From positions 1 through 37,229 of the IMG/VR virus record IMGVR_UViG_3300049489_000379: DNA of 37,229 nt; one strand, 5' to 3'. The notes under the pieces were generated by a model. The model saw only the letters and a list, made by a program, of their open reading frames with translations, did not search any database and had not been told where the DNA came from. Of the stretch, positions 1 to 37,229 are shown one piece after another. A program made the translations under genes and the position numbers. Source of the stretch: a virus. Each line of letters begins with the position of its first letter. Position 1 is the stretch's first letter.

Positions 1-94
1 AAATAAGCCCCTCAATTCGAGTGACCCCCTTCGGCACCGTCCAGGTGGTACTTGCGGTAAATTGAACTTCGCGCATTTGGGTAGGTAGTCTCAT
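1..94 (-). CDS. Glycine-rich tail fibre protein, N-terminal fragment (cut by window edge)
   Basis: An ATG at 94 opens a frame that runs off the left edge after 31 codons. The N-terminus contains FTASTTWTVPKGVTRIEGL, which resembles the entry strand of glycine-rich-domain tail proteins (pattern F-T-V-P-x-G-V-T-x-I). In that family this strand is followed by a long glycine-rich stretch. It sits 9 bases after the stop of the preceding structural gene on the same strand, so it belongs to the late operon. The last 21 residues of a glycine-rich protein are found at the opposite window edge (37163-37229) on the same strand. The two pieces are probably the ends of one gene, with the middle missing. 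Family assignment rests on a short segment and is moderate. Confidence 0.6.
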   Translation of the reverse strand, partial: MRLPTQMREVQFTASTTWTVPKGVTRIEGLI

Positions 95-103
95 AAAAAC
101 CTC

Positions 104-1837
104 TTATAAAAGTGTAACGGTCAAGTCTTCGGGTTCGCCGGCCATGACCGAAGTAATGTAAAGCATGATTGGTGTATTTGCGGGAATAGTCGCGGTAACA
201 AAACTTGTTGAACTTCCGACAACGTTTAAATTTGGCTCTAAACTTGTAAGACTTGCCGCAAGACTTGGTGCGCTTGAAAAAATGGATTTCATTTCACAAA
301 TCACAAAACCCGCCGGGCTTGCTTGCGAAGGCGCCGACGAAGGCGTATTTGGTGCGTTTATCACCACGTTGTAATTTGCGCCGCCGCCCCGATTTATTTC
401 TAAAACTGAATAAGGGGCAATGCTACTAGTCGCGTCGTCGTAATTGTAAACAGACGAAACAAGCCCTTTCATTTCAATAAATGAAAGGGTCGTAAAATTT
501 GCCGATTGGTCACTTGAAAATTTTATGAGTTTTCTCGTTGAAAAAACCGTGCCGCCCGCGCCGCCTTGTGCGACGCCGGCCGTATTGTAAACGGTTAGCG
601 CACTTGCGGACGTTTCAACCACGGTAAATAAACCGTTATTGCCCCCACTTGTGCAACCTTCCAAATTTATCGTATGCCCAACACTTACCTGCGACGTTGG
701 GTCGGTCGGTAAATTGTAAGACCACCGATTAGTGTTGATAGTACCCGCGACACCGCCTTGAGTGGCGCCGGCCGTGTTGTATAAAATTAAATTGTTGCCG
801 CCTGAATTGACCGCAATGATTGGAAGGGTGCCCGAGTTATTGCCGCCCGTTGAGTGGGAAGCCGTCGTCACCGTTTCGCCCACAATATAGTCGGTTGAAC
901 TTGCCGCACTTGAAAGGTTGAATTGCCAAAAGTTAGTGTCAAGTGTGCCCGCAACCCCGGCTTGCAAAACCCCGTTGACATTTTTTACCCAAGCATTGTT
1001 GCCCGATTGATTGATTGCGTACACTGTAAAATCACCATTGTTTGCGCCCGTGGTATGCGACAAAAAGTCGTGGGCATAGCCCGCTGTAAATCCCGTCGTC
1101 GAAAGTGGGTTTGAATAATTGTAAGACATGATTTTTTCTTGAACCGTACCCGCGACACCAGTTTGGGCGACACCCGAAGCATTTGCCACGACGACATTAT
1201 TGCCGCCGCCCCGGTTTTTTTCGACAATCGTAAAATTGCCGTTATTCGCACCCGTTGTGCAAGAGGCGATTGTAATACCGTCGCCGGGTAAAGTGTCGGC
1301 GCTTATTGCAGCGTCGAGGTTGTATTGCACCAAATTTAAAGTCGACACTTCCGAAATGTATTGCGTGCCAAGTAAAATAATACTTTGCACGTTTTGTGCG
1401 GCCTTCGCGTGCGTGATAGATTGTGTTGCGATTTGGGTTGTAAACCGCGCAATGCTTTGAGTGTTGAGCGCCGAACCTTTTCTTGAAATTGAACTATTAT
1501 TTGCGGTGTACTGGTGCGCCACTTCGGTGATTGGGATTGCAAGATTTGTATGTTTTCGTAAATCAAAAGCAAGAGTGCCCGAAATGCCCGATTTTTTCAC
1601 CATAAACCTGCAAAGGGTGGGTTGTGAAGCGTCATTTAAAAAGCCGGCCGCAATGCTTCGCTTCCAAGTTGACAAATATTTAAGGCGGCCTTGCACTTCC
1701 CACAAAGTCGGTTTTGCACCCGCCGTCACCACTCTTGAATCGAGGTCGTCTAAGTCGGCTTTTATAAAGCCCAGTAGTGTGTCATCGACCGGGCTTTTTG
1801 CGTCAACGTCGGTTGAGGGAATTGTTGTAAATGCCAT
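104..1837 (-). CDS. Virion/tail protein with four internal repeats
   Basis: This 577-residue protein is probably a tail tip, fibre or baseplate-surface component, inferred from its place after the hub-like gene and from its repeat structure. Residues 1-185 form a unique N-terminal part. From about residue 190 to 435 there are four diverged repeats of about 66 residues. Each starts with a T-G-(A/G)-N-N-(G/S) turn, passes through a short beta-rich stretch, and ends near GVAQ-x-GVAGT-V; the starts lie near residues 196, 264, 330 and 396. A serine- and alanine-rich beta-like C-terminal part follows. The ATG at 1837 touches the stop of the upstream gene, which suggests translational coupling. No enzyme motif is visible. 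The exact role is not recognised. Confidence 0.75.
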   Translation of the reverse strand: MAFTTIPSTDVDAKSPVDDTLLGFIKADLDDLDSRVVTAGAKPTLWEVQGRLKYLSTWKRSIAAGFLNDASQPTLCRFMVKKSGISGTLAFDLRKHTNLAIPITEVAHQYTANNSSISRKGSALNTQSIARFTTQIATQSITHAKAAQNVQSIILLGTQYISEVSTLNLVQYNLDAAISADTLPGDGITIASCTTGANNGNFTIVEKNRGGGNNVVVANASGVAQTGVAGTVQEKIMSYNYSNPLSTTGFTAGYAHDFLSHTTGANNGDFTVYAINQSGNNAWVKNVNGVLQAGVAGTLDTNFWQFNLSSAASSTDYIVGETVTTASHSTGGNNSGTLPIIAVNSGGNNLILYNTAGATQGGVAGTINTNRWSYNLPTDPTSQVSVGHTINLEGCTSGGNNGLFTVVETSASALTVYNTAGVAQGGAGGTVFSTRKLIKFSSDQSANFTTLSFIEMKGLVSSVYNYDDATSSIAPYSVLEINRGGGANYNVVINAPNTPSSAPSQASPAGFVICEMKSIFSSAPSLAASLTSLEPNLNVVGSSTSFVTATIPANTPIMLYITSVMAGEPEDLTVTLL

Positions 1838-3630
1838 TAGTATGTCACCTTGTAAGTGGGTTTATTGTCGGCGGTGAAATTTGCACCCGCCGCACTCAAA
1901 AAACAAAAACGCTTTTGGCTTTCAGTCACTTCGTCGTATATTCCAAACCGTATTTTATGGGTTGTCAAAAGGGTTGTGGCAAAATTATTTGTAAACGTTA
2001 TGGTGTCGCCGACAATACTTTCAATGGTGTTTGCGGCGTCGGATTCATAAACTAATGACAAACTATTCCACAATTTCATTACCCAACCGACTTTGTACTG
2101 CGCACCTCGACCACTCGCAACCGTGATTTTCTTTTGCGAAATCACCGACACCACGGTGTCGCTTGGGGCAATGAAGCCCGAGCGAATATTGGTGAAGGAA
2201 GTAAAAGCAAGTTTAAAAGAAACGTCGCCTTTGGTAACGTCAATCGAGCGCGACAAGATTTCAAGTAAACTTGAAAAATTTAAAGTGCCGTCGGCGGCCG
2301 GTATTTTAGAACTAACCAAAAATGCCTTGTCACCTAGAGCTTGTAAGCTCTTGTCGATTTGGGTGTTGATACTTACCTCGGGTGTCGGAAGCGCGAGGCG
2401 CGCGAGTAGTTTACCGCCGAAGTCGTCAACAAGAGCTTGCCCGTCGAGGGTTGATTTTATACCTTTAAATTTCAGCACCAAAGGCGATTGCTCGCCGTAT
2501 GCCGAAATCGAAGCGGCGTCGCTGTAAGTGTCGCGCTTTTGGTAAACCTTTGTCGCCTCTTTATAGTCCCAATCTATTTGAATTTTATTTGTAACTTTCG
2601 CGCCGTCAATTGCCCACTTCGGGAATTTGGTGATTGTGTCTTCGTCAATAATTTCGTCGTCTTCGACATAGCGCGCTTTATCCAAAATTGCGAGTGTCAA
2701 TTTTGAAGTCGTGACCGAATTTGAAAAGCGTAAATTGTTGGGCATTAAAAGTTCGGTTTCAATTAAAGACAAAGCCGAATCAATCGAGTAAAGAGTCAAA
2801 GTGTATTGAACGCCTAAAAATAATTCGTCGCGCAAGGCTTCAATACCTGAAACGTCAACAAGAGCGTTTGAAATCCCAAGCCCACTTTGCAAAGTGTCGT
2901 AAGTGCCGCCGCCCCCACCTGAAATTAAAAGTTTTAAAATAATATTTAAGGGGTTGTCGGTAATAGTTTCGACGGTAAAAATATCGGTGTTGATTGAGTG
3001 CGCGGCCGGCACCGAATTTAGTTCGCCGCGAACGCAACCCGTAAATTGTTTGAGGCCGAGATTGACCCCGGTGTAACTTATAAATTCGTCGTCGATTTTC
3101 ATTACCCCCGCCGTTGGAAAATCGGCCAAATCGTCACGCGCGGTAATGGTGGTTGTACTAATTAAAATGTCAGCGCCCAAGGCCGACTTTGCGGTGTAAA
3201 TGGGTTTTGTCATGCGGTCGGTTTGCTCCGCACTTGAAAAAGAGTAAGCATTGTCGCCGTGGTCGCACTTTTTTATAAACGTGCGAGGGAGTTCAAAATA
3301 ATCCGAAAAAGCCATTGCAACGTTTGAGCGCCCGATAAAAATTCGAACCTCTTGCCCAATCAAGGGGGCTGCGTCACCAAGCACCAGTGCCGAAATAATG
3401 CCGTCGGCGTCGAGTAGTTTAAAAGTGAAAGTCGAAATTGTGGTGTTTACTTTTCTAATGTCGATTTGAGTAGGATTTAAACTTAAAGAAATTACACTTT
3501 TGTCGTAAGGGCTTGCAATTGATAGCCCCGAATCGGGTTGCCGGATTGAAAAATAATTGGCACCAATTTGCACAACCACGTTGCCAATATATTTTTTGTC
3601 AGTTTTTACGACACTCGTGTAAGCACTCAA
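1837..3630 (-). CDS. Tail tip/baseplate hub-like protein
   Basis: This 597-residue protein follows the distal-tail gene and precedes the repeat-bearing tail protein, the place of the tail hub in siphoviruses. The visible sequence is mostly beta-type. It contains the segment VMKIDDEFISYTGV followed by GCVRGELN, a pattern I associate with phage tail proteins of the hub/adhesin group. The start is a TTG at 3630 whose last two bases overlap the upstream TGA (TTGA), with GGCGGG about 8 bases upstream. That arrangement indicates translational coupling to the preceding gene. No peptidase or lysozyme motif was seen. Confidence is high that it is a virion tail gene and moderate for the hub role. Confidence 0.7.
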   Translation of the reverse strand: MSAYTSVVKTDKKYIGNVVVQIGANYFSIRQPDSGLSIASPYDKSVISLSLNPTQIDIRKVNTTISTFTFKLLDADGIISALVLGDAAPLIGQEVRIFIGRSNVAMAFSDYFELPRTFIKKCDHGDNAYSFSSAEQTDRMTKPIYTAKSALGADILISTTTITARDDLADFPTAGVMKIDDEFISYTGVNLGLKQFTGCVRGELNSVPAAHSINTDIFTVETITDNPLNIILKLLISGGGGGTYDTLQSGLGISNALVDVSGIEALRDELFLGVQYTLTLYSIDSALSLIETELLMPNNLRFSNSVTTSKLTLAILDKARYVEDDEIIDEDTITKFPKWAIDGAKVTNKIQIDWDYKEATKVYQKRDTYSDAASISAYGEQSPLVLKFKGIKSTLDGQALVDDFGGKLLARLALPTPEVSINTQIDKSLQALGDKAFLVSSKIPAADGTLNFSSLLEILSRSIDVTKGDVSFKLAFTSFTNIRSGFIAPSDTVVSVISQKKITVASGRGAQYKVGWVMKLWNSLSLVYESDAANTIESIVGDTITFTNNFATTLLTTHKIRFGIYDEVTESQKRFCFLSAAGANFTADNKPTYKVTY

Positions 3631-4220
3631 GTAATTACCCGCCTAAATGATAACGGCACTTCCCAAACGTAAGTGTCGACCCCTCTTGGTGCAATTTTTT
3701 TTGGATTTACTTTGAGGGCGTCTAGTTCATATGTCGTGTACGGGGTAAGTGTCTTGTCTTCGTAATAACGAAAGTCTTCGCCGAGTAGCCCCCACGTTTT
3801 TAAAAAAGTGTCGACAAGTGTATAAATGGCCGGGCTTAAAAATGAAAATTTTAGTTTTCTTTTACCTTCAATGTAATGAAGTGCCGTTTGTTGAACGCCT
3901 GAAAGCGATTCACTTGTGGTATTTTTCGCGTCAAGCTCTTCGCCGCCCTCTTCGATTGGCGGGTAGTCAAAAAGTATTTCATACCCGAACGAAATGGCGA
4001 CGGTGGCCGAAGCGGTACACAAAACCCCACTTGCAAGCACCACGGTCGACGAAGTTTTCGAATCAACAAGCGCGCCGTCGGGTATGCCCGTGCCGCGCAC
4101 AAACATACCGACTTCAATAAGTGAAGTGTCAGCGATTGAGGTAATGGTGCCGTTACCGCTTGCGGTTGTGCCGGTCGTGTCTAAGTTTTTATATTGTATT
4201 CTTGGGATTGCAAAAGCCAT
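3627..4220 (-). CDS. Distal tail-like protein
   Basis: This 197-residue protein is encoded directly after the tape measure gene (stop and start adjoin at 4220/4221), where siphoviruses normally encode the distal tail protein that joins tube and tip. The first 85 residues are rich in T, S, G and V, and the C-terminal half is mixed with many aromatic residues (for example TFLKTWGLLGEDFRYYEDK). The final four bases are shared with the TTG start of the next gene. I infer the function from position and composition, not from a clear motif. A small insertion domain with the segment VGMFVRGTGIPDGALV resembles beta-rich decorations often found in phage virion proteins. Confidence 0.6.
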   Translation of the reverse strand: MAFAIPRIQYKNLDTTGTTASGNGTITSIADTSLIEVGMFVRGTGIPDGALVDSKTSSTVVLASGVLCTASATVAISFGYEILFDYPPIEEGGEELDAKNTTSESLSGVQQTALHYIEGKRKLKFSFLSPAIYTLVDTFLKTWGLLGEDFRYYEDKTLTPYTTYELDALKVNPKKIAPRGVDTYVWEVPLSFRRVIT

Positions 4221-6455
4221 TTAAGTTGTCACCCCTGTAATTTGAGCGTTTCGAAATTCAATCGCGTCACTAATTTTTCGAACCAAAGAGTCAATGTAAG
4301 AGTCGTCGGCTTGTACGTCGCCGTTTATGATTGTGGTAGTACCACCCGACACTTTCGAGTCAATGCTTTGAAGTAAAGCTATCATTTCGGAATCACTTCC
4401 CCCGCCCCCACCAACGGCGCCCACAACGTCATTGAAATTACGTTTAGGCACCACAAGCTCGCCCGGTTCAAGTAAAGCGGGCACGCTATCACGCCCCGGA
4501 ATACCGCCGGTAATTAAACCCCCGTCGGCGGCGGCGGTGACTTGGCTTATTCGCTCGGCGCCAAACGCAACGGCGGCGGCGGCACCCGCAACACCAAGTG
4601 CCGGCCCGATGATCGGTATTGTTGAAAAGCCTTTATAAATATTTAGGGCACTTTCAGCCGTGCCAATGGTGATTTGCGCAACGGCCGCAACCTTACCAAT
4701 TGATTTCAAAGTTGAGTTTTTAGATTGCTGTAATTGCACAAGTTCGCCGGCCGCACTCTTCGCCCCTTGAACCTCTTCCGACCCTAAAATTTTTGAAAGG
4801 GTTGCGGCGGTCGTGCCGTATTTTTTTTGCTCTAAAAGAAATTTATTGTTGGCCTCAATTTTTAAACGTAGCTTTTCCTCTTGAAGTTGACGCTCAATAC
4901 TTAGTTCGGTGGCCGAGCTTGCTTGAAGTTCGGCAAGTTTAGCTTCGGTAAGCACCGCCGTGTTTTCGATTCCAAGTGCTGCGTTTTCGGCCGCAATGTC
5001 GGCTTGTACTTGCGCAAACGACGCTTTACGTTCAAGGTCTTCGGCGTTTTGTATTTCTTGTTGTTCTTTAATTAAATTGTACCGCTCTTGGTGGGCGGCC
5101 AATTGGTCGCCGGTAAAACCTTGGTCAAGAGCTTTTAATGCTGCAATTTCTTTTGTTTTTAAATCAATAGTTTCAGCACTTGCGTTTTGATTTTGTAGTT
5201 TTAAAAGGTCAATTTCGGCTTTTCTAATATTTCGCAAATTCGCTTGGTGTTGGGCTTCAATTGCCGCCGCTTTTGCCGCCGCTTTTTCTTTGTCAGCATT
5301 TTGAGTTTGTAGTTCTTTTTCTTGCTCTTTGGTGGTTTCTCGAAAGGAAGTGACGGCCGCGTCTTTTGATTTACCAAACGACCCTTTTATTTCAGCAAGC
5401 CCGGCTTTCAAAGTTGATAAATCAAGGTTAAATGCCCCCGACAAAACTTTGCCCAAGCCCCCAAAAAGTTCGGCCATTAAAGTGATTGCACCCTTTGTTG
5501 TGGCGACAATGCCCGCCCAAATGGTATTCCAATTTAAAGCAAGAAAAGTAATTGCTGCGACAACCGCCGCAATGGCAAGCGGTATGCCTAAAAAAGCGGC
5601 ACTCATTGAAAGCCCGGCCGCCGTGGCCGCCGCACTTAGCGCAAGAAACGCCGGCACCAAAACGGTAATGCCGGTCACTAGTCCGGTGATAACAACACCA
5701 ACGGTCAAAAGAATAGCCGCAATTTGTTTGAGCGTTTCACTTTGTGAAATTGCGTCGAAAAAAGAAATCGCAATTTGTCTTGCCGCCGCAAACGCCGGCG
5801 CAAATCTTGACCCGATAGCTTCCTGAAAATTACCAAATGAAGTGGCAAGGGCTTTTGTGTACCCGTCGGCTTTATTGAACTCTTCGGCGAGGCCGCCGGC
5901 TTTTTGCCTTACGAAATCCAAAACCGTCGCCATGCGCTCGGCTTCGGTGGCGCCCTCACGAATTACCAAGCCTTGCTTTGCAAAAGCATTGGTGCTTGTG
6001 CCTATGGTGCGGGCAATCTTTTCGGCGGCGCCGTCAAGGTTGCCACCCATTGAAGCCGACAAATCGGCAATGGCAAAGGTCAAGTCTTCGGTGATTTTTG
6101 TTTGACCTAAAAAGGTTTGCGCAACCGCTTGCGCTTGAATAATTGCGTCGTTATCAATCCCGGTTTTTGCTTGAACCGCATCGGCAAAAGATTTGTATTG
6201 GTCTTCGAGTTCTTTGGTGTAAATGCCTTGGTTTTGAAGGGCGTTATTTAATTGCACCGAAGCGCGCTCGGCCTCTTCAAATGCTTTTACCGATAAAAAT
6301 ATTTCAGCACTCAAGGCCGCAAAAGCAATACCCGAAACCACCGCAACGTTTTTTAAACTTCCTTCCAAATCACTTGTTTGGTCGCGAATATCGTCAAAGG
6401 CTTTCGTAACGTTCTTGGCGTCCGCGTTTATCTTTATCAGTAAATCGTCAGCCAT
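4221..6455 (-). CDS. Tail tape measure protein
   Basis: This 744-residue protein acts as the internal ruler of the tail and is ejected with DNA. It is the longest late gene of the central tail block and lies right after the tail assembly chaperone, as is typical. Residues 1-80 are helical with short heptads. The segment near 110-190 (AVAQTFLGQTKITEDLT, ASMGGNLDGAAEKIARTIG) matches the usual N-terminal tape measure core. Around residues 235-320 there are long hydrophobic alanine- and isoleucine-rich stretches likely to form transmembrane helices. Residues 370-560 are a charged coiled coil rich in K, E, Q and A. The C-terminus has a GGGGGSDSE linker. The ATG lies inside the last codons of the upstream gene (8-base overlap). 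Confidence 0.93.
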   Translation of the reverse strand: MADDLLIKINADAKNVTKAFDDIRDQTSDLEGSLKNVAVVSGIAFAALSAEIFLSVKAFEEAERASVQLNNALQNQGIYTKELEDQYKSFADAVQAKTGIDNDAIIQAQAVAQTFLGQTKITEDLTFAIADLSASMGGNLDGAAEKIARTIGTSTNAFAKQGLVIREGATEAERMATVLDFVRQKAGGLAEEFNKADGYTKALATSFGNFQEAIGSRFAPAFAAARQIAISFFDAISQSETLKQIAAILLTVGVVITGLVTGITVLVPAFLALSAAATAAGLSMSAAFLGIPLAIAAVVAAITFLALNWNTIWAGIVATTKGAITLMAELFGGLGKVLSGAFNLDLSTLKAGLAEIKGSFGKSKDAAVTSFRETTKEQEKELQTQNADKEKAAAKAAAIEAQHQANLRNIRKAEIDLLKLQNQNASAETIDLKTKEIAALKALDQGFTGDQLAAHQERYNLIKEQQEIQNAEDLERKASFAQVQADIAAENAALGIENTAVLTEAKLAELQASSATELSIERQLQEEKLRLKIEANNKFLLEQKKYGTTAATLSKILGSEEVQGAKSAAGELVQLQQSKNSTLKSIGKVAAVAQITIGTAESALNIYKGFSTIPIIGPALGVAGAAAAVAFGAERISQVTAAADGGLITGGIPGRDSVPALLEPGELVVPKRNFNDVVGAVGGGGGSDSEMIALLQSIDSKVSGGTTTIINGDVQADDSYIDSLVRKISDAIEFRNAQITGVTT

Positions 6456-7169
6456 TTTTTACGCGCCTTTCGTAAAGTCTTTTAAGTGCTTGCTCTTCGA
6501 GTAACTTGTCGGTTTTTTCGTCAAAACCTTGTGGCTCTTCACCATTATTTAACGACATAAATAAAAATTGTTCAAGGCTTGGAAGGTCTTGCCCCTGATA
6601 AAGTCGATTTGACAAAACCGCGTAGTACAAATCGACTAGGTCGGCTTTACCTATGACTTGAAGTAAGCCCCGCACTTGGCGCATGGTCATGTCTAAAAAA
6701 TACTCGGGCGTACACCAAGCGTAACGACTCGCTAACGAGTCAAAGATTTCGCCCCAATTTTCTTCGACTTTTTTTTTGAGGCGTCGGGGGGAGTGGCCGC
6801 CGGCGCTTGGTGCTTTTTCATTTCGTCGGTGATTTTTTTCATTTCAGGTTCGCCAATACCGACGGCACCGAGCAAAGCTAAAATGACATTTAATTGGTCT
6901 TGCATAGATGAAATGGCGTCAAGAAATTCGTCTTTGGTTTTAAATTGTTCTTTGTCTTTGAGCATAAAAAAAGCGATTTCGGCAATTTCAGAAATCTTTT
7001 GTTTTTGAAAAATCTCGCCTAAACCCCCGGCGGTGTACTTTTCAACCGCCCACGCGCGCACGCGCAGTGACCACCGCCCCAAGGTAATTTTTACACCCGG
7101 CATGGTCGAAAGCTCGAAAGCCGTTTCTTTTGGTACCAAATCGAGTAGGTTTAAGGGCATAAAGCTCAT
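6448..7169 (-). CDS. Tail assembly chaperone, -1 frameshift fusion product
   Basis: This is the long form of the two-product tail assembly chaperone (lambda gpG-gpGT type), about 240 residues. The ribosome would read the short form to the run of nine A residues, slip back one base on A AAA AAG (6768-6774) and continue as KVEENWGEIFDSLASRY, then CTPEYFLDMTMRQVRG and onward to the stop at 6448. The downstream frame has no good start before the slip site, and the join gives a continuous domain of the pattern W-x3-F-x2-L-x3-Y, which is typical of the T half. The downstream tape measure gene overlaps the end by 8 bases. An internal ATG at 6690 in the shifted frame could yield an 80-residue piece, but I judge the fusion far more likely. 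The frameshift itself is inferred from sequence. Confidence 0.85.
6726..6741 (-). other. Hairpin downstream of the slip site
   Basis: The minus strand carries GACTCG-TTAG-CGAGTC, a perfect 6-bp stem with a 4-base loop that contains the zero-frame UAG stop. It lies about 26 bases after the slippery heptamer. That is farther than the usual stimulatory structure, so its role is uncertain; it may slow ribosomes near the zero-frame stop. Confidence 0.45.
6732..7169 (-). CDS. Tail assembly chaperone, short form
   Basis: This is the zero-frame product, 145 residues, ending at the TAG at 6732. It has a compact alpha/beta N-terminal domain (FELSTMPGVKITLGRWSL), then helices and a lysine-rich tail DASKKKSKK at the slip site. 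It lies two genes after the major tail protein in transcription order and just before the tape measure, the standard location. I chose the ATG at 7169; a frame-open GTG at 7247 would add 26 residues but lies inside the promoter region of the divergent island. The ribosome site before 7169 is weak, and a second ATG at 7160 is possible. The gene is separated from the upstream tail genes by four opposing genes and a terminator, so it may need its own promoter. Confidence 0.85.
   Translation of the reverse strand: MSFMPLNLLDLVPKETAFELSTMPGVKITLGRWSLRVRAWAVEKYTAGGLGEIFQKQKISEIAEIAFFMLKDKEQFKTKDEFLDAISSMQDQLNVILALLGAVGIGEPEMKKITDEMKKHQAPAATPPDASKKKSKKIGAKSLTR
6768..6774 (-). promoter_or_regulatory. 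Slippery heptamer A AAA AAG for -1 frameshifting
   Basis: On the minus strand the chaperone reads TCA AAA AAA AAG TCG. The last seven bases of the A run plus G form A AAA AAG in the zero frame, the most shift-prone bacterial -1 heptamer (as in E. coli dnaX). A -1 slip on it leads exactly into the open frame of the downstream chaperone half. The zero-frame stop lies 34 bases downstream. Confidence 0.85.
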
Positions 7170-7219
7170 GTTTGATTTAGGCCACAAATCCCGATTTGGT
7201 ACAAGGTAAATAATATTTA

Positions 7220-7248
7220 TTGCTTTTGTACGACAAACGTGGTACACT
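7220..7248 (+). promoter_or_regulatory. Candidate sigma70 promoter of the plus-strand island
   Basis: TTGCTT at 7220-7225 and TACACT at 7243-7248 are separated by 17 bases, a good match in spacing to sigma70 promoters. It lies 48 bases before the first gene of the counter-oriented island. The word GTAC occurs three times between 7228 and 7253 (7228, 7242, 7250), overlapping the spacer and -10, and may be an operator. A tandem TTAG triplet (about 7259-7270) follows in the leader. The assignment is by eye. Confidence 0.5.
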
Positions 7249-7295
7249 GGTACGTTATTTAGTTAGTTAGGCCAGAGTAACCGGGAGCAATACGA

Positions 7296-7526
7296 ATGAA
7301 AAATCAAAATCGAACTTACCAATGCGACGTTCAAACCCCAACGGGTCAAGTGATTCGCACAACGGCCAAAAAGGTTGGCCGCTCTTGGCTTGTTGGCGGT
7401 GACTTTTCAAAAGCCACAACCGATTTAGGCGGCAAAATATTTATTTACATTGACGGCAAAATTTATTTGTTAAAAGGTTGCGTTTTAAAATTTCAAGACT
7501 ACGAAAAGGAAGTGGTGAAAATATGA
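7296..7526 (+). CDS. Hypothetical 76-residue protein of the late-region island
   Basis: This is the first gene of a plus-strand cluster that runs against the late operon. The protein is small and probably all-beta: a short N-terminal segment with one cysteine (YQCDVQTPTG), a WLVGGDF turn, and IFIYIDGKIYLLKG hairpins. A ribosome site GGGAG lies 8 bases before the ATG. The stop overlaps the next start as ATGA, so the two are coupled. I do not recognise a family. Position next to a dedicated promoter suggests an accessory (moron-type) gene, not a virion part. Confidence 0.7.
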   Translation: MKNQNRTYQCDVQTPTGQVIRTTAKKVGRSWLVGGDFSKATTDLGGKIFIYIDGKIYLLKGCVLKFQDYEKEVVKI

Positions 7527-7669
7527 ATAAACAAAAACAAGACGAACGCGAGTGCGATTGCGGCGAGTGCCGCCTTTGCCGCGCGTATTTACTAAGCGAC
7601 GACGATTCAAACCAACCGTGCCCACGCTGCAACGGCGGCGGTTGTGGCAAATGCGAAGAGGGCGAGTAA
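7523..7669 (+). CDS. Cysteine-rich zinc-ribbon-like mini-protein (48 residues)
   Basis: The ATG at 7523 overlaps the previous stop. The protein has eight cysteines, arranged C-x-C-x2-C-x2-C in the first part (CDCGECRLC) and C-x2-C-x4-C-x2-C in the second (CPRCNGGGCGKC). The second half resembles the CxxCxGxG zinc-binding repeats of DnaJ-type zinc fingers. Eight such residues could bind two metal ions. It is acidic between and after the cysteine groups (DDD, EEGE). The stop TAA is followed with no gap by the next ATG, so it is part of the same transcript. Function is unknown; a protein- or nucleic-acid-binding adaptor is a reasonable guess. Confidence 0.65.
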   Translation: MNKQKQDERECDCGECRLCRAYLLSDDDSNQPCPRCNGGGCGKCEEGE

Positions 7670-7843
7670 ATGAAACCTAAAAAATATTTGCGAACCCATA
7701 GGCTTGAAGTGCGAGTCGACCAAACCGAAATGCAAGAAATAATTGCGAAGAGTCATTTGTATGCGCGGGGGAGTGTTAGCGATTTCGTTCGCCTCGCTTG
7801 CTTGAACTATCGACCAATTAAAAAAGTGAAGGTGGGCAAATGA
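7670..7843 (+). CDS. Ribbon-helix-helix-like small protein (57 residues)
   Basis: The frame starts with the ATG directly after the previous TAA and ends at TGA 7841-7843, overlapping the next ATG by four bases. The sequence has the layout of an Arc/MobC-type ribbon-helix-helix protein: a basic start (KPKKYLRTH), a short strand RLEVRVD, a helix TEMQEIIAKSHLYA, a glycine turn RGS, and a second helix VSDFVRLACLNY. In this fold the strand of a dimer reads the DNA major groove. It is a good candidate for the regulator of its own island promoter, where repeated GTAC words occur. The family assignment is by pattern only. Confidence 0.65.
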   Translation: MKPKKYLRTHRLEVRVDQTEMQEIIAKSHLYARGSVSDFVRLACLNYRPIKKVKVGK

Positions 7844-8094
7844 AAAAACCAATTTCGTTTGGTGTTGATAAGATCGGCCCGACCGACCAACAAATAGAAA
7901 ACGCCGTTGCCACGGCGAGTAAGTTAATGGCCGAAAAGCTCGACGCTTGGATTTTGGGGCAATTAACTCTTGAGCAATTAGAGAATTGCGTTAAACAATT
8001 TCAAGCCGAAATCGAAAAACGAAATTCGTCAGTCAAAATATTAGGCACTTGCGACGCCGTTATAAATGGCAAACCCGTAAATTTGAAACCCTAA
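7840..8094 (+). CDS. Hypothetical helical protein (84 residues)
   Basis: This last gene of the plus-strand island begins with ATGA overlap to the ribbon-helix-helix-like gene; GGTGGGC precedes the start. The predicted protein is mainly helical (QQIENAVATASKLMAEKLDAW, then LGQLTLEQLENCVKQFQAE) with a short C-terminal beta tail (CDAVINGKPVNLKP). No domain is recognised. The stop at 8092-8094 lies just before a hairpin that terminates transcription coming from the other direction, so the island and the upstream late genes are insulated from each other. Confidence 0.6.
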   Translation: MKKPISFGVDKIGPTDQQIENAVATASKLMAEKLDAWILGQLTLEQLENCVKQFQAEIEKRNSSVKILGTCDAVINGKPVNLKP

Positions 8095-8121
8095 AATAAA
8101 AAAGGCGGCAATAATGCCGCC
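8088..8121 (-). terminator. Rho-independent terminator after the major tail protein
   Basis: GGCGGCA (8104-8110), loop ATAA, TGCCGCC (8115-8121) form a perfect 7-bp GC-rich stem. On the minus strand it is followed by TTTTTTATTTT, a good U tract. It would stop the late transcript from the capsid and tail-tube genes before it enters the opposing island. On the plus strand no T run follows. Confidence 0.8.
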
Positions 8122-8146
8122 CGCGCCTTGAAATTGTAAACAATTT

Positions 8147-9028
8147 CTATGAAGGCAAAATATGACGAATAGTGAAAACCCGGTCAAGACTTGAATCATA
8201 CAAGCAAGACATTTTAAGTTCGGGTTGTGAAAATGCTTGCTCTTCCATATTGATCGGAAGACCGCCGCCGACACAATTGTGCGCGTCGATTTCAAACATT
8301 TCGCCCGTTGCTCTTTTTTGTGAAAGTAGTAATGCGCCAAACGCCGGGAAGGTGTCGGTTGATTTACCCACAACAATTGAACTTGATTTGGTGCTTGGTG
8401 GCAATACTTCAAACGTTGCCGTGTCGCCGGTAACAAATGCCGTTGCACTTGCGCCGCCGGTAAAGCGTAAACCAAGGCTTGCCACGTCGCTATTTGCGCC
8501 CGTTGCAACGCCGGTTACCGTTGCCACTTCAAGAGTGTCGTCGGTGTAAGTCGCATCGGTGCCGCGAGCAATGTCAATGTCAGATAACAAGTAAACTTTG
8601 AAAGCCGTTGCGCTTGTCGCCTTGATAACATATTTACCAAACTTCAAATTTGCGGCACCCGTTGACGGTATAACTATTGGAGTTAAAACGCCCGTTGCGG
8701 CTATCATTGAAGTGCCTAGTTTATTCGCAGCGGTTGAAACCGTGCCGGCCGCGTCAACACCAACGTCGGTCACCGTTGAACCTAAAAAGAGTGAAAATAA
8801 AAATCCTGGGTAGGCTTTTACTTTTGCGGTAAGTTCGGTTGAAACCGTTTTATTTTCAGCCGCCCATGCGTATTTATTTGAACCTGCATAAAGTTGTTCA
8901 AGGTCGGAAGACAAAGCTAAATTTGCGCTTCCAATGACTTTTAAAATCCCGTAAGGCATACCGTCGGTACGCGAATAAGGCGATATTGAATGAATCCCGT
9001 AAATAATTCTTGGGTCGGAAAGTGACAT
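8147..9028 (-). CDS. Major tail protein (tail tube)
   Basis: This 293-residue protein lies after the tail terminator and before the chaperone block, the usual place of the tail tube subunit. The N-terminus (DPRIIYGIHSISPYSRTDG) and the tube-like segments LKVIGSANLALSSDLEQLY and NKTVSTELTAKVKAYPGFLFSLFLG are typical of major tail proteins that begin with a description of their antigenic beta sandwich. A threonine-, alanine- and valine-rich central part (about residues 90-215) could be an added surface domain. It is followed by a strong terminator, consistent with a gene expressed at high level. Assignment to tube protein is from context plus overall look. Confidence 0.78.
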   Translation of the reverse strand: MSLSDPRIIYGIHSISPYSRTDGMPYGILKVIGSANLALSSDLEQLYAGSNKYAWAAENKTVSTELTAKVKAYPGFLFSLFLGSTVTDVGVDAAGTVSTAANKLGTSMIAATGVLTPIVIPSTGAANLKFGKYVIKATSATAFKVYLLSDIDIARGTDATYTDDTLEVATVTGVATGANSDVASLGLRFTGGASATAFVTGDTATFEVLPPSTKSSSIVVGKSTDTFPAFGALLLSQKRATGEMFEIDAHNCVGGGLPINMEEQAFSQPELKMSCLYDSSLDRVFTIRHILPS

Positions 9029-9058
9029 GGTAAACTCCCTTTGTTAAATAATTGTTTT

Positions 9059-9559
9059 CTAAACTAAACTAATTTGCAAACTAATCCCACCAACCTTGAC
9101 CTCATCGGACGAATCAAGTTCTAATTTAAACGCCATTGGCCGCACTTGGTCAATTTTCACCACGCCTTGCGCGATTGCCGGCGAAAAGTTTTCGGCAAAA
9201 AGCTCTTCGAGTGCGCGCGCATAGCGGTTTATTCGTTTTGACCCGTCGTTAGTCAGGCCGCTATCAACTAAAATAACCTCGACGAAAATGGTGTACGTTT
9301 TTGCCACCGCTCGCCCCGCCGTTTGGGCGCTTACGTTTTCAATACCGTAGAAAATTGCCGGCGCGTTTTGTAGACATTTTTCAGACCACGACTGTAAATA
9401 ATATGACCCCGACGCAATTGGTTTTAGGGTGGGCGACAAGCCTTTACCCGCCGACGCCTTTTCGGCCTCAATTGCCGCGATTTTCGCGTTTAAAGCCCCA
9501 CCATTGGTCATTACCCCAAGCACCGTGTCTAGTAGGTCTTCGGCGTCATACTTTGCCAC
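9059..9559 (-). CDS. Tail terminator / tail completion-like protein
   Basis: This 166-residue protein lies between the gpG-like connector and the major tail protein, where lambda gpU-type tail terminators are found. Residues 1-50 are helical and alanine-rich; the middle carries the strand TYTIFVEVILVDSG; the C-terminal part has the helix INRYARALEELFAENF followed by strands to the end. This alpha/beta order agrees with tail terminator proteins. The start is a GTG at 9559 that directly follows the upstream TAG, with AGGGGG about 6 bases before it. The assignment rests mainly on position and fold-like pattern. Confidence 0.62.
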   Translation of the reverse strand: MAKYDAEDLLDTVLGVMTNGGALNAKIAAIEAEKASAGKGLSPTLKPIASGSYYLQSWSEKCLQNAPAIFYGIENVSAQTAGRAVAKTYTIFVEVILVDSGLTNDGSKRINRYARALEELFAENFSPAIAQGVVKIDQVRPMAFKLELDSSDEVKVGGISLQISLV

Positions 9560-10102
9560 CTAGCCCCCTATTTCTTTTTTAAGTTGTCGCTCAACATGGT
9601 CTATCATGTAACCGCGCCAACGCTGTAAACGCCCCATTTGGTCGCTTGTCGCAAACCTTGGAGCTTCGGGGCCAATAAATAAAAATTTACGAAGTGGGAT
9701 TTTTGAACGGGGTTCATCCGATTGGTGGTAAATCCCATATTTGATAGACGTACCAAACGTCAAACTCAAATTGGTGATTTTAGAAATCGACCCTCGGTTA
9801 TTTGGCCCGAGTAAGCTATTCATTAGCGCACCCGTGCGAACCAAAAGCGGGTAGTCGTGCCCCACGTCTTCTATTTTTGCTCTTTGGTATTTGGTAAGCC
9901 CGTCGGCACCGCGCTCGCCTTTAAATGGCGGGTATTTACCTGGCCCGCTAAGTTTAAAAATTGCTTGTTCGGATTTGTAAAAGTCTTTCAGTATAAGACC
10001 AAAAGGCACTCGCAAATCGGTACTAACATTTGCCGCACGCTTCATTGCAATGCGAAACTTTTTATCATTGTCTACGACGTAACTTGTAAATGATTCACTC
10101 AT
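9560..10102 (-). CDS. Virion morphogenesis / head-tail joining protein (Mu gpG-like)
   Basis: This 180-residue protein fits the phage virion morphogenesis family (P2 gpS / Mu gpG type). Characteristic elements are PPFKGERGADGLTKYQR early on, the central LLVRTGALMNSLLG, and TSIKYGIYHQSDEPR followed by IPLRKFLFIG. In the family the RTG-L motif precedes the beta sheet and the P-x-R-x-F motif lies near the end. It acts in head completion or tail joining. The gene abuts the GTG start of the tail terminator gene. Neighbours upstream are Mu gp36-like and gp35-like, so the block is a Mu-like connector module on a siphovirus-like tail. Confidence 0.82.
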   Translation of the reverse strand: MSESFTSYVVDNDKKFRIAMKRAANVSTDLRVPFGLILKDFYKSEQAIFKLSGPGKYPPFKGERGADGLTKYQRAKIEDVGHDYPLLVRTGALMNSLLGPNNRGSISKITNLSLTFGTSIKYGIYHQSDEPRSKIPLRKFLFIGPEAPRFATSDQMGRLQRWRGYMIDHVERQLKKEIGG

Positions 10103-10106
10103 CGCT

Positions 10107-10553
10107 TTACCATTGTTTCGTATTTTTCAAAACGGTTGGCTCTACGTCATTGCTTACATTGTTATTGTAAAAGCCCGCACCCGACACCAAAGAGCTTGCG
10201 CCCGCAAGAGCAATGTCTTTATTTTGTATGTCTTTTAAAACTTTCATCACTTGCGCCGGTGAAAATAAAACACCCACAACATTTTGATTGGCGTCGGTGT
10301 TGGTCGGTTGCTTCACTTCCATTACACTTTTTATTCTTGCCGCAACCAAAGAGCGCGACAAAAATTTAAGTAAGTTTTTACCGTCGCCGGCTACCGTCAC
10401 GGGCACGGTGTAAACCGTGCCGACGTATGAATTTATAAGCGAGTCGGCCTCAACAATAAATTGGTCAACATCGGCCGAAGTGACAAGCGTTTTCGTGGTG
10501 AAAACCATGTCTTTAAAATCGCCTTGAATTTCAACCCGTGTTGTGTAGGCCAT
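10107..10553 (-). CDS. Head-tail connector, DUF1320-like (Mu gp36-like)
   Basis: This 148-residue protein contains the helical segment SADVDQFIVEADSLINSYVG, followed by a beta turn and a long helix (LLKFLSRSLVAARIKSVME), the usual order of the DUF1320 (Mu gp36) family, which forms part of the head-tail junction. Its neighbours, a gp35-like small protein upstream and a gpG-like protein downstream, match the order in Mu-like head modules. The C-terminus has an asparagine-rich stretch (GFYNNNVSNDVEPT). No catalytic motif is expected or seen. Confidence 0.75.
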   Translation of the reverse strand: MAYTTRVEIQGDFKDMVFTTKTLVTSADVDQFIVEADSLINSYVGTVYTVPVTVAGDGKNLLKFLSRSLVAARIKSVMEVKQPTNTDANQNVVGVLFSPAQVMKVLKDIQNKDIALAGASSLVSGAGFYNNNVSNDVEPTVLKNTKQW

Positions 10554-10557
10554 TTAA

Positions 10558-10776
10558 TTACCTTTTTCGTTTTTGTTTTGGAAGCTCTTCGACCTCTTCG
10601 GCCTCTTCGCTTTCAATTTCGGGTTCGTCAACCGGGGCAATTGCCACCGTGCCGCGACCTTCATTTATGTGACCCGCTTTTAAAAGATCACGAAAACCGT
10701 GGTCACCGATTTTAATTTCAGCACCATTTTGGTAAATGGTGCCGCCGTGATTTACATTTTTATTTACAAAAAACAT
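10558..10776 (-). CDS. Small head-region protein, Mu gp35-like
   Basis: This 72-residue protein starts with MFFVNKNVNHGGTIYQNGAE, a short beta domain seen in small Mu-like gp35 proteins (a V-x-N-G-G-x-x-Y-x-x-G pattern), continues with a compact helix DLLKAGHINEG and ends in an acidic stretch (EPEIESEEAEEVEE) capped by a basic tail KQKRKR. It lies just before the gp36-like connector, as in Mu-like modules. The strongly charged C-terminus is probably disordered. Function in the head is not established. Confidence 0.6.
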   Translation of the reverse strand: MFFVNKNVNHGGTIYQNGAEIKIGDHGFRDLLKAGHINEGRGTVAIAPVDEPEIESEEAEEVEELPKQKRKR

Positions 10777-10790
10777 TTTATTACCTTAAG

Positions 10791-11450
10791 TTATTTACAA
10801 GCAAAATTTTGCATAAAGAAAAATTCAACATCCTTGGCCGCGTTTAACGTACCATTTATGTCGCAAGTATTCTTTTCAACTTCGTCCGCGTCCGCGATAC
10901 AAGTCGCGCGTGTACCTTCATAAACACCGTCAAAAACGGTTTGAATAACATGACCCGCTTTTGCCATACACGCTTTTAAACCTAGAACGTCACCGACGCC
11001 CACAATCCAAGTCGCAGCAAAACCGCCCGACTCGCACGACGCCGCCCACGAAATGCTTGAAACGGTTTTGAAGGCTTTTACACCAACGGTCGCCGTCGAA
11101 GCATCGGCCGCAAACGAAAACGTTTCGGTAATTGCTTTGTTTAAAATGCTTGTGCCGCTTACGGTAACAACGCATGACTCTACGTCGGTGGTTGTACCCG
11201 TTGGCGTAATTGTCAAATTTCTTGCAACGTCCGGTTGGGCGCTGAAAGTTGTTACCGTCGCCACGGCCGCCGAAGTGGCACCCGCGTTTGTTGTTAGCAC
11301 TCGGTTTGTAAGCGCAATAATTGGCGCGGTTACCGTTTGCTTTTCAATCATTTGTTGGCTTGCCGGTTTTAAGTCACGATAGGTTGGCACAACGTATGCC
11401 AATGCGTTCGTGGCGTAAAATGACAAAATAAATAAAAATAAAAATCTCAT
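10791..11450 (-). CDS. Secreted cysteine-containing protein in the head gene cluster
   Basis: This 219-residue protein begins with a clear Sec signal peptide: MRF, a hydrophobic core LFLFILSFYA, and NALA as a likely cleavage site before YVVPT. The mature part has six cysteines (an even number, suitable for disulfides) and a beta-rich domain with RNLTITPTGTT, VVTVSGTS and VKAFKTVSSISW; that domain pattern is also seen in phage proteins encoded near capsid genes. The C-terminal 60 residues carry four of the cysteines. It has a strong AAAAAGGGGT ribosome site 6 bases before the ATG and follows a terminator-like hairpin. Export to the periplasm or surface is inferred from the signal peptide. A role in excluding other phages, or a virion role after export, are both unproved. 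Confidence 0.75.
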   Translation of the reverse strand: MRFLFLFILSFYATNALAYVVPTYRDLKPASQQMIEKQTVTAPIIALTNRVLTTNAGATSAAVATVTTFSAQPDVARNLTITPTGTTTDVESCVVTVSGTSILNKAITETFSFAADASTATVGVKAFKTVSSISWAASCESGGFAATWIVGVGDVLGLKACMAKAGHVIQTVFDGVYEGTRATCIADADEVEKNTCDINGTLNAAKDVEFFFMQNFACK

Positions 11451-11470
11451 TTCATTACCCCTTTTTAGTT

Positions 11471-11504
11471 AAAAGGCCACGCGATTTTGTCACGCGGCCT
11501 TTTT
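11471..11504. terminator. Bidirectional-looking hairpin after the capsid gene
   Basis: AAAAGGCC (11471-11478) pairs with GGCCTTTT (11496-11503), with a two-base bulge and an inner GCG/CGC. Runs of A and T on both sides let it act in either direction. It lies between the major capsid gene and the secreted protein gene and probably trims or attenuates the late message after the capsid gene. Confidence 0.65.
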
Positions 11505-11526
11505 AGTTTTGGCCTTACTAATTAAA

Positions 11527-12471
11527 TTACGCGATTGCGTTTTTAACTAAGTAAGCGGCCGTTACGTCGCTCAAAATCATGTCGTATTCGTCCTCAACTA
11601 AAATTTCAGTTGAACCCGGTGGGTTGAATACTGATTGCTTATAAACTTTTCTTGGTGACCCGCCGTCTAAGCGAATATTGTACCCAAGAGAAATTTGATA
11701 TTTTGCAGCACTGTCAGGGATAACCGCAAGAACGATATTTTTACCCCAAATTGGAGCAAGTACCGCCGTTTGGCCTTCCTTCGCAGAGTTATACATACAA
11801 TTTGGTACGAAAACTTTTTTCACGTTTAGTGCGCGAGCAAGTTCGTCGTCTGATAAACCGCCCGGGCGCGAAAATTTAAAGCCGAGCATATCAAGTAATT
11901 GTGGGTGGTAGCGAAGCATTTCAGCAACACCATACTCAAGAATCACTGCATTTGCTACTGCGCCGCAACCGTCGCGAACCGCTTTTTTACCAACGTTTAA
12001 AACATTGATTGGGTCTGAATTTGTATAGTCGTTAAATTGACTAGTACCCGACAAAGTAATGTTTTGTGTTAGTATTGAAGTGCTTCCCATTGCGTCCGCA
12101 AGACCTTTTTCTTTTTCAAGTAAAAGCATTGAAGTAAGACCAATAGTTTCGTCTTTTTCAGCGTCGAAAGGGTCTGTGACGTTCATATAGTCACGTTTTG
12201 AAACGACACCCTCAAGACCATGAGATTCAATCTCAAAACTTGAAGTTGTGCGAGCGATTGATTCCACTCGGCGAAATTTACCTTTACCACCGACAACATT
12301 GTTTTCAATGCGTAAATGATTTTTGCCGTACCCGCCAAGTTTGCCGCTGTATTGGCTAAACTTTAAAGCCGGGAGTAAACTATCGGCAATTGCTTGCTCT
12401 TCACTTGGTATATAAGCCGAGCTTGCGTCAGTAAGTAGCAAGTCGATGATACCTTTCATTTGTGTTGACAT
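11527..12471 (-). CDS. Major capsid protein
   Basis: This 314-residue protein is encoded after the decoration protein and before the connector genes, in the standard place for the capsid subunit. Features consistent with HK97-fold capsids are the N-terminal helix, the E-loop-like segment GGKGKFRRVESIARTTSSFE (residues about 61-80), the long spine region with EKEKGLADAM, and the P-domain to A-domain strands ending in EILVEDEYDMILSDVTAAYL. It has an AAAAAAGGGGT ribosome site and is followed by a hairpin terminator, as expected for a highly expressed gene. It lacks an obvious long delta domain at the N-terminus, which fits the separate nested scaffold upstream. Confidence 0.88.
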   Translation of the reverse strand: MSTQMKGIIDLLLTDASSAYIPSEEQAIADSLLPALKFSQYSGKLGGYGKNHLRIENNVVGGKGKFRRVESIARTTSSFEIESHGLEGVVSKRDYMNVTDPFDAEKDETIGLTSMLLLEKEKGLADAMGSTSILTQNITLSGTSQFNDYTNSDPINVLNVGKKAVRDGCGAVANAVILEYGVAEMLRYHPQLLDMLGFKFSRPGGLSDDELARALNVKKVFVPNCMYNSAKEGQTAVLAPIWGKNIVLAVIPDSAAKYQISLGYNIRLDGGSPRKVYKQSVFNPPGSTEILVEDEYDMILSDVTAAYLVKNAIA

Positions 12472-12507
12472 TTAAAACCCCTTTTTTCTTTTAGTTAATT
12501 AGTTAAA

Positions 12508-12876
12508 TTATTGGTCGCTTACTGAAACGTGAACCGAAAACAAATCACCGGCAACGGCGTCTTCCATTGCAACGGCAACGTGACGGTCGTTATCAGTAGT
12601 GCTTGCAACAAGGGCGCCGTTTGCGTCGCTTGATAACAAATCACCAAAAGAAATGGTGCCGCCGGCAAGAGCTTTTGCGCCGCCGCCTGGTAATGCCACT
12701 TCGACTAGGTCTTCGGCCGTTGTCGCTGCGTTTTGTGCAATTCCAAATGCTTTGTCAGTAGCCGCCGCCGCTTTCAAAACGTGTTGATTGTCTGCGCCCG
12801 GTTTTACAACCGACCCTTGTGGAATAGCCGCGCCCGCTTTGAATGAAAGCAAGTTTGGTGCTGCGTATGAACTCAT
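12508..12876 (-). CDS. Capsid decoration protein, DUF2190-like
   Basis: This 122-residue protein fits the small DUF2190 family encoded next to Mu-like capsid genes. The pattern is an N-terminal FKAGAAIPQGSVVKPGAD, then KAFGIAQNAATTAEDLVEVA and a glycine-rich turn, ISFGDLLSSDANGALV, and a final strand DLFSVHVSVSDQ. Such proteins bind capsid capsomers or replace lambda gpD. It lies 32 bases before the capsid gene on the same transcript and has a clear AAAGGGGT ribosome site. Confidence 0.85.
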   Translation of the reverse strand: MSSYAAPNLLSFKAGAAIPQGSVVKPGADNQHVLKAAAATDKAFGIAQNAATTAEDLVEVALPGGGAKALAGGTISFGDLLSSDANGALVASTTDNDRHVAVAMEDAVAGDLFSVHVSVSDQ

Positions 12877-12905
12877 TTTTTTACCCCTTTGTTTTTAGTT
12901 TAAAC

Positions 12906-13442
12906 TTAGTTTTTTAATTCGCGTTTTGCTAAACTGATTGCGTCGCCGCGATTTAGTTTAGGGTTTGATTTTTGTTTCTCTTCGGCAAGTTTTAAGATTG
13001 CCTTAACATCGTCTTCACCTGGTGCCGTTGACGTTGAGCTTCCACTTGCTTTCATGTTAAGTGGTTGGGCGAGTTTTACAAATTCGGCCATGTCACTTTT
13101 AATGAACGCAGCTTTTTGAGCAACACAAGCCTTACCTTCGGCAAGTAAAATGCTAAATGCTGATTCTTTTTCAGCGAGCATTTTTGCTTCGTCGGCTTTT
13201 GCTTTTTCGCCGGCCATTACCTGCATGTCGCCTTCAGCTTTTGCGAGCTTTGCTTGAAGCTCTTCGATTTGCTTTTTTAGCATTTCAATTTCGTCGCCTT
13301 CCTCTTGCGAGTCGCTCGTGTCACCTTGTGGCGTAGGCATATCAGCAAGCATTTTTTCAACTTCCGAATTGTCTTCCGCAAGTTTTATATTGTGAGCTTC
13401 AAGCTCTTTTATTCTAGCTTGCGCCATTTCTAAGTCTGTCAT
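12906..13442 (-). CDS. Nested head scaffold protein (in-frame internal start)
   Basis: An in-frame ATG at 13442 (residue 370 of the protease) has the sequence AAAGGGGTTGAA before it, the same strong ribosome site used by the capsid and decoration genes. It would give a 178-residue protein that starts MTDLEMAQARIKELEAHN, a helical coiled-coil protein with a central EEGDEIEMLKKQIEELQAKL. This is the gpI/gpZ (Mu) and C/Nu3 (lambda) arrangement, in which scaffold is the C-terminal part of the protease gene. The start is inferred from the ribosome site and the coiled-coil content. Confidence 0.8.
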   Translation of the reverse strand: MTDLEMAQARIKELEAHNIKLAEDNSEVEKMLADMPTPQGDTSDSQEEGDEIEMLKKQIEELQAKLAKAEGDMQVMAGEKAKADEAKMLAEKESAFSILLAEGKACVAQKAAFIKSDMAEFVKLAQPLNMKASGSSTSTAPGEDDVKAILKLAEEKQKSNPKLNRGDAISLAKRELKN

Positions 13443-14549
13443 TTCAACCCCTTTGTTTAATTTTAATTGTAAATAAATTTCACTTAGTTTAGAACGCGAG
13501 CTTTTTGCCATGCGCGCCGCCGCCCGTGCTTTTGATTCACGCTGTAATTGTTCGGTTTGATTTACTCGCACCTTGCGCTCTTGAATCCCTTTTTTTATGG
13601 CGTCACTTTTCTTTTGGGCGGCCACCTGTTTTAAATTTTGTTTCGACATACGCGCCTGCATTGCCGCTTTTCGTTTTACCGGGTCTTTATAGTCGGGGCG
13701 TTTTGCGGCCTTTTTTTCGGGCGAATAGCCATTTTCTTTTGTAGATTTAATTGAATAACTATTTTTATTTATGGTGGCCTTAAAGTCTTCGGGGCTTTTA
13801 TCGTGAACCGCACTCCCGTGCTTTAGGCGTTCGGCTTTTAGGGCATTTGCTTGGCTATGTTCTTCGGGGGTCATTGCGTCCCTTAGATAGTCGCCCTCTT
13901 TGTTGTACTTATTCACAAGCTCAGAATGGTGGGCTTTAAACGCCTTGTCGGCTTTATCAAATGCCACTTTATTGGCTTCGTGAGTGGCGTCTTTTGCTTT
14001 ACCCGCGCCGCCGCCTTTTTGTGGCCCGCTTCCCGGTCCGCCAAGTTCAATTTCTTTTTGTGTTGATGCGTCTTGCATTTTACCCTCGTTTGCCACAATG
14101 GCCTTCATTTCTTTTACGAATGGCCGGTTAGTTAAACCCCCGCCAAATAAAACGTTGTTATATGTCGCGCCCTTTTCGGGGTCAGTCCAATTAAATGCAA
14201 AGTCGGGTGAAAAATAACGAAGCTCGCGCTCGCTAAGTTTTTGCTCGGCTTTTGGCGTCCAATCGACAAGCGCCCAAAGTTCGGTATTGTTTTCGCGAAG
14301 CTCAAGTGACTTCACCCACGCACTCGCCTCTTTGTCGGAGTCGTGAAAGTAGTCAAAGGCCATGTCGACGCCTCTTATATTAGAGTCGAAATTGGATTTC
14401 ATTTCAAAAAGAGTAAGTGGCGTGATTTCAAAAGCACCATAGGTCGGGTGATTGAATTTGCCCACGCGCAAAATTTGTACCTCTTTGGGCACAAACTTAT
14501 TTTCAGTCAAAGCAATTTTAGAATAAATCGACGAACCATTTAAACGCAT
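12906..14549 (-). CDS. Head maturation protease (Mu gpI-like) fused to scaffold
   Basis: This 547-residue protein has three parts. Residues 1-155 resemble the Mu gpI-type prohead protease: ILRVGKFNHPTYGAFEITP, VDMAFDYFHDSDKEASAWV, ELWALVDWTPKAEQKL and RYFSPDFAFNW are typical conserved blocks. Residues about 165-360 form an unusual charged insert that opens with GGPGSGPQKGGG and is rich in K, A and H. From residue 370 onward the protein is a coiled-coil scaffold, which also has its own start (12906-13442). In the family, the protease processes the scaffold after head assembly and is itself removed. The start ATG has AAAGAGG upstream. Confidence 0.85.
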   Translation of the reverse strand: MRLNGSSIYSKIALTENKFVPKEVQILRVGKFNHPTYGAFEITPLTLFEMKSNFDSNIRGVDMAFDYFHDSDKEASAWVKSLELRENNTELWALVDWTPKAEQKLSERELRYFSPDFAFNWTDPEKGATYNNVLFGGGLTNRPFVKEMKAIVANEGKMQDASTQKEIELGGPGSGPQKGGGAGKAKDATHEANKVAFDKADKAFKAHHSELVNKYNKEGDYLRDAMTPEEHSQANALKAERLKHGSAVHDKSPEDFKATINKNSYSIKSTKENGYSPEKKAAKRPDYKDPVKRKAAMQARMSKQNLKQVAAQKKSDAIKKGIQERKVRVNQTEQLQRESKARAAARMAKSSRSKLSEIYLQLKLNKGVEMTDLEMAQARIKELEAHNIKLAEDNSEVEKMLADMPTPQGDTSDSQEEGDEIEMLKKQIEELQAKLAKAEGDMQVMAGEKAKADEAKMLAEKESAFSILLAEGKACVAQKAAFIKSDMAEFVKLAQPLNMKASGSSTSTAPGEDDVKAILKLAEEKQKSNPKLNRGDAISLAKRELKN

Positions 14550-14598
14550 AAATTAAAGCCTCTTTGGTAAAACGCCCGTTGTCAATCGCCCCCGCCCT

Positions 14599-16881
14599 TT
14601 ACTCGCCTTGTCTCGCCATGTCATTGGCCTTTAAATGATAGTCGCACTCACAAAGAGTTATTGAATCAAGCCCGTCTTGCGAAATTGCCGGCGTGCCCGT
14701 TATCTCGGGGTTACCTTCGGCACCTTTTTCGTTTGGCTGTAATCTACTTTTGCAGTTATGGTGTAAAGGCGGGCCGTAACGGTCTAGGTCGGGGTCGCCT
14801 ACCGCCCAAGTTGTTTCGTCAAGTTCATTACATATTTCACTTATTGGGTCTTCATTATAAAATGTAAATGACTCAATTGTATTCAAGACTTCCGGTTCAA
14901 AAAACCATTCAAGTTGAGCTTGGTTGAATATTGTTGAAACCGCATTGCCCGCCGCTGCGTCGACCGACATACCTTTACCGATTGCCCCGTCAATAGTCGG
15001 TGCCGCCGCCGCTTCAATGTCAAAAAGTATTTGTTCAATGCTTTCGGTTGAGCTTTGACTTGACCCATATTGGAAGGCGACTATTTTTGAAAGATCAGCC
15101 CCTTGGGTCTGCGCAATCAAGCCCGCTTGGGATGCCACTATTCTTTTTATATTGTTTGGAAGGGCTTCATAGTACCCGCCCTTTGGTGCAATTAAAAGTA
15201 TTCGCTCCGATAGTTTAACCGCCTTCGCTTTCGGCGTTTGTTTACGGGCACCAATAAGCCCGTCGTTAGCAATCGCGGCCAATTGTTCGCGCAAAGCCTT
15301 TTCATAGTTCGCGGTCTTGGCCTCAATTTTAAGACCTATCGAAACCTTTTGACTTGGTGTCGAGTTTTTATATTGGCGCTCGATTTGCTTTTTAAGGTCT
15401 TGTAAGATTGCTTGAAGTTCAACCTGCATTAGCGTTTTAGTCGCGGCCTTGTTTTTATTCCACTGTGATTTATAAGTCTCGGCGAGCTGCAAGGTGCGGG
15501 CTTCACTGAATTGTTTTGCTCCGAAGCCCCCTTGCGCGGGCGCGGGTGCGGCCTCGCGCGCGGTAGTTGGGTCTTGCGCAGGTAAGTCGTAAGACTTGCG
15601 CACGAAGTCTTCGAGCTTGGTGTCGGCCGTGATAACTTTTGAACCCACCATTGCGCTTATAATGTCTGATAACTCTTTGCCGGCCTTGTCGTTTATGCCG
15701 CTTACTTTTAATTTCGGGTACGCCTCTTGCTCGCCGAAGTTTAGCTTTATCAAGTTAGGAATAAGTTTTCGATTCCAAACCCCTGCAATTAAATCAGCAT
15801 AAATTTGAATCCCACTTAAAAAGAAATCAGATAAATCGGTGCCGAGTGCAAAACTACCCGACCCGCCGCCCGTACCGAGGGCAAGAAAATTCGCAACCAA
15901 AGAGTTTATCATTTCGGTGTTTTCTAAAATGATTAGTTCTTTAATTTTGCCCGAATCAAATTCGCCTTTTATGACTTCCACTTCCCAACCGGCCGGCTTC
16001 ACAAGGTAAGCCGATTCGTGCGCGGTGAAGTTTGAAAGCATACTTTTAAATTCTGCGATTTGACTTGGGTCTTGTTTGTTTGCGGGTATTGTGCCCACAA
16101 CCGTACCAATGGCGCTTTTCTCAACACCAATGGCCGCGAGTTTTAAATACAAGTTTTTTCTAAACCATGCGCCGTACATTGCGCGCAAAGATGAAATACC
16201 CTCGTAATTGTCGCCCTCTTTTTGAAGACTAAATATAAGTAAAAATTCAGCCGGCATTTTTAGAAACGCCGAGCGACCGGGCACAAGATCACCTTGCACC
16301 CATTGTTCAACCGTTTGAAGTTCGCCCGTACCGGCGTCGACGTTCCAACGTTCAATTGTTTTTTGTGAACGAAAGGCCAAACCCTTGAGGCCGTTAAACG
16401 TGCCGAACTTTGGGTGGTTGAAAACAACACTATTGACCACTTCAAAAATCGAATAGCCGAAAATTAAAAATGTAAGGGCTTCGTGTAAGAACGTTTCAAA
16501 GTCGATGCACTCTTTTGCAATGTATTCGATTAGTTCTTTTTGCTTTTCGCCGTCGGGTATTTCGGCCGCTTCAAACTCCCAAACGCCCGCCTTGATTGGG
16601 TTCATAACCGCGTTCATTAACATTGCAATTTGGGATTCTGATCTACGCATTTCGTCGTAGACTTTTGCGCCCTTGCGCCCGCGTAGGCTTTGCAAATACT
16701 CCTCAGAAAAATAGCCGGCAAAGAGTTCGGTGCCCGAAGACCCGACGGGTTTAGTTTGCATTTTGGCGCCCGATTGAAAAGCGTTTGAATCATTATTCTT
16801 TTCAGGTTGGGGAAGTAGGTTAGGGCGTTGAATACTTCCAACCGGTAGTTCGGCCGCTTTGATTACTTTTTCTTTTGCCAT
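14599..16881 (-). CDS. Portal protein fused to MuF head-morphogenesis domain
   Basis: This 760-residue protein joins two usually separate proteins. Residues about 40-450 are a DUF935 (Mu gp29)-type portal: YDEMRRSESQIAMLMNAV, FLIFGYSIFEVV, FLKMPAEFLLIFSLQ, and the SLVANFLALGTGGG region. From about 480 to the end lies a MuF/SPP1 gp7-type domain with a long helical part followed by ESFTFYNEDPISEICNEL and the closing motif GPPLHHNCKSRLQP (HHNC at residues 707-710), the usual C-terminal pattern D-x-C ... P-x-H-x-x-C. The portal forms the ring for DNA packaging and the MuF domain lies inside the head. In most phages these are two genes. Confidence 0.9.
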   Translation of the reverse strand: MAKEKVIKAAELPVGSIQRPNLLPQPEKNNDSNAFQSGAKMQTKPVGSSGTELFAGYFSEEYLQSLRGRKGAKVYDEMRRSESQIAMLMNAVMNPIKAGVWEFEAAEIPDGEKQKELIEYIAKECIDFETFLHEALTFLIFGYSIFEVVNSVVFNHPKFGTFNGLKGLAFRSQKTIERWNVDAGTGELQTVEQWVQGDLVPGRSAFLKMPAEFLLIFSLQKEGDNYEGISSLRAMYGAWFRKNLYLKLAAIGVEKSAIGTVVGTIPANKQDPSQIAEFKSMLSNFTAHESAYLVKPAGWEVEVIKGEFDSGKIKELIILENTEMINSLVANFLALGTGGGSGSFALGTDLSDFFLSGIQIYADLIAGVWNRKLIPNLIKLNFGEQEAYPKLKVSGINDKAGKELSDIISAMVGSKVITADTKLEDFVRKSYDLPAQDPTTAREAAPAPAQGGFGAKQFSEARTLQLAETYKSQWNKNKAATKTLMQVELQAILQDLKKQIERQYKNSTPSQKVSIGLKIEAKTANYEKALREQLAAIANDGLIGARKQTPKAKAVKLSERILLIAPKGGYYEALPNNIKRIVASQAGLIAQTQGADLSKIVAFQYGSSQSSTESIEQILFDIEAAAAPTIDGAIGKGMSVDAAAGNAVSTIFNQAQLEWFFEPEVLNTIESFTFYNEDPISEICNELDETTWAVGDPDLDRYGPPLHHNCKSRLQPNEKGAEGNPEITGTPAISQDGLDSITLCECDYHLKANDMARQGE

Positions 16882-16885
16882 TTAT

Positions 16886-18475
16886 TTACCAACCCTTTTT
16901 CTGATTTAAACCGCCGGCAATGGTGCCCGTGCTTTCGCTTCGTGTGTATTTATCAAACTTGCCCACCGTCAAACTATCGTAACGGCCGTAATTTGCAAGC
17001 GCAAGTGAATCGCTCGAATCGGGCGACGTTCGCCCGGTGCGCTTTTTGTATTCGTCTTTTGATTCAATCACCATTTGGCCTTTGCGGTTATAGCTAAACG
17101 TTATAGTGGGAAGCTCTTCGGTGTAAATACTTTCGTTTAAAAGAACTAGACCTTGCTCCGATTTTATGTCGTCGCGCAGCAATCCAAACATACGGGCTTT
17201 GAGGTTGACGTATTTTTCACGGTCTTCGTCGGCCTCGCACGCGGCACCGAATTGAACGCCCCTTATTTCACACGACACCGGCAAAGCCTTACCAAGTTCG
17301 TCGCGAAGTAAGTCGACCACTCCCCCGCCAAGCCCCGTTTCATCGACCACAATAATATCGGCGCCGCCCATTTCACGCGACATATTTATTACTTCGCCTG
17401 CAACCTCAATGGTGCCGTGCTTGTAGAAATCTTTTTTACCGATTTGTTTTCGGCCGTTTAGTGCTGTCAAAATTGTCGCGTCCGCACCGTACCGAGCAAC
17501 GTCGACCCCAATACACTTGCGGTCGGATTCGCTCGGATAGGCGACTCGAAGTGCTGCGTCCTCAATGAAGCCGAGTGGCACCAATGTCTTGTCGCCGGCA
17601 ACGGGGAATTTGCCCAATATTTTTGAAACCGTTAAAGGGTGTTCAATGCCCCACTTCGCCGCTTGGGTCACAACCCATTTAGTTGTCAGTAGGTAAGGGC
17701 GTGTCACTTTATATTGATTCAAGTATTCGCGGGCGGCCGCATCGGGGAGCGATTTGTAATGCTCAACTTCCCTTTGCAAGTCGGCCTTTGTGGTGACCCC
17801 ATTGGCAATTAAATTCGGCGAATCAAAACATGACAAATATATTTTCGTCCACTCGCGTGATCTAAAACATTTGTAAAATTCGGAGTCAGTCGAGGTTGGG
17901 TTTCCTATTGCTAAAAACTTGACGTGCGCACTTGTCATTAGCCCTTCGGCCATAGTCCAAATATTGTGGGGTATGCCGGTTGCTTCGTCAAAAATAATAA
18001 GTAAGTTCGCCGCGTGGAAACCCTGAAAGCTCGAACCCACTTGCCCCTCGGTTTCGCCCCCCGCTTCATTGCGTGGTGAAAATCCAAGCGCAAACCATTC
18101 GGGGTTAAATGTCCAATCCGTCATGTTGAGCTTACCACCCAAAGGCCACTTTGCTTTGCCGTGCGCCGCTCGGATTTCACTCCACAAGATTCGCTCGACT
18201 TGGTTGAACGTTGGTGCGGTCGTAATAACTTTTGAATTTGGGTGGGTTGCTAAAAAAGCCATTGCAAGGCGCGCAGCTAAAAAAGTTTTACCAACGTCAT
18301 GACAAGCACTAACGCAAATTCGGTCATTCACCCAAAAGGCGTCAATGACTTTTTTTTGGTAGTCTTCGAAAGTGGTAACACCAAGAGCGTGTTCGAAAAA
18401 TATGTAAGGGTTTTTTTGTGCGGCGAGTGCGGCCGCTTCGTTTAGTTCAAACTTGTCGAGCGCATCTAAACTCAT
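16886..18475 (-). CDS. terL: Terminase large subunit
   Basis: This 529-residue protein is the DNA-packaging motor and nuclease. The Walker A-like ACHDVGKT is at residues 57-64, Walker B LLIIFDEA at 158-165, and a coupling motif AIGNPT at 189-194. The nuclease domain shows GVDVARYGAD (323-332), IIVVDETGLGGGV (374-386) and a late SPDSSDSLALA block near 493-503, which carry the acidic metal-binding residues of the RNase H-like fold. It overlaps the small terminase by four bases and precedes the portal gene. Confidence 0.97.
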   Translation of the reverse strand: MSLDALDKFELNEAAALAAQKNPYIFFEHALGVTTFEDYQKKVIDAFWVNDRICVSACHDVGKTFLAARLAMAFLATHPNSKVITTAPTFNQVERILWSEIRAAHGKAKWPLGGKLNMTDWTFNPEWFALGFSPRNEAGGETEGQVGSSFQGFHAANLLIIFDEATGIPHNIWTMAEGLMTSAHVKFLAIGNPTSTDSEFYKCFRSREWTKIYLSCFDSPNLIANGVTTKADLQREVEHYKSLPDAAAREYLNQYKVTRPYLLTTKWVVTQAAKWGIEHPLTVSKILGKFPVAGDKTLVPLGFIEDAALRVAYPSESDRKCIGVDVARYGADATILTALNGRKQIGKKDFYKHGTIEVAGEVINMSREMGGADIIVVDETGLGGGVVDLLRDELGKALPVSCEIRGVQFGAACEADEDREKYVNLKARMFGLLRDDIKSEQGLVLLNESIYTEELPTITFSYNRKGQMVIESKDEYKKRTGRTSPDSSDSLALANYGRYDSLTVGKFDKYTRSESTGTIAGGLNQKKGW

Positions 18476-18885
18476 TTAGTTTCGTCTTCGTCATTTGTTT
18501 TTTTGGGGAGTGGAGTCACGTCACGCGCTTGCGCGGGGAGTGCCGCCGCAATGAAATCCGACCACGTCTTGTGAACTATTTCACCACTATGCTCGACGGC
18601 TTTTTTCTTTGGATAAACATATTGACAAATATTATTTAAAGTCGAGCCGGCCTTTTCTAAAATTTCTGATTGGGTGACAAGTGCTTTCGGATATTTTTCC
18701 CTAAACTCTTCAAACAATTTCATTTGTTGAAAGTAAAATTCAACGTATGCCAAGCCCGGGTCAAAGTTTTTTTCGGCAAGAATATTTAAAAAGTTTTGCG
18801 TAGCTTTTGAAACCGAACCCTTGGGGCGCCCTGCGCCTTCGATCTTGCCTTGCCCTGGTTTAAATGTCGTTTTATTTCTCGCCAA
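18472..18885 (-). CDS. terS: Terminase small subunit-like protein
   Basis: This 137-residue protein is the first gene of the late operon and overlaps the large terminase by four bases, so it is very likely the DNA-recognition subunit. The N-terminus KTTFKPGQGKIEGAGRPKGS is a lysine- and glycine-rich entry seen in DUF5681-type and small terminase proteins. The middle is helical. The C-terminus is acidic (KKTNDEDETK). The start is a TTG at 18885 preceded by AAAGGGG. The function is inferred mainly from context. Confidence 0.8.
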   Translation of the reverse strand: MARNKTTFKPGQGKIEGAGRPKGSVSKATQNFLNILAEKNFDPGLAYVEFYFQQMKLFEEFREKYPKALVTQSEILEKAGSTLNNICQYVYPKKKAVEHSGEIVHKTWSDFIAAALPAQARDVTPLPKKTNDEDETK

Positions 18886-19022
18886 AACCGCTTGCCCCTT
18901 TGCCGCCGCTTACCATATGCGGACTAGTCAAACGCCTTTTCGGTTAGTTGTAAATAAAATAAATATTGTTTTATTTTGAAACGGTCTTGACACCGAGTAC
19001 CGGGTTTGCAAGCCTTGGTGGT
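18886..19022. promoter_or_regulatory. Divergent AT-rich promoter region between late operon and sigma cluster
   Basis: This 137-base region separates the minus-strand late operon from the plus-strand sigma cluster. Its central part is very AT-rich (about 18945-18980, many AAATAA and TTATTTT words) and could hold divergent promoters. No single sigma70 match is convincing. A promoter for the phage ECF sigma factor would be expected on the minus strand here, but I see no repeated motif that proves it. Confidence 0.45.
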
Positions 19023-19325
19023 ATGAAGCCTTTTGAAGACATGCCACCGCTGCGCCGGGAGCTTTACCACCAAATCATAAATGGTGAAAAAGACTTTCAT
19101 CCCATTACCCTAAGACTTCATTTTTTAAACGTCCATTTTCCCATTGACAAGTTAAATCTTGTTTTAATGTGGCTTGTCAAAAATAATATAGTCGGCGAGA
19201 CTTTCGTCAATTGGTTTCGAGTTTATTGTCATAACTCCGATTTAGAAATGCACGCCAAACTTTTAATGGTGGCCGAAAATGCTCCACTTGCGCCCGTTGT
19301 GGCGGGAAAGAATATCAGACTATGA
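19023..19325 (+). CDS. Hypothetical protein upstream of the sigma factor
   Basis: From ATG 19023 it has 100 residues (KPFEDMPPLRRELYHQIING, then ITLRLHFLNVHFPIDKLNLV and LMWLVKNNIVGETFVNWFRV). It looks mainly helical, with several W, F and H residues. The stop overlaps the start of the next gene as ATGA. The frame is open upstream to a TTG at 18966 (119 residues); neither start has a good ribosome site, so the N-terminus is uncertain. It shares a transcript with a small membrane protein and the sigma factor. I do not recognise a family. Confidence 0.6.
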   Translation: MKPFEDMPPLRRELYHQIINGEKDFHPITLRLHFLNVHFPIDKLNLVLMWLVKNNIVGETFVNWFRVYCHNSDLEMHAKLLMVAENAPLAPVVAGKNIRL

Positions 19326-19612
19326 AAGAAATCATTGGCGACCTTTCACTAAACACTTTGGTCATTTCGGGCGTGATAGCAATTGCCGCTTGGTTTTTAA
19401 AAGGTGTCGCTTGGGCGCTCGCTGAAATTGGTAAGAGTTTAATTGCCCACGTTGTGAATCTACTCGGTAAGATTTCAACCCTTGACGCAAAAATGTCAGA
19501 GCTAACGCACGCAATGGGCGACATACAAAAGATGCGCGGTGACGTAAACGAGTTTTATAAACGCCTTCGAAAACTTGAGCTTGAATTTGAAAACCAACCA
19601 AAGCACAACTAA
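19322..19612 (+). CDS. Small membrane protein with coiled coil
   Basis: This 96-residue protein has a hydrophobic helix at about 12-35 (LVISGVIAIAAWFLKGVAWA) followed by an amphipathic stretch and a coiled-coil-like C-terminal half (MSELTHAMGDIQKMRGDVNE, then FYKRLRKLELEFE). One membrane span with a cytoplasmic or periplasmic coil is the simplest reading. It is coupled to its upstream neighbour by ATGA, and its last 38 bases overlap the likely start of the sigma factor gene. A membrane-anchored partner of the sigma factor (anti-sigma-like) is conceivable, but no anti-sigma motif is seen. Confidence 0.65.
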   Translation: MKEIIGDLSLNTLVISGVIAIAAWFLKGVAWALAEIGKSLIAHVVNLLGKISTLDAKMSELTHAMGDIQKMRGDVNEFYKRLRKLELEFENQPKHN

Positions 19613-20078
19613 ACTTGTCGAAACATATTACCCCTACGTTTTAAAATACCTTTTACGCTTTACGAAAGGCGACTTGTCTTTGTCGGAAGACATAGCCCAA
19701 GAGGCCGCGCTACAAGCCCTTTTAAAAGCCCCAATGCTTCGTGACCTAAAACATTTTAGAAACTGGTTTGTTAGCATTGCCCTCAACATGGCGCGCAATG
19801 ATTTCAGGCGCAGTAAGTGGCGAAGCTACGACAACCCCGAGCATTACCCCGCACTTACTTGTGGGCGCGATTTCGAAACCGAATACGCTGCAAAAGAAAC
19901 CCTCGCCCAAGTGGCCGCCGTTGTCGCGACGTTGCCCCCCAGACAACACCAAGCGTTTGAGCTAAGGGTTGTCGAGGGCTTGCCGTTTATCGACGTGGCC
20001 GAAATAATGAATTGCCCCTACGACACCGCGAAGGCCAATTGCCGGCACGCCCTAAATAAAATTAAAGCCGGTCAATAA
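19575..20078 (+). CDS. ECF-type RNA polymerase sigma factor
   Basis: This 167-residue protein has the two-domain layout of a group IV (ECF) sigma factor. Region 2 covers about residues 13-82: LVETYYPYVLKYLLRF, then SEDIAQEAALQALL and FRNWFVSIALNMARNDFRR. Region 4 covers about 108-166: LATLPP-like VVATLPPRQHQAFELRVVEG, then DVAEIMNCPYDTAKANCRHA, a helix-turn-helix with the typical T-A-K-x-x-x-x-R-A-L recognition helix. It would redirect host RNA polymerase, plausibly to the late operon that starts across the divergent region. The start is one of several TTG codons near 19575-19587 inside the upstream gene. Its end overlaps by seven bases with the convergent HNH gene. Confidence 0.88.
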   Translation: MSLNLKTNQSTTKLVETYYPYVLKYLLRFTKGDLSLSEDIAQEAALQALLKAPMLRDLKHFRNWFVSIALNMARNDFRRSKWRSYDNPEHYPALTCGRDFETEYAAKETLAQVAAVVATLPPRQHQAFELRVVEGLPFIDVAEIMNCPYDTAKANCRHALNKIKAGQ

Positions 20079-20419
20079 AAATCAAGTTTAGCGTCCGCGT
20101 CAAGTTTGGCTTGCCGGCGTTCGGCGTTCGTCTTTACCCTATGACACTCTTTGCAAAGCCCCTGTAAGCCCGACGACGGGCAAAAGAGGCGAGCAATGAA
20201 GCCGGCGTCAACGTCGCCGACTCTTACCTTGTGGTCAATGTGAATATGCGGCGCCCGCTTTTTACATTGCTCGCAATACGAAAATCCACCAACACCAATG
20301 CAGCGGTTGACGCAAAGTTTTCGGACGTGCGACCTTTGCCAAACTTGCCGAATTGCCGACCTTATTTTTTTAACGTCATACGGCGAAAGGCCGTCGACCT
20401 TTTCAATTTTCTTTTTCAC
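20072..20419 (-). CDS. HNH endonuclease
   Basis: This 115-residue protein carries an HNH fold: the zinc pair CEQC, the strand HIHIDHKVRVGD with the catalytic DH, and LQGLCKECHRVKT with the second zinc pair C-x2-C and the final H. N-terminally a basic helix region may contact DNA. Small HNH proteins are often encoded in tailed phages and help terminase cutting. It overlaps by four bases with its upstream gene and converges on the sigma gene. Confidence 0.9.
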   Translation of the reverse strand: MKKKIEKVDGLSPYDVKKIRSAIRQVWQRSHVRKLCVNRCIGVGGFSYCEQCKKRAPHIHIDHKVRVGDVDAGFIARLFCPSSGLQGLCKECHRVKTNAERRQAKLDADAKLDFY

Positions 20420-20589
20420 CGTATTCGAAAACCGTCAATTATGTTTTCAAGCACTTCAATTTGGCGCTCACTTATTCGGCCACGTTCTTGGTATTGTTCT
20501 GAAATACTTTCGACGATTTCGGTGTCAAAGTTTGGTTTATATTTTGCCCACGAAAGTATGCGGTCAATCATGTTTTCTATGTCGTCCAT
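20416..20589 (-). CDS. Small hypothetical protein (57 residues)
   Basis: I chose the ATG at 20589 (MDDIENMIDRILSWAKYKP) because AAAAGGGGGG lies just before it; a longer frame to 20610 lacks a ribosome site. The C-terminal half (EQYQERGRISERQIEVLENI) is a helical pattern I know from small proteins beside phage replication genes, with S-x-x-Q-x-x-x-L. It overlaps the HNH gene by four bases. Function is unknown. Confidence 0.65.
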   Translation of the reverse strand: MDDIENMIDRILSWAKYKPNFDTEIVESISEQYQERGRISERQIEVLENIIDGFRIR

Positions 20590-20940
20590 TTTAGCCCCCC
20601 TTTTAGTCAATGTATGTATGTAGGATATTTTTCTTCCCCCTTTATATCTTTTTACTTTTCTTTTCTTTTTCCTTCCTTCTTTCCTTCCTTCCTTCCCTTT
20701 CCCTTTTATTTCTATTACTATAGTATAAAAAGAACTTACATATCCTACACCATTACTTTTTACCAGTTCATTTCAACAACTTAGTGGTGAAGGATAGGGC
20801 AAAAACATCCAACATTTATCTTGCATTTCATCCTACATTGCCCCTTTTTTAGCTTCAAAATCTCCGCACTAAGCTAAAAAACCTGTTTTTTCTCCGCAAA
20901 TGTTTTGCGGAAGTTTTGCGGAGAAAAACCCGCAAAATGC
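20590..20940. other. Noncoding region, candidate origin of replication
   Basis: This 351-base stretch holds no credible gene. It contains a polypyrimidine tract of about 90 bases (about 20629-20720, with CTTCC repeats), the word TGTAGGAT repeated in or near the region, several TCTCCGCA words, and an AT-rich segment. It lies between the prim-pol/helicase gene and a small gene. Such clustered repeats beside a replication initiator are typical of origins, but no function is proved. Confidence 0.55.
20722..20727 (-). promoter_or_regulatory. Candidate -10 element TATACT
   Basis: TATACT on the minus strand is near the consensus -10 and would drive 20416-20589 and the HNH gene through a purine-rich leader. 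No good -35 box is present; a TGTAGGAT repeat lies about 14 bases upstream, where an activator or alternative sigma factor could bind. Confidence 0.35.
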
Positions 20941-20960
20941 CTATATTGCGGAGAAAAACC
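20886..20960. repeat. TTGCGGAGAAAAACC repeats and inverted repeat
   Basis: TTTTGCGGAGAAAAACC occurs at 20914-20930 and TTGCGGAGAAAAACC at 20946-20960. An inverted copy TTTTTCTCCGCAAA lies at 20887-20900 and gives a 14-bp stem with the first copy. A partial copy (TTTTGCGGAAG) lies between. The last copy overlaps the stop codon of the prim-pol gene. This could be a terminator for that gene, an origin element, or both. Confidence 0.65.
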
Positions 20961-23367
20961 CCCCGCCATGCACCTTCAATCCTACATACTGCACGCCCTC
21001 GGTCGTTCTTTTATGCCTGTCTTTTATTTTAGGATGCCTATTTAAACGCCGGTAAAATTCAATCGAAGAGTAACTATATTTCTCTTTTTTACAGTATGCG
21101 TCATATAGTTCGGCGGGTCTTATTTTTTGGTGGGGGTCATTTAGTTCGTCGTTAAACTCAACGTAGTTTTCGACCCATTGAAACACGTTGCAAGATTCCT
21201 CTTTTACCTTTTGCATAGCTATCTCGGAGCGTTCACTTTTGGTGAATTGGTTTTGGGTTTCAAGGCGCTCCCACCCTTTTAACGCAAAGTTAAAAATGCC
21301 CGGTAGTTCTTTAAATAGCTTTTTCTTTATGTCATGGTCTTGGTCGCCGTCGGCAATTTCTTTTTCAAAAGGTACAATCAAGGGGCGCGATAGCATCCCT
21401 TTTGACAAGTCTTTAATGTCGGGTATTTGGTTGTAAGTCATGACCATTTTAGCGCGGTTTCTAAATTTATAAGGGGCACCAAATTTGCGTTGCGCCGAGA
21501 TTTCACCGTCGCCGGTTAGGTTTTTAAAAGGCCCGGAGTCGGCAAGCTCTTTTGGTGAAGTCTCTTCGCTGAAATTGGCAAGGCGGCCGTCAAGCTCCGC
21601 ACCCGCAAACCTATCACCAACAAGGGCTTTTATACTTATAGTCGAAAAGTTGTCAGACCCAATCAAAGCCTTTAACAAGTCAATGAAGGTACTTTTACCA
21701 TTTCGACCCGTACCGCCAAGCCACAAGGCTTTGTGGTAACGGTATTCGCCGCCCCTTACAATGTAGCCCATAAATTCTTGAAGTATTGCCATGAGGTCTT
21801 TGTCACTAAGCATGATTTGTTCAAGCCAATTTAAAAAAAACGGGCATTTGGCCTCGGGGTCAAAGTTATAAGGTAATACCGCTTGAAAGCCGTACTCGGG
21901 GGAGTGGGGCACTAGTTTTGGGTTGTTAGCCGCTTCCCCTATTTCAAGCACCCCGTTTTTGAAATTGATTTTGTTTTCAATGGTATCAACAAAAAACTTT
22001 TTGCAAACAATTTCATTGGCCGACACTTTGTTTAGAAATTCATTACGGTATTTTTCGGGGGGCTTTGGGTTAAAGTTTTCTTCGGCGAAACCCTTTACTT
22101 CAATGGGCGTAAAATATTTGTAATGGGTCTTATCAAAAATAAAAACCGATTTCATATCTGCCACCATTTTAAAAGGGTAGGTATTTTTAAAATGCCCAAG
22201 TAAAGCGTCGTAGTCCGGCGTCAAGCCCCCTTTTTCGTTAGTAACATAAAAGCCGTCTTCGGGAGTTATCCCCCGCCCCTCTTCAAACGCCGATTGATCG
22301 GCGGCAACGGCTTCACTCCCCCGCTCTTCGCCCTCAATCATTGGTGCCGCAAATAACGCTTCGGCCGACGCAATGCTCGCGGCCTTTAAATAAGTATGTT
22401 TGTAAATCCAATTTGCAGCGCGCGCCCTATCTTTTGTTTTCGCGTGGTCGAAGCCCGTCTTACCTAAATAAGTATTAGGGTCAGTAAGCACCGACAAGAT
22501 TTCATTTTGTGTGAGGCCGGCTTTTATAAGCGCAAGAGCGGCCGACATGAGTGAGGCCGAGCGGTCTTCGACACCTTCACCATTTAAAATCATGTTGCGA
22601 ATTTTATCACTAATCGGAAGCCACGAAAGTTCAACGTCTTCAATGGCAAAACCCTCAAGAGCTTTTCGCGACGGCTTTGAACTTACCGGCGTCGGCATTT
22701 CGGCTTTTGCAGCGTGCGAGCTTTCGGCGGCCTCTAAAAAATCAAGATTGCAAAAGGCTTGGGTGGGGTCGAAGTCTCGGCGCCATTCATAGGTCAAACC
22801 CGAATCACAATGAATGGAAGGCGGCAACACCACTTGTTGACCGTCACCCATTAAAGATAACTCCCACGCAGGACGAAGGCGAAGACCGGCGTCAAGCTCT
22901 TCGGTTGTAAGTTGTGCGAGTTCTTTTTTACTTGGTGTTACCGAAGGCATTTGCACTTTTACGATTTCATTACTTTTAAAAAGAGTGCGCGGGGTCACGG
23001 GCTTTTCTGTAAGTAAATAATAGTGGCGTGAATTGTTGCCCCTACCCGAACGGGCTTCGGGGAGTGCGGCACCTTTAAATAATTCGGTCACCTTTGCGGC
23101 CGCCTCTTGTTGGTGCCTTACGTCTTTTGATTTTACGTCAACGTCGACAACGGCCAAATACTTGTCAGCAATTTTTGAAGGCGTACCAAGACGAACGCCA
23201 ATATTTAAACCGTCTTGGTAACTTGCTTCGATTTCATTCCAAGATTTGCGTGCGCCCGTCGTCCAAGCACTTTCAATAGGTCGCTTCGATTTTTTGTGCA
23301 AAAGATGTAGTGCAAACCCATAGTCGTGCAAACGCTTCACTTGGCGCAATAGAGTGCCGTCGGTCAT
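20941..23367 (-). CDS. Prim-pol / D5-like superfamily 3 helicase
   Basis: This 808-residue replication protein has two main parts. Residues about 1-220 are a bifunctional prim-pol domain: the catalytic acidic motif AVVDVDVKS (about 72-77), SGRGNNSRHYYLL, and VVLPPSIHCDSGLTYEW with the conserved histidine. Residues about 470-740 are a D5-N and superfamily 3 helicase region: the Walker A motif LGGTGRNGKST (near 549-558), then GRLANFSEET and the sensor segment MVMTYNQIPD. Such proteins prime and unwind DNA at origins. The start ATG has TAAGGGGT before it. A small HTH gene precedes it, and the candidate origin follows its 3' end. Confidence 0.92.
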   Translation of the reverse strand: MTDGTLLRQVKRLHDYGFALHLLHKKSKRPIESAWTTGARKSWNEIEASYQDGLNIGVRLGTPSKIADKYLAVVDVDVKSKDVRHQQEAAAKVTELFKGAALPEARSGRGNNSRHYYLLTEKPVTPRTLFKSNEIVKVQMPSVTPSKKELAQLTTEELDAGLRLRPAWELSLMGDGQQVVLPPSIHCDSGLTYEWRRDFDPTQAFCNLDFLEAAESSHAAKAEMPTPVSSKPSRKALEGFAIEDVELSWLPISDKIRNMILNGEGVEDRSASLMSAALALIKAGLTQNEILSVLTDPNTYLGKTGFDHAKTKDRARAANWIYKHTYLKAASIASAEALFAAPMIEGEERGSEAVAADQSAFEEGRGITPEDGFYVTNEKGGLTPDYDALLGHFKNTYPFKMVADMKSVFIFDKTHYKYFTPIEVKGFAEENFNPKPPEKYRNEFLNKVSANEIVCKKFFVDTIENKINFKNGVLEIGEAANNPKLVPHSPEYGFQAVLPYNFDPEAKCPFFLNWLEQIMLSDKDLMAILQEFMGYIVRGGEYRYHKALWLGGTGRNGKSTFIDLLKALIGSDNFSTISIKALVGDRFAGAELDGRLANFSEETSPKELADSGPFKNLTGDGEISAQRKFGAPYKFRNRAKMVMTYNQIPDIKDLSKGMLSRPLIVPFEKEIADGDQDHDIKKKLFKELPGIFNFALKGWERLETQNQFTKSERSEIAMQKVKEESCNVFQWVENYVEFNDELNDPHQKIRPAELYDAYCKKEKYSYSSIEFYRRLNRHPKIKDRHKRTTEGVQYVGLKVHGGGFFSAI

Positions 23368-23408
23368 AAAATACCCCTTAAAAAAATTGAAATGTTTTTG
23401 TCTATATA

Positions 23409-23615
23409 TTATTTATTTTTTGATTTACTTAAAAAGTATTCAATCATGTCTTCGTAAGAAACGCGTCCTTCACTTACTTTTACAATTTCGCGCATAGTAG
23501 AAACCTTTGGGCAAGTTCTTTTTTTTGTCCAATGCCAAACGGTTGATTGGTCGATGTCAAGTGCCCTCGCCACTTGTCTTGGTGTTTTTTCTTTTATCCA
23601 CTTTTCAAACTTCAT
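23409..23615 (-). CDS. Small HTH regulator (Cro-like)
   Basis: This 68-residue protein is a compact helix-turn-helix: TPRQVARALDIDQSTVWHW matches the pattern of a Cro/C1-type HTH, in which the second helix (QSTVWHWTKK) reads DNA. The end carries a further helix and a lysine-rich tail. It is divergent from the SNF2-like gene and precedes the prim-pol gene, so it probably controls this early region. No CI-like peptidase domain or integrase is present, so lysogeny control is not implied. Confidence 0.8.
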   Translation of the reverse strand: MKFEKWIKEKTPRQVARALDIDQSTVWHWTKKRTCPKVSTMREIVKVSEGRVSYEDMIEYFLSKSKNK

Positions 23616-23723
23616 TGCGCCCCCGCATTAAAAAATTTTCTTATAAATTCTTTGTTGACCACAACTTTGCGAAAATGGTTAAACCTTGTCAAGCGGTTAG
23701 AAAATAAAAAAGGGGTGGGGTCG
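23616..23723. promoter_or_regulatory. Divergent early promoter/operator region
   Basis: This 108-base gap lies between the HTH gene and the early operon. It has two small dyads, GTTG-ACCA-CAAC (23653-23664) and CTTG-T-CAAG (about 23685-23693), which may be operators. TTGACA on the minus strand and TTGACC on the plus strand lie at the right places for -35 boxes, but the -10 boxes are weak (CAAAGT and GTTAAA with 17-base spacing). Confidence 0.5.
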
Positions 23724-25253
23724 GTGCGTCTAACTTTTGAAAATAGAACTTTCATTTTACGCCTCGACAATATGTCGCAAGCGCCAATCCCGCCGGCCGG
23801 GTGGGAGTGCGTCAAAGCCTTTGAATACACAACAAAAAAACTAAGTGCGGCCGCCCGATTCAAAACGTTTGCCGATGATAAAGCCGAAAAAATATTTAAA
23901 ACGCGCGCACTCATTGACTTACCGTTACCTTCGGGCGGTCTCTTCACTCCCCCGGGTCTATCTCTTTTTAAATTTCAAATCGAGCGCGGCGTGCCCCATA
24001 TACTTGGCCACAATAAAAGTTATTTAGCGCACGCGCCGGGCTTAGGTAAATCGGCGCAAGCCATTACGGCGGTGTCAAAAAAACCGGGGCGCACTTTAAT
24101 TATTTGCCCGGCGTTTTTAAAAACCACTTGGGCGCGTGAAATTACAAAATGGTTTATTGGTGATTTTCCAAGCATTTCAGTTGTGGCAAACACTAGTTCA
24201 AATATGCTTTCAGACTTTTTAATTGTGTCGGACGCTTTACTTTCAAACGAAGTAATTTTATCCATGCTACAAAAGCAAAAATTTCGGCACGTTATCATTG
24301 ACGAAGTTCATAGGTTTAAAACTCTTGACGCAAGTCGAACAACCGCACTCTTCGGCGGGCGCAATAAAAAACTTCAAAGCCTTGGCCTTATATATAAGTC
24401 GGAGCATTGCACCGCTTTAAGTGGTACACCAATGCTCAACCGTCCGATTGAGTTATGGCCGGTGCTTTCGGCAATGGCGCCCGAGACCATAGACTTTATG
24501 ACATTTGAAGAGTTTGGTTTTAAATATTGCGCGCCCACTCGCAATCAATACGGTTGGCTTTTTCTAGGGTCTTCAAATGAGTCGGAGCTTTCGGAGCGCA
24601 TCACAAATAAATTTATGCAAGTTATTAAAAAGGAAGACGTTTTGCCCGACCTACCGACAAAAGTTCGCGAAGTCATTTCAATGACGCTTGACCCGCGAGA
24701 CTTAGAAATAATTCAACTTGATAAAATTGCGGCAAAGAAATTTCAGAGTAAGCCCGACTTAGACCTTGGCGAATATGCCGAGCTTCGGCAAATCAACGGC
24801 GTTTCAAAAATAAATTGGGTCTCGGCATTTGTCGCCGACATTTTAAAAAACGACCCCAATGAATCCATTTTACTTTACGCCCACCATAGGGAAGTGGTGT
24901 CGGGTTTAGCATTTAAACTTTCAGAATTTTTACCGCTTTTGATTCAAGGTGGGGTTGATTCGAAATATAGAACCTTGGCCGAAGACTCATTTCAAAGCGG
25001 GCGCTCGCGTTTAATTATTGGTAATATTTCGGCAATGAGTCTTGGCCTCACTTTAACGCGCGCAACACGAGTGGTATTTGCCGAATACGATTGGACGCCG
25101 GCCGCAAATATACAAGCCGAAGACCGCGCAAACCGCATTGGGAGTAAGTGGTCAATCTTTTGTCAATATATAGTATTACCAAATTCTATTGACGAAGACA
25201 TTTTAAACGCCAATATTCTAAAACAAGAGCGAATCGAAAAGGTAATAAAATGA
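23724..25253 (+). CDS. SNF2-like DEAD/DEAH helicase
   Basis: I chose the GTG at 23724 (509 residues) because AAAAAAGGGG lies 8 bases before it and it avoids an overlap with the divergent HTH gene. The helicase motifs are complete: LAHAPGLGKSAQA (Walker A, about 101-112), IIDEVHRF (about 190-197, motif II), LSGTPMLNRP (motif III, about 230), and QAEDRANRIG (motif VI, about 463-472). This is the SNF2-type ATPase commonly found in phage replication modules with DUF2800, DUF2815 and a family A polymerase. It is the first gene of the early plus-strand operon and overlaps the next gene as ATGA. Confidence 0.93.
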   Translation: MRLTFENRTFILRLDNMSQAPIPPAGWECVKAFEYTTKKLSAAARFKTFADDKAEKIFKTRALIDLPLPSGGLFTPPGLSLFKFQIERGVPHILGHNKSYLAHAPGLGKSAQAITAVSKKPGRTLIICPAFLKTTWAREITKWFIGDFPSISVVANTSSNMLSDFLIVSDALLSNEVILSMLQKQKFRHVIIDEVHRFKTLDASRTTALFGGRNKKLQSLGLIYKSEHCTALSGTPMLNRPIELWPVLSAMAPETIDFMTFEEFGFKYCAPTRNQYGWLFLGSSNESELSERITNKFMQVIKKEDVLPDLPTKVREVISMTLDPRDLEIIQLDKIAAKKFQSKPDLDLGEYAELRQINGVSKINWVSAFVADILKNDPNESILLYAHHREVVSGLAFKLSEFLPLLIQGGVDSKYRTLAEDSFQSGRSRLIIGNISAMSLGLTLTRATRVVFAEYDWTPAANIQAEDRANRIGSKWSIFCQYIVLPNSIDEDILNANILKQERIEKVIK

Positions 25254-25864
25254 CCCCCAAAACTTACCGGGCTATTCGTCATGACGTTGTGAGAAAAAGG
25301 CAAAAAGAAAATTGTCAAAGCACCATTCATACTTTTGAAAAAGAGGCGCAAATAAATCGGGTGCTTGCGGGTCGCAGCGGTTTAAAAATTCTTGAGCTAT
25401 TCGCGGGCGAAGGTAATTTGACGAAAGTCTATTCACAATTTGGGCAAGTCGAAAGCTATGACAAGAAACTAAACACGGGTGATTCGTTTTTAGTTCACCA
25501 TTGGCTTATTTCATTACGCCAAAAGTTTAGCGTTATTGATCTTGACCCCTACGGTTTCCCCACCCGCTTTTTACCCGACATTTATTTACTTATCGACGAC
25601 GGGTTTCTTTTCGTGACAATGCCAATACCTTCGGTGAATATACTACACGCGATAACTAAGGGGCACCTTGAAAGCTATTTTGGGAGTGAAAACCCAACGC
25701 TTGCCGAAATTCAACGCGCCTTTGTTATGTTTGGGCTTTGCCATTGGCGCAAGGTACAAGTATTAGATTGTATAAAAATTAAAAGGGTTTTTCGTTTAGC
25801 TTTGCGAGTAGAAAAAATAAAGGCGACTGAATACACCGGCGTTAGAAACGGGGTAATCAAATGA
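25250..25864 (+). CDS. Methyltransferase-like protein with DPYG motif
   Basis: This 204-residue protein has a Rossmann-type SAM-binding start ILELFAGEGNLTKV (motif I, residues about 46-59), an acidic motif II end QVESYDKK, and the catalytic-type IDLDPYGFP (about 99-107). The last resembles the D-P-F-G-x-P motif of Trm1-type guanine-N2 tRNA methyltransferases more than the N-P-P-Y of adenine DNA methyltransferases. No DNA-recognition domain is clear. It is coupled to the helicase by ATGA overlap. A role in modifying DNA or RNA is inferred; the substrate is unknown. Confidence 0.7.
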   Translation: MTPKTYRAIRHDVVRKRQKENCQSTIHTFEKEAQINRVLAGRSGLKILELFAGEGNLTKVYSQFGQVESYDKKLNTGDSFLVHHWLISLRQKFSVIDLDPYGFPTRFLPDIYLLIDDGFLFVTMPIPSVNILHAITKGHLESYFGSENPTLAEIQRAFVMFGLCHWRKVQVLDCIKIKRVFRLALRVEKIKATEYTGVRNGVIK

Positions 25865-25959
25865 AAATCAATTGGTCGGCAATATTTTTTGGGCTTGTGA
25901 TTTTATTTTTCTTTTTTGTTTTATTTAGTTTAAGTTTTTTATTTAGTGCCGATTTTTAA
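25861..25959 (+). CDS. Tiny membrane protein (32 residues)
   Basis: The ATG overlaps the previous stop (ATGA). The protein MKINWSAIFFG is followed by a hydrophobic run of L, F and V (about residues 8-29) and ends in SADF. It is a one-helix membrane peptide. Coupling to the previous gene supports it as a real gene. Function is unknown. Confidence 0.6.
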   Translation: MKINWSAIFFGLVILFFFFVLFSLSFLFSADF

Positions 25960-26024
25960 ACGGTGAATAGTTATGCAAACAAAACGCATAAATATGCGGG
26001 CTTTATGCAAAGAGGGGGTAAGTT

Positions 26025-26333
26025 ATGTTTCAAACGTTACTAACAACAAGGCGCGTTCTTTTAGTGCTGCGTATGCTTGAAATCAGCGAGCATTTAAAAG
26101 CAATCGAAACGAACCCGAGGGCGAATTTCAATTTGGTATATTCGCAAGGCTACACTTTAAGTTTACTTTTAAAAGAAGTTGAGGGCGCGATTGAAAAGCA
26201 CCAGGCTGAAAATTGCCCGGCGCCGACACCTATACGCCCCGAGCGTTCGGTGACTGAAAAAGTAAAAGAGTGCGAGCATTGCGGGGGTGCGGCCGGCTAT
26301 CATTTCGAATATTGTAAACGGGGGTTAGTATGA
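26025..26333 (+). CDS. Hypothetical protein with C-terminal CxxC
   Basis: This 102-residue protein has a helical N-terminal part (TRRVLLVLRMLEISEHLKAI, then LLLKEVEGAIEKHQA) and a C-terminal possible zinc-binding group, CEHCGGAAGYHFEYC. AGAGGGGGT precedes the ATG. The stop overlaps the next start as ATGA. A short stretch (25960-26024) before it holds no convincing gene. The family is not recognised. Confidence 0.65.
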   Translation: MFQTLLTTRRVLLVLRMLEISEHLKAIETNPRANFNLVYSQGYTLSLLLKEVEGAIEKHQAENCPAPTPIRPERSVTEKVKECEHCGGAAGYHFEYCKRGLV

Positions 26334-26938
26334 TTCGACTAATTTATTCAATCTTTACTTGGGCGGTCTTCATTATTTTATACGCCCTTTTGATTTTGGT
26401 GGGGTGGGTGCTTGTACCCGTCGCAGTATTATTTCACGCTTACGAATTTGAAACGCTCTCCCTTACCTACCATTTCACTTGGCGCTTTATGTTTATCTTT
26501 GACAACTACGAAGACGGGATTTGTGCCGGCCGGCAATATAAAGATTTAGGCAAAGTTTGGAAGCAAATTATTTATTGGTCGTGCGTTCGAAACCCCGTCA
26601 ACAATTTGCGAATCGTGCCGTATTTATCTTGCAAGATTGATAAAGAAAAAGTGCGCTTCATTGGTTCATTTTGTTCGTACACTAACAATATTATTTACCC
26701 GCCCGACCAAAGTGTTTTTAAAATATTAGTTCACCAATACGACACCAAAGTGCCGCAATGGTTTTTCGCATGGCACGGTTGGTATTCAAATTTTTACTAT
26801 CAATTTAAAATTGGTGAATCCCTTTACCGTTTTTGGATTGGCACAAAAATATATCCAACCGATATTTACGGGGTAAACCCGGAGTCATACCGAGGTAAGG
26901 GCGCGGGCTTCGCTATTCAATTTAAAAAAGTAAACTAA
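26330..26938 (+). CDS. Conserved-type phage membrane protein
   Basis: This 202-residue protein starts with two hydrophobic helices (IYSIFTWAVFIILYALLI and VGWVLVPVAVLFHAY, about residues 4-37). The rest is soluble and aromatic, with RNPVNNLRIVPY, WHGWYSNFYYQFKIGESLYR and WIGTKIYPTDIYG. I know this set of motifs from an unnamed family of phage proteins (possibly DUF7338) encoded beside replication genes. The function is unknown. It overlaps the upstream gene by four bases (ATGA). Confidence 0.72.
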   Translation: MIRLIYSIFTWAVFIILYALLILVGWVLVPVAVLFHAYEFETLSLTYHFTWRFMFIFDNYEDGICAGRQYKDLGKVWKQIIYWSCVRNPVNNLRIVPYLSCKIDKEKVRFIGSFCSYTNNIIYPPDQSVFKILVHQYDTKVPQWFFAWHGWYSNFYYQFKIGESLYRFWIGTKIYPTDIYGVNPESYRGKGAGFAIQFKKVN

Positions 26939-26977
26939 ACCAATCATGGTTTTCAATCAAACAAAGGGGTAAACGAA

Positions 26978-27538
26978 ATGAATACAGAAATCCAAATCAT
27001 ACTTAAAGGCGCGACAATTAGCGACATAGTGAATCAAGCACGAACGCTTGTCATGTCGGTTGATAACGCGCAGCGGGCACTAGTCGACGACGTGGTGGCA
27101 CTAACCGAAGCGGGCATGACAATTGAAGACGAAGTACCCGCAAAAGCACCAAAGAGAAAAGCAAAGGCCGCAAAGGTCGAAGTAAAAGAAACCGAAGACG
27201 ACGAAGACCAAATGACCCTTGACCTCGACACCGTGCCGCCCTATTCAAAAGAAACGCAAAAAACCCCCAAGAAAATGTCGGACGCGGTTGCAAAAGCGGA
27301 CGCGGTTCATAAAGACATTTACGGCGACGAAGACGAAGACGAAGAGATTGAAGCGGCGGTCAAAGCAAAAGCGAAAAAAGCAACAAGCGAAGACGTAAAC
27401 GCGGCGGCAATGGCGCACGCGAAAATAAACGGCCGCGCTAAAACTTTGGCAATACTAACAAAGAAATTTAAAGTGAAAAGTGTTTTAGAACTAAAACCCG
27501 ACCAATATGATTCGGTTATTTCAGCACTTGAGGTTTAA
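26978..27538 (+). CDS. Charged hypothetical protein of the replication module
   Basis: This 186-residue protein has a short N-terminal helical domain, a long charged low-complexity centre (about residues 50-140: KRKAKAAKVEVKETEDDEDQ, and GDEDEDEEIEAAVKAKAKKA) and a compact C-terminal helical domain (AKTLAILTKKFKVKSVLELK then PDQYDSVISALEV). The C-terminal pattern, in which a short helix is followed by F-x-V-K-S-V-x-E-L-K-P-D-x-Y, is common in proteins encoded before phage nucleases and recombination genes. ACAAAGGGGT precedes the ATG. Confidence 0.65.
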   Translation: MNTEIQIILKGATISDIVNQARTLVMSVDNAQRALVDDVVALTEAGMTIEDEVPAKAPKRKAKAAKVEVKETEDDEDQMTLDLDTVPPYSKETQKTPKKMSDAVAKADAVHKDIYGDEDEDEEIEAAVKAKAKKATSEDVNAAAMAHAKINGRAKTLAILTKKFKVKSVLELKPDQYDSVISALEV

Positions 27539-27778
27539 ATGTTTTTTGTTCACTATTTAAAAATACTGCGCGCCATGCTCGCCATTAAACTTTTAAATTA
27601 CATTAGTCACCCCGACCATATTGCTTTACTTACTTACGGTAAATTTATCATAAAGTCGGGCGACATTGTGGTGGCAAGTCATGGTGACCGTTTACACGAA
27701 ATCGAGGTTGGTGTTGTCGAACGGGTATTCGATCACGGCGGCATGATTTATTTAAGATTTTATAGGCGGCCAAAATGA
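27539..27778 (+). CDS. Hypothetical protein (79 residues)
   Basis: The ATG follows the upstream TAA by no base, and GAGG lies 7 bases before it. The first part is a hydrophobic helix (KILRAMLAIKLLNYI), the second an all-beta stretch (YGKFIIKSGDIVVASHGD, VGVVERVFDHGGMIYLRF). The stop overlaps the next start. The family is not recognised. Confidence 0.6.
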   Translation: MFFVHYLKILRAMLAIKLLNYISHPDHIALLTYGKFIIKSGDIVVASHGDRLHEIEVGVVERVFDHGGMIYLRFYRRPK

Positions 27779-27954
27779 AGAGCATTAAATTTAGTTTCGC
27801 CCTTTTAGTGTTGGGGCTACTAACACCCGTGTACGGGCGAATTATTTTTGATTCGTTTTCGTGGGCTACCGACGCGCGGGGTGCCCTAACTTTTGTTGTC
27901 GTTTCATTTTCATTACTTGGTTCTATTTTAGCCTATATTGAAAGCCGGGGGTAA
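27775..27954 (+). CDS. Small membrane protein (59 residues)
   Basis: The ATG overlaps the upstream TGA. The protein has two hydrophobic segments: KFSFALLVLGLLTPVYG near the start and LTFVVVSFSLLGSILAYI near the end. The first could be a signal peptide, but the second span makes a two-helix membrane protein more likely. The stop lies one base before the start of the DUF2800 gene. Function is unknown. Confidence 0.6.
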   Translation: MKSIKFSFALLVLGLLTPVYGRIIFDSFSWATDARGALTFVVVSFSLLGSILAYIESRG

Positions 27955-27955
27955 A

Positions 27956-28699
27956 ATGAATAACGTAAATCACAAAGAACGTAAACACTCGCGCTTTTCG
28001 GCAAGTGGCGCCGAACGTTGGCACGCGTGCGCCGCGAGTGTCGCACTTGAAGAGCAAAGCCCGCCGGGTGCCGACAACCACTGGTCTCGTGAGGGTACAC
28101 TTGCGCACGAAGTATTGGAAGCCTTACTCAACCGAACGGCACTCCCCAAGAGCTTTGACGTAAGCCCCGAAATGATTGCGCATTGCGAGCGTGCCGCGAA
28201 TAAAATTCGCGCACTGAAAACGGCAAGCGAAGGCATTTTACTGGTTGAGAAAAAAGTATTTGCACAATTTATTCACCGTGAAATGTTTGGCACTTGTGAC
28301 GCAATCATACCCGGCGGCGACGGCACTCTTCACATTATTGATTTCAAATACGGTGCCGGCCATATTGTAAAGCCCGATGAAAATAAGCAACTCATTCAAT
28401 ACGCGCTTTCGGTTGCCGAAAGTTATGATTGGGATTTTGATTTTGTAAAGTGTTGGATATTGCAACCGCGAGCGGGCGACAATTGGTTTAAGTTTTGGCA
28501 AGTGTCAATGAGTGATCTAAAAAACGTTTGGCTTCCGATTTGGCAAAAGGCGGTCAAGCGCGTTGAATCAGGTAAAGAAAAGCCCAACCCGGGGTCGCAT
28601 TGCCACTGGTGCCGCGCGAAGAATATTTGCCCGGCCATGCAAAGTAAACGTGCTGAAAAGGTCGCCGCGTTATTTGATAAAGTGCCCTTGACCGAGTAG
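27956..28699 (+). CDS. DUF2800 Cas4/RecB-like nuclease
   Basis: I chose the ATG at 27956 (247 residues), with GGGGG close before it, over a TTG 18 bases upstream. The protein is a PD-(D/E)XK exonuclease of the DUF2800 type. It shows an N-terminal cysteine in SGAERWHACAAS, a REGTLAHEVLEA helix, GTCDAIIPGGDG (about 112-123) and HIIDFKYGAG (about 126-135) with the catalytic D and D-x-K, and a C-terminal CHWCRAKNICPAM (about 215-227). The four cysteines fit a 4Fe-4S cluster, as in Cas4 and AddB. In this module it pairs with DUF2815 and a family A polymerase. Confidence 0.92.
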   Translation: MNNVNHKERKHSRFSASGAERWHACAASVALEEQSPPGADNHWSREGTLAHEVLEALLNRTALPKSFDVSPEMIAHCERAANKIRALKTASEGILLVEKKVFAQFIHREMFGTCDAIIPGGDGTLHIIDFKYGAGHIVKPDENKQLIQYALSVAESYDWDFDFVKCWILQPRAGDNWFKFWQVSMSDLKNVWLPIWQKAVKRVESGKEKPNPGSHCHWCRAKNICPAMQSKRAEKVAALFDKVPLTE

Positions 28700-28758
28700 A
28701 AAATACACAATAAATAAAACCTAACTAAAACATACAACACCATTAAAAGGGGTAAAAA

Positions 28759-29400
28759 ATGTCAGCAAAAAGCACAAGTAAAAAAGATTCAATGCAGGTA
28801 ACGACAAGCGAATTTCGAGTGAGTCACCCGCACTTATTTAAACCGACGGCAATCAAGGGAAGTGACAAATTAAATTATTCACTTGAAATGCTATTTAACA
28901 AAAAGACGACTGACTTGTCATCTTTACAAGCACCACTCAAAGCGGCCATGATTGAAAAGTGGGGCGCAAATAAAGCCGACCACCCAAGCCCTTTGATGCT
29001 TCCTATTCGCGACGGCGACGTGCCGAAGCTAAACACTAAGACAAAAATAAAAGAAGTTCGTGCCGAGCATAAAGGTATGTGGGTTGTGCGTGCAAGCTCT
29101 TCGGCCGAATACAACCGCCCTCAAGTGGTTGGTCGTGACCCGTCGATTGCAATTCAAAACGAAAATGAAGTGTATGCCGGTTGCTACGCAAGAGCCGCAC
29201 TGAAAGCCTTTGCTTACGAATTTGCCGACAAATACGGCGTTAAATTTATTATTGACGCGGTTCAATTCGTTCGCGACGGTGCGCCGTTTTCAGGACGTAA
29301 AGCAGCCACCGATTTATTTGACGTTATCGAAGGCGACGCGGGCGACAATTCGTTTGCGACAAATGAAGCGGCCGACGACTCACTTGAATCATTTATGTAA
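28759..29400 (+). CDS. DUF2815 single-stranded DNA-binding protein
   Basis: This 213-residue protein fits the phage DUF2815 family, an OB-fold ssDNA-binding protein. Conserved parts are VSHPHLFKPTAIKGSDKLNY, IREG-like LPIRDGDVPK, MWVVRASSSAEYNRPQVV, and NEVYAGCYARAALKAFAYE. The C-terminus is acidic (EGDAGDNSF to DSLESFM), as in many ssDNA-binding proteins. AAAAGGGGT precedes the ATG. A strong terminator follows. Confidence 0.9.
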   Translation: MSAKSTSKKDSMQVTTSEFRVSHPHLFKPTAIKGSDKLNYSLEMLFNKKTTDLSSLQAPLKAAMIEKWGANKADHPSPLMLPIRDGDVPKLNTKTKIKEVRAEHKGMWVVRASSSAEYNRPQVVGRDPSIAIQNENEVYAGCYARAALKAFAYEFADKYGVKFIIDAVQFVRDGAPFSGRKAATDLFDVIEGDAGDNSFATNEAADDSLESFM

Positions 29401-29452
29401 TTTATAAAAAGTGCAAATTGGTTGCATAGTTTTTGTGACTATTTCATTTTCA

Positions 29453-29502
29453 AAAACCCTTGTTGCACTCCCCTCAGATTTGCAATAAGGGTTTTGTTTT
29501 TT
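29453..29502 (+). terminator. Rho-independent terminator after the ssDNA-binding gene
   Basis: AAAACCCTTGTTGCA (29453-29467) pairs with TGCAATAAGGGTTTT (29481-29495), 15 bp with one G-T pair, a 13-base loop, then GTTTTTT. It lies before the DNA polymerase gene and probably reduces polymerase expression relative to the abundant ssDNA-binding protein. Confidence 0.85.
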
Positions 29503-29514
29503 AAGGGGTAGTAA

Positions 29515-31638
29515 ATGAAAATACATTGCGACTTTGAAACGCGAAGCGAGTGCGATTTAAAAAAAGCGGGTGCCTTTGAATACGCTGCGCACCCGTCGAC
29601 CGAAGTGCTTTGTCTTGCGTTTAAAACTTCTTACGGCCACGTTTATTTATTTGATTTCGAACAAATGCAAAAACCATTTCGAGAGCAAAAACCCACGTTT
29701 CAAAACGCTTGGGGCGATTGGATTGAAAAAGACATATTTCTTTTTATCGCCCACAATGCTTTTTTTGAACAAAGTATTTACAATGAAATATTGGTGAAGC
29801 GTTTCGGTTGGCCTGAAATACCAATCACCAAATGGCGTTGCACGGCCGCAAAAGCGGCGGCGTCGGCAATACCCCGAAACCTCGCCGACGCCGGTGCGGT
29901 TATGCGCCTATCGGTGCAAAAAGATTTCAAAGGGCACCAAGTAATGTTAAAACTTTGTAAGCCGACTTCGGCATTTAAAAAATGGAATGAATCTAAAATT
30001 GGTGCCCCACCTGCGAAGTTTTGGACGCCCGACACCGCACCCGAAGACTTTAAAGCCCTTTACCATTATTGTAAACTTGACGTGCTTACCGAAGAGAAAC
30101 TTGACGATTCACTCCCCGACCTAACACCATTCGAGCAAGAGGTTTGGTTTCTTGACCAAAAAGTAAACCTGCGCGGGGTCGCGGTCGACCTACCTTTGGT
30201 GAATCAAATTTCTGAAATCATGGCGAGCGAATCAAAGGCAATGGTAAAAGAACTAGACACTTTAACAATGGGGCTTGTGGGTTCGGGTAACGAACGCGCA
30301 AATATTTTAGAATTTTTAAAATTGGACGGCATTGAAATGCCCGACTTACGTTCGGCCACCGTCGACGACTTTTTGGCAAACGGTAAAGTCAACGGCGACG
30401 CTGCAAAGATTTTAAACATTAGAAAAAGTTTAGCGCGAAGCTCAACCGCCAAATACAATACTTTTAAAATTCGAGCGGCAAGCGACGGCCGCGTGCGTGA
30501 TTTACTTTTATATTGCGGCGCCGCGCGCACGGGGCGTTGGGGCGGTAAAGGGGTACAACCGCAAAACTTTCCTAGGGGCGTAATTAAAAACATTTATGAA
30601 GCTATTGACCGAATAAAAACTTGCGACATTGGCGATTTAAAAATGCTTTACGGCGACAATTTGATGCCGCTTTTCTCTTCGGTTTTGCGCGGTATGTTTG
30701 TCGCAAGCCCGGGGCATGAAATGTTTGTGCAAGATTTCAGCACCATTGAGTCGCGGGTTTTATTTTGGTTAGCCGGTCACGAAGAGGGTTTAAAAATATT
30801 TTACGACGGCCGCGACCCATATAAAGAAATGGCAAGACATATTTTTAATTGTAAACTTGAAGACGTTACCGACGAAAAAAGGCAAGTCGGAAAAGCGGCA
30901 TTTTTGGGCGCCGGATTCGGCATTGGTCACAAGAAATTTAAAACGTCGGCACTTGACGTTTACCGCGCCGAAGTCACCAAAGAGCAAGCAAAAATCGCGG
31001 TCACGGCTTACCGCGAAATTCATTGGCCGGTTGTGGAGTTATGGGAACAATACGAATCGGCGGCAATACAGGCCGTTGAAAACCCGCAAGCAAAATTTAT
31101 AGTGGGCAAAGTTTGTTTTGTTCGTCGAGGGCGTTTTTTAAATATAATTTTACCCGGCGGCCGCGAGCTAAGATATTGTGACCCAAACGTGGTCATGGCC
31201 GAAACGAAAGTTTTGGTGCTTGACGACGAACCCGTTTACGCCTCGACCCAATTACAACTTGAAAATTATTTAAAAGAGGGTGCGAAACAAACGGGGGCAT
31301 TTGTTTCAAAACGTTTAACGTATTTTGAAGTTAATCAAATCGCAAAAAATGTTGATTGCGTGATTCCAAAGTGGGCAAAAGAAAACACTTACGGGGGGAA
31401 AATTGTCGAAAATGTTGTACAAGCCGTTGCCCGCAATTTACTCGCCGAAGCTATGGTGCGGGCTGAAAATGCAGGCTACAAGGTTTTATTTCACGCGCAT
31501 GACGAACTTGTTTCGGAAGCACCAATCGGCACCAAAACAAGTGAAGAGTACCAAAAACTAATGGAAGTGCTTCCCGATTGGGCGACCGGCTTACCTTTGA
31601 AATCAAGCGGTTGGGTTCATACTCGTTACCGAAAATAA
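29515..31638 (+). CDS. DNA polymerase, family A, with 3'-5' exonuclease
   Basis: This 707-residue protein has a 3'-5' proofreading domain starting with CDFETRSECDL (motif Exo I, residues 5-15) and a family A polymerase domain. Motif A is FVQDFSTIESRV (about 404-415, catalytic D), motif B is KRQVGKAAFLGAGFGIG (about 455-472), and motif C is HAHDELVSEA (about 661-670, catalytic D and E). RTGRWGGKGVQPQNFPRG lies just before, at the usual place. A charged insert (about residues 565-650) sits before motif C. It is the replicative polymerase of the phage. AAGGGGT lies before the ATG. Confidence 0.95.
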   Translation: MKIHCDFETRSECDLKKAGAFEYAAHPSTEVLCLAFKTSYGHVYLFDFEQMQKPFREQKPTFQNAWGDWIEKDIFLFIAHNAFFEQSIYNEILVKRFGWPEIPITKWRCTAAKAAASAIPRNLADAGAVMRLSVQKDFKGHQVMLKLCKPTSAFKKWNESKIGAPPAKFWTPDTAPEDFKALYHYCKLDVLTEEKLDDSLPDLTPFEQEVWFLDQKVNLRGVAVDLPLVNQISEIMASESKAMVKELDTLTMGLVGSGNERANILEFLKLDGIEMPDLRSATVDDFLANGKVNGDAAKILNIRKSLARSSTAKYNTFKIRAASDGRVRDLLLYCGAARTGRWGGKGVQPQNFPRGVIKNIYEAIDRIKTCDIGDLKMLYGDNLMPLFSSVLRGMFVASPGHEMFVQDFSTIESRVLFWLAGHEEGLKIFYDGRDPYKEMARHIFNCKLEDVTDEKRQVGKAAFLGAGFGIGHKKFKTSALDVYRAEVTKEQAKIAVTAYREIHWPVVELWEQYESAAIQAVENPQAKFIVGKVCFVRRGRFLNIILPGGRELRYCDPNVVMAETKVLVLDDEPVYASTQLQLENYLKEGAKQTGAFVSKRLTYFEVNQIAKNVDCVIPKWAKENTYGGKIVENVVQAVARNLLAEAMVRAENAGYKVLFHAHDELVSEAPIGTKTSEEYQKLMEVLPDWATGLPLKSSGWVHTRYRK

Positions 31639-31651
31639 AGGGCTAACAAAA

Positions 31652-31720
31652 ATGCTTATTGAAGAGAAAATTGTTTACGCTTTATTTCTAGTTTTAATTT
31701 TGATTTACTTTTTGAGGTAA
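31652..31720 (+). CDS. Tiny membrane peptide (22 residues)
   Basis: A short frame MLIEEKIVYALFLVLILIYF-like with one hydrophobic helix and a final LR follows the polymerase by 13 bases. A weak GGGC site precedes it. It resembles the 32- and 59-residue membrane proteins in the same operon. Being so short, it could be chance. Confidence 0.4.
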   Translation: MLIEEKIVYALFLVLILIYFLR

Positions 31721-31724
31721 GCCC

Positions 31725-31862
31725 GTGACCGACGAAGAGAAATTAAAAGAGCTACAAGAAAAATACGAAGCCCTTGTAAAAATATTTAAAGGGCTTTTGT
31801 ATTGCCAAGAATTTGATTTAAAGCGCCGAGTGCGCCAAACCATTTTTAAAATGGGGCTTTAG
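31725..31862 (+). CDS. Small hypothetical protein (45 residues)
   Basis: The start is a GTG at 31725 with TTGAGGT before it. The protein (MTDEEKLKELQEKYEALVKI, then CQEFDLKRRVRQTIFKMGL) is a short helical, charged peptide. Its stop overlaps by four bases with the stop of the opposing gene 31859-32290. This is the last gene of the early operon. Confidence 0.5.
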   Translation: MTDEEKLKELQEKYEALVKIFKGLLYCQEFDLKRRVRQTIFKMGL

Positions 31863-32290
31863 TAAAGTAAGCAATCAAGTGCCGAAAAAATCCAAGGCTT
31901 TATTTTTTGCGCGTCTTTTGCTTCGTTACCTTTTTCGGGCACCAAGGCTTTAACGTCAATTTTTAACACTTCAATCTCTTCATTGCGTAACTCTTCAAGC
32001 TCTTTTTTAAATGTCTTTTCGTCTTCGGGGGTTTTAAATATCACCCCTTTTGTTTTTTCGTCGGTTTTAATTTCACCGGCTTCGTCAAGTTCGGTAAACT
32101 TTTTTAAAGTTTTTGTGCGGGTAATTTCATACGCTTTTAAGTGGGCGTCGAGTTTGGTGATTGCTTTACCCACCCAATACGAATTTCTTGCCGGTAAATC
32201 AATGCTGCCTAGTTCACTAATTGCGGCCATAAATTCCGGTTTTAGAATTGCTTCAAATTTTAATTTTTCGGCTTTTGTAATGTCGGCCAT
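31859..32290 (-). CDS. Hypothetical protein, DUF1617-like
   Basis: This 143-residue protein is helical: AEKLKFEAILKPEFMAAISE, then PARNSYWVGKAITKLDAHLK and a charged C-terminal part EKTFKKELEELRNEEIEVLK. The order of helices agrees with small phage proteins of the DUF1617 type encoded beside tail fibres. The function is unknown. A candidate promoter lies directly upstream (32314-32342). It converges with the early operon. Confidence 0.6.
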   Translation of the reverse strand: MADITKAEKLKFEAILKPEFMAAISELGSIDLPARNSYWVGKAITKLDAHLKAYEITRTKTLKKFTELDEAGEIKTDEKTKGVIFKTPEDEKTFKKELEELRNEEIEVLKIDVKALVPEKGNEAKDAQKIKPWIFSALDCLLY

Positions 32291-32313
32291 TTATGCCCCC
32301 TTGGTTTTGTAAA

Positions 32314-32342
32314 AACATAGAGGGATTTTAGCCGTTTGTAAA
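32314..32342 (-). promoter_or_regulatory. Candidate sigma70 promoter for 31859-32290
   Basis: On the minus strand TTTACA (32337-32342) and TATGTT (32314-32319) are 17 bases apart and lie 24 bases before the start codon, with AAGGGGG in between. This suggests that the last gene of the minus-strand region can be made apart from the fibre transcript. Confidence 0.5.
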
Positions 32343-32358
32343 GGTCAATCGGCCGCGT

Positions 32359-32577
32359 TTAAAGTTGATTTAAAATGCCGTCTAGAAACGCCACAATTTC
32401 GGTTGCGTCGAGTGAACTCGCTTGAACCGCCGGCGCATTTGGTATTGACGCCCGTATTTGGTAGTCGTAACCCAATGAAATTTCATTAAATGAAAAGTGT
32501 ATTGTAATTTCGTCGCTCGCCGCTTTTAGTTCGTCAACCTTTTCGGCTATCAATGCTAAGTCTTCCACTAGTCCCAT
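32359..32577 (-). CDS. Small hypothetical protein after the fibre gene
   Basis: This 72-residue protein has a helical start (LALIAEKVDELKAASDE), a beta part (IHFSFNEISLGYDYQIRAS) and a C-terminal helix. It is 26 bases after the tail fibre stop on the same strand. No family was recognised; a fibre-related or chaperone role is possible by position. Confidence 0.55.
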   Translation of the reverse strand: MGLVEDLALIAEKVDELKAASDEITIHFSFNEISLGYDYQIRASIPNAPAVQASSLDATEIVAFLDGILNQL

Positions 32578-32602
32578 TTACCGCCCCCGTTATTATTATT
32601 AT

Positions 32603-35600
32603 TTAAACTACCCGACGCCAATGCGCGCCCGTTCGCGAATCGGATTGTATTACCGCCCGCGAACCCGTCGCAACCGTTGTCGTGCCCACAAAAGTGTCGC
32701 CGCCGCCGACCGCAAAAGTCAACGTGTTACCACTGTCATTTATGACAATCAATTGTTGTGATTTTATGGCGGTGTTTGATGCGTGCAAAGTCACCGTTGG
32801 CGTGCCCGACGTTGCAACAATAACGTGGTCGGCTAAATTTGTAGTTATGCTGCCCGTAATGTTTGCGCGCTGCGCGTATTGTTGCCCGCCGTTCCATTGA
32901 CAAGGTTGCGCCACTTGCGAATTTATTGCCCAAGTACCACTTAAATTTGAAACCGAACCAAGTTGAATATGCGCGTAGTTTGTTGCTTTTGTAAATCCTG
33001 CGGTTACAAATGCCACTTGGTTCGTTATGGTTGCGGTGCCGCCATTGTCTTGAAATACAAAACCCGAACGCCGGGTCATGGTGACGCCAGTATTTACAAT
33101 CGCTTGCGCTTCAATGCCAACGTACGAAGTCACGGTGTTTGTACCCGCACCCGTGACGGTGTACGAAGGTTGTAGTAAAATATCAAGCCCCGCCGCCGTT
33201 GTCATACCCGCAACGGTAGCCCGTACTTCGGGTTGAGCGACAAGTGTGTAAAGTGAACCGTTATTTGTCGAACCCCAAGTGTCAATATACTTTGTTTTAT
33301 TCCAGAATAAAAACCCCGAACCGAATAACGAACCCGCACCGGGGTTTGAATTTGTGTATTGAATGGTTGTAGTCACCGCCGGCGGCGTAACGGTGCCCGC
33401 CGTGCCAACCGTTACCGAACCCGACAAATCAATAAAGGCCGAGTCAGTAGCACCAACACTCCCCGTTGGGGTAAAAGTTTGTTTGCCCGTCGATAAAAAC
33501 GACGCGTTGTTAGTCGTGCCAAATCTTGCCGATTCGGCACCAAGCGCCCACTTTTTTGTCATGGTGACGTTGCTACCTGCCGTCGGCTCTCTAAAATAGG
33601 CGTGAAAGGCGTCGGTGTAAGTTGTTACGCTCGACGCCGCAACGGTGTCGGTGCCCCAATAATCAACGTACATTGTCGCAACCGTACCGCTTGACGAAGT
33701 GTCGGTAAAAGTTTGCGCTTGATCTTTTATTCTAATGCCGTTTGTAGTCCAAGCCGCCGCACTTACGTTGCCACTAAAAATAAATTGGTCAAATGTCGGG
33801 TTTGTCATTGTCGGCGCGGTTGCAAAAACCGCGTTGCCCGTGCCTGTTTTATTTGCCGACAAAGCGGTAAATAATTGCGCACCAGTGAATGAACCTAGTG
33901 ACGTTGCAAAACTACCCGTGCCCGAACCCGTAATGTGACCCGTCAACGTAATTGTTTGGTCGCCGGTGTTTGTGCCAGATAAATTTGCCACCGCGCTATT
34001 GGCAAGCATAGCGTTTGAAATAGCTCCGGCCGCAATGCTTAAACTTGGATTGCCGGCAACGCCGTCACCATTAGTAACCGTCACGCCCGAACTTGAAACT
34101 AGGGTGCGTCCAACAAAAGTGTCGGCCGCCGTTTGAACCAAAAGCCCATTGGTGTTGTAGGCGGCAAGTGCGGTCAAAGTAGAATCAAGACCTTGCTTAT
34201 TATTTAATTGTGTTTGAATACTTGAAGTCGCGTCTAAAAACGCAAGGGTGGTACTTGTAACACTTGAAGCCGAAACAAAGCCCGACCCGTCGCTAACTAA
34301 AACCCGACTTGCGGTAAGTGCTGCAAGTTTTGAATACGCAAGCCCAGTGATTGTTGTCGCAAAACTTCCCGTGCCGCTTCCGGTTACGTCGCCGGTCAAC
34401 GTGATTGTTTGGTCGCCGGTATTCGTACCCGATAAATTTAAACCCGAAATATTACCCGCACTTGAAAAAGTGCCCGGCACCGTGGTGCCCGCGCTCGCGG
34501 ACGTTGCCCCGTTGGCAAGTAAATTGTGAAAATCCCAAGCACCATTTTGCGTTGAATTGTCGGTGCAAATTAAAGTCGAAACCCCGCCCCCGCCAATTGC
34601 CACAATCGTGTTGGTGCCAAAATCCCGAATGGTAATGGTGCCGGTTGAATTATTATTGAACCTAAATTGCGAACCGATAGTCATGTAAGTGGCGTCGGGC
34701 AAATTAAATAATACGGTGCTTGTGCCCGTAATTCTTTGATTACCGGTTGAGGCGTAGGTCATGACAATAGTTTGCGCCGCCGACGCCGTTGTGGTTGTGG
34801 TAATACCAACGTTATTGAAACCTGAATTGCCGGCCGCATCCCTTAAAACAAGGGTATTTATATTTGCAGCGGTCGCGCCCGTTGTGTTTGCGTTCGGCAA
34901 AATGCCCGTCACTTTTGCAGTCAAATCAATTGTTGCATTTGCAATCATTGAATTTAAAACTTTAAGTGCCCCAATAGTGGTGGTTATCGCGCCCGTGCCG
35001 GTGCCTGAAATATCACCACTTAAAGTAATTGTTTGGTCGCCGGTATTAGTGCCGCTTGACGAACCTGAAAAAGTACCGTTTTGCGTGGCAAGAGTGCCGA
35101 GGCCAAGATTGGTGCGCGCGGTACTTGCCGAAACTAGATCACTTAAATTATTTGCTTTTACGAGTTTGGTATCAAGTGCGGTTTGTAAATCAGTTTGATT
35201 TGAAAGTGTACCTGAAATCGAACCCCAAACGGCACTTGTTGGTGCTGCAATCCACTTTAAACCCGTAGCTTCGGCGCTATCAATTGACAAAATATAGCCG
35301 TTTGGATTTGCCCCGATACCTAGGCGAGCGTCAACGGTGCTAAAACCCCACAAGTCGCCCTTGGTGGTAAGTGGTGACGAAGACCCGCCCCCACCAAATG
35401 CTGAAAAGGGTATGCGTATTTTTGCAAAGCCGTTTGCGCTATCCTCGGCTAAAACAACGTCGGCCGCAACGGGCGACGCTTTCAAAGTGGTTGCCGAAAT
35501 TTCGGCCGAAACGTTGTCATGGTACGCATTGGGGTCACTTGAAGACCCGCCTAAAACGTGGCCGGTAATTGTACCAAGCCCCGAATCATAAACAAAATTT

Positions 35601-35764
35601 ATTGTGGGCGAATCGACAAGCGCGTTACCGACGGTCGATAAAGCAATGGCGCCCGACAAAATTGAATTTATGCCTTGCTCAACCGTAACGGTGTTTGCGT
35701 CGTCGCCGTTTGTAATGGTGACTTGCGTTTCGTCGGCCGGGTTTATGGTGATTGTGTTACTCAC
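32603..35764 (-). CDS. Long tail fibre protein
   Basis: This 1053-residue protein is rich in S, T, G, N and A with a beta-repetitive structure, typical of receptor-binding fibres. Three copies of an element LSGTNTGDQTIT-LTG with SGTGTG-like continuations occur near residues 235, 441 and 593, a repeat seen in many phage fibres. The C-terminus (VIVATSGTPTVTLHASN, then VINDSGNTLTFAVGGGDTF) looks like the end domain of fibres. The start is a GTG that overlaps the upstream TGA as GTGA, so it is coupled to the small structural gene. It is the likely host-range determinant. Confidence 0.85.
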   Translation of the reverse strand: MSNTITINPADETQVTITNGDDANTVTVEQGINSILSGAIALSTVGNALVDSPTINFVYDSGLGTITGHVLGGSSSDPNAYHDNVSAEISATTLKASPVAADVVLAEDSANGFAKIRIPFSAFGGGGSSSPLTTKGDLWGFSTVDARLGIGANPNGYILSIDSAEATGLKWIAAPTSAVWGSISGTLSNQTDLQTALDTKLVKANNLSDLVSASTARTNLGLGTLATQNGTFSGSSSGTNTGDQTITLSGDISGTGTGAITTTIGALKVLNSMIANATIDLTAKVTGILPNANTTGATAANINTLVLRDAAGNSGFNNVGITTTTTASAAQTIVMTYASTGNQRITGTSTVLFNLPDATYMTIGSQFRFNNNSTGTITIRDFGTNTIVAIGGGGVSTLICTDNSTQNGAWDFHNLLANGATSASAGTTVPGTFSSAGNISGLNLSGTNTGDQTITLTGDVTGSGTGSFATTITGLAYSKLAALTASRVLVSDGSGFVSASSVTSTTLAFLDATSSIQTQLNNKQGLDSTLTALAAYNTNGLLVQTAADTFVGRTLVSSSGVTVTNGDGVAGNPSLSIAAGAISNAMLANSAVANLSGTNTGDQTITLTGHITGSGTGSFATSLGSFTGAQLFTALSANKTGTGNAVFATAPTMTNPTFDQFIFSGNVSAAAWTTNGIRIKDQAQTFTDTSSSGTVATMYVDYWGTDTVAASSVTTYTDAFHAYFREPTAGSNVTMTKKWALGAESARFGTTNNASFLSTGKQTFTPTGSVGATDSAFIDLSGSVTVGTAGTVTPPAVTTTIQYTNSNPGAGSLFGSGFLFWNKTKYIDTWGSTNNGSLYTLVAQPEVRATVAGMTTAAGLDILLQPSYTVTGAGTNTVTSYVGIEAQAIVNTGVTMTRRSGFVFQDNGGTATITNQVAFVTAGFTKATNYAHIQLGSVSNLSGTWAINSQVAQPCQWNGGQQYAQRANITGSITTNLADHVIVATSGTPTVTLHASNTAIKSQQLIVINDSGNTLTFAVGGGDTFVGTTTVATGSRAVIQSDSRTGAHWRRVV
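33920..35060. repeat. Three DNA-level direct repeats in the fibre gene
   Basis: A segment of about 70 bases built around ATTGTTTGGTCGCCGGT recurs at about 33920-33985, 34370-34440 and 34990-35060. They encode the GTNTGDQTIT repeats of the fibre. Similarity is high at the core and falls off outside. Such repeats can recombine and change fibre length. Confidence 0.75.
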
Positions 35765-36141
35765 GGTTTTGTTACCTCGGGGCTAATTTCGGCCGTGCCT
35801 TGCACCCACCGGGTGACTATGCCGCCGACGACCGACTCAATGTCGTAACTAAAAAAGGTTGTCGTCCTAACCGCGTCCGCACTTGAATCAAGAACTATGG
35901 CACTTGAATCGGCCGCTGCAAGTTCGACTTCGACTTGACCTTTTGTGGCCGCTTGCGTTTGGTCTAAAATCGTAAAATCAAACTCGGCGTCAACCGAAGT
36001 CGCCGAAGCCGTGCGCCTAATTTTGCCGGTGAAAGTATGCCCCGTCAAATCAACCCGGTTACCGGCCGAATCTTGAATAGTAAAGAGGTTGTAAAAATCG
36101 GCACCTTGTTCGATATAAAGATTGTATTCACCCGCACTCAT
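35761..36141 (-). CDS. Small structural protein upstream of the fibre
   Basis: This 126-residue protein starts with MSAGEYNLYIEQGADFYNLF, followed by DLTGHTFTGKIRRTASAT and a mainly beta part to the end. The pattern Y-x-L-x-I-x-Q-G-A-x-F is common in small phage virion proteins that lie next to fibre genes. It overlaps the fibre start by four bases. A fibre-anchor or baseplate role is inferred. Confidence 0.7.
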   Translation of the reverse strand: MSAGEYNLYIEQGADFYNLFTIQDSAGNRVDLTGHTFTGKIRRTASATSVDAEFDFTILDQTQAATKGQVEVELAAADSSAIVLDSSADAVRTTTFFSYDIESVVGGIVTRWVQGTAEISPEVTKP

Positions 36142-36160
36142 TTTTTTTACCCCGCATGGT

Positions 36161-36640
36161 TTAAACTATTTCAATTGATTCAAGAACAATTTGCAATAAA
36201 CGTTTTGCCCACCCCGCACCAAACCTCGACCATGTCGAAAGTGCCGAATAATGATTTAAACGAATAAGCGCCATGTTGCGCAGCACAACCCCAATTGGTG
36301 TTTCTTGAAAAGCTAAGAACGTCATTGCCCCTAGAACGCCGTCTTGCTTTACCCCAAGTGCGCCTTGGAGTATTCGAACGGCGCGCGTCCTACCCTGGTT
36401 TACGGCGCAATCAAACACCATTAGTCGAATGTCGGGCGGCATTTGGTCAATCGCAAGTGAATCCCAATAGTCGGATTTATAAATGTCAATGGCCGCTTCC
36501 ATTGTTAGGTTTTTAATGTCAAGCATAGGGTAAGCCCGTTTTGAAATACCAAAACGGGTCTCGCCGCCCGGGTCTTTTGGGTCGAGCGAATAGCCGCCTT
36601 CGTGTACAAGTACGATTTTCACCGCTTGGTCAAACGTCAT
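36161..36640 (-). CDS. Endolysin, GH108 family
   Basis: This 159-residue protein is a peptidoglycan hydrolase. The catalytic E lies in VHEGGYS (Glu14), followed by PKDPGGETRFGISKRAYP, the conserved GH108 signature. Further conserved parts are AIDIYKSDYWDSL, VFDCAVNQGRTRAVRILQ and GALGVKQDGVLGAMT (a peptidoglycan-binding-like end). It has no signal peptide, so it needs the holin for release. GTTAGGGGT precedes the ATG. Confidence 0.93.
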   Translation of the reverse strand: MTFDQAVKIVLVHEGGYSLDPKDPGGETRFGISKRAYPMLDIKNLTMEAAIDIYKSDYWDSLAIDQMPPDIRLMVFDCAVNQGRTRAVRILQGALGVKQDGVLGAMTFLAFQETPIGVVLRNMALIRLNHYSALSTWSRFGAGWAKRLLQIVLESIEIV

Positions 36641-36662
36641 TTTAGACCCCTAACTTTTAAAA

Positions 36663-36908
36663 TTATTTAGGAAGTTTGATCGACAAAAACCAATCAAGCG
36701 CGTAGGCCAAGGCTTTGAAATATTTATTTGCTTGGATTGCCGTCCACTTTTCATTGTCGGCTTTGTCTGGTGTCGCGTCGACATAGCTTTGAATCACGGC
36801 GCACGCGGGTTTAAAGATTGCTCGCGCAATTGCCATGACGGTTATTAGAACCGCAAAGTTTGGGTTTGAAGCAAGTAAATCAATCACAATCATTTGAAGC
36901 CATTCCAT
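36663..36908 (-). CDS. Holin-like membrane protein
   Basis: This 81-residue protein has a hydrophobic span FAVLITVMAIARAIFKPACA (about residues 18-37) and an amphipathic C-terminal part that ends in KYFKALAYALDWFLSIKL. It is 22 bases before the endolysin, the usual holin-endolysin pair. AAAAGGGGT precedes the ATG. No spanin gene was found nearby. Confidence 0.75.
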   Translation of the reverse strand: MEWLQMIVIDLLASNPNFAVLITVMAIARAIFKPACAVIQSYVDATPDKADNEKWTAIQANKYFKALAYALDWFLSIKLPK

Positions 36909-36964
36909 TTTGTACCCCTTTTATTTGTTAAAATTTATCGGTCGTTTAAAACTAAAAATAAAAA

Positions 36965-37144
36965 CTATTCGGGTGCAAGAAACGTTTCGCCGTCGTATGA
37001 CCAACCAATGCCCGGTCGCGGGTCTAGTTCGTCAATACGAACTACAAAGTCCCACTCGGGTAAAATGCTCGCGGCAAAACCCGCGTCGCAGACAATTGTA
37101 TTTTTCACTTCACTATTTGCAATTAAAGCCCAAATTTGCTCCAC
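36965..37144 (-). CDS. Small fibre-associated protein (59 residues)
   Basis: The GTG at 37144 follows TAGGGGG. The protein contains CDAGFAASILPEWDFVV and RPGIGWSYDGETFLAP near the end. The P-G-x-G-W-x-Y-D-G-x-x-F-x-x-P motif is common in small proteins after tail fibre genes, which may act in fibre assembly or attachment. It lies between the glycine-rich fragment and the holin gene. Confidence 0.68.
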   Translation of the reverse strand: MEQIWALIANSEVKNTIVCDAGFAASILPEWDFVVRIDELDPRPGIGWSYDGETFLAPE

Positions 37145-37162
37145 AAAAACCCCCTATTTATT

Positions 37163-37229
37163 TTAATCAACATACCAAATTGTGCAACCGCCCGAACCGC
37201 CCGACCCCGCCGATTGTGCGGTATTAGAC
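37163..37229 (-). CDS. Glycine-rich tail fibre protein, C-terminal fragment (cut by window edge)
   Basis: Twenty-one codons, ending SGGSGGCTIWYVD before a TAA, enter from the right edge. The glycine- and serine-rich stretch with a short closing strand is the usual C-terminus of the glycine-rich fibre family whose N-terminus is at 1-94. The reading frame does not continue directly from the left-edge fragment across a simple end-to-end join, so sequence is missing between them. Confidence 0.55.
   Translation of the reverse strand, partial: SNTAQSAGSGGSGGCTIWYVD

Follow-up and report, generated by a model that had tools for sequence, protein, structure and literature searches.

Arc and Mnt are ribbon-helix-helix (RHH) proteins. 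In phage P22, they are the repressors of the ant moron (immI), a unit of variable content that precedes the tailspike gene within the late operon, encodes Ant as well, and has been suggested to influence expression of the downstream tailspike (PMC2629481). The term moron is used here as defined previously (PMC2629481, PMC6316719). The Aca repressor of acr-aca operons binds an inverted repeat located within the core promoter (PMC9410906), and MobC of RA3 autoregulates its own operon (PMC4175270). Of these systems, the P22 ant moron is, by analogy, the nearest precedent for the locus described here, in which an RHH gene is found between tail-tube and chaperone genes. No description of an RHH gene at this position was found in the open-access literature.

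The window, meaning the whole stretch of DNA that was analyzed, is a 37,229-bp IMG/VR virus record and is organized like a tailed, siphophage-like virus, with the packaging, portal, protease, and tail genes on the minus strand and most replication genes on the plus strand. The terminase and portal are only about 25–35% identical to those of isolate phages, and searches of 50,697 isolate phage records with the island, the major tail protein, and the tape measure protein found no relative at the DNA or protein level. The island comprises four plus-strand ORFs (A to D, 7296–8094) joined by short stop/start overlaps or direct abutment, and these are located, as the initial annotation had described, between genes for a major tail protein and a chaperone. 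The tail-tube or major tail protein (MTP; 8147–9028, minus strand) precedes the insertion site in the late direction. MTP had no Pfam or PHROG match above noise and was named for its position ahead of the chaperone and tape-measure genes; it served as the anchor for more than 80 syntenic relatives. On the other side is the divergent gene for a tail assembly chaperone (TAC1; 6732–7169, minus strand, ATG at 7169 or 7160), a homologous ORF to which precedes the tape-measure gene in most relatives. TAC1 is followed by a TAC2-like small gene (6448–6690, minus strand), syntenic in the relatives L002 and L003, and by the gene for the tape measure protein (TMP; 4221–6455, minus strand; PHROG 3336, 4.7e-10). 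We consider it probable that the island is a self-regulated, counter-transcribed cassette, in which a presumably autorepressed RHH chassis carries swappable cargo and splits the late tail operon.

A second counter-oriented plus-strand cluster occurs in the window at 18966–20078. The last gene in this cluster (19575–20078) codes for a factor of the sigma-70 family in which regions 2 and 4 are recognized (Pfam PF04542 and PF08281). This gene was absent from the 19 relatives searched, and a phage sigma factor was for that reason rejected as the source of the conserved promoter described below.

The conserved core of the cassette is gene C (7670–7843, plus strand), which encodes a protein of 57 amino acids. 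C matches the NikA-like family of Pfam (PF21983) at 29.1 bits, above the curated cut-off of 27, and the NikA-like profile is matched by 26 of 36 members of the C family (E 0.01); the family had no match to a helix-turn-helix (HTH) family. The AF2 monomer model of C (pLDDT 87.6) has two helices and an N-terminal segment, with the strand not formed. The best structural matches to this model are nearly all RHH proteins (ArtA, CopG, AtaR, Arc, and NikR, with ArtA-DNA and CopG-DNA included), and the MazE antitoxin is also among them. For a protein of 57 residues, low structural scores are to be expected, and those obtained were a Foldseek E of about 1 and a VIA Z of at most 5.9. Computationally, C is thus placed in the RHH family as a predicted DNA-binding protein, in agreement with the earlier suggestion that one of the four products is RHH-like. 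The RHH consensus had a single weak, chance-like match among isolate phages, and the RHH alignment was too divergent to be used as bait in viral contigs.

With MTP as bait, 13 and then 80 relatives were collected, plus two from genome bins. Clade relatives were present in bins labeled Paceibacterota (L092, MAG contig) and Spirochaetia (L093, MAG contig), labels for which binning may mislead. A profile search located a C homolog in the MTP/TAC1 gap in 65 of 78 evaluable loci, a fraction that is descriptive, as the loci include near copies (72 different MTP sequences), and the homolog was always on the strand opposite to the tail genes. Interruption at this junction, which the initial annotation had regarded as rare for late tail genes, is the norm in this clade. 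The other 13 loci have no RHH gene, and in most of these MTP leads straight into TAC1, with a stop-to-start distance of 0–135 bp. Presence of the RHH gene requires six changes on the MTP tree, as compared with 12 when labels are shuffled, and RHH identity tracks that of MTP (r=0.49) and TAC (r=0.55), with none of 2000 permutations as high. The RHH gene has therefore been inherited mainly with the backbone. The gap is shorter than 400 bp, with room for the RHH gene alone, in 32 of 58 RHH-bearing spans. Rather than having been inserted at random, the RHH gene belongs to the basic make-up of this phage group. Its conserved role is probably regulatory.

The remaining three genes are variable. Gene A (7296–7526, plus strand) encodes a β-rich protein of 76 amino acids; its model has six predicted strands (pLDDT 68) and is too uncertain to assign a fold, with structural matches that are scattered. 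The dN/dS of A is about 0.12 in comparison with its relative in L094, which points to a real gene under purifying selection. Gene B (7523–7669, plus strand) encodes 48 amino acids, eight of which are cysteines, and has a 60% identical relative in L095; its product is probably a zinc ribbon. Gene D (7840–8094, plus strand), a putative gene recognized as an ORF, would encode a helical protein of 84 amino acids and overlaps C through an ATGA; it had no relative in viral contigs. Matches of D to HmpF and MTase_II were far below cut-off or marginal, look like helix noise, and were rejected. For A, B, and D there was no Pfam match above cut-off, nothing usable in NCBIfam, PHROG, or PADLOC, and no toxin family. 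The small overlapping genes, along with the RHH antitoxins AtaR and MazE among the structural matches of C, would suit a toxin-antitoxin module with an RHH antitoxin, but such a module is very improbable, given that none of the three proteins matches a toxin family and that the RHH gene has no constant partner and stands alone in many loci.

A comparison of synteny found that the four genes are not shared as a set among relatives. Even L002, with an MTP 89% identical to that of the window, lacks A, B, and D and carries another 76-amino acid gene next to its RHH gene. Other cargo is found in about a dozen loci and includes small cysteine-rich proteins; a related pair of proteins of 69–75 amino acids constitutes cargo in L070 and L077. 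This pattern points to A, B, and D as exchangeable cargo around C. Cargo in three sister cassettes has a lipobox-like N terminus (L022, 4043–4477, L029, 7205–7663, and L086, 6936–7370 (minus strand)), which is of a kind often found in superinfection exclusion. At the MTP/TAC1 junction of L055, the cargo is a glycosyltransferase of family 9 (heptosyltransferase-like; 7041–8210, minus strand, 1.3e-10). The lipobox-like and heptosyltransferase-like cargo would be compatible with a part in superinfection, and it is only the variable cargo that host interference or superinfection control could concern.

A candidate promoter for the cassette, TTGCTT-17-TACACT, is located at 7220–7248 (plus strand), with TTGCTT at 7220–7225 and an extended -10 element (TGG-TACACT) at 7243–7248. 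This promoter, proposed in the initial annotation, was read from the sequence and was not among the predictions of a generic promoter scan. In L094, TTTACT-17-TACACT lies ahead of gene A, inside a 68-bp stretch that is 82% identical to the promoter region of the window. Such conservation of promoter and flank is better evidence for the predicted cassette promoter than is the consensus match. At the far end of the island, where a terminator of the late transcript had likewise been proposed, we found a predicted intrinsic terminator of the MTP transcript, GGGCGGCATTATTGCCGCC-TTTTTT (8122–8103, minus strand, -15.1 kcal/mol); no terminator on the cassette strand was listed near 8094–8150. In 65% of the 46 RHH-bearing loci, a strong terminator (-9 kcal/mol or better) follows the MTP stop at a distance of no more than 90 bp, versus 0.4% of shuffles. 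With a terminator after MTP, transcription of TAC1-TMP must depend on leak-through or on its own promoter. A weak candidate for a TAC1 promoter, TTGTCG-15-TATTAT (7209–7235, minus strand), is predicted in the window and overlaps the operator described below. Across loci, sigma70-like promoters on the two strands that face out from the dyad region are in modest excess over shuffles (10/45 and 7/45 beat all 20 shuffles, with ~2 expected).

The putative RHH operator is the dyad TTTGT-ACG-ACAAA (7225–7237), located in the spacer between the -35 and -10 elements of the cassette promoter and ~60 bp upstream of the TAC1 ATG. A stricter form of the dyad, TTGTNNNACAA, has a single occurrence in the window (7226–7236). 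Because the dyad lies in the promoter spacer, a protein bound to it would be expected to exclude polymerase. Dyads of this type emerged from a scan, carried out with no prior motif, for any trinucleotide dyad with 0–12 bases between its arms upstream of TAC1 in 46 de-duplicated loci. Among the 832 patterns scored, the top rank went to TGT-N3-ACA (z 8.0) and the next to TGT-N4-ACA (z 7.3), versus a z of 3.8 for the best of 200 shuffled sets; these two patterns were present in 15 and 14 of the 46 loci, respectively, as compared with 1.4 and 1.6 in shuffles. The dyads are mostly 53–85 bp before the TAC1 ATG and sometimes form tandem pairs 10–13 bp apart; they are 22 times denser upstream of TAC1 than elsewhere in these loci. 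Their distance to TAC1 is kept even where the RHH gene begins 130 bp farther away. The dyad is absent from all 12 RHH-less loci examined, though little intergenic DNA exists in these loci to hold one, and 17 of the 46 loci are missing an exact TGT-N3/4-ACA, many of these having near matches. A GTAC repeat was also considered as the operator and was rejected, as it was not above chance. In L048, L056, L064, and L072, the start of the RHH gene and the dyad are 130–200 bp apart, and the intervening sequence, which has runs rich in C and in T, appears to be non-coding.

The center of the dyad appears to vary along with the RHH protein. Position 4 of the β-strand is the RHH column that best predicts a shared dyad center (distant pairs, 35 loci, p=0.0005, 2000 permutations), a result that emerged from a column-by-column scan in which phylogeny was only partly controlled and in which position 4 was second best in a looser operator set. 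The inward neighbors, strand positions 3 and 5, had no signal for the dyad center, and an earlier covariation test over the whole β-strand was negative. By our own alignment, we take position 4 to be equivalent to Asn11 of Arc, a base-contacting residue. Glu at this position occurs with ACG/CGT-like centers (the window, L067, L075, and L077), Gly or Ala with TTA, and His with GATC.

The cassette was also found in L094 (IMGVR_UViG_3300049489_000282), a 41.9-kb phage contig that has no MTP relative. The relative of A in this contig is 88% identical in protein and 90% identical in DNA. An operon of five small adjoining genes, A included, extends over 4721–5748 of L094; its last gene is a divergent RHH gene, and the operon is flanked by minus-strand accessory genes. 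The L094 RHH protein is 31% identical to C. Beside this different RHH protein is the dyad TTTGTGCCACAAA, the arms of which, TTTGT and ACAAA, are as in the window, whereas its center is GCC as opposed to ACG. That A, the promoter, the dyad, and an RHH gene occur together in L094 indicates that the cassette also moves between phages.

These observations bear on two alternatives. One is that the dyad serves some other factor, either a host regulator or a promoter element, and that C acts elsewhere. The TTGT half can also function as a -35 element and the exact dyad is missing from some loci, as this alternative would allow, but we consider it improbable, since the dyad is missing where the RHH gene is absent, its center covaries with RHH position 4, L094 pairs a different center with a different RHH protein, and the sigma factor of the window itself is not conserved in relatives. 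The second alternative is a plain moron, that is, a mobile cargo unit for host interference, superinfection exclusion, or anti-defense that entered repeatedly at this junction, with C as just its autorepressor. Presence of the cassette in the unrelated phage L094, turnover of cargo between phages 89% identical in MTP, and the lipobox-like and glycosyltransferase 9 cargo are what such a unit would produce; we nevertheless regard it as rather unlikely, because C is kept in many loci without any cargo and is mostly inherited with the backbone. The initial annotation had described an accessory (moron) unit, and part of this description stands, namely independent expression (from a predicted promoter), absence of virion homology, variation in presence and absence, and mobility, with A and the promoter recurring in L094. 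The part that does not stand is that of an odd island, since the RHH gene is near-universal, often alone, always counter-oriented, co-inherited, and tied to a dyad by TAC1.

In the self-regulated cassette that we favor, a dimer of C would bind the dyad TTTGTACGACAAA within 7220–7250 and would repress its own operon, with A, B, C, and D made in a burst until C accumulates. The terminator would uncouple TAC1-TMP transcription from MTP, this transcription would start from the shared divergent region, and bound C may also tune it. The targets of the cargo proteins A, B, and D might be the host or rival phages, by analogy with the cargo of morons and acr-aca operons.

A different emphasis is that C mainly governs when, or in what amount, the TAC1-TMP-tail-tip transcript is made, independently of MTP, and that the cargo is incidental. 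The frequency with which the RHH gene is alone in the gap is consistent with this, as are the fixed position of the dyad relative to TAC1, the strong terminator that accompanies the RHH gene, the co-inheritance of that gene with MTP and TAC, and, in many loci, a sigma70-like TAC1 promoter having its -35 element near -45 and the dyad just upstream. Weighing against it are the 13 loci that do without the RHH gene, several loci in which the distance between the dyad and the predicted TAC1 -35 element downstream of it is too great for simple repression, the weakness of the TAC1 promoter in the window, and the location of the L094 cassette away from any such tail junction. We judge this emphasis to be possible but to fall somewhat short of an even chance.

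We tentatively suggest, as a broader view that we hold with less than even confidence, that a dedicated RHH switch is conserved across a large clade of uncultivated siphophages. This switch would divide the late tail operon, setting the chaperone and tape-measure half apart from the tail-tube half, and would combine a readable specificity code (strand position 4 versus dyad center) with a docking place for anti-host cargo. Whether or not this broader view holds, the MTP/TAC1 junction is a predictable landmark in this phage group. It marks a cassette, probably self-regulated, in which the variable genes are candidates for a function against the host or in superinfection. Aca proteins have served as bait for anti-CRISPRs, and the RHH regulator may be usable as bait for cargo genes. 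With dozens of naturally occurring RHH/operator pairs, the loci also lend themselves to study of specificity change in the RHH fold, and they make regulation within a tail operon, which is usually drawn as a single transcript, open to test.

The cassette can be compared with each of the known systems. Like morons, it is a presumably independently expressed unit between morphogenetic genes, with its own predicted promoter, is present or absent between neighboring genes of relatives, and appears from its variability to be of a non-virion nature. Unlike morons, its core gene is near-universal and co-inherited in the clade, and no terminator was found on the cassette strand. With the NikA/MobC plasmid accessory proteins (PF21983), it shares a Pfam family, a predicted RHH fold, and a precedent for autoregulation. 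It differs from these in being embedded in a virion operon, and no relaxase was found among the 20 larger window ORFs scanned, on which ground a conjugation origin was considered and not favored. As in acr-aca operons, small variable cargo shares its operon with a conserved gene resembling that of an autorepressor, an inverted repeat lies in the core promoter (here the dyad at 7225–7237 in the -35/-10 spacer), and there is dispersal between unrelated phages. However, the ten Aca families are HTH proteins, whereas the cassette regulator is an RHH NikA-like protein; no cassette cargo is a known Acr, and many loci retain the regulator with no cargo. The P22 ant moron and the cassette are both variable late-operon units with RHH repressor genes (putative in the cassette), absent in some relatives and with gene content in flux. 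They differ in that P22 has the antirepressor ant and an antisense RNA, for which no counterpart was recognized in the cassette (A, B, and D being without a Pfam match above cut-off). They also differ in phage type and insertion point, with the cassette positioned at MTP/TAC1, its RHH gene often the sole gene, and its putative operator of the form TGT-N3/4-ACA.
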